Source: a virus. From it: a DNA stretch of 42,264 bases. A program made the translations under genes and the position numbers. The DNA is taken from IMG/VR virus record IMGVR_UViG_3300035698_013847, positions 1 to 42,264 of that record, one strand, 5' to 3'. The number at the start of each line of letters is the position of its first letter. Positions within the stretch are counted from its first letter, which is position 1. Of the stretch, positions 1 through 42,264 are shown one piece after another. Below the pieces are notes generated by a model. It worked only from the letters and a program-made list of their open reading frames with translations. It did not search any database and was not told the DNA's origin.

Positions 1-1
1 C

Positions 2-124
2 GGCGTGAGGCATTTTGTCGAAGGGATCGGCAAAGTTAAAGGCCGGTACACTGTACAGGAGATCATTGACCTGACAAAAGGCCAGTATAGGCACGATGAG
101 TACAAGGCTTTCTTTGCTAAGTAA
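2..124 (+). CDS. 3' end of a truncated CDS, unknown product
   Basis: An open frame runs in from the left edge and encodes 40 residues beginning GVRHFVEGIGKVKGRY and ending in AFFAK before a TAA. The start lies outside the window. The fragment is basic and has no motif I recognise. It lies in the same orientation as the next genes and 41 bases before the start at 166, so it probably ends the preceding gene of the same transcription unit. A link to the helicase cut off at the right edge is possible if the genome is circular, but nothing in the fragment shows it. Confidence 0.6.
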   Translation, partial: GVRHFVEGIGKVKGRYTVQEIIDLTKGQYRHDEYKAFFAK

Positions 125-165
125 AGCGCACATACTACCACAGAACATCACAAAGGAGAATGATT

Positions 166-354
166 ATGAAATGCAAAATAAAAGTAACTTACCCATCGCC
201 AGTGAATAAAAATGTTGATGAGAAGATACGGGAACAGTTGGCTTCTGTTGGAGCACACTGGTATGCTCAAGGAACGGACCTTACCACCGGACTGAGAGAT
301 ATGTGCTTTGACATGGTCTGCGACCACTGCGAACCGAAAGACGATAACGAATGA
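166..354 (+). CDS. small hypothetical protein, 62 aa
   Basis: Not recognised. The start was set at the ATG at 166 because GGAG at 155-158 is spaced seven bases from it, whereas the ATG at 160 is too close. The product is soluble, with a charged N-terminal half and a C-terminal CDHC pair (residues about 53-56) that could bind metal. Its stop overlaps the next start as ATGA, indicating translational coupling. It opens a run of short accessory genes joined end to end. Confidence 0.6.
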   Translation: MKCKIKVTYPSPVNKNVDEKIREQLASVGAHWYAQGTDLTTGLRDMCFDMVCDHCEPKDDNE

Positions 355-527
355 AGCCAAAGATGCTACGTTGCAACGCTCCACGGCCACAGTCTATGTG
401 CCACAATTGGAAACACGGAGGATGGTGCAAAGTGTTCTTCCATAAGTGTCCGCACCAGAGTAAAAGGGCGCACATCAAGAGCAAGCCCTTGCAACATAGC
501 CCGACAGAACAGGAGGAATCAATATGA
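351..527 (+). CDS. small Cys/His/Lys-rich protein, 58 aa
   Basis: A short frame with ATGA overlaps at both ends, which supports it as a real coupled gene. The product is strongly basic and carries Cys and His at residues 8, 17-18, 26 and 31-35 (patterns MCHNW and WCKVFFHKCPH), as in small zinc-binding folds. The last residues before the stop are LQHSPTEQEESI; the HSPT piece is encoded by a repeated linker also found at the ends of two other genes nearby. Function unknown. Confidence 0.55.
   Translation: MKPKMLRCNAPRPQSMCHNWKHGGWCKVFFHKCPHQSKRAHIKSKPLQHSPTEQEESI
489..506 (+). repeat. gene-boundary linker, copy 1
   Basis: TTGCAACATAGCCCGACA lies at the 3' end of the 351-527 gene, 17 bases before the next ATG at 524. 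The identical 18-mer recurs at 1541-1558 and its last 12 bases recur at 692-703. Each copy is read as HSPT at the C-terminus of the upstream gene. Confidence 0.85.
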
Positions 528-724
528 CACCAAAAGAAGCGTTGGAATGGGTTACTGGCAAGTGTTCGTCAGTTAATTATGTGCCCGAAGAACCGAGAGA
601 ATCATGGGAAGCCAGAATAGCAATGGTTGACGCCATGAGGACACAGCAAGCCTACTGGGTTCTCAAGGCAGAACAAGACTTTGAATTACCGCATAGCCCG
701 ACAGTACATAACAAAGGGGAATAG
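524..724 (+). CDS. hypothetical protein, 66 aa
   Basis: Not recognised. The ATG overlaps the previous stop (ATGA) and is served by AGGAGG about seven bases upstream. The product is acidic and mostly helical in appearance, with three Trp residues (EALEWV, RESWEARI, AYWVLK). The C-terminus reads FELPHSPTVHNKGE, with the HSPT encoded by the linker repeat at 692-703. The next gene starts at 727 just after the TAG. Confidence 0.6.
   Translation: MTPKEALEWVTGKCSSVNYVPEEPRESWEARIAMVDAMRTQQAYWVLKAEQDFELPHSPTVHNKGE
692..703 (+). repeat. gene-boundary linker, copy 2
   Basis: CATAGCCCGACA near the end of the 524-724 gene, 23 bases before the ATG at 727. It matches the core of the copies at 489-506 and 1541-1558. 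Confidence 0.8.
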
Positions 725-726
725 GA

Positions 727-882
727 ATGAGCATGAGCATTGAAGAGGTAAGGGAGGCAGGTCGGATAAGGGATGAGATTGCCGCTACTCGGAAGGTTTT
801 GGAGACGTTAATCTCTTGGCTTCAGTTGGAGCTTGGAGAACATAATGTCAAGACGCTACTGGACGAACTTCACGACAAATAA
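727..882 (+). CDS. small helical protein, 51 aa
   Basis: Open frame from an ATG preceded by AAAGGGGAATAGGA. The product begins MSMSIEEVREAGRIRDEI and is almost entirely charged/leucine heptad-like sequence, compatible with one or two alpha helices forming a coiled coil. The segment around GRIRDEIAATRK loosely resembles ERIRDELLKTRS in the small frame at 8816-8908. No function can be assigned. Confidence 0.5.
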   Translation: MSMSIEEVREAGRIRDEIAATRKVLETLISWLQLELGEHNVKTLLDELHDK

Positions 883-920
883 TCGTCACAACTTTCGACA
901 GTTTCAGAGGAAGGCACAGG

Positions 921-1427
921 ATGATTCATAGGCACTATAACGTCGAACCGATTAAGCTGACACACAAGGCCGCTGTGCGCCGTATGTCGGCATGGCTCCA
1001 AAACAGGACGCCGCGCTGTTCCATCGTCTTGACGGAGCTAACAACGAGGGCAAGCGAAACGCCGGACGTTTTAGGATTTGGCGGGACACATTCCACGCTG
1101 ATTGAATGCAAGGTGTCTCGGTCAGACTTCTTGGGTGATAAGAAGAAATCATTTCGGAGGCGCGAAGAAGACGGTGTGGGAGATCATAGGTATTTCGCCA
1201 GTCCGTCAGACATCATCAAGAAGGAAGAAGTGCCGGACGGATGGGGCTTGATTCATATCGGGGCAAGCTGTTGCCGCATTATTGTCGAGCCTGAACCAAA
1301 GACAGCAAACAAGCGGAGTGAGTTGTCAATGGCATTGTCTGTAATCCGGCGATTGGAAATATCAACATGCGTATTTGTGAGGGAAGAATTACCAGATTTT
1401 TCGACAGAACCGGAGGGGTCAGAGTGA
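921..1427 (+). CDS. PD-(D/E)XK nuclease-like protein (MmcB-like)
   Basis: A 168-residue protein with the core of a PD-(D/E)XK endonuclease: ETPDVLGF with Pro48-Asp49, then LIECKVSRSDF with Glu62-Cys-Lys64, preceded by a basic helix (HKAAVRRMSAWL). In this phage family the ECKVSRSDF strand is followed by a lysine/arginine stretch, an RYF motif and a GWGLI motif, all present here (about residues 73-110). The family is related to MmcB-like and restriction/Holliday-junction nucleases; the substrate is not known. AGAGGAAGG precedes the ATG, and the stop overlaps the next GTG (GTGA). Together with the RusA-like gene downstream this suggests a DNA-processing role. Confidence 0.7.
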   Translation: MIHRHYNVEPIKLTHKAAVRRMSAWLQNRTPRCSIVLTELTTRASETPDVLGFGGTHSTLIECKVSRSDFLGDKKKSFRRREEDGVGDHRYFASPSDIIKKEEVPDGWGLIHIGASCCRIIVEPEPKTANKRSELSMALSVIRRLEISTCVFVREELPDFSTEPEGSE

Positions 1428-1579
1428 AAACGCCAGAGCGTAAATACACAACTAAGCGGCCAAGTGTTGAGGCCATGAAGAAGATCGGACCCTGGTGCTG
1501 TTGTGTTGAGCCGTGCGACTGCCGCAAGAAGTGGTTAGAATTGCAACATAGCCCGACATTACCTGAGAAAACTAAATGA
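1424..1579 (+). CDS. small Cys-rich protein, 51 aa
   Basis: The start was chosen at the GTG at 1424 because it overlaps the preceding TGA (GTGA) and follows GGAGGGG; an in-frame ATG at 1367 lies deep in the upstream gene. The product is basic with a dense cysteine cluster, WCCCVEPCDCRKKW (about residues 22-35), typical of small zinc- or disulfide-stabilised phage proteins. It ends LELQHSPTLPEKTK, with HSPT supplied by linker copy 3. Its own stop overlaps the next ATG. Function unknown. Confidence 0.55.
   Translation: MKTPERKYTTKRPSVEAMKKIGPWCCCVEPCDCRKKWLELQHSPTLPEKTK
1541..1558 (+). repeat. gene-boundary linker, copy 3
   Basis: TTGCAACATAGCCCGACA is identical to copy 1 (489-506) over 18 bases and lies 17 bases before the ATG at 1576, the same distance as copy 1 from its downstream start. 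Confidence 0.85.
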
Positions 1580-1959
1580 CTGAATCCTGTACCATAATTC
1601 TTGAATTGCCGAATCGTTGTCTGTCGCCGAATAATCCGCCTGGGACTATGCGGGGCAGAATGAGGAAGGCAATGGCGACGAAGAGATATCGACGTCTATC
1701 GCGAGAGGCGACTCAGGAGGAAGGTATAGAGTCAGGTCCGTGGGAGCTGGCCAGTTGCTTTGCTGTCTTCTACCACAAACAGAAGAGACGGAGGGATGAC
1801 GTTAATCATCTGGCTATGCTGAAACCTGCTTATGACGGAATGGTAGAGGCTCGACTGCTTGAGGATGACGATTCTGAACATCTGAAGACCCTTACACCTG
1901 AATTTCGCATTGACAGACAGTTCCCGAGAGTGGAGCTGACAATAACAAGAGAGGAATAG
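1576..1959 (+). CDS. RusA-like Holliday junction resolvase
   Basis: A 127-residue protein matching the RusA family in size and order of motifs: an N-terminal beta strand with LPNRCLSPN, a basic segment (MRKAMATKRYRR), then RRRDDVNHLAMLKPAYDG and RLLEDDDSEH. Asp74/75, Lys83, Asp87 and Asp97/98 match the metal-binding acidic residues and conserved lysine of RusA. These enzymes cut Holliday junctions as dimers during phage recombination or before packaging. The ATG overlaps the previous stop. The assignment is by motif recognition. Confidence 0.65.
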   Translation: MTESCTIILELPNRCLSPNNPPGTMRGRMRKAMATKRYRRLSREATQEEGIESGPWELASCFAVFYHKQKRRRDDVNHLAMLKPAYDGMVEARLLEDDDSEHLKTLTPEFRIDRQFPRVELTITREE

Positions 1960-1963
1960 GACC

Positions 1964-2551
1964 ATGAAGACAGGAATAGAACTGATTACCATAGAACGTG
2001 AAGAGCAAATCAAGAAGCACGATTACGACTCTGTGCATGATGACGGCCCTTGGAATGGAGACGGAGAGCTCGCTGACGTAGCTACTCTCTTGCTCCTGGA
2101 TGCTCATGAAGGGGCAGAGCCTCCTTGCGCCAGCGCACTATACCCCGAAACCTGGGAAGGTCATGTCAAGGAGAAGCTTGATTCTAAGTCTCGTATCCAG
2201 AATCTCATTGTCGCCGGAGCGCTTGTCGCTGCCGAAATCGATCGACTCATAAGGGCCGGAGTGACCGTCCTTCTGGTATTCGGAGTCGTAGCACTCTCCG
2301 GCTGTATCAGCCCGGTTATCAAAATAGAGGACTCGGTCAGGGCGGAGAAGATGGTCAGTGCGAGTATGCAGCGGGCCGGTAAAGCTCTGGAGAACCACGG
2401 CAAAGCCATTGAGACTCTATTCAACAATGACACGAATCTCGAGAATGAGATACTCAAGCTCAAACTGTTGCTCGCAACAAACACTGTTAAGGAAGTCGAT
2501 CAGCCTGTATCCGATCCGGCTAGTACGAGTGCACCGAAACCCGAAGAGTAA
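1964..2551 (+). CDS. fusion: phage conserved domain + lipoprotein-like coiled coil
   Basis: The 195-residue frame has two parts. Residues 1-97 resemble a common small phage protein that opens with ELITIEREEQI, has a GELADVA patch and ends AGALVAAEIDRLIR, normally its C-terminus. From residue 100 the sequence becomes VTVLLVFGVVALSGC, a hydrophobic stretch ending in a lipobox (LSGC, Cys114), followed by a helical coiled-coil region and a Pro/Ser tail. A GTG at 2261 (codon 100), preceded by AAGGG about six bases upstream, could start a separate 96-residue lipoprotein, perhaps an outer spanin. Whether the cell makes one fused protein or two is open. Confidence 0.55.
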   Translation: MKTGIELITIEREEQIKKHDYDSVHDDGPWNGDGELADVATLLLLDAHEGAEPPCASALYPETWEGHVKEKLDSKSRIQNLIVAGALVAAEIDRLIRAGVTVLLVFGVVALSGCISPVIKIEDSVRAEKMVSASMQRAGKALENHGKAIETLFNNDTNLENEILKLKLLLATNTVKEVDQPVSDPASTSAPKPEE

Positions 2552-2609
2552 CGCAGGCAAGAACGGGTGAGGCTCTCAGGCATAGCGTCCGGATCTTCGC
2601 TTGAATTTT

Positions 2610-2692
2610 CTTCTGATGCTTGGCGGTAATCAGAAGTGTGGGACGGGTGGGAGTCGTACTGTTTCAACAAAATGGAGCGCGACTCCTGCCCG
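2610..2692 (+). other. two strong hairpins in a leader region
   Basis: In the 167-base gap between 2551 and 2719, CTTCTGAT (2610-2617) pairs with ATCAGAAG (2629-2636), and CGGGTGGGAGTCG (2644-2656) pairs with CGACTCCTGCCCG (2680-2692) over 13 pairs including two G-T wobbles. Neither has a U-tract, so a structured leader or processed RNA is more likely than an intrinsic terminator. A possible 28-codon GTG frame (2636-2722) overlaps the second hairpin and ends in ATGA with the next gene; it has no clear ribosome binding site and is not called. Confidence 0.5.
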
Positions 2693-2718
2693 GAGGGGTT
2701 AATCTTAGGAAGGAAGTC

Positions 2719-2970
2719 ATGACCATCTACACGCTGAATAAGCCAGAGAATGACCTCAAAAAGAAATTCGATGAGCTCTGTAAAAAGCATGGAGAAGTTG
2801 TCCATACCGGGATAACCTGGGTTCTGGTCAGAAGTAATTATGATTGGGACTTCATGAGAAAGACGTTCGAGGGGGTCTCTCTCGTAGGTCTCGCAAACGA
2901 ATACGCGAAGAAGTTTATAAAACCAGCCCAACAGGGCGAAAGGAGAGTGAGTCATGGCAGACACGAATGA
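2719..2970 (+). CDS. hypothetical protein, 83 aa
   Basis: Start set at the ATG at 2719, which follows AGGAAGGAAG. The frame can be extended to a TTG at 2620, but that would run through the hairpins. The product is a basic mixed alpha/beta protein (NDLKKKFDELCKKHGEVVH, then a strand ITWVLVR, then a C-terminal helix). It overlaps the next gene by 17 bases. No family recognised. Confidence 0.55.
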   Translation: MTIYTLNKPENDLKKKFDELCKKHGEVVHTGITWVLVRSNYDWDFMRKTFEGVSLVGLANEYAKKFIKPAQQGERRVSHGRHE

Positions 2971-3604
2971 TACAGCGAACACGGAGGCAACGCCTGGCGT
3001 CGAGCCTATCCCCTGCAACGTCGAAGGTTGCGAGGGAACAATGGTGTTTCAGGCTGACGATGGTCAGTATGAGTGCGAGACGTGTGGGAGCGTTCTTGTC
3101 CCTGAGCCTGGCGCCGTGGTACAGCCGGAAGTGCTCCCGGACGTGAGTCAGGCCGCGAACCTGTGTGACAGTTGCACAAAGGTTGTTCCTGACTGTGACG
3201 CGAAAGAGGTCGCCATGGGTGTTGACCTCAATCCGACTACGGCCGGAACACCGGACGCAGATAAGGTCCTAGCATGTGACGCCTTCGTGCAAAAGGTTGA
3301 AGAAGAGCCTGTCGAAGAGACCTCCGAAGAGAAGGTCGTCGAGACTGTCGATACCGACAAGCGCCCGAAGTATCGTTGTCACAAAGAAGTCCGCGCGCAT
3401 AAGATCGCGGCGGTACTCCGTGAAAAAGGCGGGAGCGCCCTGGTCAAGCCTTACGGGGAAGGCTTCGCGCAGATCCGCGTCGATGCTGACTTCATGAAGA
3501 AGCACAATCCGGAGTGCGGTGGATATATCGTATTCTACGAAGACGGTTATCGAAGTTTCTCGCCTGCTAAGGCGTTCGAAAATGGTTATACTCTGATAAA
3601 CTAA
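2954..3604 (+). CDS. zinc-ribbon protein with phage-specific C-terminal domain
   Basis: A 216-residue protein in three parts. Residues 20-45 form a zinc ribbon (Cys21, Cys26, Cys41, Cys44). Residues 70-110 hold a second cysteine group (71, 74, 81, 108). An acidic linker (EEEPVEETSEEKVVETVD) leads to a C-terminal domain from about residue 137 that begins YRCHKEVRAHKIAAVL and contains GGYIVFYEDGYRSFSP. I have seen this C-terminal domain as a stand-alone piece in phage proteins, without known function. It is the last plus-strand gene before the convergent hairpin at 3606-3639. Confidence 0.6.
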   Translation: MADTNDTANTEATPGVEPIPCNVEGCEGTMVFQADDGQYECETCGSVLVPEPGAVVQPEVLPDVSQAANLCDSCTKVVPDCDAKEVAMGVDLNPTTAGTPDADKVLACDAFVQKVEEEPVEETSEEKVVETVDTDKRPKYRCHKEVRAHKIAAVLREKGGSALVKPYGEGFAQIRVDADFMKKHNPECGGYIVFYEDGYRSFSPAKAFENGYTLIN

Positions 3605-3605
3605 T

Positions 3606-3639
3606 CCGGTTCAGGGGGAGTTTGGGCTCCCCCTTCCGG
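3606..3639. terminator. convergent hairpin terminator
   Basis: AGGGGGAG (3613-3620) pairs with CTCCCCCT (3627-3634), flanked by CCGG on both sides that extends the stem. It sits in the 38-base gap between the plus-strand gene ending at 3604 and the minus-strand gene ending at 3643, where a bidirectional terminator is expected. No long U-tract follows on either side. Confidence 0.6.
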
Positions 3640-3642
3640 CTC

Positions 3643-4320
3643 CTACATCCTTTCCAAAATCCTCTTTATCGTTCTCTGATACCATCCCCGCTTACCCCTT
3701 GCTGACTCTCTCATCTCCTTGTTCATGAACATGACTATTTGATGATAGCTCATCCCTCGACTCTGAAGAGAGAACACCATATCCATCGCAGGCTTCTCAG
3801 CTTCGCAAGGAATGAGCTTCCTGTCATCCGACGGGTCGAGCATGAAGCCGTACGGAGCAAATCGGCTCATCTTCCGACCATTGATCTGATGGTGACGCAT
3901 TGCAGCGCTTGTCCTCATGGCTATGCACTTCCGCTCGTACTCAGCAAAGACGTTGAGCATCTGTCTGACCATGACCTGCTCGGGGCCGTTGCCCTCAACG
4001 TCGCCCTCTACCGCTACTATCTCGCAGTGTTGGGTCTCTACGGCACGTCGGAAGTACTCCGAGAGGTAGACGTTGCGGGCCAGTCTGTCGAGCTTGTAGA
4101 CCAACAGGACGCCTCCAGGCTGGAGTGAGCTGATTGCAGCCCAGAGTATAGGCCGGTCCTCTTTGCTCCCGCTCACGGCTCTGTCATCGAAGACCTTCTC
4201 GACTCTCATGCCGTGAACTTTGGCGTACTTCAGGCACAGTGCATATTGAGTCTCGCAGCTCTCTGATTCGTCAGAGTTTCGGCGCGGGCTGAATCTCGTG
4301 TAAACGATAGCTGGAATCAT
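3643..4320 (-). CDS. serine recombinase (resolvase/invertase family)
   Basis: A 225-residue site-specific recombinase of the serine family. The N-terminal catalytic motif is IVYTRFSPRR with the nucleophile Ser11 and Arg9; KLDRLARN (about residues 76-83) and the YERKCIAMRTSAAM region of the long dimer helix follow. The C-terminal 60 residues hold a short helical DNA-binding region (MSYHQIVMFMNKE, then a basic stretch). Length fits resolvases or invertases better than large phage integrases. It is the last gene of the minus operon and overlaps its upstream neighbour by ATGA. It could carry out genome resolution, inversion or integration; no crossover site was identified. Confidence 0.8.
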   Translation of the reverse strand: MIPAIVYTRFSPRRNSDESESCETQYALCLKYAKVHGMRVEKVFDDRAVSGSKEDRPILWAAISSLQPGGVLLVYKLDRLARNVYLSEYFRRAVETQHCEIVAVEGDVEGNGPEQVMVRQMLNVFAEYERKCIAMRTSAAMRHHQINGRKMSRFAPYGFMLDPSDDRKLIPCEAEKPAMDMVFSLQSRGMSYHQIVMFMNKEMRESARGKRGWYQRTIKRILERM

Positions 4321-4718
4321 TCCAACACATCCACGTCACAGCCCAAGTTTAGGCACTTCGCGGTCAGGGCCGACAGGTACTTGTCCTGAGCGATCACTTT
4401 GCCATGACACCATGCTTCCCATTCACCGCTGTTGTTGTTCATGGACGCAGAGGCGGTCGGGCGCTTCTTGGGCTCGGCGTCCTTCTTACACTTGTAGCAC
4501 AGATCCCCCACGTACACAATTGAGCCCTTCTCCACGTCTGGGCTCAACCGCTCGACAGTGTGGCACATCGGGCATATCGTCGGCTTCTTCTTCGCCTCTT
4601 TGGCCTGATGCTTCTTGTAGCAGTCTGCGTCTGGGCAAATAAGGACCTCGTCCGTAAGCACGCCGGGACCACTGAGCCTCGTCGTAATCATCGTCTTTCC
4701 ACATCGTTCGCACTTCAT
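4317..4718 (-). CDS. double zinc-ribbon protein, 133 aa
   Basis: Two four-cysteine ribbons are visible: Cys3, Cys6, Cys28, Cys33 and Cys49, Cys52, Cys74, Cys77. A lysine-rich linker (KKHQAKEAKKKP) joins them. The C-terminal 40 residues (GEWEAWCHGKVIAQD and onward) form a small separate domain. Likely a DNA- or RNA-binding or protein-adaptor factor. Its ATG is preceded by AAGGAGTAGGGAT, a 5' context shared with the next gene upstream, and its stop overlaps the recombinase start. Confidence 0.55.
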   Translation of the reverse strand: MKCERCGKTMITTRLSGPGVLTDEVLICPDADCYKKHQAKEAKKKPTICPMCHTVERLSPDVEKGSIVYVGDLCYKCKKDAEPKKRPTASASMNNNSGEWEAWCHGKVIAQDKYLSALTAKCLNLGCDVDVLE

Positions 4719-4731
4719 ATCCCTACTCCTT
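4715..4731 (-). repeat. duplicated start-region cassette, copy 1
   Basis: On the minus strand this reads AAGGAGTAGGGATATGA and contains the ribosome binding site and start of the 4317-4718 gene. The same 17 bases occur at 4899-4915 before the 4723-4902 gene. Confidence 0.75.
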
Positions 4732-4902
4732 GGTTTTGTTAGCTGGCGTCAGGAGTTGCCCCATAGTGAGCTCAAACCCTTCTGCCTTCATTACTCTCAG
4801 GATCTCCATAAGACTTTCGTGGCACTTCATACAGACGCCCGTTTTCCGGTACGTTAGCGAACCACATCCAACACACGGAGCCCGCTTGCTATCCCGGCTC
4901 AT
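4723..4902 (-). CDS. single zinc-ribbon protein, 59 aa
   Basis: Start set at the ATG at 4902, which overlaps the methyltransferase stop (ATGA) and follows AAGGAGTAGGG. The product has one zinc ribbon (Cys10, Cys13, Cys24, Cys27) and a short helical tail (MEILRVMKAEGFELT). The start context is repeated exactly before the neighbouring zinc-ribbon gene, so the two may derive from a duplicated cassette. Function unknown. Confidence 0.5.
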   Translation of the reverse strand: MSRDSKRAPCVGCGSLTYRKTGVCMKCHESLMEILRVMKAEGFELTMGQLLTPANKTKE

Positions 4903-4915
4903 ATCCCTACTCCTT
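4899..4915 (-). repeat. duplicated start-region cassette, copy 2
   Basis: Second copy of AAGGAGTAGGGATATGA on the minus strand, spanning the ribosome binding site and start of the 4723-4902 gene and the end of the methyltransferase gene. Confidence 0.75.
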
Positions 4916-5909
4916 TGTTGACTTCTTCCCATGCTCTGATGAACGTCGCCGCGACTTCGGGAGTGATCGCATTGCCAGCACCCCGTAATAACCCCACTCT
5001 ACCGGGTAGCCCATGAGCCAGAGGGAAAAGTTCGGGTTCAATCGCAACCCGTCGGGACTTCCCGTCTTTGCAGTCGAGCCATCTTGACGCGGCCCAGAAA
5101 TCGCGTTCACCGCCCCAGTGGTTAGGCTCTCTTGCGATCCCCGTTTCCCCCTGGTCCTGTTCTGGTATCCTTGCCTGACTTCCGACGCTACTACCGTCGG
5201 CCAGCCCGCCATGTGTGCCGCCTCGCTTAGTGCTGGGCCCCCGGCCCCTCGAGCCGCTCTGGTCTCCTTCGACTCGGCTCCCCTGTTCCCGTCTCCCGCT
5301 CTCGGTCCCGGCCAGCCCGCCGCCAATGGCACGGTCTCGCTCAAGCCCATCATTCCTTTGCGCGGCGATACGGCGCCTCTCTTGATTGCGTCCGTCGCCG
5401 TTGTAGTCGGCCACCCAGAATGTGCGTTGCCTGATTTGCGGCGAACCGACGCCCGCAGAGCACAGATCGGCTCCCCCGACTTCATATCCCAATGCTTCCA
5501 AGTCAGAGCGTACTCCGGAGAACCACGACCGGCCAGCAGGGCTAACAACCTGCTCGCCAAACACTGTTGCAGGCTGGCGCCTCTGTCTCGCAATGAGCCA
5601 TCGAAAAGCGGGCCAAAGGTGTTTGTCTTCGTCCTCAACGCCTTTACCCTTTCCGGCGATACTGAATGACTGGCACGGACACGAACCGGTCCACACCGGC
5701 CTATCTTCGGGCCAATCAGCAAGCCGCAATGCGTATGCCCAGCCGCCAATGCCTGCGAAAAAGTGGCATTGGGTGAATTGCTCCAATCGCTCTGGGTCGA
5801 TCTCCCTGATGTCGCGCTCATCCACTTCCCCCTTGGGCAGGAGCCCAGCTCCGATTAACTCTCGGAGCCAAGCACAGGCCTCTTTGTTGTTGTCGTTGTA
5901 GTAGTTCAT
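4899..5909 (-). CDS. C5-cytosine DNA methyltransferase
   Basis: A 336-residue enzyme with the ordered motifs of C5-cytosine methyltransferases: motif I FFAGIGG (residues 50-56, SAM binding), motif IV TGSCPCQSF with catalytic Cys79, motif VI FGEQV in place of the usual ENV, motif VIII IRQRTFWVAD, and C-terminal RGAGNAITPEVAATFI (motifs IX-X). The region between VIII and IX, where target recognition lies, is Gly/Arg-rich. It probably methylates phage DNA against restriction. Start set at the ATG at 5909, coupled by ATGA to the upstream gene with GGAGAG ahead of it; an in-frame start at 5939 lacks this. A 304-codon frame overlaps almost the whole gene. Confidence 0.85.
   Translation of the reverse strand: MNYYNDNNKEACAWLRELIGAGLLPKGEVDERDIREIDPERLEQFTQCHFFAGIGGWAYALRLADWPEDRPVWTGSCPCQSFSIAGKGKGVEDEDKHLWPAFRWLIARQRRQPATVFGEQVVSPAGRSWFSGVRSDLEALGYEVGGADLCSAGVGSPQIRQRTFWVADYNGDGRNQERRRIAAQRNDGLERDRAIGGGLAGTESGRREQGSRVEGDQSGSRGRGPSTKRGGTHGGLADGSSVGSQARIPEQDQGETGIAREPNHWGGERDFWAASRWLDCKDGKSRRVAIEPELFPLAHGLPGRVGLLRGAGNAITPEVAATFIRAWEEVNKGVGI
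4907..5821 (-). other. long alternative frame inside the methyltransferase gene
   Basis: A 304-codon ATG frame on the same strand overlaps the methyltransferase almost end to end. It is not random-looking: YALTWKHWDMKSGEPICALR, GWPTTTATDA and NPNFSLWLMGYPVEWG match a protein family often annotated next to phage cytosine methyltransferases. The last motif is the alternative reading of the methyltransferase segment PLAHGLPGRVG. It could be a real second product or a shadow kept open by base composition and repetitive coding. No ribosome binding site stands out before 5821. Confidence 0.3.
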
Positions 5910-6148
5910 CTTCTGAGGATCTCTCCGTCCCGAAACCACGTCCCTTTAGTCGTGTCATACGTCCCAGCGCCGTAGTATGCTGTTGGCCGCTCTTTCTCGC
6001 TCCACGTCACTGGCTGGCCTTGGTAGCCTTCCCGATACGTCTTCAAGTGATGGATGAAGGCGTTATGCAGATTCAGCAGCGCCCTGTGTTCTGTCTCGCC
6101 ACACGCCGCGAACTCGAAGTGTCTGGTGTCCATCGTCGCTATATACAT
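5906..6148 (-). CDS. small conserved phage protein, 80 aa
   Basis: The product begins MYIATMDTRHFEFAACGETE, a pattern I associate with a small conserved phage protein of unknown role; the middle is helical (RALLNLHNAFIHHLK) and the end aromatic and charged. The start shares a base with the upstream stop (TAATG) and the stop overlaps the methyltransferase ATG. Both overlaps make the frame secure. No function is assigned. Confidence 0.6.
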   Translation of the reverse strand: MYIATMDTRHFEFAACGETEHRALLNLHNAFIHHLKTYREGYQGQPVTWSEKERPTAYYGAGTYDTTKGTWFRDGEILRR

Positions 6149-6453
6149 TATTTCAGCCGGTATCCTTTCTTCTCCAGCTTTTGAAAAATCTGCCAGGCAT
6201 CCTCGGGTGTCACGTTGTCGCGATCAATCCTGAACACGATTTCGATGAATGAGCCGCTCTGAAAGCCGCCGACTTCGATAGGACTGACGCAGAACTCGTC
6301 CCTGCTCAGACCGCAAGCCTTGATGTCCTCTACGAGGTCGTCACGGCGATTCTCTGCCTGTTCTGTGAATATGTCCAGCCGACCACTAAGGAGCGTTCTG
6401 TACGTCCCTCGGGTTCCGCTGAAGGTTGTGATGGTGCCCTTGCTCTTGCTCAT
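6148..6453 (-). CDS. hypothetical protein, 101 aa
   Basis: Start set at the ATG at 6453, seven bases after GAGGAG; the frame extends to 6489 but without a ribosome binding site. The protein is alpha/beta with a strand pattern GSFIEIVFRIDRDN and a C-terminal helix (EDAWQIFQKLEKKGYRLK). No family recognised. It lies directly downstream of a pair of G/C hairpins at 6482-6522. Confidence 0.6.
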   Translation of the reverse strand: MSKSKGTITTFSGTRGTYRTLLSGRLDIFTEQAENRRDDLVEDIKACGLSRDEFCVSPIEVGGFQSGSFIEIVFRIDRDNVTPEDAWQIFQKLEKKGYRLK

Positions 6454-6481
6454 CCTGATCTCCTCGGGCTTGTCACCGATT

Positions 6482-6522
6482 CCCCACAATGGGGAGCCGC
6501 ATTACGGGGGCCCACAACCCCC
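6482..6522 (-). other. paired G/C hairpins between operon genes
   Basis: GGGGG (6506-6510) pairs with CCCCC (6518-6522) around a 7-base loop, and CCCC (6482-6485) pairs with GGGG (6491-6494). No U-tract follows on the minus strand. It may act as a partial terminator or RNA-processing site between the disrupted gene upstream and the 6148-6453 gene. Confidence 0.4.
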
Positions 6523-6532
6523 TGACTCTGCG

Positions 6533-6690
6533 TTAGCCTGTTGCGGGTTGATACCGCTCGTTGGGGAACTCCTCGACCTTGTCGCCAAACTCTTTCTGGA
6601 GGTGGTCTTTCATGTTGCACTGCCTGATCGTAGACATGCGCGAACACTCTCCACGTATCAGCCTTGTCGCCTTTCAATCGGCAGTAGCGT
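6533..6690 (-). pseudogene. displaced C-terminal part of the 6658-7062 gene
   Basis: Downstream of the 134-residue frame the expected family C-terminus is still readable in two other frames: CRLKGDKADTWRVF in one and KEFGDKVEEFPNERYQ in a third, which ends at a TAA at 6533-6535. Two single-base insertions, near 6690 and near 6640, would restore one continuous reading. The residues beyond Lys-Lys-Thr in the 134-residue product are therefore probably not ancestral. This may be real decay or assembly indels. Confidence 0.55.
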
Positions 6691-7062
6691 CTTCTTCTGG
6701 CACTGACGCTTCTCCCAACGTGCAGACTCGAGGTCCTCGACCAGCTTGGACACAAACCCGTCCGTGCCCATGGCCAACTTCTGGCCGTGGAATTCCTCGG
6801 GGTAGAACATGCCCTCGACGTGGTCGTGTAGTATCTTCTCTTCGGGTGTGCCCTTATAGGTGTAGGGCTCATCCTTGTAGTTCTTGCCAGTGATCTCGAC
6901 GAAAGGCGCCTTCCGGTCGCACCACTCGAAATCCATTTCCCCGCCCTGCGCGGAGTCCATGACGAAGCAGACTTTCTTCCCGTCACGGTAGAGCGTAGCA
7001 TTAAAGCCGTGCCCTTCATTTCCTCGAAACGACTTGAGCCCTTTGATCGTGTACGTGGTCAT
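6658..7062 (-). CDS. conserved phage protein, C-terminus frame-disrupted
   Basis: 134 residues as read. The N-terminal part (LKSFRGNEGHGFNATLYRDG, then VCFVMDSAQGGEMDFEW) matches a conserved phage protein family of unknown role found beside replication and accessory genes. The last about 12 residues (LLPIERRQG) are atypical because the family's normal continuation lies in other frames (see 6533-6690). The stretch MGTDGFVSKLVEDLE near residue 100 is encoded partly by a 31-bp direct repeat shared with the gene at 7390-7602. The ATG overlaps the stop of the restored upstream frame by ATGA. Confidence 0.6.
   Translation of the reverse strand: MTTYTIKGLKSFRGNEGHGFNATLYRDGKKVCFVMDSAQGGEMDFEWCDRKAPFVEITGKNYKDEPYTYKGTPEEKILHDHVEGMFYPEEFHGQKLAMGTDGFVSKLVEDLESARWEKRQCQKKTLLPIERRQG
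6733..6763 (-). repeat. 31-bp direct repeat, copy 1
   Basis: A perfect 31-base match to 7570-7600 (same orientation, 837 bp apart), beginning GTCCTCGACCAGCTTGGACA on the plus strand. It encodes DGFVSKLVED in the genes at 6658-7062 and 7390-7602. Confidence 0.9.
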
Positions 7063-7387
7063 GATCTCACTCCCATTGACCCGAGGCTTACCCTCAGTCC
7101 GGTTACTCTCTCGAAGTCGGCTACGAGGTCCTCGTTATAGATCCCGTTCGACTCGGCTACTACGACTACCTTTGTTCCTCTGATCCTGCGGTACATGACA
7201 TCATAAGTATCAAGACCGTTGGGTGTCACCGTGACACTGTTAATCCCTGCTCACAAAAGCCGCCACTACCGGGAAGGCGGAAGTGAAGGTAATACTCTCC
7301 ACCGGCCAGTTTCTGCGCTCCCGTCATGGCCACAATCATGTCCCCGCCCAACTGTGCGAGTATGGCCTTGGCTACGTCCATGCTCAT
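7059..7387 (-). pseudogene. conserved phage protein gene with a one-base frameshift
   Basis: The first part reads MSMDVAKAILAQLGGDMIVA, then GAQKLAGGEYYLHFRLPG, matching a widespread phage family of about 100-110 residues (unknown function). The frame then breaks to TVSR and a stop at 7226. The missing half follows in another frame: NSVTVTPNGLDTYDVMYRRI, then VVVVAESNGIYNEDLV, ending at a TGA (7061-7059) that overlaps the next ATG. One extra A near 7245 (GGATT to GGAATT) restores the whole gene. Start set at 7387, two bases after the upstream stop and after GGGAG. Confidence 0.7.
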
Positions 7388-7389
7388 AA

Positions 7390-7602
7390 CTATGCTTTCT
7401 CCCATACGATTGCGATCCGCGCGGTTACGATTCTTTTCCACAGCTTGCGGAGTCTGACCTTGAAGTCTGACCAGCGCAAACATCTGTCTTTAAAGTAGTT
7501 CATCTCTCTTGCGAGGCCCTGCTCTGTCCTCTCAAGCTTACAGCCACACTCAATGTGTCCGGTCACCTTGTCCTCGACCAGCTTGGACACAAACCCGTCC
7601 AT
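7390..7602 (-). CDS. small basic protein with recombined N-terminus, 70 aa
   Basis: First gene of the minus operon. The C-terminal part (MNYFKDRCLRW, then VRLRKLWKRI) is basic and helical. The N-terminus MDGFVSKLVED comes from the 31-bp repeat shared with the C-terminal region of the 6658-7062 gene. The ribosome binding site AAAGGAGAG fits better to an ATG at 7615 in another frame, which gives only 15 codons, so the present N-terminus may result from recombination. Starting at the internal ATG encoding MNYFKD is also possible. Frame moderately certain, start uncertain. Confidence 0.45.
   Translation of the reverse strand: MDGFVSKLVEDKVTGHIECGCKLERTEQGLAREMNYFKDRCLRWSDFKVRLRKLWKRIVTARIAIVWEKA
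7570..7600 (-). repeat. 31-bp direct repeat, copy 2
   Basis: Second copy of the 31-base repeat at 6733-6763, located at the very start of the 7390-7602 gene. Confidence 0.9.
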
Positions 7603-7874
7603 GATGTATCTGTCATGCTGCTCTCTCCTTTATAGTGTTGTTCCTTGTCCATGCTCAAACAATACCCCATCTATACCATGGTGTACAGAACTTTCTCTAT
7701 TTATTTTCGGGGCCTGGCGAAAGTGTCACACTGACGGCATGACAAAAGTATGACAACGGCATGACACTTTCTAAACCCATGAAGCAGCCGAGCATGACAA
7801 AGGGTGACGATTTTTCAGTTTGTCATGCTTTGTCACGTTGTCACCCCTAGGTATTTATTATAGGATTCCGGCAT

Positions 7875-7896
7875 AAGGTGTGACAAAGGGTGACAA
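7875..7896 (+). repeat. 22-bp direct repeat within the iteron cluster, copy 1
   Basis: A 22-base unit beginning AAGGTGTGACAAAGGG and ending in TGACAA, holding two TGACA motifs 10 bp apart. The identical unit lies at 7917-7938, 42 bp (four helical turns) away. Confidence 0.85.
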
Positions 7897-7916
7897 GGTA
7901 AATGTGGGTTCTAGGA

Positions 7917-7938
7917 AAGGTGTGACAAAGGGTGACAA
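7917..7938 (+). repeat. 22-bp direct repeat within the iteron cluster, copy 2
   Basis: Perfect second copy of the 22-base unit at 7875-7896. It is followed by TTTAGGG-like runs (7946-7960) and three more TGACA motifs. Confidence 0.85.
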
Positions 7939-8069
7939 AAAAGGGTTTTAGGGTTTAGGGTGACAGGGTGACAAGACGTGACATTTAATGGTATAGGTAA
8001 GTATAGGAAGAAGAGAGGGCAAATAAGGTCAAAAGCGTGTTTTAGCGTGTTATTGAGCAAATGATGACA

Positions 8070-8572
8070 AATAAAAGGCCTGAGGATGGGCTGTGCGTCG
8101 ATTCATGGCCAGGAGCAAGGCCATAGCATTGCACCTTGTGGCCCTTGGTGTAGGACATGGCATGGCCTCAGATCGTAGGGCGATCGTGGGAGACGGGGGA
8201 TATTCGGCCCTTTTTGAGTTCTCAAGTTTGCGAATCGACAATGATACCAGTGCTTTTCGCTATCCTGCCACCCCATGCGTTCCCTTGGTGTGTGTGTATG
8301 TGGACTGTGAGGGCCTGAGCGCTGGCCTGCCTGCTGTCCCTGCTCACAGCCGCCATGCCCTGCTACCACTGCCCCGCCTGTGTTATGAGGAAAGGTGAGA
8401 CTCCTATTCTGCTGTCAGATGTCGGATGACCTCCCGCCCCGGTTCGGCCCGGGGATGTTAAGCTACCCCGCCCCTCCCGCGCCCCACTATCGCAACCTGC
8501 CCCTGCTACTTAGGTACATATACTGTGCCAACATAACTCCATTCCCAAAAATATATATATTATTTTCAGCAC
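8070..8572. other. non-coding stretch between iterons and first late gene
   Basis: No convincing gene. A 101-codon frame at 8093-8398 lacks a ribosome binding site and looks unlike phage protein. Visible elements are a hairpin CCCCGG/CCGGGG (8437-8442 with 8449-8454), a cytosine-rich tract around 8430-8510, and an AT-only tract (8548-8566) directly before a possible promoter, which could be an UP element or a DNA-unwinding element. Confidence 0.5.
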
Positions 8573-8602
8573 TTGACTACCGGCCGGAATTGGTGGTAAA
8601 TC
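8573..8602 (+). promoter_or_regulatory. possible sigma70-type promoter
   Basis: TTGACT (8573-8578) is a near-consensus -35 box; 18 bases later TAAATC (8597-8602) is a weak -10. The spacer includes the palindrome CCGGCCGG. An AT-rich tract lies just upstream and the leader motif plus Shine-Dalgarno of the first plus-strand gene lie about 20-30 bases downstream. Confidence 0.35.
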
Positions 8603-8619
8603 TCGGGTATTGATAGTTC

Positions 8620-8628
8620 ACCACCACA
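8620..8628 (+). promoter_or_regulatory. ACCACCACA leader motif
   Basis: ACCACCACA overlaps the Shine-Dalgarno AAGGAG (8628-8633) of the 8641 gene. The same nonamer precedes the ribosome binding sites of four other genes (16691, 19988, 36912, 37124). Confidence 0.65.
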
Positions 8629-8640
8629 AGGAGACATACG

Positions 8641-8841
8641 ATAGAAACTGAAGATACTACCCGCGACAAACTGCTGCATGATCAACTGCGAGAGACCGTC
8701 CGTGGTCAGGTCGCTACGACCAAGAAAACCATGGCTGAGACCCGGCATATCAAGATGCAGACAAATCGTATGCTCGCCGCCGAAGGAGAGCGCCGTCATT
8801 ACTCGACTTGGAGTAATGTGCGAAGAGAGTCTAAGTCCTGA
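8641..8841 (+). CDS. small basic protein with apparent ATA start, 66 aa
   Basis: AAGGAG (8628-8633) is followed after seven bases by ATA, then a clean 66-codon frame that reads IETEDTTRDKLLHDQLRETV and onward and ends in TGA at 8841. No ATG, GTG or TTG is in frame at the proper distance; ACG at 8638 is the only other near-cognate codon and the first in-frame ATG is codon 31 (8731) without a ribosome binding site. The product is basic and helical, rich in Arg, Lys and Thr, with no known family. It is the first gene of the plus-strand late region. Either a real non-canonical start or an ATG lost by mutation. Confidence 0.5.
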   Translation: METEDTTRDKLLHDQLRETVRGQVATTKKTMAETRHIKMQTNRMLAAEGERRHYSTWSNVRRESKS

Positions 8842-8908
8842 GTCATTTGAAGAGTGGGAGCGGATTAGGGATGAACTCCTGAAGACGCGTAGCAGTTTGT
8901 CTATTTAG
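8816..8908 (+). CDS. possible 30-aa peptide
   Basis: An ATG frame overlapping the end of the 8641-8841 gene encodes MCEESLSPESFEEWERIRDE and ten more residues, an acidic amphipathic helix. GGAG sits only two bases before the ATG, which is close for efficient initiation. ERIRDELLKT is similar to GRIRDEIAAT in the 727-882 gene. Weak call. Confidence 0.3.
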   Translation: MCEESLSPESFEEWERIRDELLKTRSSLSI

Positions 8909-8916
8909 ATTTCAAT

Positions 8917-8994
8917 GACCCCATTAGTGTACTGGTTAGCACGTGGCACCTGGGATACAGGGTTGAAGACCGGTTCGATTCCGGTTACGGGGTC
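8917..8994 (+). tRNA. tRNA-like element with aberrant anticodon arm
   Basis: Acceptor GACCCC (8917-8922) pairs with GGGGTC (8989-8994); D arm GTGT/GCAC (8927-8930, 8939-8942) encloses a GGTTA loop; T arm ACCGG/CCGGT (8969-8973, 8981-8985) has the canonical TTCGATT loop. The anticodon arm is irregular: the only stem is CCTG/CAGG (8949-8952, 8958-8961) with a 5-base loop, six bases from the D stem. No anticodon can be read safely and no CCA is encoded. A T-rich tract follows (8996-9006). It may be a decayed tRNA, a tRNA mimic or a true tRNA with an indel. Confidence 0.5.
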
Positions 8995-9023
8995 TCTTTT
9001 TTATTTTCACGAAAGCCTGGCCG

Positions 9024-9641
9024 ATGAGTAAGACCCGCAAAGAGCACAGAGACAAGCTCGAGCAGATGGGCGCCTGGGATGAGTTCGTCGAGTACCGCTC
9101 TTCGCTCATAATGGGCAAGATGAACTCTATTGACGCGAATTTCGAGGCTGTGAAAAAGTATCTGGGCGCTGAAGCTGCGGAGACCGCCGGCGAGAGTGGT
9201 AATCGGAACAACCGGAACAAGGTCCTTCCCGGAGTGAGTGTGGAAGAGTTTGAGAACGCTTCTCCTATCCCGGCGAACACAAATCCTGACTTCATTGGAA
9301 GTATCCCGCCCCCGCCGTTACCTGTGAAAGCGACTGCGTTTAAGAATAAGAAGGTTGCCGGCGAGATCGAGAATATTACCTGGGTAGCAGACAACATGAG
9401 GATGGTTGGCGTGAGTCCTCGCAGCTGCCCGAGTAAACGCGCGTGGAATCTGCTGTGCGAGTGCCGCGAGAACGCTTTCTTCCGTACGTTATTCTGGAAG
9501 ACCCATTACGAGAAGACCATCCCCGCGAAAGCGACACTCACCGATAAGGGCGATCGGAAAGATATTGACGGGACCCCGACCTTGGGTTTAATTTCGAAGC
9601 TGCAGGCCATGAAAGAGAAATCGGAGGAATTGCCGAGATGA
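9024..9641 (+). CDS. putative small terminase subunit
   Basis: A 205-residue protein at the usual TerS position, upstream of the large terminase in the same orientation. The N-terminal half starts with a charged helix (KTRKEHRDKLEQMGAWDEF); a Pro-rich linker (SIPPPPLPV) separates it from a C-terminal region (ITWVADNMRMVGVSPRSCPS, then ECRENAFFRTLFWKTHYEK) that resembles a phage terminase/DNA-binding region. TerS recognises the packaging site and regulates TerL. No classical helix-turn-helix is obvious, so the call rests on context plus this C-terminal pattern. Confidence 0.5.
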   Translation: MSKTRKEHRDKLEQMGAWDEFVEYRSSLIMGKMNSIDANFEAVKKYLGAEAAETAGESGNRNNRNKVLPGVSVEEFENASPIPANTNPDFIGSIPPPPLPVKATAFKNKKVAGEIENITWVADNMRMVGVSPRSCPSKRAWNLLCECRENAFFRTLFWKTHYEKTIPAKATLTDKGDRKDIDGTPTLGLISKLQAMKEKSEELPR

Positions 9642-9829
9642 TCAAATGTAAACTGAGTACGAAGAAAAGCATATTCGGCGGATACATCGCGACTCTGACG
9701 GCCATTATTCCGCGCGGGAGTTGCGTCCTTCATCAGTCATTTTCCTGCGCAGTTTATCCTCGACAGCAGGATTCAGAAGATCAAGCTCGAGCCATGGCCA
9801 AAAGACTCGTTTGGGAGCTTATCGCATGA
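9638..9829 (+). CDS. small hypothetical protein, 63 aa
   Basis: The ATG overlaps the previous stop (ATGA) and the stop overlaps the next ATG, so the frame fits the tight coupling of this region. The product is basic, with several Cys and a central beta-like stretch (GGYIATLTAIIPRGSCVL) and a C-terminal helix. No recognisable family. A GGAGG lies eight to nine bases upstream. Confidence 0.5.
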   Translation: MIKCKLSTKKSIFGGYIATLTAIIPRGSCVLHQSFSCAVYPRQQDSEDQARAMAKRLVWELIA

Positions 9830-10317
9830 AGTGGGGCTGGCTAACTGACTGGCTGAAGAGTCTGCTTCCGAAATGGATGAGGCCGGAGCAGAAAGAGCCT
9901 AAGCGGACCTTGCCTGAGAATGCCGTCCCTTGGTCACGAATAAAATGTTTCGGCAGTGCGGACCCTTCGACGTGGGCAGAGACACAGCCGTTACATAAAG
10001 TCTATGATACCGGCAGGCTGGTTGTTTACGATACGCCGGCGCATGAAGTGTTCCCTACCCTTGAGGGTGTGAGTGCTTCGGCCTGGGCAGGTCAGCTTCA
10101 ACCGGACGGTTTCTACTATTGTCATCCGCACGAGTACATGAGATCCGGTAACGACAAGCGAGGTATTCCGTGGCAGGAAATGTATGACGGCAACCCTGGC
10201 TGGCCGACTTACGATCGCAGAAAAGATACGGTCCATTTTGTGAGTGGTTTGGCGCGGGATTCGCGTAGGAATATTGAAGAGAGAACAAATAATGTACTTC
10301 GAAGGGGATCAGGCTGA
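9826..10317 (+). CDS. hypothetical protein, 163 aa
   Basis: Start set at the ATG at 9826, overlapping the upstream TGA. The N-terminus (MKWGWLTDWLKSLLPKWM) is an amphipathic, Trp-rich helix that could associate with a membrane or protein surface. The rest is aromatic- and proline-rich, without known domains (ADPSTWAETQPLHKVYDTGR; FYYCHPHEYMRSGN). The stop shares bases with the next gene's start. Location between the TerS candidate and TerL suggests morphogenesis or an inserted accessory function. Confidence 0.55.
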   Translation: MKWGWLTDWLKSLLPKWMRPEQKEPKRTLPENAVPWSRIKCFGSADPSTWAETQPLHKVYDTGRLVVYDTPAHEVFPTLEGVSASAWAGQLQPDGFYYCHPHEYMRSGNDKRGIPWQEMYDGNPGWPTYDRRKDTVHFVSGLARDSRRNIEERTNNVLRRGSG

Positions 10318-10694
10318 TGGCTTTTGAATTGCTTCTTCATGATGGAAAAGATCTGAGCGAAACGGACGGCGAGCCGCTGAAAGTGTTCCGCATGGATGAG
10401 GCCGACATCAACGGCGCTCACCACGAGTACACTATCACTGACGACTCTCAGAAGCAGTTGTTCTGCGGACTTCAGTTTCAGAATGGCGCCATACCTGAAG
10501 TAGGGGTTAATGGCTGTCACAATGAGAGCTTGATCGAGATCGTTATCGACAGGCTTGAGTCTTTTGAGAAAGGTCCTTTCCCTTGCGATGAAAATCACAT
10601 GGCGATCGCTTGTCTTCAGCAGGCTCTTGGATGCCTGAAGGCTCGCACACTGGATCGCATGTCGCGCGGGGTCGAGGGTAAGAGCGAGGCATAA
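10317..10694 (+). CDS. Tad1/Acb2-like protein (anti-defence candidate)
   Basis: A 125-residue protein whose C-terminal 60 residues match the helical-hairpin pattern I associate with the Acb2/Tad1 family: LQFQNGAIPEVGVNG, NESLIEIVIDRLESFEKGPF, a CDEN motif, then QQALGCLKARTLDR and RGVEG. The N-terminal part (KVFRMDEADINGAHHEYTI) also fits the longer Tad1-type members. Tad1 and Acb2 sequester cyclic nucleotide signals of the Thoeris and CBASS defences. Many family members are uncharacterised, so binding here is inference. It is coupled to TerL (stop/start share one base). Confidence 0.6.
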   Translation: MAFELLLHDGKDLSETDGEPLKVFRMDEADINGAHHEYTITDDSQKQLFCGLQFQNGAIPEVGVNGCHNESLIEIVIDRLESFEKGPFPCDENHMAIACLQQALGCLKARTLDRMSRGVEGKSEA

Positions 10695-12613
10695 TGGTAG
10701 CTGAAGTTCTATCTGTGGGGCAGATAAGCTGTCCGCATTATGATCTTGTGCCTAAAGATTTCTATGCGAACCTGCGCTATCGTGCGATGCTCATTGAAGA
10801 GGCTGGCAGTGACGAGCTCGCTGCGGCTCAGATAAAGACGCTCTGCTCTGAAGACATCCTGTTTTACGTCAACGCACTCTGCTGGACGTACGATTCTAAG
10901 ACTCATCCGAAAGCGCCGATCAGACCTTTCATCACGTATCCGTTTCAGGATGACACGATCATGAATATTGCCGACTGTATTGTCAGTGGCGAGGACTTCG
11001 TCGTTCCGAAGTCAAGGCAGATGGGCGCCTCCTGGATGGGGATCACGACGTACGAGTGGTTCTGGCACTTCCGAGGCAACCTCAGCCTGATGTTTATCTC
11101 TCGTAACGAGGATTACGTCGACAAGAAGGGCGATAGTAAAGCGCTGTTCTGGAAAATCGATTTCCTTCATCAGAATCAACCGAACTGGCTGCTCCCTACA
11201 GGTCGCTGGTTAGGCTGGAAAGATCCAGGCCGCAAGTCACTGCAGATCGTTAACAACGATAACGACAGTATCATCATCGGAGAATCCACAACTGGCGATG
11301 CTGGCCGTGGCGCGAACTTGACTGCGATGTTCATCGACGAACACGCGGCATTTGATATCAGTAACGGCTTCGAGGTCCTGTCGGCCACTCGGGACGCGAC
11401 GAACTGCCGGGGCTTCAATTCGACTCCGAAGGGCGCCAATAACGGATTCTACAACGCCTGTCACGAGATTGTAGCTCGTAACTTGAGGCTTCACTGGTCA
11501 CAGCATCCGGAGAAGTGCGAGGGCCTGTATAAGACCGACGGCGAGAAAGTAGAGTTGCTCGATCGCTTCCGCGGGCTGGTCAGAGTCCAGAATAAAGGCG
11601 AGAAGAGATCGCGCCAGGTCATGTTCCCCGATGACTATCCGTTTAATTTTTCTCAACGATTTCCCTTGCGCTCTCCATGGTTTGACATCCAATGTAATCG
11701 TTGTGCTTCGAATACCGAGATCGCGCAAGAGCTCGAGATCGACTTCCTCGGAGCTGACTATCAGTTCTTTGACGCTGAGTTCATAGAGATTTTGCGTAAG
11801 AAGTATTGCCGGGAGCATATGTATCTTGGCAATCTGGAATTTGACAATGACAGCTGCAGACCGAAACGATATGTAGACAACCGCGACCGTGGCCTGCTTT
11901 ACCTCTGGCTGGCGCTCGACGGCGAGATGCGCGTCCCGAAAGATCGAAAGTTCATTATAGGCTCGGACATTTCGGCGGGGACAGGCGCAAGTAATTCTGT
12001 GTCCTGTGTGGTGGACAGGGAAACGGGCGAAAAGGTGGGGTGTTTTCGGACGCCCCACCTCCGTCCTACTCCTTTTGCTGACTACACGATCGCCATGGCG
12101 AGGTTTTTCAATAACGCCTACATGATCTGGGACGCCTCTGGTCCGACCGGGACCACCTTCACTCAGCAAGTGATTCGAAAGAATTACAGCTACATCTATT
12201 ACCGGAAGCGAGAGAAGAAGATCGGTCGGGATGAGACTGACGAGCCGGGTTATTACCTTACGCCCAGAGCTCGAGAAAACCTTCTCGAGGACTATAGGGC
12301 AGCTCTCGCGGACCACCGTTACATCAATCGCTCGAATAATGGCATGAAAGAATGCTTGCAATTTATTCGAAAAGCTGATGGAAGTATAGAGCACAGCAAG
12401 GCTGTTAACGCTCAGGACCCGTCAGGAGCAAAGACAGCTCATGGTGATGAAGTCATTGCCGACGCTCTTTGTTCGCATTGTGTGATAGAAGGAGAATCGA
12501 TTCCTGAACCGACAGAGCCCGAAGTTCCATACGGCTCTCTCGCCTGGAGGATGAAGCAGAAAGCAGATGCGATAGCGGCAAAGAAAGTTGATAAGCTCGA
12601 CAGTACTTGGTAG
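10694..12613 (+). CDS. terminase large subunit
   Basis: A 639-residue DNA-packaging motor. The ATPase has a deviant Walker A SRQMGAS (residues 107-113) and Walker B MFIDEHA (Asp215, Glu216). The C-terminal RNase H-like nuclease begins at IIGSDISAGTG with Asp425 and continues through YMIWDASGPTG and a final HGDEVIADALC segment. It cuts concatemers and translocates DNA through the portal. An RNSTPKG-like coupling motif is present (FNSTPKGANNG). The ATG shares a base with the previous TAA. Confidence 0.9.
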   Translation: MVAEVLSVGQISCPHYDLVPKDFYANLRYRAMLIEEAGSDELAAAQIKTLCSEDILFYVNALCWTYDSKTHPKAPIRPFITYPFQDDTIMNIADCIVSGEDFVVPKSRQMGASWMGITTYEWFWHFRGNLSLMFISRNEDYVDKKGDSKALFWKIDFLHQNQPNWLLPTGRWLGWKDPGRKSLQIVNNDNDSIIIGESTTGDAGRGANLTAMFIDEHAAFDISNGFEVLSATRDATNCRGFNSTPKGANNGFYNACHEIVARNLRLHWSQHPEKCEGLYKTDGEKVELLDRFRGLVRVQNKGEKRSRQVMFPDDYPFNFSQRFPLRSPWFDIQCNRCASNTEIAQELEIDFLGADYQFFDAEFIEILRKKYCREHMYLGNLEFDNDSCRPKRYVDNRDRGLLYLWLALDGEMRVPKDRKFIIGSDISAGTGASNSVSCVVDRETGEKVGCFRTPHLRPTPFADYTIAMARFFNNAYMIWDASGPTGTTFTQQVIRKNYSYIYYRKREKKIGRDETDEPGYYLTPRARENLLEDYRAALADHRYINRSNNGMKECLQFIRKADGSIEHSKAVNAQDPSGAKTAHGDEVIADALCSHCVIEGESIPEPTEPEVPYGSLAWRMKQKADAIAAKKVDKLDSTW

Positions 12614-12631
12614 AAATTAAGGAGATTCGAA

Positions 12632-12898
12632 ATGGCCAAAGGCGCGTATGCAGCGACAGACGCAGACAGTGTAATCATCCCCGCACAGACTCATGCTCAC
12701 TCGACAGAGCTCCAGCGCTACTCAGGCAGTGACGGCTTCATCGCTTTCGGCATTCCAGCCACAGTCGACGAAGGTATCAGGATCGGCGCGTCAGCTCCGT
12801 ACTACCATCTTGCCGCAGGCGACCCTCGCTTGCTCATGGATATTCACATGATTTGCGATACTGGTTTAACCCAGGCCGGAGGTTACGAAATATCATGA
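12632..12898 (+). CDS. small hypothetical protein, 88 aa
   Basis: AAGGAG precedes the ATG. The product is a small beta-rich protein (MAKGAYAATDADSVIIPAQT; GFIAFGIPATVDEGIRIG) of a type seen among minor virion components, but I do not recognise the family. Its stop overlaps the start of the exported repeat protein downstream. Confidence 0.5.
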   Translation: MAKGAYAATDADSVIIPAQTHAHSTELQRYSGSDGFIAFGIPATVDEGIRIGASAPYYHLAAGDPRLLMDIHMICDTGLTQAGGYEIS

Positions 12899-14040
12899 AG
12901 AAGCTTAATCGTTGGTGGGAGTCGTTCTCTATTCTTATTTTTGCGTTCATGTGTTTCGTAGCGCTGGCCAGCTCTGCTCGAGGTCAGGAAATGGGTGGTC
13001 CTGGAGGTCTCGGTGTTGTCGGGATGACTGAGGAGATCGCTGACGGATTGTATCTTCGCCTGGACGGGACAACTGTGCCTACTGCCGACATCGGTTTCGG
13101 TGGATTCTCAGCTACAAACGTTTTGAATATTGTTGGCGACGGCTCCGGGATCATCACTAACTTCGCTTATATCTACGAGGGCGGCACGGTTCTGAGTAAC
13201 AAGTACCTGCGCCTTGACGGTGGCAACGAGCCGACAGCCGACATCGGTTGGGGTGGCTACGATCTTACTGACGTTGGAAGCATGACATTAACTAATACCT
13301 TCACCTCTCCATACCTTATTGCAGAAGATGGAGTTGTTGGTATCACCAACGGCCTTAACACAGCGGCTCATATCTTCAGCGTATGGGATGTTGCAGGAAC
13401 GGAGAATTTTTGGGTCAATGGCAATGCCCAGTTTGGTGTTGGGAATACGGTTATCCAAAATAATCAAATTGGAAACTCATCTGGAAGTTTCGTCATTATA
13501 TCTGACGATGCTACATCTATTAGAACAGGTACTGGTGATAACGACATATCATTACAACTTGGCGGAACGCTTAATGTTCAGGACAGGGATGATTCTTATA
13601 ACCTCAGAGTTATGATTGACTCGTCCACAGGTGAAACGATCTGGTACGACAACGCTGAAGCTGTCTTCTCCACGAACAACGCGACGGAGTTCACTCACGT
13701 TGGGGGGATAAAGAATCGGGGTCATCATATTGACAAGCGCACAGATGCAGGAGCCGCAGATTACAATCCGAGCGCATTGACCATAGACTACATCATAACC
13801 GCAAATAACACGGCGGCGGCAAGAGCGATCGTAATCAGTTCCGAGGACGTTGCTTCAGGCACAACTGACGACCCTCGAATCTTCGTGATCAAGGATGAGT
13901 ACCAGTGGGCGACCACGAATAATCTTTCTATATCTCTCGAAAGTGGCGGCACGATTGATGGGACGTTAACTAATACCATTAATTCGAGCGGCAATGCGAT
14001 CAACCTGTATATCGATGGTGTCAACGGACACATATTCTAG
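12895..14040 (+). CDS. virion-type repeat protein with N-terminal signal sequence
   Basis: Start set at the ATG at 12895 (ATGA overlap). The N-terminus MKKLNRWWES followed by FSILIFAFMCFVALASSARG looks like a Sec signal peptide or membrane anchor. Two copies of a YLRLDG repeat follow (residues 53-76 and 104-127; pattern YLRLDG, PTADIG, GG), known from phage fibre and decoration proteins. The remainder is Gly/Thr/Asn-rich beta structure. A signal sequence on a virion-like protein is unusual and may mean assembly at, or display on, the host envelope. Role uncertain. Confidence 0.55.
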   Translation: MKKLNRWWESFSILIFAFMCFVALASSARGQEMGGPGGLGVVGMTEEIADGLYLRLDGTTVPTADIGFGGFSATNVLNIVGDGSGIITNFAYIYEGGTVLSNKYLRLDGGNEPTADIGWGGYDLTDVGSMTLTNTFTSPYLIAEDGVVGITNGLNTAAHIFSVWDVAGTENFWVNGNAQFGVGNTVIQNNQIGNSSGSFVIISDDATSIRTGTGDNDISLQLGGTLNVQDRDDSYNLRVMIDSSTGETIWYDNAEAVFSTNNATEFTHVGGIKNRGHHIDKRTDAGAADYNPSALTIDYIITANNTAAARAIVISSEDVASGTTDDPRIFVIKDEYQWATTNNLSISLESGGTIDGTLTNTINSSGNAINLYIDGVNGHIF

Positions 14041-14049
14041 GAGTCCATT

Positions 14050-14213
14050 ATGGCTTACGATTCAGAGACGGCAAGATCATCTATGTGCCGTGGCGCGGCA
14101 GAACTGCAAACAACAAGCCATGCCCGAACTTCTCTACGCTCGGTCATGAGCTTTGGCATATAGTCACAGACCAGATAGACGGGTCTGACGAACACGGTGA
14201 ATTTCACGCATAG
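14050..14213 (+). pseudogene. frameshifted small gene with HExxH motif
   Basis: After GGAG, the ATG at 14050 reads only 37 codons. The adjacent frame, entered by adding one base after ATGGC, gives a coherent protein of about 54 residues: LRFRDGKIIYVPWRGR, NFSTLGHELWHIVTDQ and DEHGEFHA, ending at TAG 14211-14213. HELWH is the zinc-protease HExxH signature, with more His and acidic residues after it. A G lost from a GGG run just after the start would explain the break. It may be a decayed gene or an assembly error. Confidence 0.5.
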
Positions 14214-14224
14214 GGGGGTAAGGG

Positions 14225-14605
14225 ATGATTCAGGCGACGATTGCAAAGGTAGCGGCGACGGGTAGTTTGTTGAGTGGTGGATCGATCGTTGTTGCTCAGG
14301 CTGTTCCTACGATCGTTCCTGCCGGGTTTCAAGCGTGGCCTGCTACGGCGATGCTCGCGTTTATCGCTCTGGTCTGTCTGTCGATCGTTGTCATCATGGT
14401 TAAGATGATATTTAAGACTATGGCCGCGGCTTCTGAAGCACAAAAGGAAGCGGCTGTAGCTCAGATGAAACTGGCCACTGAGCTTGGCGAAACAAACACT
14501 CGCATGAATGAAATGTCGCAGAAGCAAGGCGTCACCAATGAGAAAATGGGTGAACTCGTTGCTGTCATCAGAGCGAAACCTTGCATAGGGGATGAAGACG
14601 TATGA
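14225..14605 (+). CDS. membrane protein with cytoplasmic coiled coil (holin candidate)
   Basis: 126 residues. A moderately hydrophobic N-terminal segment (residues 10-35) and a clear transmembrane helix AMLAFIALVCLSIVVIMVKM (42-61) are followed by a charged helical tail (residues 65-115) suited to a coiled coil. Size and topology are compatible with a holin, but no lysin is nearby, and small membrane proteins also occur among virion genes. The stop overlaps the portal start. Confidence 0.45.
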   Translation: MIQATIAKVAATGSLLSGGSIVVAQAVPTIVPAGFQAWPATAMLAFIALVCLSIVVIMVKMIFKTMAAASEAQKEAAVAQMKLATELGETNTRMNEMSQKQGVTNEKMGELVAVIRAKPCIGDEDV

Positions 14606-16332
14606 GTGATTTAGGCGTAAATTTCGCTCAGCTTCGAGATGCTGTTAACTGGTCCGTAAGGCAGCTTGAAATTCCGAGAACGAACAGAGTTCTTTCCGTG
14701 AAGCAGTATGTTGGATCTCATTACGCTGCTCAGGGGTCTCAGAAGCGAGTCCCTACCAATTTCCTCGAGCTTGCTGTGACAATCTATACCAGACAGCTCG
14801 CCGCTCAGTCTCCGCGGGCTAAGGTCGCTACTGGATCTCCTTCGCTCAAGCCTCTTGCGAAGAGTATGGAAATTGCTCTGAATCAGATTCCGGATGAGAT
14901 CGGTCTTGGCGCTACTCTTCGCCGCGCTGTGATGGAGGCCCTATTCTCTCTTGGAGTCGTAAAGGTTGGTATTAGCTCAACAGGCGTACAGGTCCTGGGG
15001 TATGATGTTGGTGAGCCGTTTGTCGACATAGTGAATCTCGACGATTACTTCTGCGATATGAGCGCGGACAGTTGGAAGAATCTGCAGTACGAAGGAAATG
15101 ACTACTGGCTTCCGATCGATGCAGCTCGAGCGATGTATGGTAACCAGGTACAGCCGGATGACTTTACGATTACAGGCGATAACGGAGAGATTCGTTCTGA
15201 AGAGATCAGCAAGGAAGATGGCGCCGACTTATATAAAGATAAGGTTTGGCTCCGGGACGTGTGGCTGACTCGAGAGAATAAGCTTCTGACATATGGCGTG
15301 AAAGGTAACGATATCTACAATATCATCCCTTGGGATGGTCCGGAGCATAGCCCCTACCACGTCCTCGGTTTCGCTGATGTTCCTGGTAACCTTTTGCCTC
15401 TCCCTCCTGTCGCTCTTTGGACTGACCTTCATGAGCTTGCTAATATCCTGTTCCGGAAGCTCGGCCGTCAGGCTGACGCGAAGAAGACAGTTGCGGCTTT
15501 CAGTGGTGGCAATGACGACGATATTAAGGCTCTGCGGACAGCTCTTGACGGAGACGGTATCGGATATCACGGCAAGAAGCCTGAGTCTCTTACTGTCGGC
15601 GGTATAGATGCTCCGACGCTCGCTTTGTTCTTACAGACAAAAGACCTTTTTAGCTATCTCGCAGGAAACCTGGACAGTCTCGGCGGACTGGCTCCTTCTA
15701 CTGATACAGTCGGCCAGGATAAGCTACTCTCGGAAGCTGCGAACGCCAGGCTCAAGCATATGCGGGATCAGACTGTCAGTTTCGCCAGAGGTATCTTCAA
15801 GTCTCTCGCATGGTATGAGTGGACTGATCCTGTCCGGGAACGGACGGTAGAGAAGACGGTAAAGAGTGCCGGCGTCTCTGTCCGGCGCGTATGGTCTCAG
15901 GAGACCAGAGAGGGCGACTTCCTCGACTACAATTTCGATATAGATCCTTACTCGATGCAGGACAACACTCCGGACTCGAAGCTCCAGAAGATCCGAGCGA
16001 TCCTCGAGTCATTCATTATGCCTCTCTTGCCTATGATGGAACAGCAGGGCGGACAGCTCGACATGAAACAATACGTCGAACTGATCGGCGACCTGAGTAA
16101 CGTTCCTGAGTTGCTCGACATGTTTACTTTCCGTGAGCCGATGGAAGGCGAACCGGTTCAAGCTGCAGGTCAGGCGAAACCGACCATGGGCAACAATACT
16201 ACGCGGACCTACGATCGAGTCGTCCGGCCTGGTGCGACTAGGAGCGGGAAAGATCATGTAATGTCTCAGCTACTCATGGGTAGCGGTGTCCAGAGCGGAG
16301 AGGCCGCTACAGCAGGAAGGCCGGTATCGTAA
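14602..16332 (+). CDS. portal protein
   Basis: A 576-residue portal (head-tail connector) candidate placed between TerL and the capsid genes. Features fit short-tailed-phage portals: a helical N-terminal region with RVPTNFLELAVTIYTRQLAA, a central beta-rich wing with DYFCDMSADSW, the segment HVLGFADVPGNLLPLPPVAL, the long crown helices, and a C-terminal FREPMEGEP tail. Portals form the dodecameric vertex ring through which DNA passes. The ATG overlaps the upstream stop. Confidence rests on size, position and the overall pattern. Confidence 0.8.
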   Translation: MSDLGVNFAQLRDAVNWSVRQLEIPRTNRVLSVKQYVGSHYAAQGSQKRVPTNFLELAVTIYTRQLAAQSPRAKVATGSPSLKPLAKSMEIALNQIPDEIGLGATLRRAVMEALFSLGVVKVGISSTGVQVLGYDVGEPFVDIVNLDDYFCDMSADSWKNLQYEGNDYWLPIDAARAMYGNQVQPDDFTITGDNGEIRSEEISKEDGADLYKDKVWLRDVWLTRENKLLTYGVKGNDIYNIIPWDGPEHSPYHVLGFADVPGNLLPLPPVALWTDLHELANILFRKLGRQADAKKTVAAFSGGNDDDIKALRTALDGDGIGYHGKKPESLTVGGIDAPTLALFLQTKDLFSYLAGNLDSLGGLAPSTDTVGQDKLLSEAANARLKHMRDQTVSFARGIFKSLAWYEWTDPVRERTVEKTVKSAGVSVRRVWSQETREGDFLDYNFDIDPYSMQDNTPDSKLQKIRAILESFIMPLLPMMEQQGGQLDMKQYVELIGDLSNVPELLDMFTFREPMEGEPVQAAGQAKPTMGNNTTRTYDRVVRPGATRSGKDHVMSQLLMGSGVQSGEAATAGRPVS

Positions 16333-16667
16333 TGGTTGTCTATTGCTATGAAACGAAGAGCGGGAAAGTTGTGGAGAAGCTGTTCCCTATGGGGCAGGCG
16401 CCCAAGACGGTGAAGATCGGCAGAACGGTGGCCCGCCGTAGTTTCAGCGCTGAGAGTAAGAGCGTTCCGTCTGAGGCCGGCTGGCCCCTTGAATGTCTTG
16501 GATCTGGCGTCAATGCTGATCAGGCTGGAGAATTGAGGGGTCACTTCAAGAAACACGGCCTGAATATACCGGTCAGTAGTGACGGAAATCCGATATACCC
16601 GAATGCGGCTATGCGTCGAAAGGGATTAAAGTGTCGAAACATTGTTGACAGGTCCAGCTATATTTAG
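16332..16667 (+). CDS. conserved head-module protein, 111 aa
   Basis: Matches a small protein often encoded right after the portal: YCYETKSGKVVEKLFPMGQA, VARRSFSAESKSVP, AGWPLECLGSGV and DQAGELRGHFKKHG. The FP.G.AP..V motif near the N-terminus recalls FmdB-type zinc-ribbon proteins, but the paired cysteines are missing. Function is unknown; a minor head or chaperone role is a guess from position. TAATG overlap with the portal stop. Confidence 0.6.
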   Translation: MVVYCYETKSGKVVEKLFPMGQAPKTVKIGRTVARRSFSAESKSVPSEAGWPLECLGSGVNADQAGELRGHFKKHGLNIPVSSDGNPIYPNAAMRRKGLKCRNIVDRSSYI

Positions 16668-16690
16668 TAGGGCTGGATCAGAACAAACCC

Positions 16691-16699
16691 ACCACCACA
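16691..16699 (+). promoter_or_regulatory. ACCACCACA leader motif
   Basis: ACCACCACA lies 16 bases before the ATG of the scaffold-like gene at 16716, just ahead of AGAAGGA. Confidence 0.6.
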
Positions 16700-16715
16700 C
16701 ATAGAAGGAACTATT

Positions 16716-17741
16716 ATGGCTGACGAAACTACAGTTGTCGAAGAAGAAGTTCTGCCTCCAGCCGCTGCTGAAGCTGCTGCTGCGTCTGCTGCCGATTCAG
16801 TAGATGATGGTTCTGTCTCCAAGGAAATTCTCGATGATATCGATGCAGGAGTAGAATCTGCCGGTAAGGACGCTGACGCCAGAACGGTAGCTCGTTTAGA
16901 GGCCAGTGCCGAACCAGGCGCCGCAGACGCGAAGCCAAAAACAATTTCTAAAGAGGAAGTCGTTGTCGATGAAGAAGTCGACGAAACGGTAATGCCGGCT
17001 GCTGCGACCAAGAAGGACGAAGCGGTTGAGGATCTCACAAAAACAGAAAAGGTTGAGACTGCTGAAGTTATTCCCAGCAGTATAGATGACAGTCAACTCG
17101 AGCGGGCATTTAAGGTTGGGCTTTCTGTTGCTGACGCAAGGAAACTTCCTGATGCTGCATCTCTCGAAAGTGTGCTCACTCTCCTTGAAGCTAAGACCGG
17201 TGACGGTGGCGGCGAAGGCGGTGAAGGTGACGAAGTCGTTACTGACGTTAAGAATCTCTTAGCAGGGTTTCCTGAATTCAGTGAAGACGACTATGATCCT
17301 AAGCTTGTCGCTGCGTTGAACGCTCTCAAGAGTGTCGTTGAACCTCTCCTCGGAAAGGTTGACGCTTTGGAGTCTGCTCAGGCCAATACGGTTGCATCAG
17401 TATATGAGTCTAAGGTAGGGGCTCTTGGCGAGGCTTATCAAACCGCCATGAAAACAACTCCGCAGAAAGCTGTAGATCTTAAAGACAAGTTTGAAATTCT
17501 TGCTGGTGGCTATAAGGCTGCAGGCAAAGAGGTCGACTCCGCTTCAGTCTTCGACGAAGCCGTGGCCCTTGTCATGGGTGACATAGCGACAGAATCGAAA
17601 ACTACGATTAAGACTGAAGAGTTGAAGAAAAGAGAGACTCAGCATATTCAGAAGCCCGCCGGTTCGTCAAGTAAGCCGAAAGGTGATGCTTCTGAAGATA
17701 TTGCTGCTGAGATTGATAGGAATCACTTTGGTAAGAAATAA
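16716..17741 (+). CDS. scaffolding-like protein
   Basis: 341 residues, directly upstream of the capsid gene. The N-terminal 130 residues are extremely acidic and Ala/Glu/Val-rich (VVEEEVLPPAAAEAAAASAA), the middle and C-terminal parts are helical, and the end is basic (Lys-rich around residues 295-320). This composition and position fit a capsid assembly scaffold that fills the prohead and leaves before or during packaging. No protease motif was seen. Sequence alone does not show the family. Confidence 0.6.
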   Translation: MADETTVVEEEVLPPAAAEAAAASAADSVDDGSVSKEILDDIDAGVESAGKDADARTVARLEASAEPGAADAKPKTISKEEVVVDEEVDETVMPAAATKKDEAVEDLTKTEKVETAEVIPSSIDDSQLERAFKVGLSVADARKLPDAASLESVLTLLEAKTGDGGGEGGEGDEVVTDVKNLLAGFPEFSEDDYDPKLVAALNALKSVVEPLLGKVDALESAQANTVASVYESKVGALGEAYQTAMKTTPQKAVDLKDKFEILAGGYKAAGKEVDSASVFDEAVALVMGDIATESKTTIKTEELKKRETQHIQKPAGSSSKPKGDASEDIAAEIDRNHFGKK

Positions 17742-17770
17742 TCGGCCAATAGGCCGGAAAGAGGGACAAC

Positions 17771-18802
17771 ATGGGAATTCCAGCCAATCAGATTGACGAT
17801 TTAGTTCTTGAAACACAGAACAAGCTCATCAAACGCGGTGCGTTTGTCGACATGCAGACTGATCTGACCGATCACGTCGCTGTCCGTGAGATGTGGAAGA
17901 AGAAACGCAAACAGTTCGTGGGCGGCGTGAACTGGGAATTTGCGATCCAGATGGATCATAACCACTCGGCGCGTACGGTCGGAATGTACGAGCAGGATGG
18001 TTCGAGCATCAATGACACGATGAAGAACGGCGAAGTCGGCCCGCGTCATGTCAATGCTCACTATCTCTACGACATGCACGAGAAGGCCTTCCAGCGTGGC
18101 GGGTTGGCGATTGTCGATCTCATCAAGACGAAGTATGTCGGGATGATGGTCAGTTTCTACGAACTCATGGAAACTCTTCTGTGGAGCAAACCTTCGGACG
18201 TCTCTGACGATAAGAGCCCGTACGGAATTGCTTACTGGGTCGTGAAGAATGCGACTGAAGGATTCAACGGCGGTAACCCTGCTGGTTTCCCAAGTGGTCG
18301 TGCAGGAATCGACTCGGCGACTTATACTCGCTTCAAAAACTGGACTGCTCAGTACGTATCAGTCTCTGCGGAAGACCTTGTCCGTAAGATGCGTAAGGCA
18401 CACAGGAACAGCAAATTCCGCTCTCCTGTCTCTCACTCTACCCCGAGTGTCCAGATGGGTAACGGGATCTACGTCGGTGATACGGTCATTGGCCTGCTCG
18501 AAGAACTGCTCGAGAAGCGTAACATGAACCTCGGCAATGACCTCGCCAGCAAAGACGGCAGGACCATGTTTAAGTCTACTCCTGTGACCTATGCTCCGAA
18601 ATTGGACGCTGACAGTACAGACCCGATCTACATGCTCGACTGGAAATGGCTCGCTGTTGGTGTCATGGCTGGATGGGCTGAGAACCTGACCGCGCCTTAC
18701 ATGGTCCCAGGCAAACACAATGTCCGACGAGTCGACCTCGATGCTTCTATGAACATGGTTTGCACCGACCCTCGCCGTCAGGTTGTCATAAGCAAAGCGT
18801 AA
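17771..18802 (+). CDS. major capsid protein
   Basis: 343 residues in the standard capsid position after the scaffold. The sequence has the mixed beta/helical look of an HK97-fold capsid protein: an N-arm, an extended loop region (KKKRKQFVGGVNWEFAIQMD), the helical spine region (NWTAQYVSVSAEDLVRKMRK) and a C-terminal segment ending NMVCTDPRRQVVI that is common in phage capsid proteins. No maturation protease cleavage site is obvious. AAAGAGGGA precedes the ATG, after a small CGGCC/GGCCG hairpin at 17743-17757. Confidence 0.75.
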   Translation: MGIPANQIDDLVLETQNKLIKRGAFVDMQTDLTDHVAVREMWKKKRKQFVGGVNWEFAIQMDHNHSARTVGMYEQDGSSINDTMKNGEVGPRHVNAHYLYDMHEKAFQRGGLAIVDLIKTKYVGMMVSFYELMETLLWSKPSDVSDDKSPYGIAYWVVKNATEGFNGGNPAGFPSGRAGIDSATYTRFKNWTAQYVSVSAEDLVRKMRKAHRNSKFRSPVSHSTPSVQMGNGIYVGDTVIGLLEELLEKRNMNLGNDLASKDGRTMFKSTPVTYAPKLDADSTDPIYMLDWKWLAVGVMAGWAENLTAPYMVPGKHNVRRVDLDASMNMVCTDPRRQVVISKA

Positions 18803-18868
18803 GGAGTGTTTCGGAGTCGAAGTGGAATTGGTTTTTAACTACGTAAAATAGAATAAGGAGAAGGTGTC

Positions 18869-19930
18869 ATGGATATCAGTCAGAATGCACCCCAGAAAGC
18901 TGGAAACGGGATTACTGAGTGGGTCTGGTACGAAGGTACTGACGAACTGCTTGAAGGTGAAGGCGTTTGCTTTAACACGAATTACGGCGTAGCTGCGGAT
19001 TTTGATGGTCGCAGAGCTGTTCGCGTAGAGCGTCCGAGCATCACGAATAACCGGGCATTCGCCGGTGTCGCGAAGCGCAACTACTTCGCCAATACTGGTG
19101 GTCAGTACATCGAGATCTATGTTCCCGGAAGCCGGGGCGTAAAGATCGCGGTGGGTATCGATACAGTCATCGATACTGGTTACCTGACCTTCCAGGCAGG
19201 CGGCGGAACAGGCGCTGGCCGGTTCCTGAAGCAGGGTTACAAGGGCAGAGGTTCTGTCTACATTCGTCAGACTGTCACCGCATTGCTTGAAGGTGGCTTC
19301 TCCGGCGCGACCTTGTCGGTAGATGGTCCTACCGGCCTTATCGTGACTGTCGCCGATTCTTCTGACATGGCCGCTGGCGATACCTTCGTCATAATTGGCG
19401 GCGAAAACGATGCGACTGGGGTTGTAGTTCCTGGGAAATACACGATCAGCTCGATCACCGATGCGACTACAATCGTGCTGAAGGCTACATGCTTGAGCAC
19501 GTTGACTACGGGCAGCATCACGCTTACCGGTTACATCTATACCGGCAACCCGAAATGCGAAGGCGATCTCATGACGGGCGAAGAGTCCGGCGGGATCGAG
19601 TTCTTGAGCCCTCCGAATGCCGGAGTTGTTGGTATCACCTACATGGTCGGCGGCATCAGCTTCATTTGCGGTGGGGTTACACTCGACGCGGATGTGGATG
19701 TGACGTTCGCTCAGGAGACGTTCGCTGGAGCCCAGAAGGGGTTTTATCTGCTTGGTGATCTGGCTACAAATGACTTCACTCTGGATCTTGCTACCGCAGG
19801 TATCCGGCTCGACGGAGATACGGCGCTGACTGACATCAACGAGATTGATGACACCGACGATGTCGTGTGGCTTGAATTTAAGGGCGCACGTTGGTTCACC
19901 AAGGACCTTAACGGACCAGTCGAGGCGTAA
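18869..19930 (+). CDS. putative capsid decoration/minor structural protein
   Basis: 353 residues following the capsid gene. It is Gly/Thr/Val-rich beta structure throughout: AFAGVAKRNYFANTGG, then EIYVPGSRGVKIAVG, both reminiscent of DUF2190-like decoration proteins that coat capsids. A middle insertion (about residues 140-230) looks like an added beta domain (TDATTIVLKATCLSTLTTGS). The gene is followed by a strong terminator, so it ends the head transcript. AAGGAGAAGG precedes the ATG. Confidence 0.6.
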   Translation: MDISQNAPQKAGNGITEWVWYEGTDELLEGEGVCFNTNYGVAADFDGRRAVRVERPSITNNRAFAGVAKRNYFANTGGQYIEIYVPGSRGVKIAVGIDTVIDTGYLTFQAGGGTGAGRFLKQGYKGRGSVYIRQTVTALLEGGFSGATLSVDGPTGLIVTVADSSDMAAGDTFVIIGGENDATGVVVPGKYTISSITDATTIVLKATCLSTLTTGSITLTGYIYTGNPKCEGDLMTGEESGGIEFLSPPNAGVVGITYMVGGISFICGGVTLDADVDVTFAQETFAGAQKGFYLLGDLATNDFTLDLATAGIRLDGDTALTDINEIDDTDDVVWLEFKGARWFTKDLNGPVEA

Positions 19931-19950
19931 GTCTGAATATTGAATAACAG

Positions 19951-19985
19951 GCGCGGGGTGGGCAATCCTACCCCGCGCTTCTTTC
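19951..19985 (+). terminator. rho-independent terminator
   Basis: GCGCGGGGT (19951-19959) pairs with ACCCCGCGC (19970-19978), extended inward by GG/CC pairs, and is followed by TTCTTT. It closes the capsid transcript; the next gene begins after an ACCACCACA motif. Confidence 0.85.
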
Positions 19986-19987
19986 CA

Positions 19988-19996
19988 ACCACCACA
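19988..19996 (+). promoter_or_regulatory. ACCACCACA leader motif
   Basis: ACCACCACA directly follows the terminator tail and precedes AGGAG (19999-20003) and the ATG at 20014. Confidence 0.65.
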
Positions 19997-20013
19997 ATAG
20001 GAGCAACACCATC

Positions 20014-20316
20014 ATGGCCGAAGAACAAAATGACACGCCTGAAGAAGTAGCAGTCGCCCCTAAGACGGAAACTCGTATCGATGAACTCTCTGCGTCTATT
20101 TTCGAGAGTCTCGGATACAAGGGAAAACTTCCCGACTCAGTTATCGTTCTTTTCAGAAGGTTTAAGAAATACAAGGACATCCTTCAGCCTGGAACTCTTT
20201 CCGCTGAAGGTTTTGCATTTGTGGCTGTCCTGGCTGATCTCTCGGACGGCAAGATAGAGATGGTCCTCCATGAAGAGGACAATAAGACTCCTTTACCGGA
20301 GGCATCCCAGGAGTAG
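20014..20316 (+). CDS. small structural-module protein, 100 aa
   Basis: 100 residues with acidic, disordered ends (MAEEQNDTPEEVAVAPKTET and DNKTPLPEASQE) around a short helical core (LSASIFESLGYKGKLP; VIVLFRRFKKYKDIL). It begins a new transcript segment after the terminator at 19951-19985. Not recognised; a head-completion or assembly-chaperone role is only suggested by position. Confidence 0.5.
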   Translation: MAEEQNDTPEEVAVAPKTETRIDELSASIFESLGYKGKLPDSVIVLFRRFKKYKDILQPGTLSAEGFAFVAVLADLSDGKIEMVLHEEDNKTPLPEASQE

Positions 20317-20322
20317 TATCTC

Positions 20323-21321
20323 GTGGCTGAGTCAACACTGTCGACGAACTATCTTGCGTTAATTGCTGATATAGGCGGATTTCTCGGGTACAGCCGAACT
20401 GTAGCAGATTGGTCGACAGCTCAAGCTGAAGAGATTGACGTTTACCTCCAGGCAGGCCTAAGGCAATTCTACTACCCTCCATCCATGGAAGGGGTCCCTG
20501 ACGGTTACGAGTGGTCGTTCATGAATCCTACGACTACGATCGACACGATCGCGGCGTACAGTACCGGGACACTCGAAGTGGCTGCAGGGATCTGTACTCT
20601 CTCTGACGGCGTCTGGCCGCTCTGGGCTCAGACTCATGGGAAGCTCACGATCGACAGTACGGTCTACGCCATTACATCGAGAGATAGCGACACTGAAATG
20701 ACCGTTGTTGGAGATGATGTTACTGCCGGCGAGGACGACTGGAGTCTGAGTCATGTCGGGTATCAAGATTTGCCTGACACTCTAGGGCGTGTTCTCACTG
20801 ACTTCTATTTCGAGACCGAGACGTACAGTCCTTCAATCGTTGTTGTCAGTGAGGCCAGGATGCTCGCTCTCCTCCAGAGAACGACTGATTCCAGCAGGCC
20901 TCAGTTCGCCGCGGTGAGGTACAAAGACAGCGCTCAGACGGAAGGTCAGAGGCTCGAGGTAATGTGGTGGCCGATTCCTGATGCAGTCTATACTCTCACT
21001 TATCGGTATGAAGGTTATACAGGGAGCTTGACGGCTGTTCGAAAGTACCCTCTTGGCGGTATGAAATATTCAGCATTACTCAAGGAAAGCTGTCTCTCTA
21101 TGGCCGAACTGCAGGCCAACGATGAGCGCGGTATCCACTGGGAGTCTTTCGTAAGATTACTCAAGGGCGGGGTCGCTATGGATCAGAAGTCCGGTGGACG
21201 TTACTTCGGGCCTATGGGCTCAGGCGAGCCTGGTGACGCTAACGGTTTTCGTGGATCTCTAACTCGTCATGGATGTGGACAGACGACTTACCCTGTTACC
21301 TACAAGGATGAAACTTGGTGA
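20323..21321 (+). CDS. head-tail adaptor / tubular-tail-like protein
   Basis: 332 residues starting at GTG (20323), with AGGAG about nine bases upstream. The N-terminal helix (LSTNYLALIADIGGFLGYSR) and EEIDVYLQAGLRQFYYPP are typical of short-tail adaptor proteins that bind the portal ring; a beta insertion follows (residues 60-145), and the C-terminal RLEVMWWPIPDAVYTLTYRY resembles the adaptor core. It probably forms the ring between portal and tail nozzle. Homology is recognised by pattern only. Confidence 0.6.
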   Translation: MAESTLSTNYLALIADIGGFLGYSRTVADWSTAQAEEIDVYLQAGLRQFYYPPSMEGVPDGYEWSFMNPTTTIDTIAAYSTGTLEVAAGICTLSDGVWPLWAQTHGKLTIDSTVYAITSRDSDTEMTVVGDDVTAGEDDWSLSHVGYQDLPDTLGRVLTDFYFETETYSPSIVVVSEARMLALLQRTTDSSRPQFAAVRYKDSAQTEGQRLEVMWWPIPDAVYTLTYRYEGYTGSLTAVRKYPLGGMKYSALLKESCLSMAELQANDERGIHWESFVRLLKGGVAMDQKSGGRYFGPMGSGEPGDANGFRGSLTRHGCGQTTYPVTYKDETW

Positions 21322-21728
21322 ACCAATTCGTAAGAGTCGGACTTGCTGTTATCGGCGTTCCCATAGAGATCGTCGCAAGAGCCTTCCGTCACAGATGGAC
21401 GCTGGATTGTGATACTGTTTACAGGAATCTCGATGAAGACTGGTCATTGACAGCAATAGCCGGTATGCGGTATGACTCTTTTACGTTCGCGCCGAACCTG
21501 AGAAACGAGGACGGGAGCTATAGTCGAGCGGCTGCGATACATGACCAGGGCTGGAATACAGGCCGGAAAGACAGCGGAGACATTTTGACTTTTGACGAAA
21601 ATACTCATGCTTTCAGCTCTGTACTCAAAGCGGAAGGACATCCAGCGTGGATAAGAAAGGTGTACGTAAAGGGCGTCCAGCTTTCTATTCTGAGAAAAAG
21701 ATGGAAAAAGGCTTTTAATCACGAATAA
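21318..21728 (+). CDS. DUF1353-like small virion-module protein
   Basis: 136 residues. The centre SRAAAIHDQGWNTGRKDSGD fits the phage DUF1353 pattern of a helix holding IHD followed by a charged segment, whose function is unknown. Start set at the GTG at 21318, which overlaps the previous TGA; a TTG at 21315 is also possible. The C-terminus is basic (LRKRWKKAFN). Position between adaptor and beta-helix protein suggests a minor structural or assembly role. Confidence 0.5.
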   Translation: MNQFVRVGLAVIGVPIEIVARAFRHRWTLDCDTVYRNLDEDWSLTAIAGMRYDSFTFAPNLRNEDGSYSRAAAIHDQGWNTGRKDSGDILTFDENTHAFSSVLKAEGHPAWIRKVYVKGVQLSILRKRWKKAFNHE

Positions 21729-21767
21729 CCTGTTCTACATTTGGGCAGGAAAAAGGAGGATGGGCAA

Positions 21768-22796
21768 ATGCAAGGAAGAGTATGTCACGAAATCAAAATG
21801 CAGGTTCCGCATAATGACGATGGCGGGCTTCTGTCGGCGAGTGGTCCGGTTGTGCCGGTAAATGGCACCTATGGTTATCGTACTGGCTGTGACTTCAAAC
21901 ATACAGACGGCGGAGTTGGAACTGCTTTCTATGTCAACGAGGGCACTCTCGCGTCTTCCTTGTTCGTAGCTGTGGCCGGCTTGACCGCTGCCCAGGAAGC
22001 ATTGCTGACGGCAGAACTGGCGACACACGTTTATATATCCAAGGGCGGAAATGATACGACCGGCGACGGTTCGAGACTGGGTCCGTTTCTGACTGTGACG
22101 GCTGGACTCGCGGCTGTGACGGCTGCGCGCAAGATCGTTATGATCGGAGCTGGTGAGTACGAGGAAACAACCGGCATGACTTTCCCTACGATCAACGGGG
22201 TAAAGGTCATTGGCGTAGGCAATCGTTGGGAAACTGTGATCAAGGCCGCGGCTGGAGATCAGGTACTCAATATTGCTCCAGGCGCACAGGCAAGTTCCTT
22301 TGAGGTTACGCTCCAGAATATCCAGATCGACCACGACACGACTGGTCAGGACGGCATTGTTCTGACGCATACCAGTGTCGGGAAGAAGATGCTCGTGTAC
22401 TTGGGGAATGTTGGCTTTGCCGGCGACAGCTCCGACCTCGCTATTAAGGTTGTTCATGGTGGAAGCGGGAACGCTGTTCGTATCTATTGGGATGGTGGCA
22501 ATGGCGACTGCGAAAGCGCCCTTGACTTGGACAGCGAAGACGGTGGAGACAAGTTCTTTGTCGACAACGTTAACTTCCTCGCTGGTATCGACGCTGGTGC
22601 AGCAGATACTACGCAGGAAATACGGCTTCGCAACTGCCAGATTCTTGCCAATGCGGCATTCTCTGGCGGCGGTGCCAATGGTATCGTTAACCTTATCAGT
22701 TGTTGGAGTCTGACCGGCACAACTTACGCTATAGCCGATGCCGCAGATGTCACGACTGCTGCCGATTTAACTAACCCGGTCATCGTGGGCGGATAA
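21768..22796 (+). CDS. beta-helix-like structural protein
   Basis: 342 residues. Start set at the ATG at 21768, eight bases after AGGAGG; upstream in-frame TTG lacks a ribosome binding site. From about residue 85 (HVYISKGGNDTTGDGSRLGP), a motif common at the start of phage right-handed beta-helix domains, the protein continues with short repetitive strands (MIGAGEYEETTGMTFPTING; FEVTLQNIQIDHDTTGQDGI). It probably lies on the virion surface, as a spike or decoration. No glycosidase active site could be identified. Confidence 0.6.
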   Translation: MQGRVCHEIKMQVPHNDDGGLLSASGPVVPVNGTYGYRTGCDFKHTDGGVGTAFYVNEGTLASSLFVAVAGLTAAQEALLTAELATHVYISKGGNDTTGDGSRLGPFLTVTAGLAAVTAARKIVMIGAGEYEETTGMTFPTINGVKVIGVGNRWETVIKAAAGDQVLNIAPGAQASSFEVTLQNIQIDHDTTGQDGIVLTHTSVGKKMLVYLGNVGFAGDSSDLAIKVVHGGSGNAVRIYWDGGNGDCESALDLDSEDGGDKFFVDNVNFLAGIDAGAADTTQEIRLRNCQILANAAFSGGGANGIVNLISCWSLTGTTYAIADAADVTTAADLTNPVIVGG

Positions 22797-22808
22797 GTCA
22801 TTCTTGAC

Positions 22809-22837
22809 TAGCCTACCAGGTGAACCCTGGTAGGCTA
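22809..22837 (+). terminator. hairpin terminator
   Basis: TAGCCTACCAGG (22809-22820) pairs perfectly with CCTGGTAGGCTA (22826-22837) around a 5-base loop. The tail is TCTCTT, so the U-tract is weak, but the 12-bp stem lies alone between two genes. Confidence 0.7.
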
Positions 22838-22858
22838 TCTCTTGAGGGAAGGCTTACG

Positions 22859-24460
22859 ATGCCCAGGAAGGTAGAAAAGACTCTCACGTTTCCTATTGCC
22901 GGCGTTGCTCGGCGTAGAAGTTATCGTGTCATCCAACGTCCGTATGCCGCTCCGTGGGCTATCAATATGCGCGGAGTCGGACCTCTTGAGACTCGTGACA
23001 GGGGCGGATCTCGCCCAGGCCTGTCAAAGGTTCATGCAAATGACTTCGGCGATGTCATTACGGCAATCAAGTCTGTAACTAGTATCGATCCTGATACAGG
23101 CACGAGATACCAGGACCTCGTCATTATTGCTGACGGTAACCTCTCGTATTTGAGGGGTACTGCGGTACTCTCTCCTACCGCTCAACTCTTGTGGCCGAAT
23201 GGTGACGTCATCCTGTGGGACGATGATAATGAGGTAGTCTTCGACAATGCCGTCTCCGCAGTCAGTCCTATTGGCTCTACGGATGCTTACGATGCTGTCC
23301 AGCGAGGCGGAAAGCTGTATCTGGCTGATTCTGTGCTCAGAGCTTACAATCCAATTTCAGGCGTAGTAGACACTGTCGAGGGCTCTCCTCCTGAAGCACA
23401 GCCTGTTATAGCACTCTACCGGGACAGGCTTTTCCTGTCTGGTAAGGATCATCAATGGTATTGCTGTCGGCAGGGAGACCCTACTGATTGGGACTTGGGG
23501 GAAAGGGAAGGGGATCAGGGTAGGGCTCTCGCCGGCCAGCTTGAGCAGGCTGGAGTAATTGGCGCCGACGTGAAGGCTATGATCCCTTACCGGGATCGAT
23601 CGCTGACGTTAGCCTGCGAAAACAGTCTCTGGGTTCTCCGTGGAGATCCTTCGACAGGGACCATGATCAACGTAAGTGCCGACCTCGGCGTCATCTCTAC
23701 GTCGGCCTGGGCTCGGACTCCAGACGGAACAATGGTCTTCCTGAGTAATGATGGTGTCTATCTGTGGGGTTTGGGCGACACGGACAGACCTGTTCCTTTT
23801 AGCGAGGAAAGAGTTCCTGAAGAACTGAAAAACGTCAACACGTCGACGAACGACATTACGATGGCGTACGATCCGATCGGAAGAGGGTTCCATCTCTTTA
23901 TCACTCCAGCGACCGGGACAGGAACTCATTGGTGGCTTGATCTCGAGAATAAAGCAATGTGGCCGGTGAAGCTTCAGGCCGCGCATGAACCTCTGGCGAT
24001 CGGCCGTGTAGAGACAAATGGTCTTGCTGAGATCATTCTCGGATGCAGTGACGGGTATCTCCGTAAGTTTCTGCCGTCTAACACCACTGACGACGGCACT
24101 GCAATCAACTCTCATCTCCTTCTGGGTCCGTTTAGGATCTCTTCCGGAGACACAGTCGATGCCGTCTTGAATGAGATTCATGGGATCATGGCTGATAATT
24201 CCGGAGAGATTACATGGCGTATTATGGCTGATAGCAGTGCTGAAGTCGTAGCCGACGCCGCTGTCGCAGGAATAAATGCTGTCCTTGCGTCGGCAGAACC
24301 TGTAGGAGTTAAGGCAACAGGCACTTGGAAAGAGAATAGAAACACGGTCGAGAGACCGAGGGTCCGTGGCGCCTGGATCGTTGTCTGGTTAGAATCTGAT
24401 GCCAGATGGTCTTACGAGGCTGTTGCTATTACTGCGAATCAATTAGGGAGGCTAAGATAA
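22859..24460 (+). CDS. beta-propeller-like tail protein (P22 gp10-type role)
   Basis: 533 residues. Start set at ATG 22859 after GAGGGAAGG; an upstream GTG at 22820 lies inside the terminator. The repeating beta pattern (LVIIADGNLSYLRG; LYRDRLFLSGKDHQWYCCRQ; TLACENSLWVLRGDPSTG; MVFLSNDGVYLWG; IILGCSDGYLRKFLP) looks like blades of a propeller, as in tail-nozzle or DNA-stabilisation proteins of short-tailed phages. It probably forms the tail hub below the adaptor. The stop shares bases with the next ATG. Confidence 0.6.
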   Translation: MPRKVEKTLTFPIAGVARRRSYRVIQRPYAAPWAINMRGVGPLETRDRGGSRPGLSKVHANDFGDVITAIKSVTSIDPDTGTRYQDLVIIADGNLSYLRGTAVLSPTAQLLWPNGDVILWDDDNEVVFDNAVSAVSPIGSTDAYDAVQRGGKLYLADSVLRAYNPISGVVDTVEGSPPEAQPVIALYRDRLFLSGKDHQWYCCRQGDPTDWDLGEREGDQGRALAGQLEQAGVIGADVKAMIPYRDRSLTLACENSLWVLRGDPSTGTMINVSADLGVISTSAWARTPDGTMVFLSNDGVYLWGLGDTDRPVPFSEERVPEELKNVNTSTNDITMAYDPIGRGFHLFITPATGTGTHWWLDLENKAMWPVKLQAAHEPLAIGRVETNGLAEIILGCSDGYLRKFLPSNTTDDGTAINSHLLLGPFRISSGDTVDAVLNEIHGIMADNSGEITWRIMADSSAEVVADAAVAGINAVLASAEPVGVKATGTWKENRNTVERPRVRGAWIVVWLESDARWSYEAVAITANQLGRLR

Positions 24461-26211
24461 TGGCTGGAGTGAAGATACCTGACCAACCAGAAGATGCTAA
24501 TGTCACTGGAGTAGAGCTTGTCCCTATATCCGACGTTGGCAACTCGAAGCACACAAAGATTTCTGATATCAAGGTCTATACAATTGATGAGATCGAAGCG
24601 GTAGCCGCTGGCGTTGCTGTCAGCGTTGCTGATAGTGTTTTCATTCTTCAGGGCGGAGACCTCAAGCCTGTTGCGCTCGCGCTTCCGACTCAGTACACCA
24701 TTGATCAAATGTGGGGGAAAGCAGCTGAGGCCACCCCGGATAGCCTTGATATTCTCTTGCTGAATGACGGCGGGACTACGGAAAAGACTGTGACGGCCGC
24801 AAAACTCGCGGAGTACGTCCGAGCCACGATAGAAGCGGCTATCCTCGACGTCTCAGACCTTGATGCTGCCGGGGCTCTCGTAGATGCGAATATGGTTCTT
24901 GTCACCCAAGGAACTACAGGAAAGAAATCTACGCTCCTGACTCTGAGCGCGTATATTTTTGGCAAACTACTGGCTTATACAGCGGCTTTGCCGGCTGTCA
25001 CTCTCGCCGCGGCTTCTGACTACTTCTATATCATTCAGGGCGGAGTCGAGAAGAAGATCACCAGAACAGTCTTTACTGCTGGACTTGGAACTACGATTGC
25101 TCCGGCAACTACGACAGAGAATAAGATTCCTCAGTGGGATTCAACACAGAAGACGCTCAAGGATGGTCTAACCCTACAAGCCGCTGTCCGGGCCGATGGT
25201 TCTGCTCTTGATACTGCAGCAGTGACAGAAAAGGCTGTGCGGGATCTCGAAAAGAGTTTAATCAACAACTCTACAGGAATAGGCGCCGATCTTGTTGGTA
25301 CAGACACCATGCTAGTCGATGACGGAGCCGCGGGTACTCAGAGGAAGTCTGCTATATCGAGAATATGGACGTATGTTCTACAGACAATTCAGGGTCTTGC
25401 TGCGAAGACAACGGCTGTCGGAGCTGACATCCTGACTATTCAGGATTCCGAAGACAGCAATGCCCTGAAAGAATTGACCATCACGAATCTCAAGGCGTAC
25501 CTGGATCTCGTGAGTCTCACGTTTGACGACTATCGTTTTATGTGGACTGCCGGCCAGCGGGGAAAGCCTGGGATTAATGCTGATATTCAGGATGCTGCTG
25601 AAGCTACGAGAATGGTCACAAATCCGGACTTCGAGATTCTCGGAACGAATGCCGTTTCTAGCGATGTCTCTTTCTATGCTGAGGGCGGAATTACGCTTCT
25701 TACTGCCGGAGCTGACGGTGACGAGATGATTCTTCTTCCTCACCTTGACGCGAATCAATCCGGATGGACGCAGATTACCTGGGGAACGGATCAGGCTACT
25801 CGTTGGGAATGTCGAATCCGTTCAGGCGCGAGCATAGCCGATTGTATTATTTGGGCCGGACTGAAACTCACAAATACGGAAGTCTCTGCTACGGACGCGG
25901 ACCAGGCCTTCTTCAGGTATGAAGATGGTGTGAATGCTGGAGAGTTCCAATGCGTGTCATCTGTAGGCGGAGGCCTCGTAGAGACTGACAGTGATGTAGT
26001 CGTAGCGATCGATACGGAGTATCACCTTGTAATCGATATCCAGAACGATCGATCAGCGAAGTTCTACGTCAACAGTGTGCTTGTTGCAACGAGCGCGCCT
26101 CTTACTGACGCAACCGACCTTATTCCGTATATTGGTGTCGCTGCTGATGGCGCCGCGGCCGCAAAGACTCTGATTGTTAGAGCTGAGTCGATCAGGCGTA
26201 ACTTCGCATAG
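24460..26211 (+). CDS. tail fibre-like protein with internal repeats and lectin-like end
   Basis: 583 residues. Start at ATG 24460 (TAATG coupling). Residues 1-370 hold at least five degenerate units with a hydrophobic strand, Asp/Gly turn and KK or RK before a helix (LLNDGGTTEKTVTAAKLAEY; VTQGTTGKKSTLLTLSAY; VDDGAAGTQRKSAISRIWTY; IQDSEDSNALKELTITNLKA). The C-terminal 200 residues (GITLLTAGADGDEMILLP; YHLVIDIQNDRSAKFYVNSV) look like a jelly-roll/concanavalin-type domain that could bind surface sugar. A receptor-binding fibre is likely. Confidence 0.6.
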   Translation: MAGVKIPDQPEDANVTGVELVPISDVGNSKHTKISDIKVYTIDEIEAVAAGVAVSVADSVFILQGGDLKPVALALPTQYTIDQMWGKAAEATPDSLDILLLNDGGTTEKTVTAAKLAEYVRATIEAAILDVSDLDAAGALVDANMVLVTQGTTGKKSTLLTLSAYIFGKLLAYTAALPAVTLAAASDYFYIIQGGVEKKITRTVFTAGLGTTIAPATTTENKIPQWDSTQKTLKDGLTLQAAVRADGSALDTAAVTEKAVRDLEKSLINNSTGIGADLVGTDTMLVDDGAAGTQRKSAISRIWTYVLQTIQGLAAKTTAVGADILTIQDSEDSNALKELTITNLKAYLDLVSLTFDDYRFMWTAGQRGKPGINADIQDAAEATRMVTNPDFEILGTNAVSSDVSFYAEGGITLLTAGADGDEMILLPHLDANQSGWTQITWGTDQATRWECRIRSGASIADCIIWAGLKLTNTEVSATDADQAFFRYEDGVNAGEFQCVSSVGGGLVETDSDVVVAIDTEYHLVIDIQNDRSAKFYVNSVLVATSAPLTDATDLIPYIGVAADGAAAAKTLIVRAESIRRNFA

Positions 26212-26219
26212 GAGATAAG

Positions 26220-27176
26220 ATGGCCCAGAACAATATAAATCCGCTTACGTATATCACTGATTTCGATCCTATTCCCCTTGCTATCATCGACGCTTCCGGG
26301 TGGTTCCTGACAGAATACCTGGAATACCAAAGAGGAGGCCTTCCTCTCCAGACTGGTATCGACCTATTGCCCGTCTACGCGGCTCAGGGCTGGCTTGTTT
26401 ACGACCATGAAGATGGTAGCGATATAGTCGAAGTGACTGGAAGTAAAAAAGAATACTTCTGGACTAAATACTTCATGAATCGTAGGAGGCTCCAGTCGGA
26501 GAGAGTTCTCCAAACTCTGATTACCGACTTCACTGAATCGTATAATGAAGGCCGGCAGATAAATGATACTCGGTACGATGAGCTCGTAGCATTGTATGAC
26601 GTGATGCTCACGGAAACGGAGTCTGAGCTAGGAGCTCTCTGTACTACTGCGACCACTTACGTAGGTCTCCTTGATACGATTACGAACTACTTCGTACCTG
26701 ATTATGATACCTATGCCGCAGCGACTGCTGGCCTGTTCGACGACTGGGGTGACGCGCAGAGACTCAGGATTAATAATCAATTCGACGCTGAAGTAGCGGC
26801 TCAGAAGCAGGGCCTTACCGATCGTGGAATGTACAATTCTACCGTATGGACTACGGTCCAGGCCGGGATAGAGCTACGTAGGGCTGAAGCACTGACTGAC
26901 CTCGAGGACACTATCCTTGCCCGCCAGGAGAAGTTGCTTGATACGAGACAGAACTTCCTCGTGGCTATGAGGAAGAACGTCTACGATGCCAGAGCAAGGC
27001 TCCTTGGGATCATTGAGAACAATACTTATGAGCCTATGAAGATCAGAAACATAGTACTTCAGGCTATGCTCGCATTTATGGAGCGAAGGACTGATGAATA
27101 TCCGAGTATGCAAGGGCTCGCAGAACTCTCCGCAAAGCTCGGGTACTCTGATACTCCTAGCCAGGTGGTGCCATAA
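26220..27176 (+). CDS. virion protein, helical, 318 aa
   Basis: After a short compact N-terminal part, residues 75-290 are long charged helices (FTESYNEGRQINDTRYDELV; GIELRRAEALTDLEDTILAR), compatible with a coiled-coil rod. The segment KQGLTDRGMYNST looks like a turn between helices. It sits between the fibre-like gene and the ejection-protein genes, so an internal or tail structural role is likely, though the family is not recognised. Confidence 0.5.
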   Translation: MAQNNINPLTYITDFDPIPLAIIDASGWFLTEYLEYQRGGLPLQTGIDLLPVYAAQGWLVYDHEDGSDIVEVTGSKKEYFWTKYFMNRRRLQSERVLQTLITDFTESYNEGRQINDTRYDELVALYDVMLTETESELGALCTTATTYVGLLDTITNYFVPDYDTYAAATAGLFDDWGDAQRLRINNQFDAEVAAQKQGLTDRGMYNSTVWTTVQAGIELRRAEALTDLEDTILARQEKLLDTRQNFLVAMRKNVYDARARLLGIIENNTYEPMKIRNIVLQAMLAFMERRTDEYPSMQGLAELSAKLGYSDTPSQVVP

Positions 27177-27706
27177 TGGGTATAGGTGTAGGACATGGCA
27201 CAGGAGTTACTATTAATCACGGAACGGTAAAGCCTCCCTCTCCTGGTAATGGACCGCCTATAAGTGGGCCTGATAGAAAATCTCATCCTTTTGGTAATGA
27301 AGATAATCCGTTCGACGTAGCTACCGGTAAATATCCTCCACTTATAGTTGAAGGAGGAGCGGTTCAGGATTACGATCCAGCCGGTAATGATCTAGCATTT
27401 GTCAAGCCTCTAGAGTTTCTAGTGCGTGATGAGAACAAGACTCAGCGCTGGATAAAGATCGAAGATCTATTCAATCTTCTTGCGCTCGGCGAACTCAGTC
27501 CCGAAGCACAGGCCGCGTTCGATCGACTTATTCAATCATGGGTAGAAAGAAATAGCGTTTGGGCATACGCTCAGGTTCAAGATCTTTATAGTGAAGGAAC
27601 AAAGAAGTTCGAGACTGTATCCAGGCAATATCGAGTGCTCGGAGTAGACAACTCACTGACTAATCGACTGCGAAGCACTGTTTTTGTAGCGGAGGAATGT
27701 CCCTAA
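27176..27706 (+). CDS. putative virion protein, 176 aa
   Basis: Coupled to the upstream gene by TAATG. The N-terminus is Gly/Pro-rich and low in structure (MGIGVGHGTGVTINHG; PPSPGNGPPISGPDRK); residues 75-150 are helical (WIKIEDLFNLLALGELSPEA). It could be a linker or small tail component. No family known to me. Confidence 0.45.
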   Translation: MGIGVGHGTGVTINHGTVKPPSPGNGPPISGPDRKSHPFGNEDNPFDVATGKYPPLIVEGGAVQDYDPAGNDLAFVKPLEFLVRDENKTQRWIKIEDLFNLLALGELSPEAQAAFDRLIQSWVERNSVWAYAQVQDLYSEGTKKFETVSRQYRVLGVDNSLTNRLRSTVFVAEECP

Positions 27707-28497
27707 AAATGACAGTAGGTAAACTACAGGCTACGGCAGGCGGCAAGATGCTCTCGTTCTCGGGCGGCAAACTTATGGCAGAGTGTTGTGGTGATGTCCT
27801 TCCTCATATAAGCCTGACAGGTGATCTGTCTTTCTATGGAGTTGAATGTGATACTGATACTGATACAGAGGATGCAGAGGTTTACAATGATGGGGACGAT
27901 GATTCTATTTTGACCTGGGCCAGAAGCCTGAGCCTGGATGCTTCTCTCGTTGGTAAGGTAACGGCCCTTCCTGCGAGCGGGGTCCTAGTGAAAAGTGATG
28001 GCGAAACGATTGTTGTGAGCCTTGATAAGAGAACTCTCGGGGCCGGAACTTTTACAGGGCTACTGACGGTCTCTGAACAACTGCTGACTGGCGTTGCTGA
28101 TGCTACATTACCGATCACCGTCCAGATAGATACCTATGCTAGTTTCCCCACTCGGATGTCAGCTTTCTTTCTGGTTGGCGCACCTACTTTCATCTTGGGA
28201 GCGAACCTCAATCAGGGTAAGACCAATTGGTTCGGGTATTGCGTTGCTTGGCCGCAGGTATGTGGGCGATTACCCGATGGCATTTGGTCTGAGATGGCTA
28301 GTTCTACCGCTCCGAATGGTCCGATGGAGATGTGGTACAATCCTGCCTACGCATTTGAGAGTAAATATATCTATAGAGTGCGCAATACCAGCTACTTTTT
28401 CAGTGAGAGCACAGTATCTCCCTGGGCAGGAACTCCAGCGTGGCCGTATGTTTGGACAAGGGGTGATCCTGAACCGGCAACGGTGGTATTGGCATGA
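27697..28497 (+). CDS. putative surface protein with Ig-like segment, 266 aa
   Basis: The ATG at 27697 overlaps the previous gene; GGAGGA abuts it, so the ATG at 27709 may be the real start. The N-terminus has two short GGK repeats (ATAGGKMLSFSGGKLMAECC). Residues 45-150 read as beta sandwich strands (LSLDASLVGKVTALPASGVL; TFTGLLTVSEQLLTGVADAT), similar in style to bacterial Ig-like folds. The C-terminal third is aromatic-rich. Likely exposed on the virion; not assigned to a family. Confidence 0.45.
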   Translation: MSLKMTVGKLQATAGGKMLSFSGGKLMAECCGDVLPHISLTGDLSFYGVECDTDTDTEDAEVYNDGDDDSILTWARSLSLDASLVGKVTALPASGVLVKSDGETIVVSLDKRTLGAGTFTGLLTVSEQLLTGVADATLPITVQIDTYASFPTRMSAFFLVGAPTFILGANLNQGKTNWFGYCVAWPQVCGRLPDGIWSEMASSTAPNGPMEMWYNPAYAFESKYIYRVRNTSYFFSESTVSPWAGTPAWPYVWTRGDPEPATVVLA

Positions 28498-28754
28498 GAA
28501 GCACCGATCATATGGTTATGGGTGTCGACTTCATCGTCGGTGATCTAGATAAACCCCCGCCTGAATACAAAGAAGGATTCGAGCGAGCCAGAGATAATGA
28601 GTACGTTCTTTTGAAGAAGCTTCCAGTTTGTAGTGTTAGAACGATGAAAATCGTGGTAAAGACATGCTGTAGTACTGAGCATATCTATTGCGACGACTCG
28701 AAAAAACGAGTTACTAGGAAGACGTGTTTAGACTGTGAATCTCCAAAAACATAG
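28494..28754 (+). CDS. small Cys-rich protein, 86 aa
   Basis: ATGA overlap with the upstream gene. The C-terminal half has six cysteines (CSVR, KTCCSTEHIYC, KTCLDCESP) and many lysines, suggesting a zinc-bound or disulfide-rich knot. No family recognised. Placement within the late virion module suggests co-expression with the tail genes. Confidence 0.45.
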   Translation: MRSTDHMVMGVDFIVGDLDKPPPEYKEGFERARDNEYVLLKKLPVCSVRTMKIVVKTCCSTEHIYCDDSKKRVTRKTCLDCESPKT

Positions 28755-28762
28755 GGGCTGAT

Positions 28763-30052
28763 ATGGCCATAGAAGTCAAAAGCGGGGGAGCGGTCGGAGC
28801 TACGGCTCTGGCTGGATTCGTAGGTGGCCAAGGTCGGCGACAGGTTGACGATGCAAAATTGGCCTTAAATGCTATCAATACTGGTCTCGGCAGGCAGGCC
28901 GTCAGCGCGAGAGCGTTCCATGGTAGAGTAGCTGCTGCCGGACGGCAGAAGACTGCAATTGAAGCGAGAGCTGATGAGGCAGATCAAGAGTTTACCAGAG
29001 CTTTCGACGTTCGCGAGGATCAGGCTCGTATCAGGGAAGAAGGTCGCGTAGCTGATGCCGGTCGCAGGCGTGAAGAGCTCGGAGTCAGGGACGATCTCAG
29101 GACAACCCGCGAGGCTGGCCAGCAGTCTGTCGCGGAAGAAACTCGAATATCTGACCAGAAGCGGAAAAGAGATGACCTCGAGTTCTCCCTCTCTGCGAAA
29201 CAGCGTTCTGAGTTCAATAATCTCTCTGACAGTTATGACGAAGCTGTGGCTTCTGGCGAGTATAGCGATGATGAGCTTTCTGAGATCAGGCAGAAGATCC
29301 GCGCGAAACAGCTCGGAATCAAGCCTCAGCCAAGACTAAAGTCGTCCAGCAAGTATCCTGAAGGGAAACAGCCTGGAGACGTATTCACGGAAGAGACACT
29401 CGGCGGAGCAGGAGCTCTCTTTACTCGTGATGACAAGGGTAACGTGAAGAAGCTTCTGGATAATAAGCCAAGAGAGATAGTTAAGCCTCTTGATGTTGGT
29501 GGTCTGCAACAGCAGGCTGTAGCTCTTTTCACCAATGAAGAGGGAGTTACTAACTGGAAAAAGGTCGACGACTATGTCGATCGAGCAGTGAAACGTCATG
29601 CTACTATTTCCGGTACAGGCGAAGAGCTTGCCGCTGGCGTTGTTCCTCCTCCGGCCGTGGTGGAAGAGCCGGTCCTGGATGAAGCGCAAAAGGCGTTAAT
29701 GCTCCGTAGTGGTCTTGATCCGAATAACCCTAAACAGGTGGCTGCGTTCCGGAGTGTTACCAACAAAGAGGCGACCGACCGTACTGGTCAGGGAGAGTCA
29801 GAGGAATCTCTTCAGCCTAGCGGCATGGTGCTCGTTAAGCAAAAGAACGGCGCCTATACAATGGTCGCACAGAATGAGGCGGACCTCCTGATTCAAAAGG
29901 GCGGCGAGCAGATTCCGTTCAAGACTGAAACGAAAATCGATAAGCCTGCTCAGACTGTCACGGCAACTCAGGACGAAGAAGCTATAGAGTGGGCTCGGAA
30001 CAATCCTGGTGACAAGGCGAACGAAATCCTCAGAATGAACGGAGTTGAATAG
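28763..30052 (+). CDS. internal virion-type coiled-coil protein, 429 aa
   Basis: The N-terminus is Gly/Ala-rich (KSGGAVGATALAGFVGGQGR), followed by a long, highly charged helical region (residues 60-150; AIEARADEADQEFTRAFDVR, then QARIREEGRVADAGRRREEL). The rest is mixed and ends EWARNNPGDKANEILRMNG. Such proteins commonly precede large ejected proteins in short-tailed phages and may form part of the internal core. The stop shares a base with the GTG of the giant gene. Confidence 0.5.
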   Translation: MAIEVKSGGAVGATALAGFVGGQGRRQVDDAKLALNAINTGLGRQAVSARAFHGRVAAAGRQKTAIEARADEADQEFTRAFDVREDQARIREEGRVADAGRRREELGVRDDLRTTREAGQQSVAEETRISDQKRKRDDLEFSLSAKQRSEFNNLSDSYDEAVASGEYSDDELSEIRQKIRAKQLGIKPQPRLKSSSKYPEGKQPGDVFTEETLGGAGALFTRDDKGNVKKLLDNKPREIVKPLDVGGLQQQAVALFTNEEGVTNWKKVDDYVDRAVKRHATISGTGEELAAGVVPPPAVVEEPVLDEAQKALMLRSGLDPNNPKQVAAFRSVTNKEATDRTGQGESEESLQPSGMVLVKQKNGAYTMVAQNEADLLIQKGGEQIPFKTETKIDKPAQTVTATQDEEAIEWARNNPGDKANEILRMNGVE

Positions 30053-33000
30053 TGGCCTTTGATCCGGATGCCTACCTGAAGACTAAGCAGGAAGAACCTG
30101 TAAAGCCTGAGACTGCGGCATTCGATCCAGATAAGTATCTCGAAGAGAAGAAGGTCTCATCGTTTGATCTGCCGAAAGAGGGTTTCGATCCTGTAGCTGA
30201 GGATCTTGGCAAGCTCGCCAGTGAGGCCTCTGTGTCTACGGCAGACACTAATCTCCCTAAAGCCAGACAGGAGTCAGTCGTCGGTGAGAAGAGTCAGGCA
30301 GTCATTCCTGCTGACGGGGTTATTGACCATGCTATAGCTGGTCTCGGAAAGGCTGGAACGCAGTTTGTCATGTCAGCATCATCGGCGCTGAAGATCCTTT
30401 CTCGGCAGGGGAACAAAACTGCCGACGCTATGATCTCTATGCCATGGCGAATCTTTAAATCTGTAGCTCCGAAGACTTTTGAACGATACCAGAATTCTAT
30501 TGCATCTGGTGAAGACACTCAGGAGCTCAGGGCCGCGACTGGGTTCAATAACTTTCTGCAAGATGTAGGGACTAAATCTTACGACCACTATTCTGCTCAG
30601 ATGGAGGATTTAGAGAAAGCGTTTCCTTCTGGCGACATTACCGAGAATCCGGAACTGCTCAAAGATCCGAAATGGTGGGCTCAGAGTACGGCTCAGGCCG
30701 CGGGGAGCATGAGTATGGCTGTCGCGTTCGGCGGGAGTGCTCGGGGCGCTTCACTTGTTGGCGCGAGTATGGAAGCTCTGCCAACGTACGAGAGATTGAA
30801 AGAAGAGGGAGATCCGGAGGCGGCTACAAAGACAATGGCCTTCTTTGCGGCTGTGGCATCATTAGAGAAAATTGGATTTGGACGGATATTCAAAGGGGCT
30901 CCAAAGGGGGCACTGAACAAAGTCGTAGCCGCGACTCTTGCTGGTTTCGCTGAAGCAGGCTCAGAATGGGCGGAAGAACCGGCTGAAGCTCTAATCACGA
31001 ATCTCGGCAAAGAAGGTGTAACTCCGACAGAGTACGGCCGCAGAGTTCTCGCAGCGATGAAGCAGGGCGTCAACGTTATTCCGGCGTCATTCCTTCTCGG
31101 AGGAGGCATTACCGCGGCGTCTCCGACTGGAACAGCCGACGTCGAGGCCGCAGTAGTCAAGGCCCCTGTTCCAGCTCCATCTGATTTAGAGACCTTTGCC
31201 CAAGAGAATCCAGAGGCCGCGGCTACTCTCGGAAAAATAGAGACACCGAGCCGGAAAGATTTCAAGGAAGCCGGCCTTCCTAAGGCTTCAAAGGCCGAAA
31301 GAGCCCGTATATCAGGAGATTTGCGCGAAATAGTAGGGGATAGCGTTCAAGACACGCCAGAGGCCGCTGAAGCGACCGAAGTACCGGAGGGTACGAAGGC
31401 AAGCGAGGGCGCTGTGAAACCTGAAATAGAGCCGTCTGAGTCCACACTGAAGGACCAGGCGGCGAAAGCGCAACCGGTGACACCAGCAGTGCCGGTAGAG
31501 GAAACTACGACGGCGACTCAGGTCCCGGCGCCTGAAGAGTCGTCCGTTGCTGGCCAGCAGGTCGAGGCTCAGCCCTCAGAGGCCCAGAAAGAGGCGGAAA
31601 ACTACAAAAAGGGTCATGCGAAGATTGACGGCCATGACATTACAATCGAGAACCCTGTCGGCGCTGAGCGATCCGGCGTCGATGATGACGGTAAGGCCTG
31701 GAAACAGACTATGAAGTCAGACTACGGGTACATCAAGGGGACCGTAGGCTTCGATAAGGACCATTTGGACGTATTTGTGAAGCCTGACTACGAGGGTGGG
31801 AATAAATCTGTATTTGTAGTGAATCAAGTCAATCCTGAGACCGGTGCGTTCGATGAGCATAAAGTTGTCATGGGCGCGTCGACCATAGCCGAAGCCACCG
31901 AGATCTATAACTCGAATTACGAGGAAGGCTGGAAGGGCGGCAAGAGCGTAGTCGAGATGACCGCTGAAGAGTTCAAGGGCTGGATCAAGGACGATAAGAA
32001 TGGTCCTACGAAGGGTGAGCTGAAGGCTTTCCAGACAGTCTCGAAGGAATTGACAGAGTCTGAAAACTCTCCATTCACCTCTGAAGCCGCAGCGCTTCGG
32101 ATTCAAGGTAATGTCCTGAGGCGAAGGCAAGCGGCTGCAAAAGCCGCGGGGAGCGTGACTGAAGCTGAAGTCATGGGTCTCGAACTCGATATCATAGAGA
32201 AGCAGCGTATAGAAGCCGAACGCCGTCAAGCAGAGTCGGAAACAACTGTTCCTGCCGCAAAGGAGAAAATCGGACGGAAGGGCGTAACTAAGAAGAGGGC
32301 GGTAAGGGACAAAGGGGACACTCAGCCTTCTGTGGTTGCACCCGGAATTACGGCAGAACAGGCAGGCCCGAAAAGAGTAAATGCTGACGGATCTAAAAAT
32401 GATGTGTGGGTCATAAAGGATCAGGGGAAGTGGATTGGTGATATAACTTTCAGAGTAGACACAGACGGTACAGCGACTATAGGTCAGATAACGATGGCTG
32501 GTGGCAAGCAAAGTATAGGATTGCCGAACGTTAGAAAAGTTCAAAAGGCCATTGAAGTTGAATATCCAGAGGTCAAGGCTTGGACTGGCTACAGAACCGG
32601 CGGAGCGCAGGCTAAGGCTAGGGAGTCGAAAAAGATTGGCCGTAAGGGCGTGACGAAAGAGGCTGAGGCAAAGAAAGTCGATAAGGTTGTTTCTGTCACT
32701 CCTAAAGGAATTGATCAACTACTCACTGACGATCACAATAAGCTGAGACCTAATGATCAGCGTGAACCAGGGACTTTCGGAAAGTGGGCTGAGCAATTCA
32801 GTGAAGCGTTAAAGAATAAAGATGCCCCATGGTTCAGAAGAGCCTTGATGCACGGAAAAGGGTTCAACGATTCTTCGAAGAGAGTATTTTTCGGATTGCT
32901 AAACAAACGGGTTCCTCAGAACATTGCTGGAATTGAGGAGGCTATAGATGAGTGGGCAGGAATATCTACTCAGGAGAGAACTACTCGACATGCTGAAGCT

Positions 33001-36000
33001 GTACAGAAGTCTGAAGACAGGAAAGCTCAGCGAAAAGCCGAAGCACAGGAGAAAGTCAAGACCGATCGGGCTGACAAGGCACTGAATCAGAAGGTGAGAT
33101 TTGATGGGAAGGTTATGACCCAGAAAGAACTCATAGACCAGCAGATTAAGGCCGGTCAGTCAGTTGTCGAACATGCCAAGGGAGCGAAGAATCCGTTTCG
33201 TTTAATAAACCCGATCACAAATGTTTTTACTCCGCTCAGGGGTCAGGCCGCTTTTGATTATGCTAAAGAGCAGGTAGATAAAGCCCAGGCCACCCCTTTA
33301 ACTGAAGCCGCAACAATCGAGCCAGCAATCGAAACAGTCGACGTCGAAGAGACTACGCCTGTCGCTCCGCCTGAGATCCAGGATTTCCCAGGGCGACCTA
33401 CAGGGGACCGTAACACCTTCCCCGCGCTCTCGCAGAGGACCGTAAAAGACTCCGGACTCGTACAGTCAGCGGATATCCTCGCACGCATGAAGCGGCTCTG
33501 GCCGAAAGTTGCTGTAAGAGAGAAAGGACTTTTCAAGAGGAAAGCTCGAGGTTGGTACAATACCGTTCTCGGAGAAATACGATTAAGTGACGCCAGAGAC
33601 ATCGATGTCATGCTCCACGAGCTCGGTCATCATCTCGATAAGCAGTTGGACACCTGGTCCGGACGCGGGGATCTCCCGGCCGGGATACCTACTGAGCTGA
33701 TAGCGATCGGGCGCGAACTCTACGGAGACAAGCGACCTGTCGGAGGCTACAGGGGTGAAGGCTTTGCGGAGTTCATTAAGGGCTACCTCGTTGGAGAAGA
33801 TCTTAATAAGGTGGCGCCAAAGACCTACGAATGGTTTTCGACTGAATACCTGCAGGAGAACCGAGGCGAGGCTAAGAAGCTCAGAGAGATGGAGGACCTT
33901 CTTTCGAGGCTCCGTTTGCAGGCTCCCGCCAGAGTTACCAGGGCTTTCTGGAGGCCTCTCAAAAGGGATTACTCAGCTCAGCGTGCAGCCAGTAGGCTCG
34001 CGGCTCTTGAGGCAGAGCATAGGGATAGGAATCTGCCTTTCCTCCGCATGATGCAGAAGTCAGGCGCAGATCTGTCAGAGATAAAGCCTTCGGACCATAC
34101 GTACATGCTGGCCACGTTCTTTTCTAGGAGTTCCGGAGGCAGAGCGATCGACGGAGTCATGAATCAGACCAGTGACCTTTTCGCGAACCCTACGGGGGAG
34201 GGCCTCCGGAGCGCTCTTGCTCCTGTTGCCGAGCTCGGGAAAGAGAACGTAAGGAAATGGGTCGACTACGCTGTAGCGAGGCAGGCTCAGGTTTATCATG
34301 ATAAGGGGCTCAAGTCTGGTCTCTCGCAGCAAGTCGCTGATGCCACTGTCAAAGAGCTAGAGAATGAAGTCTTCAGTACAACCCTCGATCGCGTAACTCG
34401 CTGGAGGAGACGCAACCTGCAGCTACTCGTAGACTCCGGAATCATCTCTCCAGAGGAGTTCGATCGTATTGAGGATGAGAATCCTATCGCTATCCCATTT
34501 TCGCGTCAATTCATGGCAGATGAGCTCAGCTCAAAAGCGAAGATAGGCGGTAAGAAACCGTTACATCGTAGACGTGGTGGTACTCAGGAGATCCATAATC
34601 CGATTGATGCCATGATCCTCGAGTCAGAACGATTTATGAAGGCGGCTATGGAGGCCTCTGTTCTCAGGTCGTGGGTGAAGTTCTTCGATTCACAGAAGGG
34701 GAAGGCAGCGAATCTCGGACTACTAATGAGCGAAGAGCCTGGCCCGCAGAAGCGCGTCGACTTCAAGGCCGATCGGATTAAGAAGGATATCACTGAGCTG
34801 GCGAAAGAGCTCGGGACTGACCAGGAAGCGATAGATCTCGCCTCTCAGGAAATCTGGGACAAGAAGCTCTCTGTCTACATCCCGGCCCAGGACTATAGCG
34901 GTAGAGAGAACATCGTATCAATCCGCGTAGACGGTAAGCGCAGGTGGTTTAATGTGGCTCCTGAGCTCGTTGACATCCTCCAGGGCATCAATAAGGACCG
35001 CATACTTCCAGGTAAGCTCGGAGAGATGAGTCGCCGGCTTATCGGACTACAGCGTTTGGGCGCCACTGGGCTCAATCCTACGTTCGGGCTCCTGAGAAAT
35101 CCGATCAAGGACACGTTCATGGCCGCGGTGACTGCAGAGTTCCATTTCCATGTACCGTTATTGTCTACTCTTGTTGGGAGCATCAAGGACATCATTAATA
35201 CGGATGCAGCGCAGGCCTACCATGCCGCAGGCTTGGATCTTGCCGGACGAATAGGGCAGGACATAAGGCTCGCCAGTAAAGCCGGCCGCAGGGCTACCGC
35301 CAGATCGAAGCCTGGAGCGATACTTGCTGGAGGAGTAATATCTTCACTCCGGGAGGTCTTGTCTCATTCTGAAGTAGGTCCGCGTCTTATGGAGTTTGAG
35401 GGAGGCCGAAAATTCGGGCTCAATAAGTGGGGCAACAAAGACGAAGCTACGATCCTCGGCGGAGTAGCGGCGAAGGACCTCACAGTCAATTTCACTCGTG
35501 CGGGATCTGTAGGGGCCGGGATAAATGAAGTCATTCTGTTCTGGAACGCAGGCATTCAGGGAATAGACAAGGCCGCAAGAGCCTTAGGTATCCTTGAGTC
35601 GGCCCCATGGTCGAGGATACAGGCGAAAGATGGCTCTGTGTCGTCCCAAGCAAAGGCCAGAGCAAAGACTCTCACCCGATCGCTGACCAAAGGTATCGGA
35701 TGGATGACTATCACGGCTCTGATGAATTATTACAGAAACAGAGATGATGACTGGTGGAAAGAGTTGCCTGCATACGAGAAGTGGAACTACCTCCATATCA
35801 AAACGCCTTTCGGGATAATGAGGATACCGCTTCCCTTCGATATCGGGCCGCTCTTTGGTTCTCTGCCTGTAGCAGCGCTCGAGGAAGCCCGGAATCCAGG
35901 AGCCTTTAATGAAGCGCTTCTCCAAGCCGCAAACAACCTGTCGCCGATCGACTTCTCCGGAGGCAACCTGTCCGAGGTATTCCATAGCCTATCCAGGAAT

Positions 36001-36810
36001 GTATCGATGATATCGCCTCTTTCAGATGTTGCGGCAAATCGCGACTGGAAAGGCTCTTATGTCGTGAATCCGAATGTTGAGAAGTACAGAGATCGAGAAG
36101 ATCAGTTCGGACCTCGCACGTCCGGGCTCGCGAAGCTGATAGGGAGTCATTCTCCATACAAGATGTCTCCTTCCAGGATAGATCATCTCCTGAATGGCTT
36201 TACTGGCGGACTCTACGCCAGGACAGCGAGCTTGATCGATTTAGCGATCGATCCGTCAGGAATCACTGCAGATGATCCTTCGACCTTCCCTCTCCTTGGT
36301 AATCTCTTCTTGAGGCATGGCGCCTCAAGGTTAGCGACAGACTTCTACGATCGTCAGGCAGATCTTCGCCAGAAGAAGGGGTCAGGCAAAGCGAGTCTCG
36401 AAGAAATCGGTGAGCTTACCTCTATCGATAAGATGTCTCGCGAGCTCTCAAAGAAATGGGACGCGAGACGTGATGCCTTTACGGGACTGAAGAAAGGCGA
36501 GTCAAAGCCGATTGTGGAGAAGATTGTTACGGATATCGAAGATGATATCAGGGAGCATAATACGCGCTCTGACTTCAGGCATACCGGAGTCGGCAGTGTG
36601 GTCTACGCGGCAACGTCTCCGAAGGCCGAAGATGCTCACAAGGATCTTGCTAAAAAACTACTGGCCGGCGAGCCTAAGGCGTCCATTCGTAAGGGGCTGC
36701 GCGATGCGTCGAAAGCTCGCGGCGGAAAGAACTTTAAGATCCGACATTCGAACGGAAATCTCACCGCCTATGGCGAGCGGCTGGCCAGGCTCGGGCTGTT
36801 AGGGCTGTAA
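30052..36810 (+). CDS. giant polyvalent ejection protein (2252 aa)
   Basis: GTG start, coupled to the upstream stop. Residues 1-340 hold Asp-Pro repeats (FDPDAYL, FDPDKYL) and Gly/Ala-rich hydrophobic helices that could cross membranes. About 515-648 is the pyrophosphatase-like polyvalent domain (KKGHAKIDGHDITIENP; GTVGFDKDHLDVFV; EHKVVMG). A segment near 740-865 is bracketed by two KIGRKGVTK copies. About 1150-1260 is a metallopeptidase-like domain with LHELGHHLD (His1189, Glu1190, His1193). Residues about 1650-1960 resemble an LPD38-type domain (WWKELPAYEKWNYLHI). It is probably packaged and injected with DNA to act in the new host. Domain names are from memory. Confidence 0.7.
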   Translation: MAFDPDAYLKTKQEEPVKPETAAFDPDKYLEEKKVSSFDLPKEGFDPVAEDLGKLASEASVSTADTNLPKARQESVVGEKSQAVIPADGVIDHAIAGLGKAGTQFVMSASSALKILSRQGNKTADAMISMPWRIFKSVAPKTFERYQNSIASGEDTQELRAATGFNNFLQDVGTKSYDHYSAQMEDLEKAFPSGDITENPELLKDPKWWAQSTAQAAGSMSMAVAFGGSARGASLVGASMEALPTYERLKEEGDPEAATKTMAFFAAVASLEKIGFGRIFKGAPKGALNKVVAATLAGFAEAGSEWAEEPAEALITNLGKEGVTPTEYGRRVLAAMKQGVNVIPASFLLGGGITAASPTGTADVEAAVVKAPVPAPSDLETFAQENPEAAATLGKIETPSRKDFKEAGLPKASKAERARISGDLREIVGDSVQDTPEAAEATEVPEGTKASEGAVKPEIEPSESTLKDQAAKAQPVTPAVPVEETTTATQVPAPEESSVAGQQVEAQPSEAQKEAENYKKGHAKIDGHDITIENPVGAERSGVDDDGKAWKQTMKSDYGYIKGTVGFDKDHLDVFVKPDYEGGNKSVFVVNQVNPETGAFDEHKVVMGASTIAEATEIYNSNYEEGWKGGKSVVEMTAEEFKGWIKDDKNGPTKGELKAFQTVSKELTESENSPFTSEAAALRIQGNVLRRRQAAAKAAGSVTEAEVMGLELDIIEKQRIEAERRQAESETTVPAAKEKIGRKGVTKKRAVRDKGDTQPSVVAPGITAEQAGPKRVNADGSKNDVWVIKDQGKWIGDITFRVDTDGTATIGQITMAGGKQSIGLPNVRKVQKAIEVEYPEVKAWTGYRTGGAQAKARESKKIGRKGVTKEAEAKKVDKVVSVTPKGIDQLLTDDHNKLRPNDQREPGTFGKWAEQFSEALKNKDAPWFRRALMHGKGFNDSSKRVFFGLLNKRVPQNIAGIEEAIDEWAGISTQERTTRHAEAVQKSEDRKAQRKAEAQEKVKTDRADKALNQKVRFDGKVMTQKELIDQQIKAGQSVVEHAKGAKNPFRLINPITNVFTPLRGQAAFDYAKEQVDKAQATPLTEAATIEPAIETVDVEETTPVAPPEIQDFPGRPTGDRNTFPALSQRTVKDSGLVQSADILARMKRLWPKVAVREKGLFKRKARGWYNTVLGEIRLSDARDIDVMLHELGHHLDKQLDTWSGRGDLPAGIPTELIAIGRELYGDKRPVGGYRGEGFAEFIKGYLVGEDLNKVAPKTYEWFSTEYLQENRGEAKKLREMEDLLSRLRLQAPARVTRAFWRPLKRDYSAQRAASRLAALEAEHRDRNLPFLRMMQKSGADLSEIKPSDHTYMLATFFSRSSGGRAIDGVMNQTSDLFANPTGEGLRSALAPVAELGKENVRKWVDYAVARQAQVYHDKGLKSGLSQQVADATVKELENEVFSTTLDRVTRWRRRNLQLLVDSGIISPEEFDRIEDENPIAIPFSRQFMADELSSKAKIGGKKPLHRRRGGTQEIHNPIDAMILESERFMKAAMEASVLRSWVKFFDSQKGKAANLGLLMSEEPGPQKRVDFKADRIKKDITELAKELGTDQEAIDLASQEIWDKKLSVYIPAQDYSGRENIVSIRVDGKRRWFNVAPELVDILQGINKDRILPGKLGEMSRRLIGLQRLGATGLNPTFGLLRNPIKDTFMAAVTAEFHFHVPLLSTLVGSIKDIINTDAAQAYHAAGLDLAGRIGQDIRLASKAGRRATARSKPGAILAGGVISSLREVLSHSEVGPRLMEFEGGRKFGLNKWGNKDEATILGGVAAKDLTVNFTRAGSVGAGINEVILFWNAGIQGIDKAARALGILESAPWSRIQAKDGSVSSQAKARAKTLTRSLTKGIGWMTITALMNYYRNRDDDWWKELPAYEKWNYLHIKTPFGIMRIPLPFDIGPLFGSLPVAALEEARNPGAFNEALLQAANNLSPIDFSGGNLSEVFHSLSRNVSMISPLSDVAANRDWKGSYVVNPNVEKYRDREDQFGPRTSGLAKLIGSHSPYKMSPSRIDHLLNGFTGGLYARTASLIDLAIDPSGITADDPSTFPLLGNLFLRHGASRLATDFYDRQADLRQKKGSGKASLEEIGELTSIDKMSRELSKKWDARRDAFTGLKKGESKPIVEKIVTDIEDDIREHNTRSDFRHTGVGSVVYAATSPKAEDAHKDLAKKLLAGEPKASIRKGLRDASKARGGKNFKIRHSNGNLTAYGERLARLGLLGL

Positions 36811-36832
36811 AAGCCTTGATTCTAGGGGCTTT
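36810..36832 (+). terminator. terminator after the giant gene
   Basis: AAAGCC (36810-36815) pairs with GGCTTT (36827-36832) around an 11-base loop, then a T-rich stretch. Stem is short but located exactly at the end of the virion gene block. Confidence 0.5.
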
Positions 36833-36911
36833 CCTATTCTTTCGCATTTCTTCGCTTTTCCTCTTGCGCTATCGCTAAAGATCAGATAGATTTGGTTCCT
36901 GATGAACGAAA

Positions 36912-36920
36912 ACCACCACA
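36912..36920 (+). promoter_or_regulatory. ACCACCACA leader motif
   Basis: ACCACCACA lies three bases before AAAGG and 14 bases before the GTG at 36935, supporting that GTG as the start. Confidence 0.65.
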
Positions 36921-36934
36921 CGAAAGGGGCGCAA

Positions 36935-37141
36935 GTGAACGAAGCGCAACATGATCTATTAACTGACGACGAAGTCGCTGACGCGCTGAGAATATCAACC
37001 GTCACACTTCGCAAATTCCTCAAGAACCCAAACAGCCCAATCCAGGCTATAGCGAGAATTAAAGTCGGTTCTAGTCGGAAATGGAATAGGGATTCTTTGC
37101 AGGAATTCATCGCAGGAAAATCCACCACCACAGAGGAATAA
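36935..37141 (+). CDS. excisionase/MerR-like HTH DNA-binding protein, 68 aa
   Basis: A small helix-turn-helix protein of the HTH_17 type: LLTDDEVADALRISTVTLRK (helices one and two), then RIKVGSSRKWNRDSLQEFI, the wing and last helix. Start set at the GTG at 36935 behind AAAGG and the leader motif; an ATG at 36902 has no ribosome binding site. It may act as an excisionase, a regulator of the following replication genes, or a partner of the serine recombinase. These remain guesses. Confidence 0.6.
   Translation: MNEAQHDLLTDDEVADALRISTVTLRKFLKNPNSPIQAIARIKVGSSRKWNRDSLQEFIAGKSTTTEE
37124..37132 (+). promoter_or_regulatory. ACCACCACA leader motif
   Basis: ACCACCACA within the end of the HTH gene, followed by GAGGAATAAGAGT and the ATG at 37146. 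Fifth exact copy. Confidence 0.65.
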
Positions 37142-37145
37142 GAGT

Positions 37146-37964
37146 ATGGCCTTCAGTCTCGACAGCATCAGCAAAGAACAGGTGATCCGCGCCCCGAGAA
37201 TGGTTCTCGTCGGCGTAGAGAAAATAGGAAAGACGACTTTCGCATGTGGCTCTCGTTTTGAGAACGGCAAGCTTGTTGAAATCGGAATTAACAACCCGAT
37301 TATGATTCCTATAAAGGGAGAAGATGGAGCCGACGCTCTTGACGTATCGTCCTTCCCCGTATGCGTTACGTTTGACGACTTGATGAGTGCTCTTGGAGTT
37401 CTTTGCACTGAGAAGCATGATCATCACACGATTGTCATCGATAGCGCCTCAGCTCTTCAGACTGTCATCGGAGATGATGTCTGCAAAGAGTTCAACGTCG
37501 CTAACGTCCGCAAGGTGCCTGGATTCCGTACTGGCGAGAGCGCTGTACGTCAAAGATGGATTAAGATCCTTGACGCCCTCGACTATCTAAGGGACGAAAA
37601 GAATATGGCGAGTATCATCATCGGTCACGTTCGCGTCAAGAAGTTCAAGAATCCAGACGGTGCGGACTGGGACATATATGACTTCGACATGGATATGGGC
37701 GAAGGCGAGTTGCTCAAGCGATGGGCAGACGTGATCGGCTTCTGTAATACGAAAGTAACGGTCAAAATTGAAGGTGAAGACACGAAGTTTTCGAAAGCGA
37801 AGAAAACTGGAATAGACACCACAGGCGGACAGCGTTATTTGTACACTCAGAAGCGTCCAACTCATCCCGGTGGAGGACGGGGAATATATGGTCAGCTCCC
37901 TTACGAATTACCGTTAGACTGGGCAGCGTTCACGGCTGCAGTCTGCGCTCAAGTAGACGGGTAG
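37146..37964 (+). CDS. Sak4-like RecA-fold ATPase
   Basis: 272 residues with a P-loop GVEKIGKTT (residues 23-31, Lys29) and Walker B HHTIVIDS (Asp99). The rest of the RecA-like core (MASIIIGHVRVKKF) and a C-terminal KRPTHPGGGRGIYGQLP are typical of Sak4-type single-strand annealing/recombination ATPases found beside phage single-strand-binding proteins. It likely helps phage recombination and replication on DNA coated by the DUF669-type protein encoded next. Confidence 0.75.
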   Translation: MAFSLDSISKEQVIRAPRMVLVGVEKIGKTTFACGSRFENGKLVEIGINNPIMIPIKGEDGADALDVSSFPVCVTFDDLMSALGVLCTEKHDHHTIVIDSASALQTVIGDDVCKEFNVANVRKVPGFRTGESAVRQRWIKILDALDYLRDEKNMASIIIGHVRVKKFKNPDGADWDIYDFDMDMGEGELLKRWADVIGFCNTKVTVKIEGEDTKFSKAKKTGIDTTGGQRYLYTQKRPTHPGGGRGIYGQLPYELPLDWAAFTAAVCAQVDG

Positions 37965-38010
37965 AAACACCACACTAACAGGAACACAAAATTAGAAGGA
38001 GATTCAGTAG

Positions 38011-38604
38011 ATGAATGATATTAGAGAAGCACTTGGCGGAACATTTGATCCGAACGCAGAAGAACCTCAGACAGAGTTCGAGGTTCTTCCTGTGGCTTGG
38101 TATCCGATGGAAGTCGAAAAGGCCGGAATGGTTATGACAACCAATAATGACGGTCAGCGGATAGAGATCGTATTCAGCGTTCTCGGCGAGCAGTATGCGA
38201 ACCGCAAGGTTTGGATGAACTGCAATATCGTCAACAAGAACCCTCAGGCTGTAGCGATCGCAAAGAAAGAGCTCGCCGGTCTTTGTCTGGCCGTCGGTCT
38301 CGCAGGCATTGACGCTTGCGATCAGCTCCTGGGTCTGCGTTGTCAGGTGAAGGTCAAAATTGAGACCGACAAGACAGGACAGTATCCGCCGAAGAACGTC
38401 CCGACGCTCTTCAAAGCGCTCGACTCGCCAGCAGTAGCGCCAGTTGCTGCTGCTCCTGTCACTGCCGCTCCTGTTGTGGCTGCTCCTGCTCCGGCTACGG
38501 TTACGCCTGAGCTTCCTGCGACTACTGCTCCGGCGCCTGCGGTTACTCCAGCTCCGGCCGCTGCTCCGGCAACCACCGGACAGCCTCCTTGGATGAGAAA
38601 ATAA
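38011..38604 (+). CDS. DUF669-type single-stranded DNA-binding protein
   Basis: 197 residues. Residues 20-135 form an OB-fold-like domain in the DUF669 pattern: VLPVAWYPMEVEKAGMV, IEIVFSVLGEQYANRKVW, CNIVNKNPQAVAIAKKEL, and LGLRCQVKVKIE. The last 60 residues are a flexible Ala/Pro/Thr linker (APVAAAPVTAAPVVAAPAPA) ending in PPWMRK, which recalls SSB tails though it is basic instead of acidic. AGAAGGAG precedes the ATG. It pairs with the Sak4-like ATPase upstream. Confidence 0.65.
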   Translation: MNDIREALGGTFDPNAEEPQTEFEVLPVAWYPMEVEKAGMVMTTNNDGQRIEIVFSVLGEQYANRKVWMNCNIVNKNPQAVAIAKKELAGLCLAVGLAGIDACDQLLGLRCQVKVKIETDKTGQYPPKNVPTLFKALDSPAVAPVAAAPVTAAPVVAAPAPATVTPELPATTAPAPAVTPAPAAAPATTGQPPWMRK

Positions 38605-38609
38605 ATAAA

Positions 38610-38668
38610 AGAAGTCTATAGAGGTCAGACTTCTCAAAAACTAACCTCCTACCCGGTGCGAAGCCGGG
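38610..38668 (+). terminator. two hairpins in the DUF669 to 38710 gap
   Basis: AGAAGTCT (38610-38617) pairs with AGACTTCT (38627-38634), followed by CAAAAAC; then CCCGG (38652-38656) pairs with CCGGG (38664-38668). The pair may act as attenuator or RNA stability element. An ACCACCATA variant of the leader motif follows at 38687. Confidence 0.45.
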
Positions 38669-38709
38669 CCACAATTTGAAATATTAACCACCATAAAAGG
38701 ACTACCGTT

Positions 38710-39102
38710 ATGCTAGAATTGAATGAACTTGCAGTAACTCTGTTCCGAGCTCGCCAGGATGAAGCCAAAGCGAAAGGGAATCGCATTCAGTGTGAGATCG
38801 ATATCGCGGAGCTCATCGAGACCGAAGGAACAAAGAGTAAGACGGTCGATGCCGGCGAAGGGATGAAGATCGTCATCAAGAGAGGCACTAATTACAAGGC
38901 GAGTGCCGATGCGATCAGAGAGCTCGACATTCCTGAAGAGGTTATGCCCATCACATTGACTGAGCCGGTTGCGGCTGGTTATATCTTTGATGCCGCCGCC
39001 TACGAAGCTTTGAGGGATCAACATCCTGACGTATTTGACGCAGTCGCTGCTGTGGTTACCGCTACTCCTAAGAAGGTTAGCGTCACCCTGAAATTGGCAT
39101 AA
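38710..39102 (+). CDS. conserved phage protein, 130 aa
   Basis: 130 residues, with a helical start (LNELAVTLFRARQDEAKAKG; IQCEIDIAELIE), then a beta section (DAGEGMKIVIKRGTNYKASA) and a C-terminal TPKKVSVTLKLA strand. The family is common between SSB-like and nuclease genes in phages and has no known function to me. It probably belongs to the recombination module. AAAAGGA precedes the ATG. Confidence 0.55.
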   Translation: MLELNELAVTLFRARQDEAKAKGNRIQCEIDIAELIETEGTKSKTVDAGEGMKIVIKRGTNYKASADAIRELDIPEEVMPITLTEPVAAGYIFDAAAYEALRDQHPDVFDAVAAVVTATPKKVSVTLKLA

Positions 39103-39183
39103 GCGCGCTAACGCTGATGGGTTGCCTTGGTCTCGCTGAGGTGACCCCGCGCCATTTCCACCGCTACACAGGAGGACTACGTC

Positions 39184-40533
39184 ATGGGTGACATATCTGA
39201 CGCTATGCCCAAAATCTCGCCGACACTGCAGGCTGTCTACGACTGGCACAAGAAACGAGGCGACTCCCAGACTCGAAGACAGTATCTTGGCGCCAGTATC
39301 CTTGGTCACGAATGCGATCGATACCTATGGTACTCCTTCCGATGGTGTTTCGTTCCTAACTTCAGTGGACGTATGTACCGGCTATTCGAAACCGGCCACC
39401 TGGAAGAGCCTCGCATGACTGAAGAGCTCCGCGGGGCCGGACTCGAAGTCCATGACGTCGATGACGCTGGCGAACAGTACGGGTTCGTAGATCTCGGCGG
39501 ACACTCCAGAGGTCATTGCGACGGATTCGTACTGGGAGTAATCGAAGCGCCTAAGACGTGGCATCTTCTGGAGGACAAAACGCACAAAGCCTCCTCCTTC
39601 CGAAAGCTCGTGAGTGAAGGCGTGAAACTAAGTAAGCCTCAGCACTGGGCTCAGTGTATGATCTATATGGGCTACTTCAAACTGACCAGGTGTTTCTATT
39701 ACGCAAAGAACAAAGATACTGACGAGCTTCACGTAGAACGGATTCGCTTCGACGCTGACGAGTTCAAGAAGTACGTGGCCCGCGCTGAGAGAATTGTCCG
39801 CGCTCCGTTACCTCCGGAACGTTGTTCCGATCGGAAAGACTGGTACGTCTGCAAAATGTGTGACGCATTCGATGTCTGTTGGGGAAGTATAGCAAAGGCT
39901 CTTCCTATTCCAGACAAGTCCTGCCGGACCTGTTGTCATTCGACGCCTGAAGTAGATGAAGGCGAATCATGGGCTCGCTGGTCATGCGCTCTACATAGAA
40001 AAGATCTCTCATTTGAGGTTCAACAGAAGGCCTGTATGTCTCACTTGGTCCTTCCTCCGCTTATTACCTTTGCTGAGCCGACTGACTCAGGAGCGACGTG
40101 GATAGAGTTCACTAACAAGAGTGATGGAGCCGTCTGGCAGCATGGCGAAGGGAAAGGTGAGTGGAAGACCGAAGAGTTAATGGTTACACCTGGTCCCATA
40201 GTCGGAAAGAGCGTTACTGGAGCTGTGAAGAAGGCGCTTGAGGCTGAAGTCGTCAAAGTCGAAACACCGATCGACGAAGGGGACCTGACTCTCGTAGAGC
40301 GATATGATCCAGGCGACTGTGAATTGCTCTTCGAAGGCAACTCTGACACCAACAGCGACCAAATACTCGAAAAGCTAAAAGAGCTACTTATGGTTCCGGG
40401 CGGTGAGAAACTTCCTGAGCCTACTTGCGAGTTCGACGATGACGCTTATTACGCCGCAGAGTTTGATAACAGGTTCTGTTTCGTGATCTACAAGGCCGAC
40501 ACCTACGCCGCGATCTGGGGAGGGAAAGAGTGA
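39184..40533 (+). CDS. Cas4/RecB-like PD-(D/E)XK exonuclease
   Basis: 449 residues. The nuclease core has GHCDGF (Asp113) and LLEDKTH (Glu130, Lys132), with GLEVHD before and a QHWAQCMIYMGYF helix after, as in Cas4/RecB-family nucleases. Cys45 together with Cys223, Cys226 and Cys232 could hold an iron-sulfur cluster. The C-terminal third adds Cys-rich and acidic regions (KSCRTCCHS) not usual in Cas4. It probably works with the Sak4-like ATPase and the single-strand-binding protein in end resection. GGAGG precedes the ATG. Confidence 0.7.
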   Translation: MGDISDAMPKISPTLQAVYDWHKKRGDSQTRRQYLGASILGHECDRYLWYSFRWCFVPNFSGRMYRLFETGHLEEPRMTEELRGAGLEVHDVDDAGEQYGFVDLGGHSRGHCDGFVLGVIEAPKTWHLLEDKTHKASSFRKLVSEGVKLSKPQHWAQCMIYMGYFKLTRCFYYAKNKDTDELHVERIRFDADEFKKYVARAERIVRAPLPPERCSDRKDWYVCKMCDAFDVCWGSIAKALPIPDKSCRTCCHSTPEVDEGESWARWSCALHRKDLSFEVQQKACMSHLVLPPLITFAEPTDSGATWIEFTNKSDGAVWQHGEGKGEWKTEELMVTPGPIVGKSVTGAVKKALEAEVVKVETPIDEGDLTLVERYDPGDCELLFEGNSDTNSDQILEKLKELLMVPGGEKLPEPTCEFDDDAYYAAEFDNRFCFVIYKADTYAAIWGGKE

Positions 40534-40910
40534 TCATGGACTTACTTCCGGGCAAAGGCACGATTAGGCTGGTCGTGTTATTCAAAGCAACCGACCTGAT
40601 CCGCTTTGCCAAAAAGACCGAGCCTGCCGGCGAGTGCTGGAGATGGACCGGCTACACTGATAGTAAGGGCTACGGGCAGTTCTGGTTCAACGGTATGGCT
40701 TGGTGGGCTCACAGGTGGTCGTACGCGATCTTCGCTGGGGATATCCCTGACCACGAGACCGTAGATCATGTATGCCGAAATCCTTGGTGTGTGAATCCAA
40801 AGCACCTAAGAGTCATGAGTCGAGTCGAGAATACTGAGCAGGGGAATCATCACAGAAGAGTAGACGCAGGTCTGGAAGAACCGGTAGAGGGCGAGAAGGT
40901 GCCGTTTTGA
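40530..40910 (+). CDS. HNH homing-type endonuclease
   Basis: 126 residues with the HNH_3-like core: CWRWTGYTDSKGYGQFW, AHRWSYAIFAGDIPD, then VDHVCRNPWCVNPKHLRVMS (the His-Asn-His site with two Cys for zinc). Start at the GTG at 40530, overlapping the previous TGA, with GGGAGGG six bases upstream; an ATG at 40536 is an alternative. These free-standing nucleases are often mobile genes in phages; insertion between two recombination genes fits that. Confidence 0.75.
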   Translation: MIMDLLPGKGTIRLVVLFKATDLIRFAKKTEPAGECWRWTGYTDSKGYGQFWFNGMAWWAHRWSYAIFAGDIPDHETVDHVCRNPWCVNPKHLRVMSRVENTEQGNHHRRVDAGLEEPVEGEKVPF

Positions 40911-41542
40911 GCTATCTCAGTCCAGGCAATGCTAAAGTTGCATGTCCTACATGGAGTCTCCCTGCAGTTACTACGTGCAAGCCGGACCTTCAGTGTCACA
41001 GATATTGCTATGCGAAGGATGCAGAGCGAAGATGGAGTTCGCCTCGTCTCTCGAGGGCCAGAAATTACGTACTTTCTAGGCGGTCTGAATTCACTCTCGC
41101 AATGGCCAAAGAGGTACTCAAGTCAAAGGCTTCAGTGGTTCACGTTCATGAATCAGGCGACTTCTACAGTGAAGCTTATATCCTGAAGTGGTACACCATC
41201 TGCGAGTTCAATCCAGACGTGACTTTTTATGCCTACACGAAGAGAGATGACCTTTTCCTTCCTAGCCTGATTGGACTCAAGCCGAAAAACCTGATCCTTA
41301 TTTACTCTTGGGACGGAATTAGGTCTTCATTCTGGTGGGACGGAGCTATTAGAAATGACTACGATTTCAAAACACAGGACGACGAGATGAAACGTCAAGG
41401 CTTCGATAACGTCATCTACGTGACTGATCAGGAAAGCACCTGCAACTTTCAGGCTCACAACAAAGAAGAAGTCAAATGTATGGACGGGTGTAGAAAGTGC
41501 ATTACATCATTCGATGAACCACTACTCATAAAGAGGCATTGA
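40907..41542 (+). CDS. Gp88-like protein
   Basis: 211 residues beginning at TTG (40907), which overlaps the upstream stop (TTGA) with GAGAAGG behind it. Four N-terminal cysteines (13, 24, 30, 34) in the pattern TCKPDLQCHRYCYAKD, then HVHESGDFYS (80-88) and TFYAYTKRDD match the phage gene-product-88 family, a mycobacteriophage-named family without proven function. Cysteine spacing suggests a metal site. A second Cys group lies at the C-terminus (CNFQAH; CMDGCRKC). Confidence 0.65.
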   Translation: MSYLSPGNAKVACPTWSLPAVTTCKPDLQCHRYCYAKDAERRWSSPRLSRARNYVLSRRSEFTLAMAKEVLKSKASVVHVHESGDFYSEAYILKWYTICEFNPDVTFYAYTKRDDLFLPSLIGLKPKNLILIYSWDGIRSSFWWDGAIRNDYDFKTQDDEMKRQGFDNVIYVTDQESTCNFQAHNKEEVKCMDGCRKCITSFDEPLLIKRH

Positions 41543-41543
41543 C

Positions 41544-41681
41544 ATGAGCGCGAACGATGGAAAACCGATCCGCAGAGCGAAGGGAATACATCACCCTGGA
41601 ACAGCTAAGTTCATCAACAAAGTAGTCAAGGGTCGGAAGAAGAGCAAGGCGGCGAAGAAGGCCCGGAGGAAACAGCGATGA
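41544..41681 (+). CDS. very basic small protein, 45 aa
   Basis: A short ATG frame between two coupled genes, overlapping the next start by ATGA. The product is strongly basic (VKGRKKSKAAKKARRKQ at the C-terminus), so nucleic acid binding is likely. No family is recognised; the start lies two bases after the upstream TGA and has only a weak ribosome binding site. Confidence 0.5.
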   Translation: MSANDGKPIRRAKGIHHPGTAKFINKVVKGRKKSKAAKKARRKQR

Positions 41682-41872
41682 GCGGTGTGCTGGAAGAAAT
41701 TATTGACGAGATAGTGAAGCACGACGATGAAAACCCTGATCATGGGGTAGGGTGTGCTTGTCACGATAAACACGCTAGGAGGCTACGGCAGTTATTTCGA
41801 GAGAAGAGAATTGGATTCAACAATAAGTCTCGGAGCAATTTAATGAGAGTATTCGGGTATATAACACAATGA
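41678..41872 (+). CDS. small hypothetical protein, 64 aa
   Basis: Coupled at both ends (ATGA). The N-terminal part is acidic and helical (VLEEIIDEIVKHDDENPDHG); a CACHDKH motif could bind a metal; the C-terminus is basic. Not recognised. GGAGG about nine bases upstream of the ATG supports the start. Confidence 0.5.
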   Translation: MSGVLEEIIDEIVKHDDENPDHGVGCACHDKHARRLRQLFREKRIGFNNKSRSNLMRVFGYITQ

Positions 41873-42264
41873 ATACTTCCCTGTTTCTTCCTCCATCGAT
41901 ATCCAACGGGGTCATTGTCCCTCGGCCGTATCAGGAAGAATCTCTCGAAGCCGTGAACCTTCATCTTGCCGGACGTGACGACAATCCGTGTGTGATCATT
42001 CCGACCGGAGGCGGGAAGTCGATACTCATCGCCTGGGTTATCCAGCAATGGAAGTCTCAATATCCAGCGTTCCGGGTCTGCATTCTGGCTCACCGGCAGG
42101 AGCTCGTAGAGCAGAATGCTCAGGAGCTCGCCTCTATCTGGCCGACTGGAGACATCGGTATCTATGCGTCAGGACTCAAGCGGAGAGACACCGATAACTC
42201 TATTATCTACGGCAGTATCGACAGCATGTACAACAAATGGGGGATCTTCCCTCCTTGGGACTGC
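41869..42264 (+). CDS. SF2 (DEAD/DEAH) helicase, N-terminal fragment
   Basis: The first 132 residues of a superfamily 2 helicase cut by the right edge. A Q-motif-like PRPYQEESLEA, Walker A IIPTGGGKS and motif Ia ILAHRQELVEQNA are present; motif Ic-like IIYGSIDSM follows. Phage helicases of this RecQ/UvsW-like type unwind forks or recombination intermediates, which suits the recombination genes upstream. The ATG overlaps the preceding stop. Confidence 0.8.
   Translation, partial: MNTSLFLPPSISNGVIVPRPYQEESLEAVNLHLAGRDDNPCVIIPTGGGKSILIAWVIQQWKSQYPAFRVCILAHRQELVEQNAQELASIWPTGDIGIYASGLKRRDTDNSIIYGSIDSMYNKWGIFPPWDC

Follow-up and report, generated by a model that had tools for sequence, protein, structure and literature searches.

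A Tad1 homologue encoded among the DNA-packaging genes of a tailed phage

The terminase locus and the tad1-like gene

We analyzed a 42,264-nt stretch of viral DNA (the window; IMG/VR record IMGVR_UViG_3300035698_013847) and characterized a 125-aa reading frame that adjoins the gene for the large terminase (TerL). The locus comprises the following features.

9024..9641, + strand: probable small terminase (TerS), 205 aa; in about 40 related contigs its family adjoins TerL on the upstream side
9826..10317, + strand: orphan gene, 163 aa, between TerS and tad1; its stop overlaps the tad1 start (TGATG)
10317..10694, + strand: tad1-like gene, 125 aa; residues 22-42 are predicted as strands and 68-116 as a helical hairpin, the N-terminal part is variable and the RGVEG tail conserved
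10563..10676, + strand: codons 83-120 of the tad1-like gene, holding F83, N93, R110, R114 and the tail to E120, as placed by alignment
10694..12613, + strand: TerL, 639 aa; matches phrog_2 (E 3.4e-14) and phrog_5989 (E 1.6e-11)
14602..16332, + strand: probable portal protein, assigned by position; it belongs to the same run of plus-strand genes, further downstream

The first-pass annotation had placed the tad1-like gene exactly, from its ATG at 10317, and all four of the motifs that it quoted (VGVNG, IEIVIDRLESF, RTLDR and RGVEG) are present in the product. The GC content by codon position is coding-like (0.61/0.35/0.59), and a ribosome-binding-like stretch with GGGG lies 9 nt upstream of the start. 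The reading frame is a real gene rather than a chance one, because its product matches phrog_2428 (hmmscan) and Tad1 chains of the PDB (phmmer). An opposite-strand reading frame (10209-10598) had no support and was taken to be a shadow of the coding strand.

The gene shares a single base with each of its neighbors, its ATG with the stop of the upstream gene and its TAA stop with the predicted TerL ATG at 10694 (TAATG). The second of these overlaps is likely rather than certain, since TerL could begin either at this ATG or at a GTG about 21 nt downstream; the region of TerL that is shared with its relatives starts at CPHYDLVPKDF. Thus, where the gene had been described as fused by overlap to TerL, the one-base overlap of stop and start codons is likely to stand, while the two proteins are not fused.

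The position of TerS was assigned by synteny. The portal-position gene has no PHROG match and has relatives in 75 viral contigs of IMG/VR, most of which carry the same TerL family, mostly just upstream of it. In about 40 of the 75, a homologue of the 9024-9641 gene is found immediately upstream of TerL, and it is therefore probably TerS. The 9024-9641 product itself has no match in the family libraries, and one member of its family matches a helix-turn-helix DNA-binding PHROG. The 9826-10317 gene was considered as TerS and was ruled out, since by synteny the family that precedes TerL is that of 9024-9641. Consequently, the earlier description of the tad1-like gene as lying between TerS and TerL is correct on the TerL side, with TerS probably one gene further upstream than the 9826-10317 gene.

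The product of the intervening gene begins MKWGWLTDWLKSLLPKW and has a Trp/Lys-rich N-terminus. No relative of it was found in Pfam, PHROGs, NCBIfam, IMG/VR or phage records, and it could be a second gene with an accessory or anti-defence role. Elsewhere in the window, the minus strand carries an integrase/invertase-like recombinase (3643-4320) and a DNA methyltransferase (4907-5821), which suggest a temperate phage or a mobile element, and the late region holds a single reading frame of 2252 aa (30052-36810).

Assignment to the Tad1 family

We found that profile and sequence searches converged on Tad1. The strongest match in PHROGs is phrog_2428 (hmmscan, E 1.6e-30, residues 29-124), with weaker matches to phrog_22140 and phrog_23843. 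Among PDB sequences, phmmer returned CmTad1 (8kbb, E 4.5e-18), a chain named gp184 (8y6v, E 4.5e-14) and CbTad1 chains (7uav and 8kbe, also 8kbg and 8kbh; E 3e-12 to 3.3e-12). The CmTad1 match improved to E 1.9e-37 when the search employed a profile of 12 sequences, built on the tad1-like protein and its IMG/VR relatives. By tblastn, 132 phage records matched, each at <60% identity, the named SBSphiJ7 Tad1 among them.

The standard annotation libraries were less informative. Searches with PADLOC, NCBIfam and Pfam assigned no family to the reading frame; the sole Pfam match, YjeJ (E 0.041), was under its cut-off and was treated as noise. An HMM search against the Acb2/Tad1 hairpin model, the check that had been proposed for the family call, left the protein unscored (PF24729, curated cut-off 27 bits, no match at E<=1). 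The same model matches SBSphiJ7 Tad1 and the Tad1 loci L008 and L013, and it misses the gp184-like Tad1 of phage PA7 and a Vibrio phage homologue (L094). Because those two are also missed, the PF24729 model is insensitive.

We then compared the protein's predicted structure with those in the PDB. The AlphaFold model, calculated from a small alignment, contains two strands and the hairpin, with confidence limited to the helical hairpin (mean pLDDT 59, pTM 0.42). Its top 20 Foldseek matches were 20 Tad1 chains, both apo and ligand-bound, which were also the only matches at E<=0.001; the TM scores are about 0.42. CmTad1 is the best match in both the sequence and the fold searches. The structural comparison thus supports Tad1 through every significant match, for a model in which the hairpin alone is confident.

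The residues invariant in the family are retained. Across SBSphiJ7 Tad1, CmTad1, CbTad1 and the PA7 gp184-like protein, in an alignment that also took two IMG/VR relatives, 11 columns are invariant, and the tad1-like protein keeps all 11 (Q55, G57, E61, G66, L72, V76, N93, L104, R110, R114 and G121). F83 is kept as well, and F83, N93, R110 and R114 align with the positions of the same numbers in the CbTad1 construct. We take these four to be the gcADPR-pocket residues of CbTad1 (F82, N92, R109 and R113 in native numbering), and on that assumption the pocket residues are kept. Together, the sequence matches, the fold search and the retained invariant residues establish the protein as a Tad1 homologue, bearing out the original family call.

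Three sites depart from the consensus: D91 (usually R), H94 (usually A) and C106 (usually W), of which the first is the site of the common CRENA arginine and the third that of the hairpin tryptophan. These substitutions may explain the PF24729 miss. They would also suit a hairpin protein that has decayed or been repurposed, one that no longer binds its ligand and works next to TerL in packaging or as a structural part, perhaps as an accessory to the terminase. The PF24729 result and the tight coupling of the gene to TerL would fit this reading too. We consider it unlikely. All 11 invariant residues are kept, the PA7 gp184-like protein is likewise altered at sites 91, 94 and 106, and TerL proteins of 58-62% identity occur without tad1 beside them, so the gene is not required for packaging. 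Based on the comparison with the PA7 protein, and because Tad1 of the phiKZ type is reported to be active, the three changes are probably tolerated. The phiKZ Tad1 is reported to block both CBASS and Thoeris (PMC13282480).

The first-pass annotation had named the Acb2/Tad1 hairpin family as a whole, and the comparison supports the Tad1 half of that name rather than the Acb2 half. Acb2 and T4 Vs.4 have the sponge principle and a helical hairpin at the C-terminus in common with Tad1, but they measure about 88-94 aa and have no N-terminal sheet. An Acb2-family, CBASS-only sponge could be argued from PF24729, which names the hairpin domain for Acb2 and Tad1 jointly. However, the protein matched phrog_2428 and had no match at E<=1 to phrog_717 (Acb2/Vs.4), which is the Vs.4 family (PMC10097602). 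It also aligns over nearly its full length with Tad1 chains, including the N-terminal part that is absent from Acb2. An Acb2 assignment is accordingly very improbable, and by sequence the protein is of the Tad1 type, with a putative strand-forming N-terminal part ahead of the hairpin.

Two known members are close. CmTad1 (8kbb/8kbc/8kbd) is about 41% identical in the aligned part and has the hairpin motifs and the C-terminal tail in common, but carries R and W where the tad1-like protein has D91 and C106, and the N-terminus of the tad1-like protein is divergent. SBSphiJ7 Tad1, the original anti-Thoeris protein, is about 40% identical and has every family-invariant residue in common; its gene, in contrast, is found in a 153 kb Bacillus phage, where the surrounding genes are unannotated and no annotated terminase adjoins.

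An insertion beside TerL

TerL relatives of 58-62% identity come from Cerasicoccus frondis, a verrucomicrobial genome, and from two viral contigs. As the C. frondis TerL is the nearest in a sequenced bacterium, a host among the Verrucomicrobiota is probable. C. frondis is the sole sequenced bacterium with a close TerL relative, and its genome has no ThsB_TIR or SMODS match. It does carry a 162-aa Tad1 homologue (L182:6365-6853) with about 24 aa inserted between the two hairpin helices, in a stretch apart from its TerL relative (L093).

In most relatives the TerS-TerL gap is shorter than about 250 nt, and it is 95-140 nt in the three with the closest TerLs. Some relatives hold different small genes there, and the gap in L079 reaches 3.2 kb. 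At L079:2836-6040, L024:1687-3204 and L092:4237-5019, the gap is occupied by unrelated genes that vary in length. This phage alone carries tad1 in the gap, which is empty or otherwise filled in about 40 relatives. Therefore, tad1 is not a part of the core packaging module but a moron-like insertion, together with the orphan gene, and the gap resembles a slot for variable cargo. The gene had been called part of core late expression; its late timing remains probable from gene order, while its membership of the packaging core does not hold.

We surveyed 80 IMG/VR Tad1 loci for TerL. In eight records, spanning several unrelated phages, TerL lies <=1 kb from tad1 (L179, L118, L122/L123, L108, L142, L162 and L125). 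In L013, tad1 is followed by one small gene, by a 571-aa probable TerL 374 bp downstream of tad1, and then by a P22-type portal gene; this probable TerL had no family match, and a P-loop-like motif was seen in it. A location of Tad1 beside TerL that is unique to this phage is thereby ruled out. In the 5 kb around the match in L118, L122 and L123, tad1 sits between TerL (phrog_2) and a large downstream reading frame of 735-766 aa (partial in L123), which may encode the portal.

The recurrence in unrelated phages amounts to a modest enrichment. Among 30 records of at least 25 kb with a detected TerL, tad1 was within 4 kb of TerL in 10, compared to 5.1 expected at random placement (P ~0.02), and within 1.5 kb in 4, compared to 2.4 (P 0.21). 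These P values are uncorrected, were read at three distance cut-offs, and assume linear contigs and count some related ones as independent, so we regard the enrichment as suggestive. Named phages place Tad1 in varied contexts: near DNA-repair genes in OLIVR5, near RNA polymerase and RNA ligase in SXP01, and near gp21 and hoc in PspYZU05.

Probable late expression and a proposed function

The late position of an anti-defence gene had been called unexpected for a factor that should act early. This premise is weak. The major head protein of the phage turns on staphylococcal Thoeris and is enough for gcADPR synthesis (PMC11312562), and gp184 of phiKZ, a Tad1-domain protein and inner-body interactor, is packaged and validated as injected (PMC10449902, PMC13282480). 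Because Thoeris can be triggered by capsid protein and phiKZ injects its Tad1, the apparent paradox of late expression largely disappears, and the occurrence of Tad1 near TerL in unrelated phages weakens it further. The late expression of tad1 itself is probable from gene order; a scan for promoters and terminators found nothing decisive on its timing.

We propose that the gene encodes a late-expressed Tad1 sponge for gcADPR and/or cyclic oligonucleotides, and assign this joint reading a probability of about 0.82, with the ligands, oligomer, timing and anti-defence effect being the parts that we infer. According to this proposal, tad1 and the orphan gene would have been inserted into the length-variable TerS-TerL gap, and tad1 and TerL would be translated from one late mRNA, about when a capsid-sensing Thoeris system would fire. 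The protein would fold into a strand-containing N-terminal part and a C-terminal helical hairpin, and may form dimers and hexamers, as CmTad1 and CbTad1 do; assembly of Tad1 into hexamers has been described (PMC12043709). It would then bind gcADPR from Thoeris and/or cyclic di-/trinucleotides from CBASS, and the sequestration of these signals would hold the effectors off during virion production.

Alternatively, the protein could be made late, enter the virion and be injected, and so act as the next infection begins, in the manner of phiKZ gp184. The two share a C-terminal Tad1 domain, as the match to chain 8y6v indicates, and tad1 sits in the packaging module. However, gp184 has 230 aa and an N-terminal extension; the 125-aa protein is without the ~110-aa extension of gp184-type proteins and without a known packaging signal. 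Injection is thus an improbable mode of action here, and a sponge acting in the cell that produces it is the reading we prefer.

Tad1 sponge proteins are already known, and the notable feature of this gene is only its place among the DNA-packaging genes, where a sponge gene is coupled to a packaging operon. With this gene, the known range of Tad1 takes in a group of small tailed phages whose hosts are probably Verrucomicrobiota. If late expression holds, it fits a need for sponges when capsid proteins appear, beyond the first minutes of infection. More speculatively, and with considerable doubt on our part, the TerS-TerL gap may be a cargo slot, and the coupling of tad1 to TerL there an adaptation by which the dose and timing of the sponge follow capsid production, the trigger of Thoeris. 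If so, the linkage of Tad1 to terminase would be a recurrent, selected arrangement in unrelated phages.
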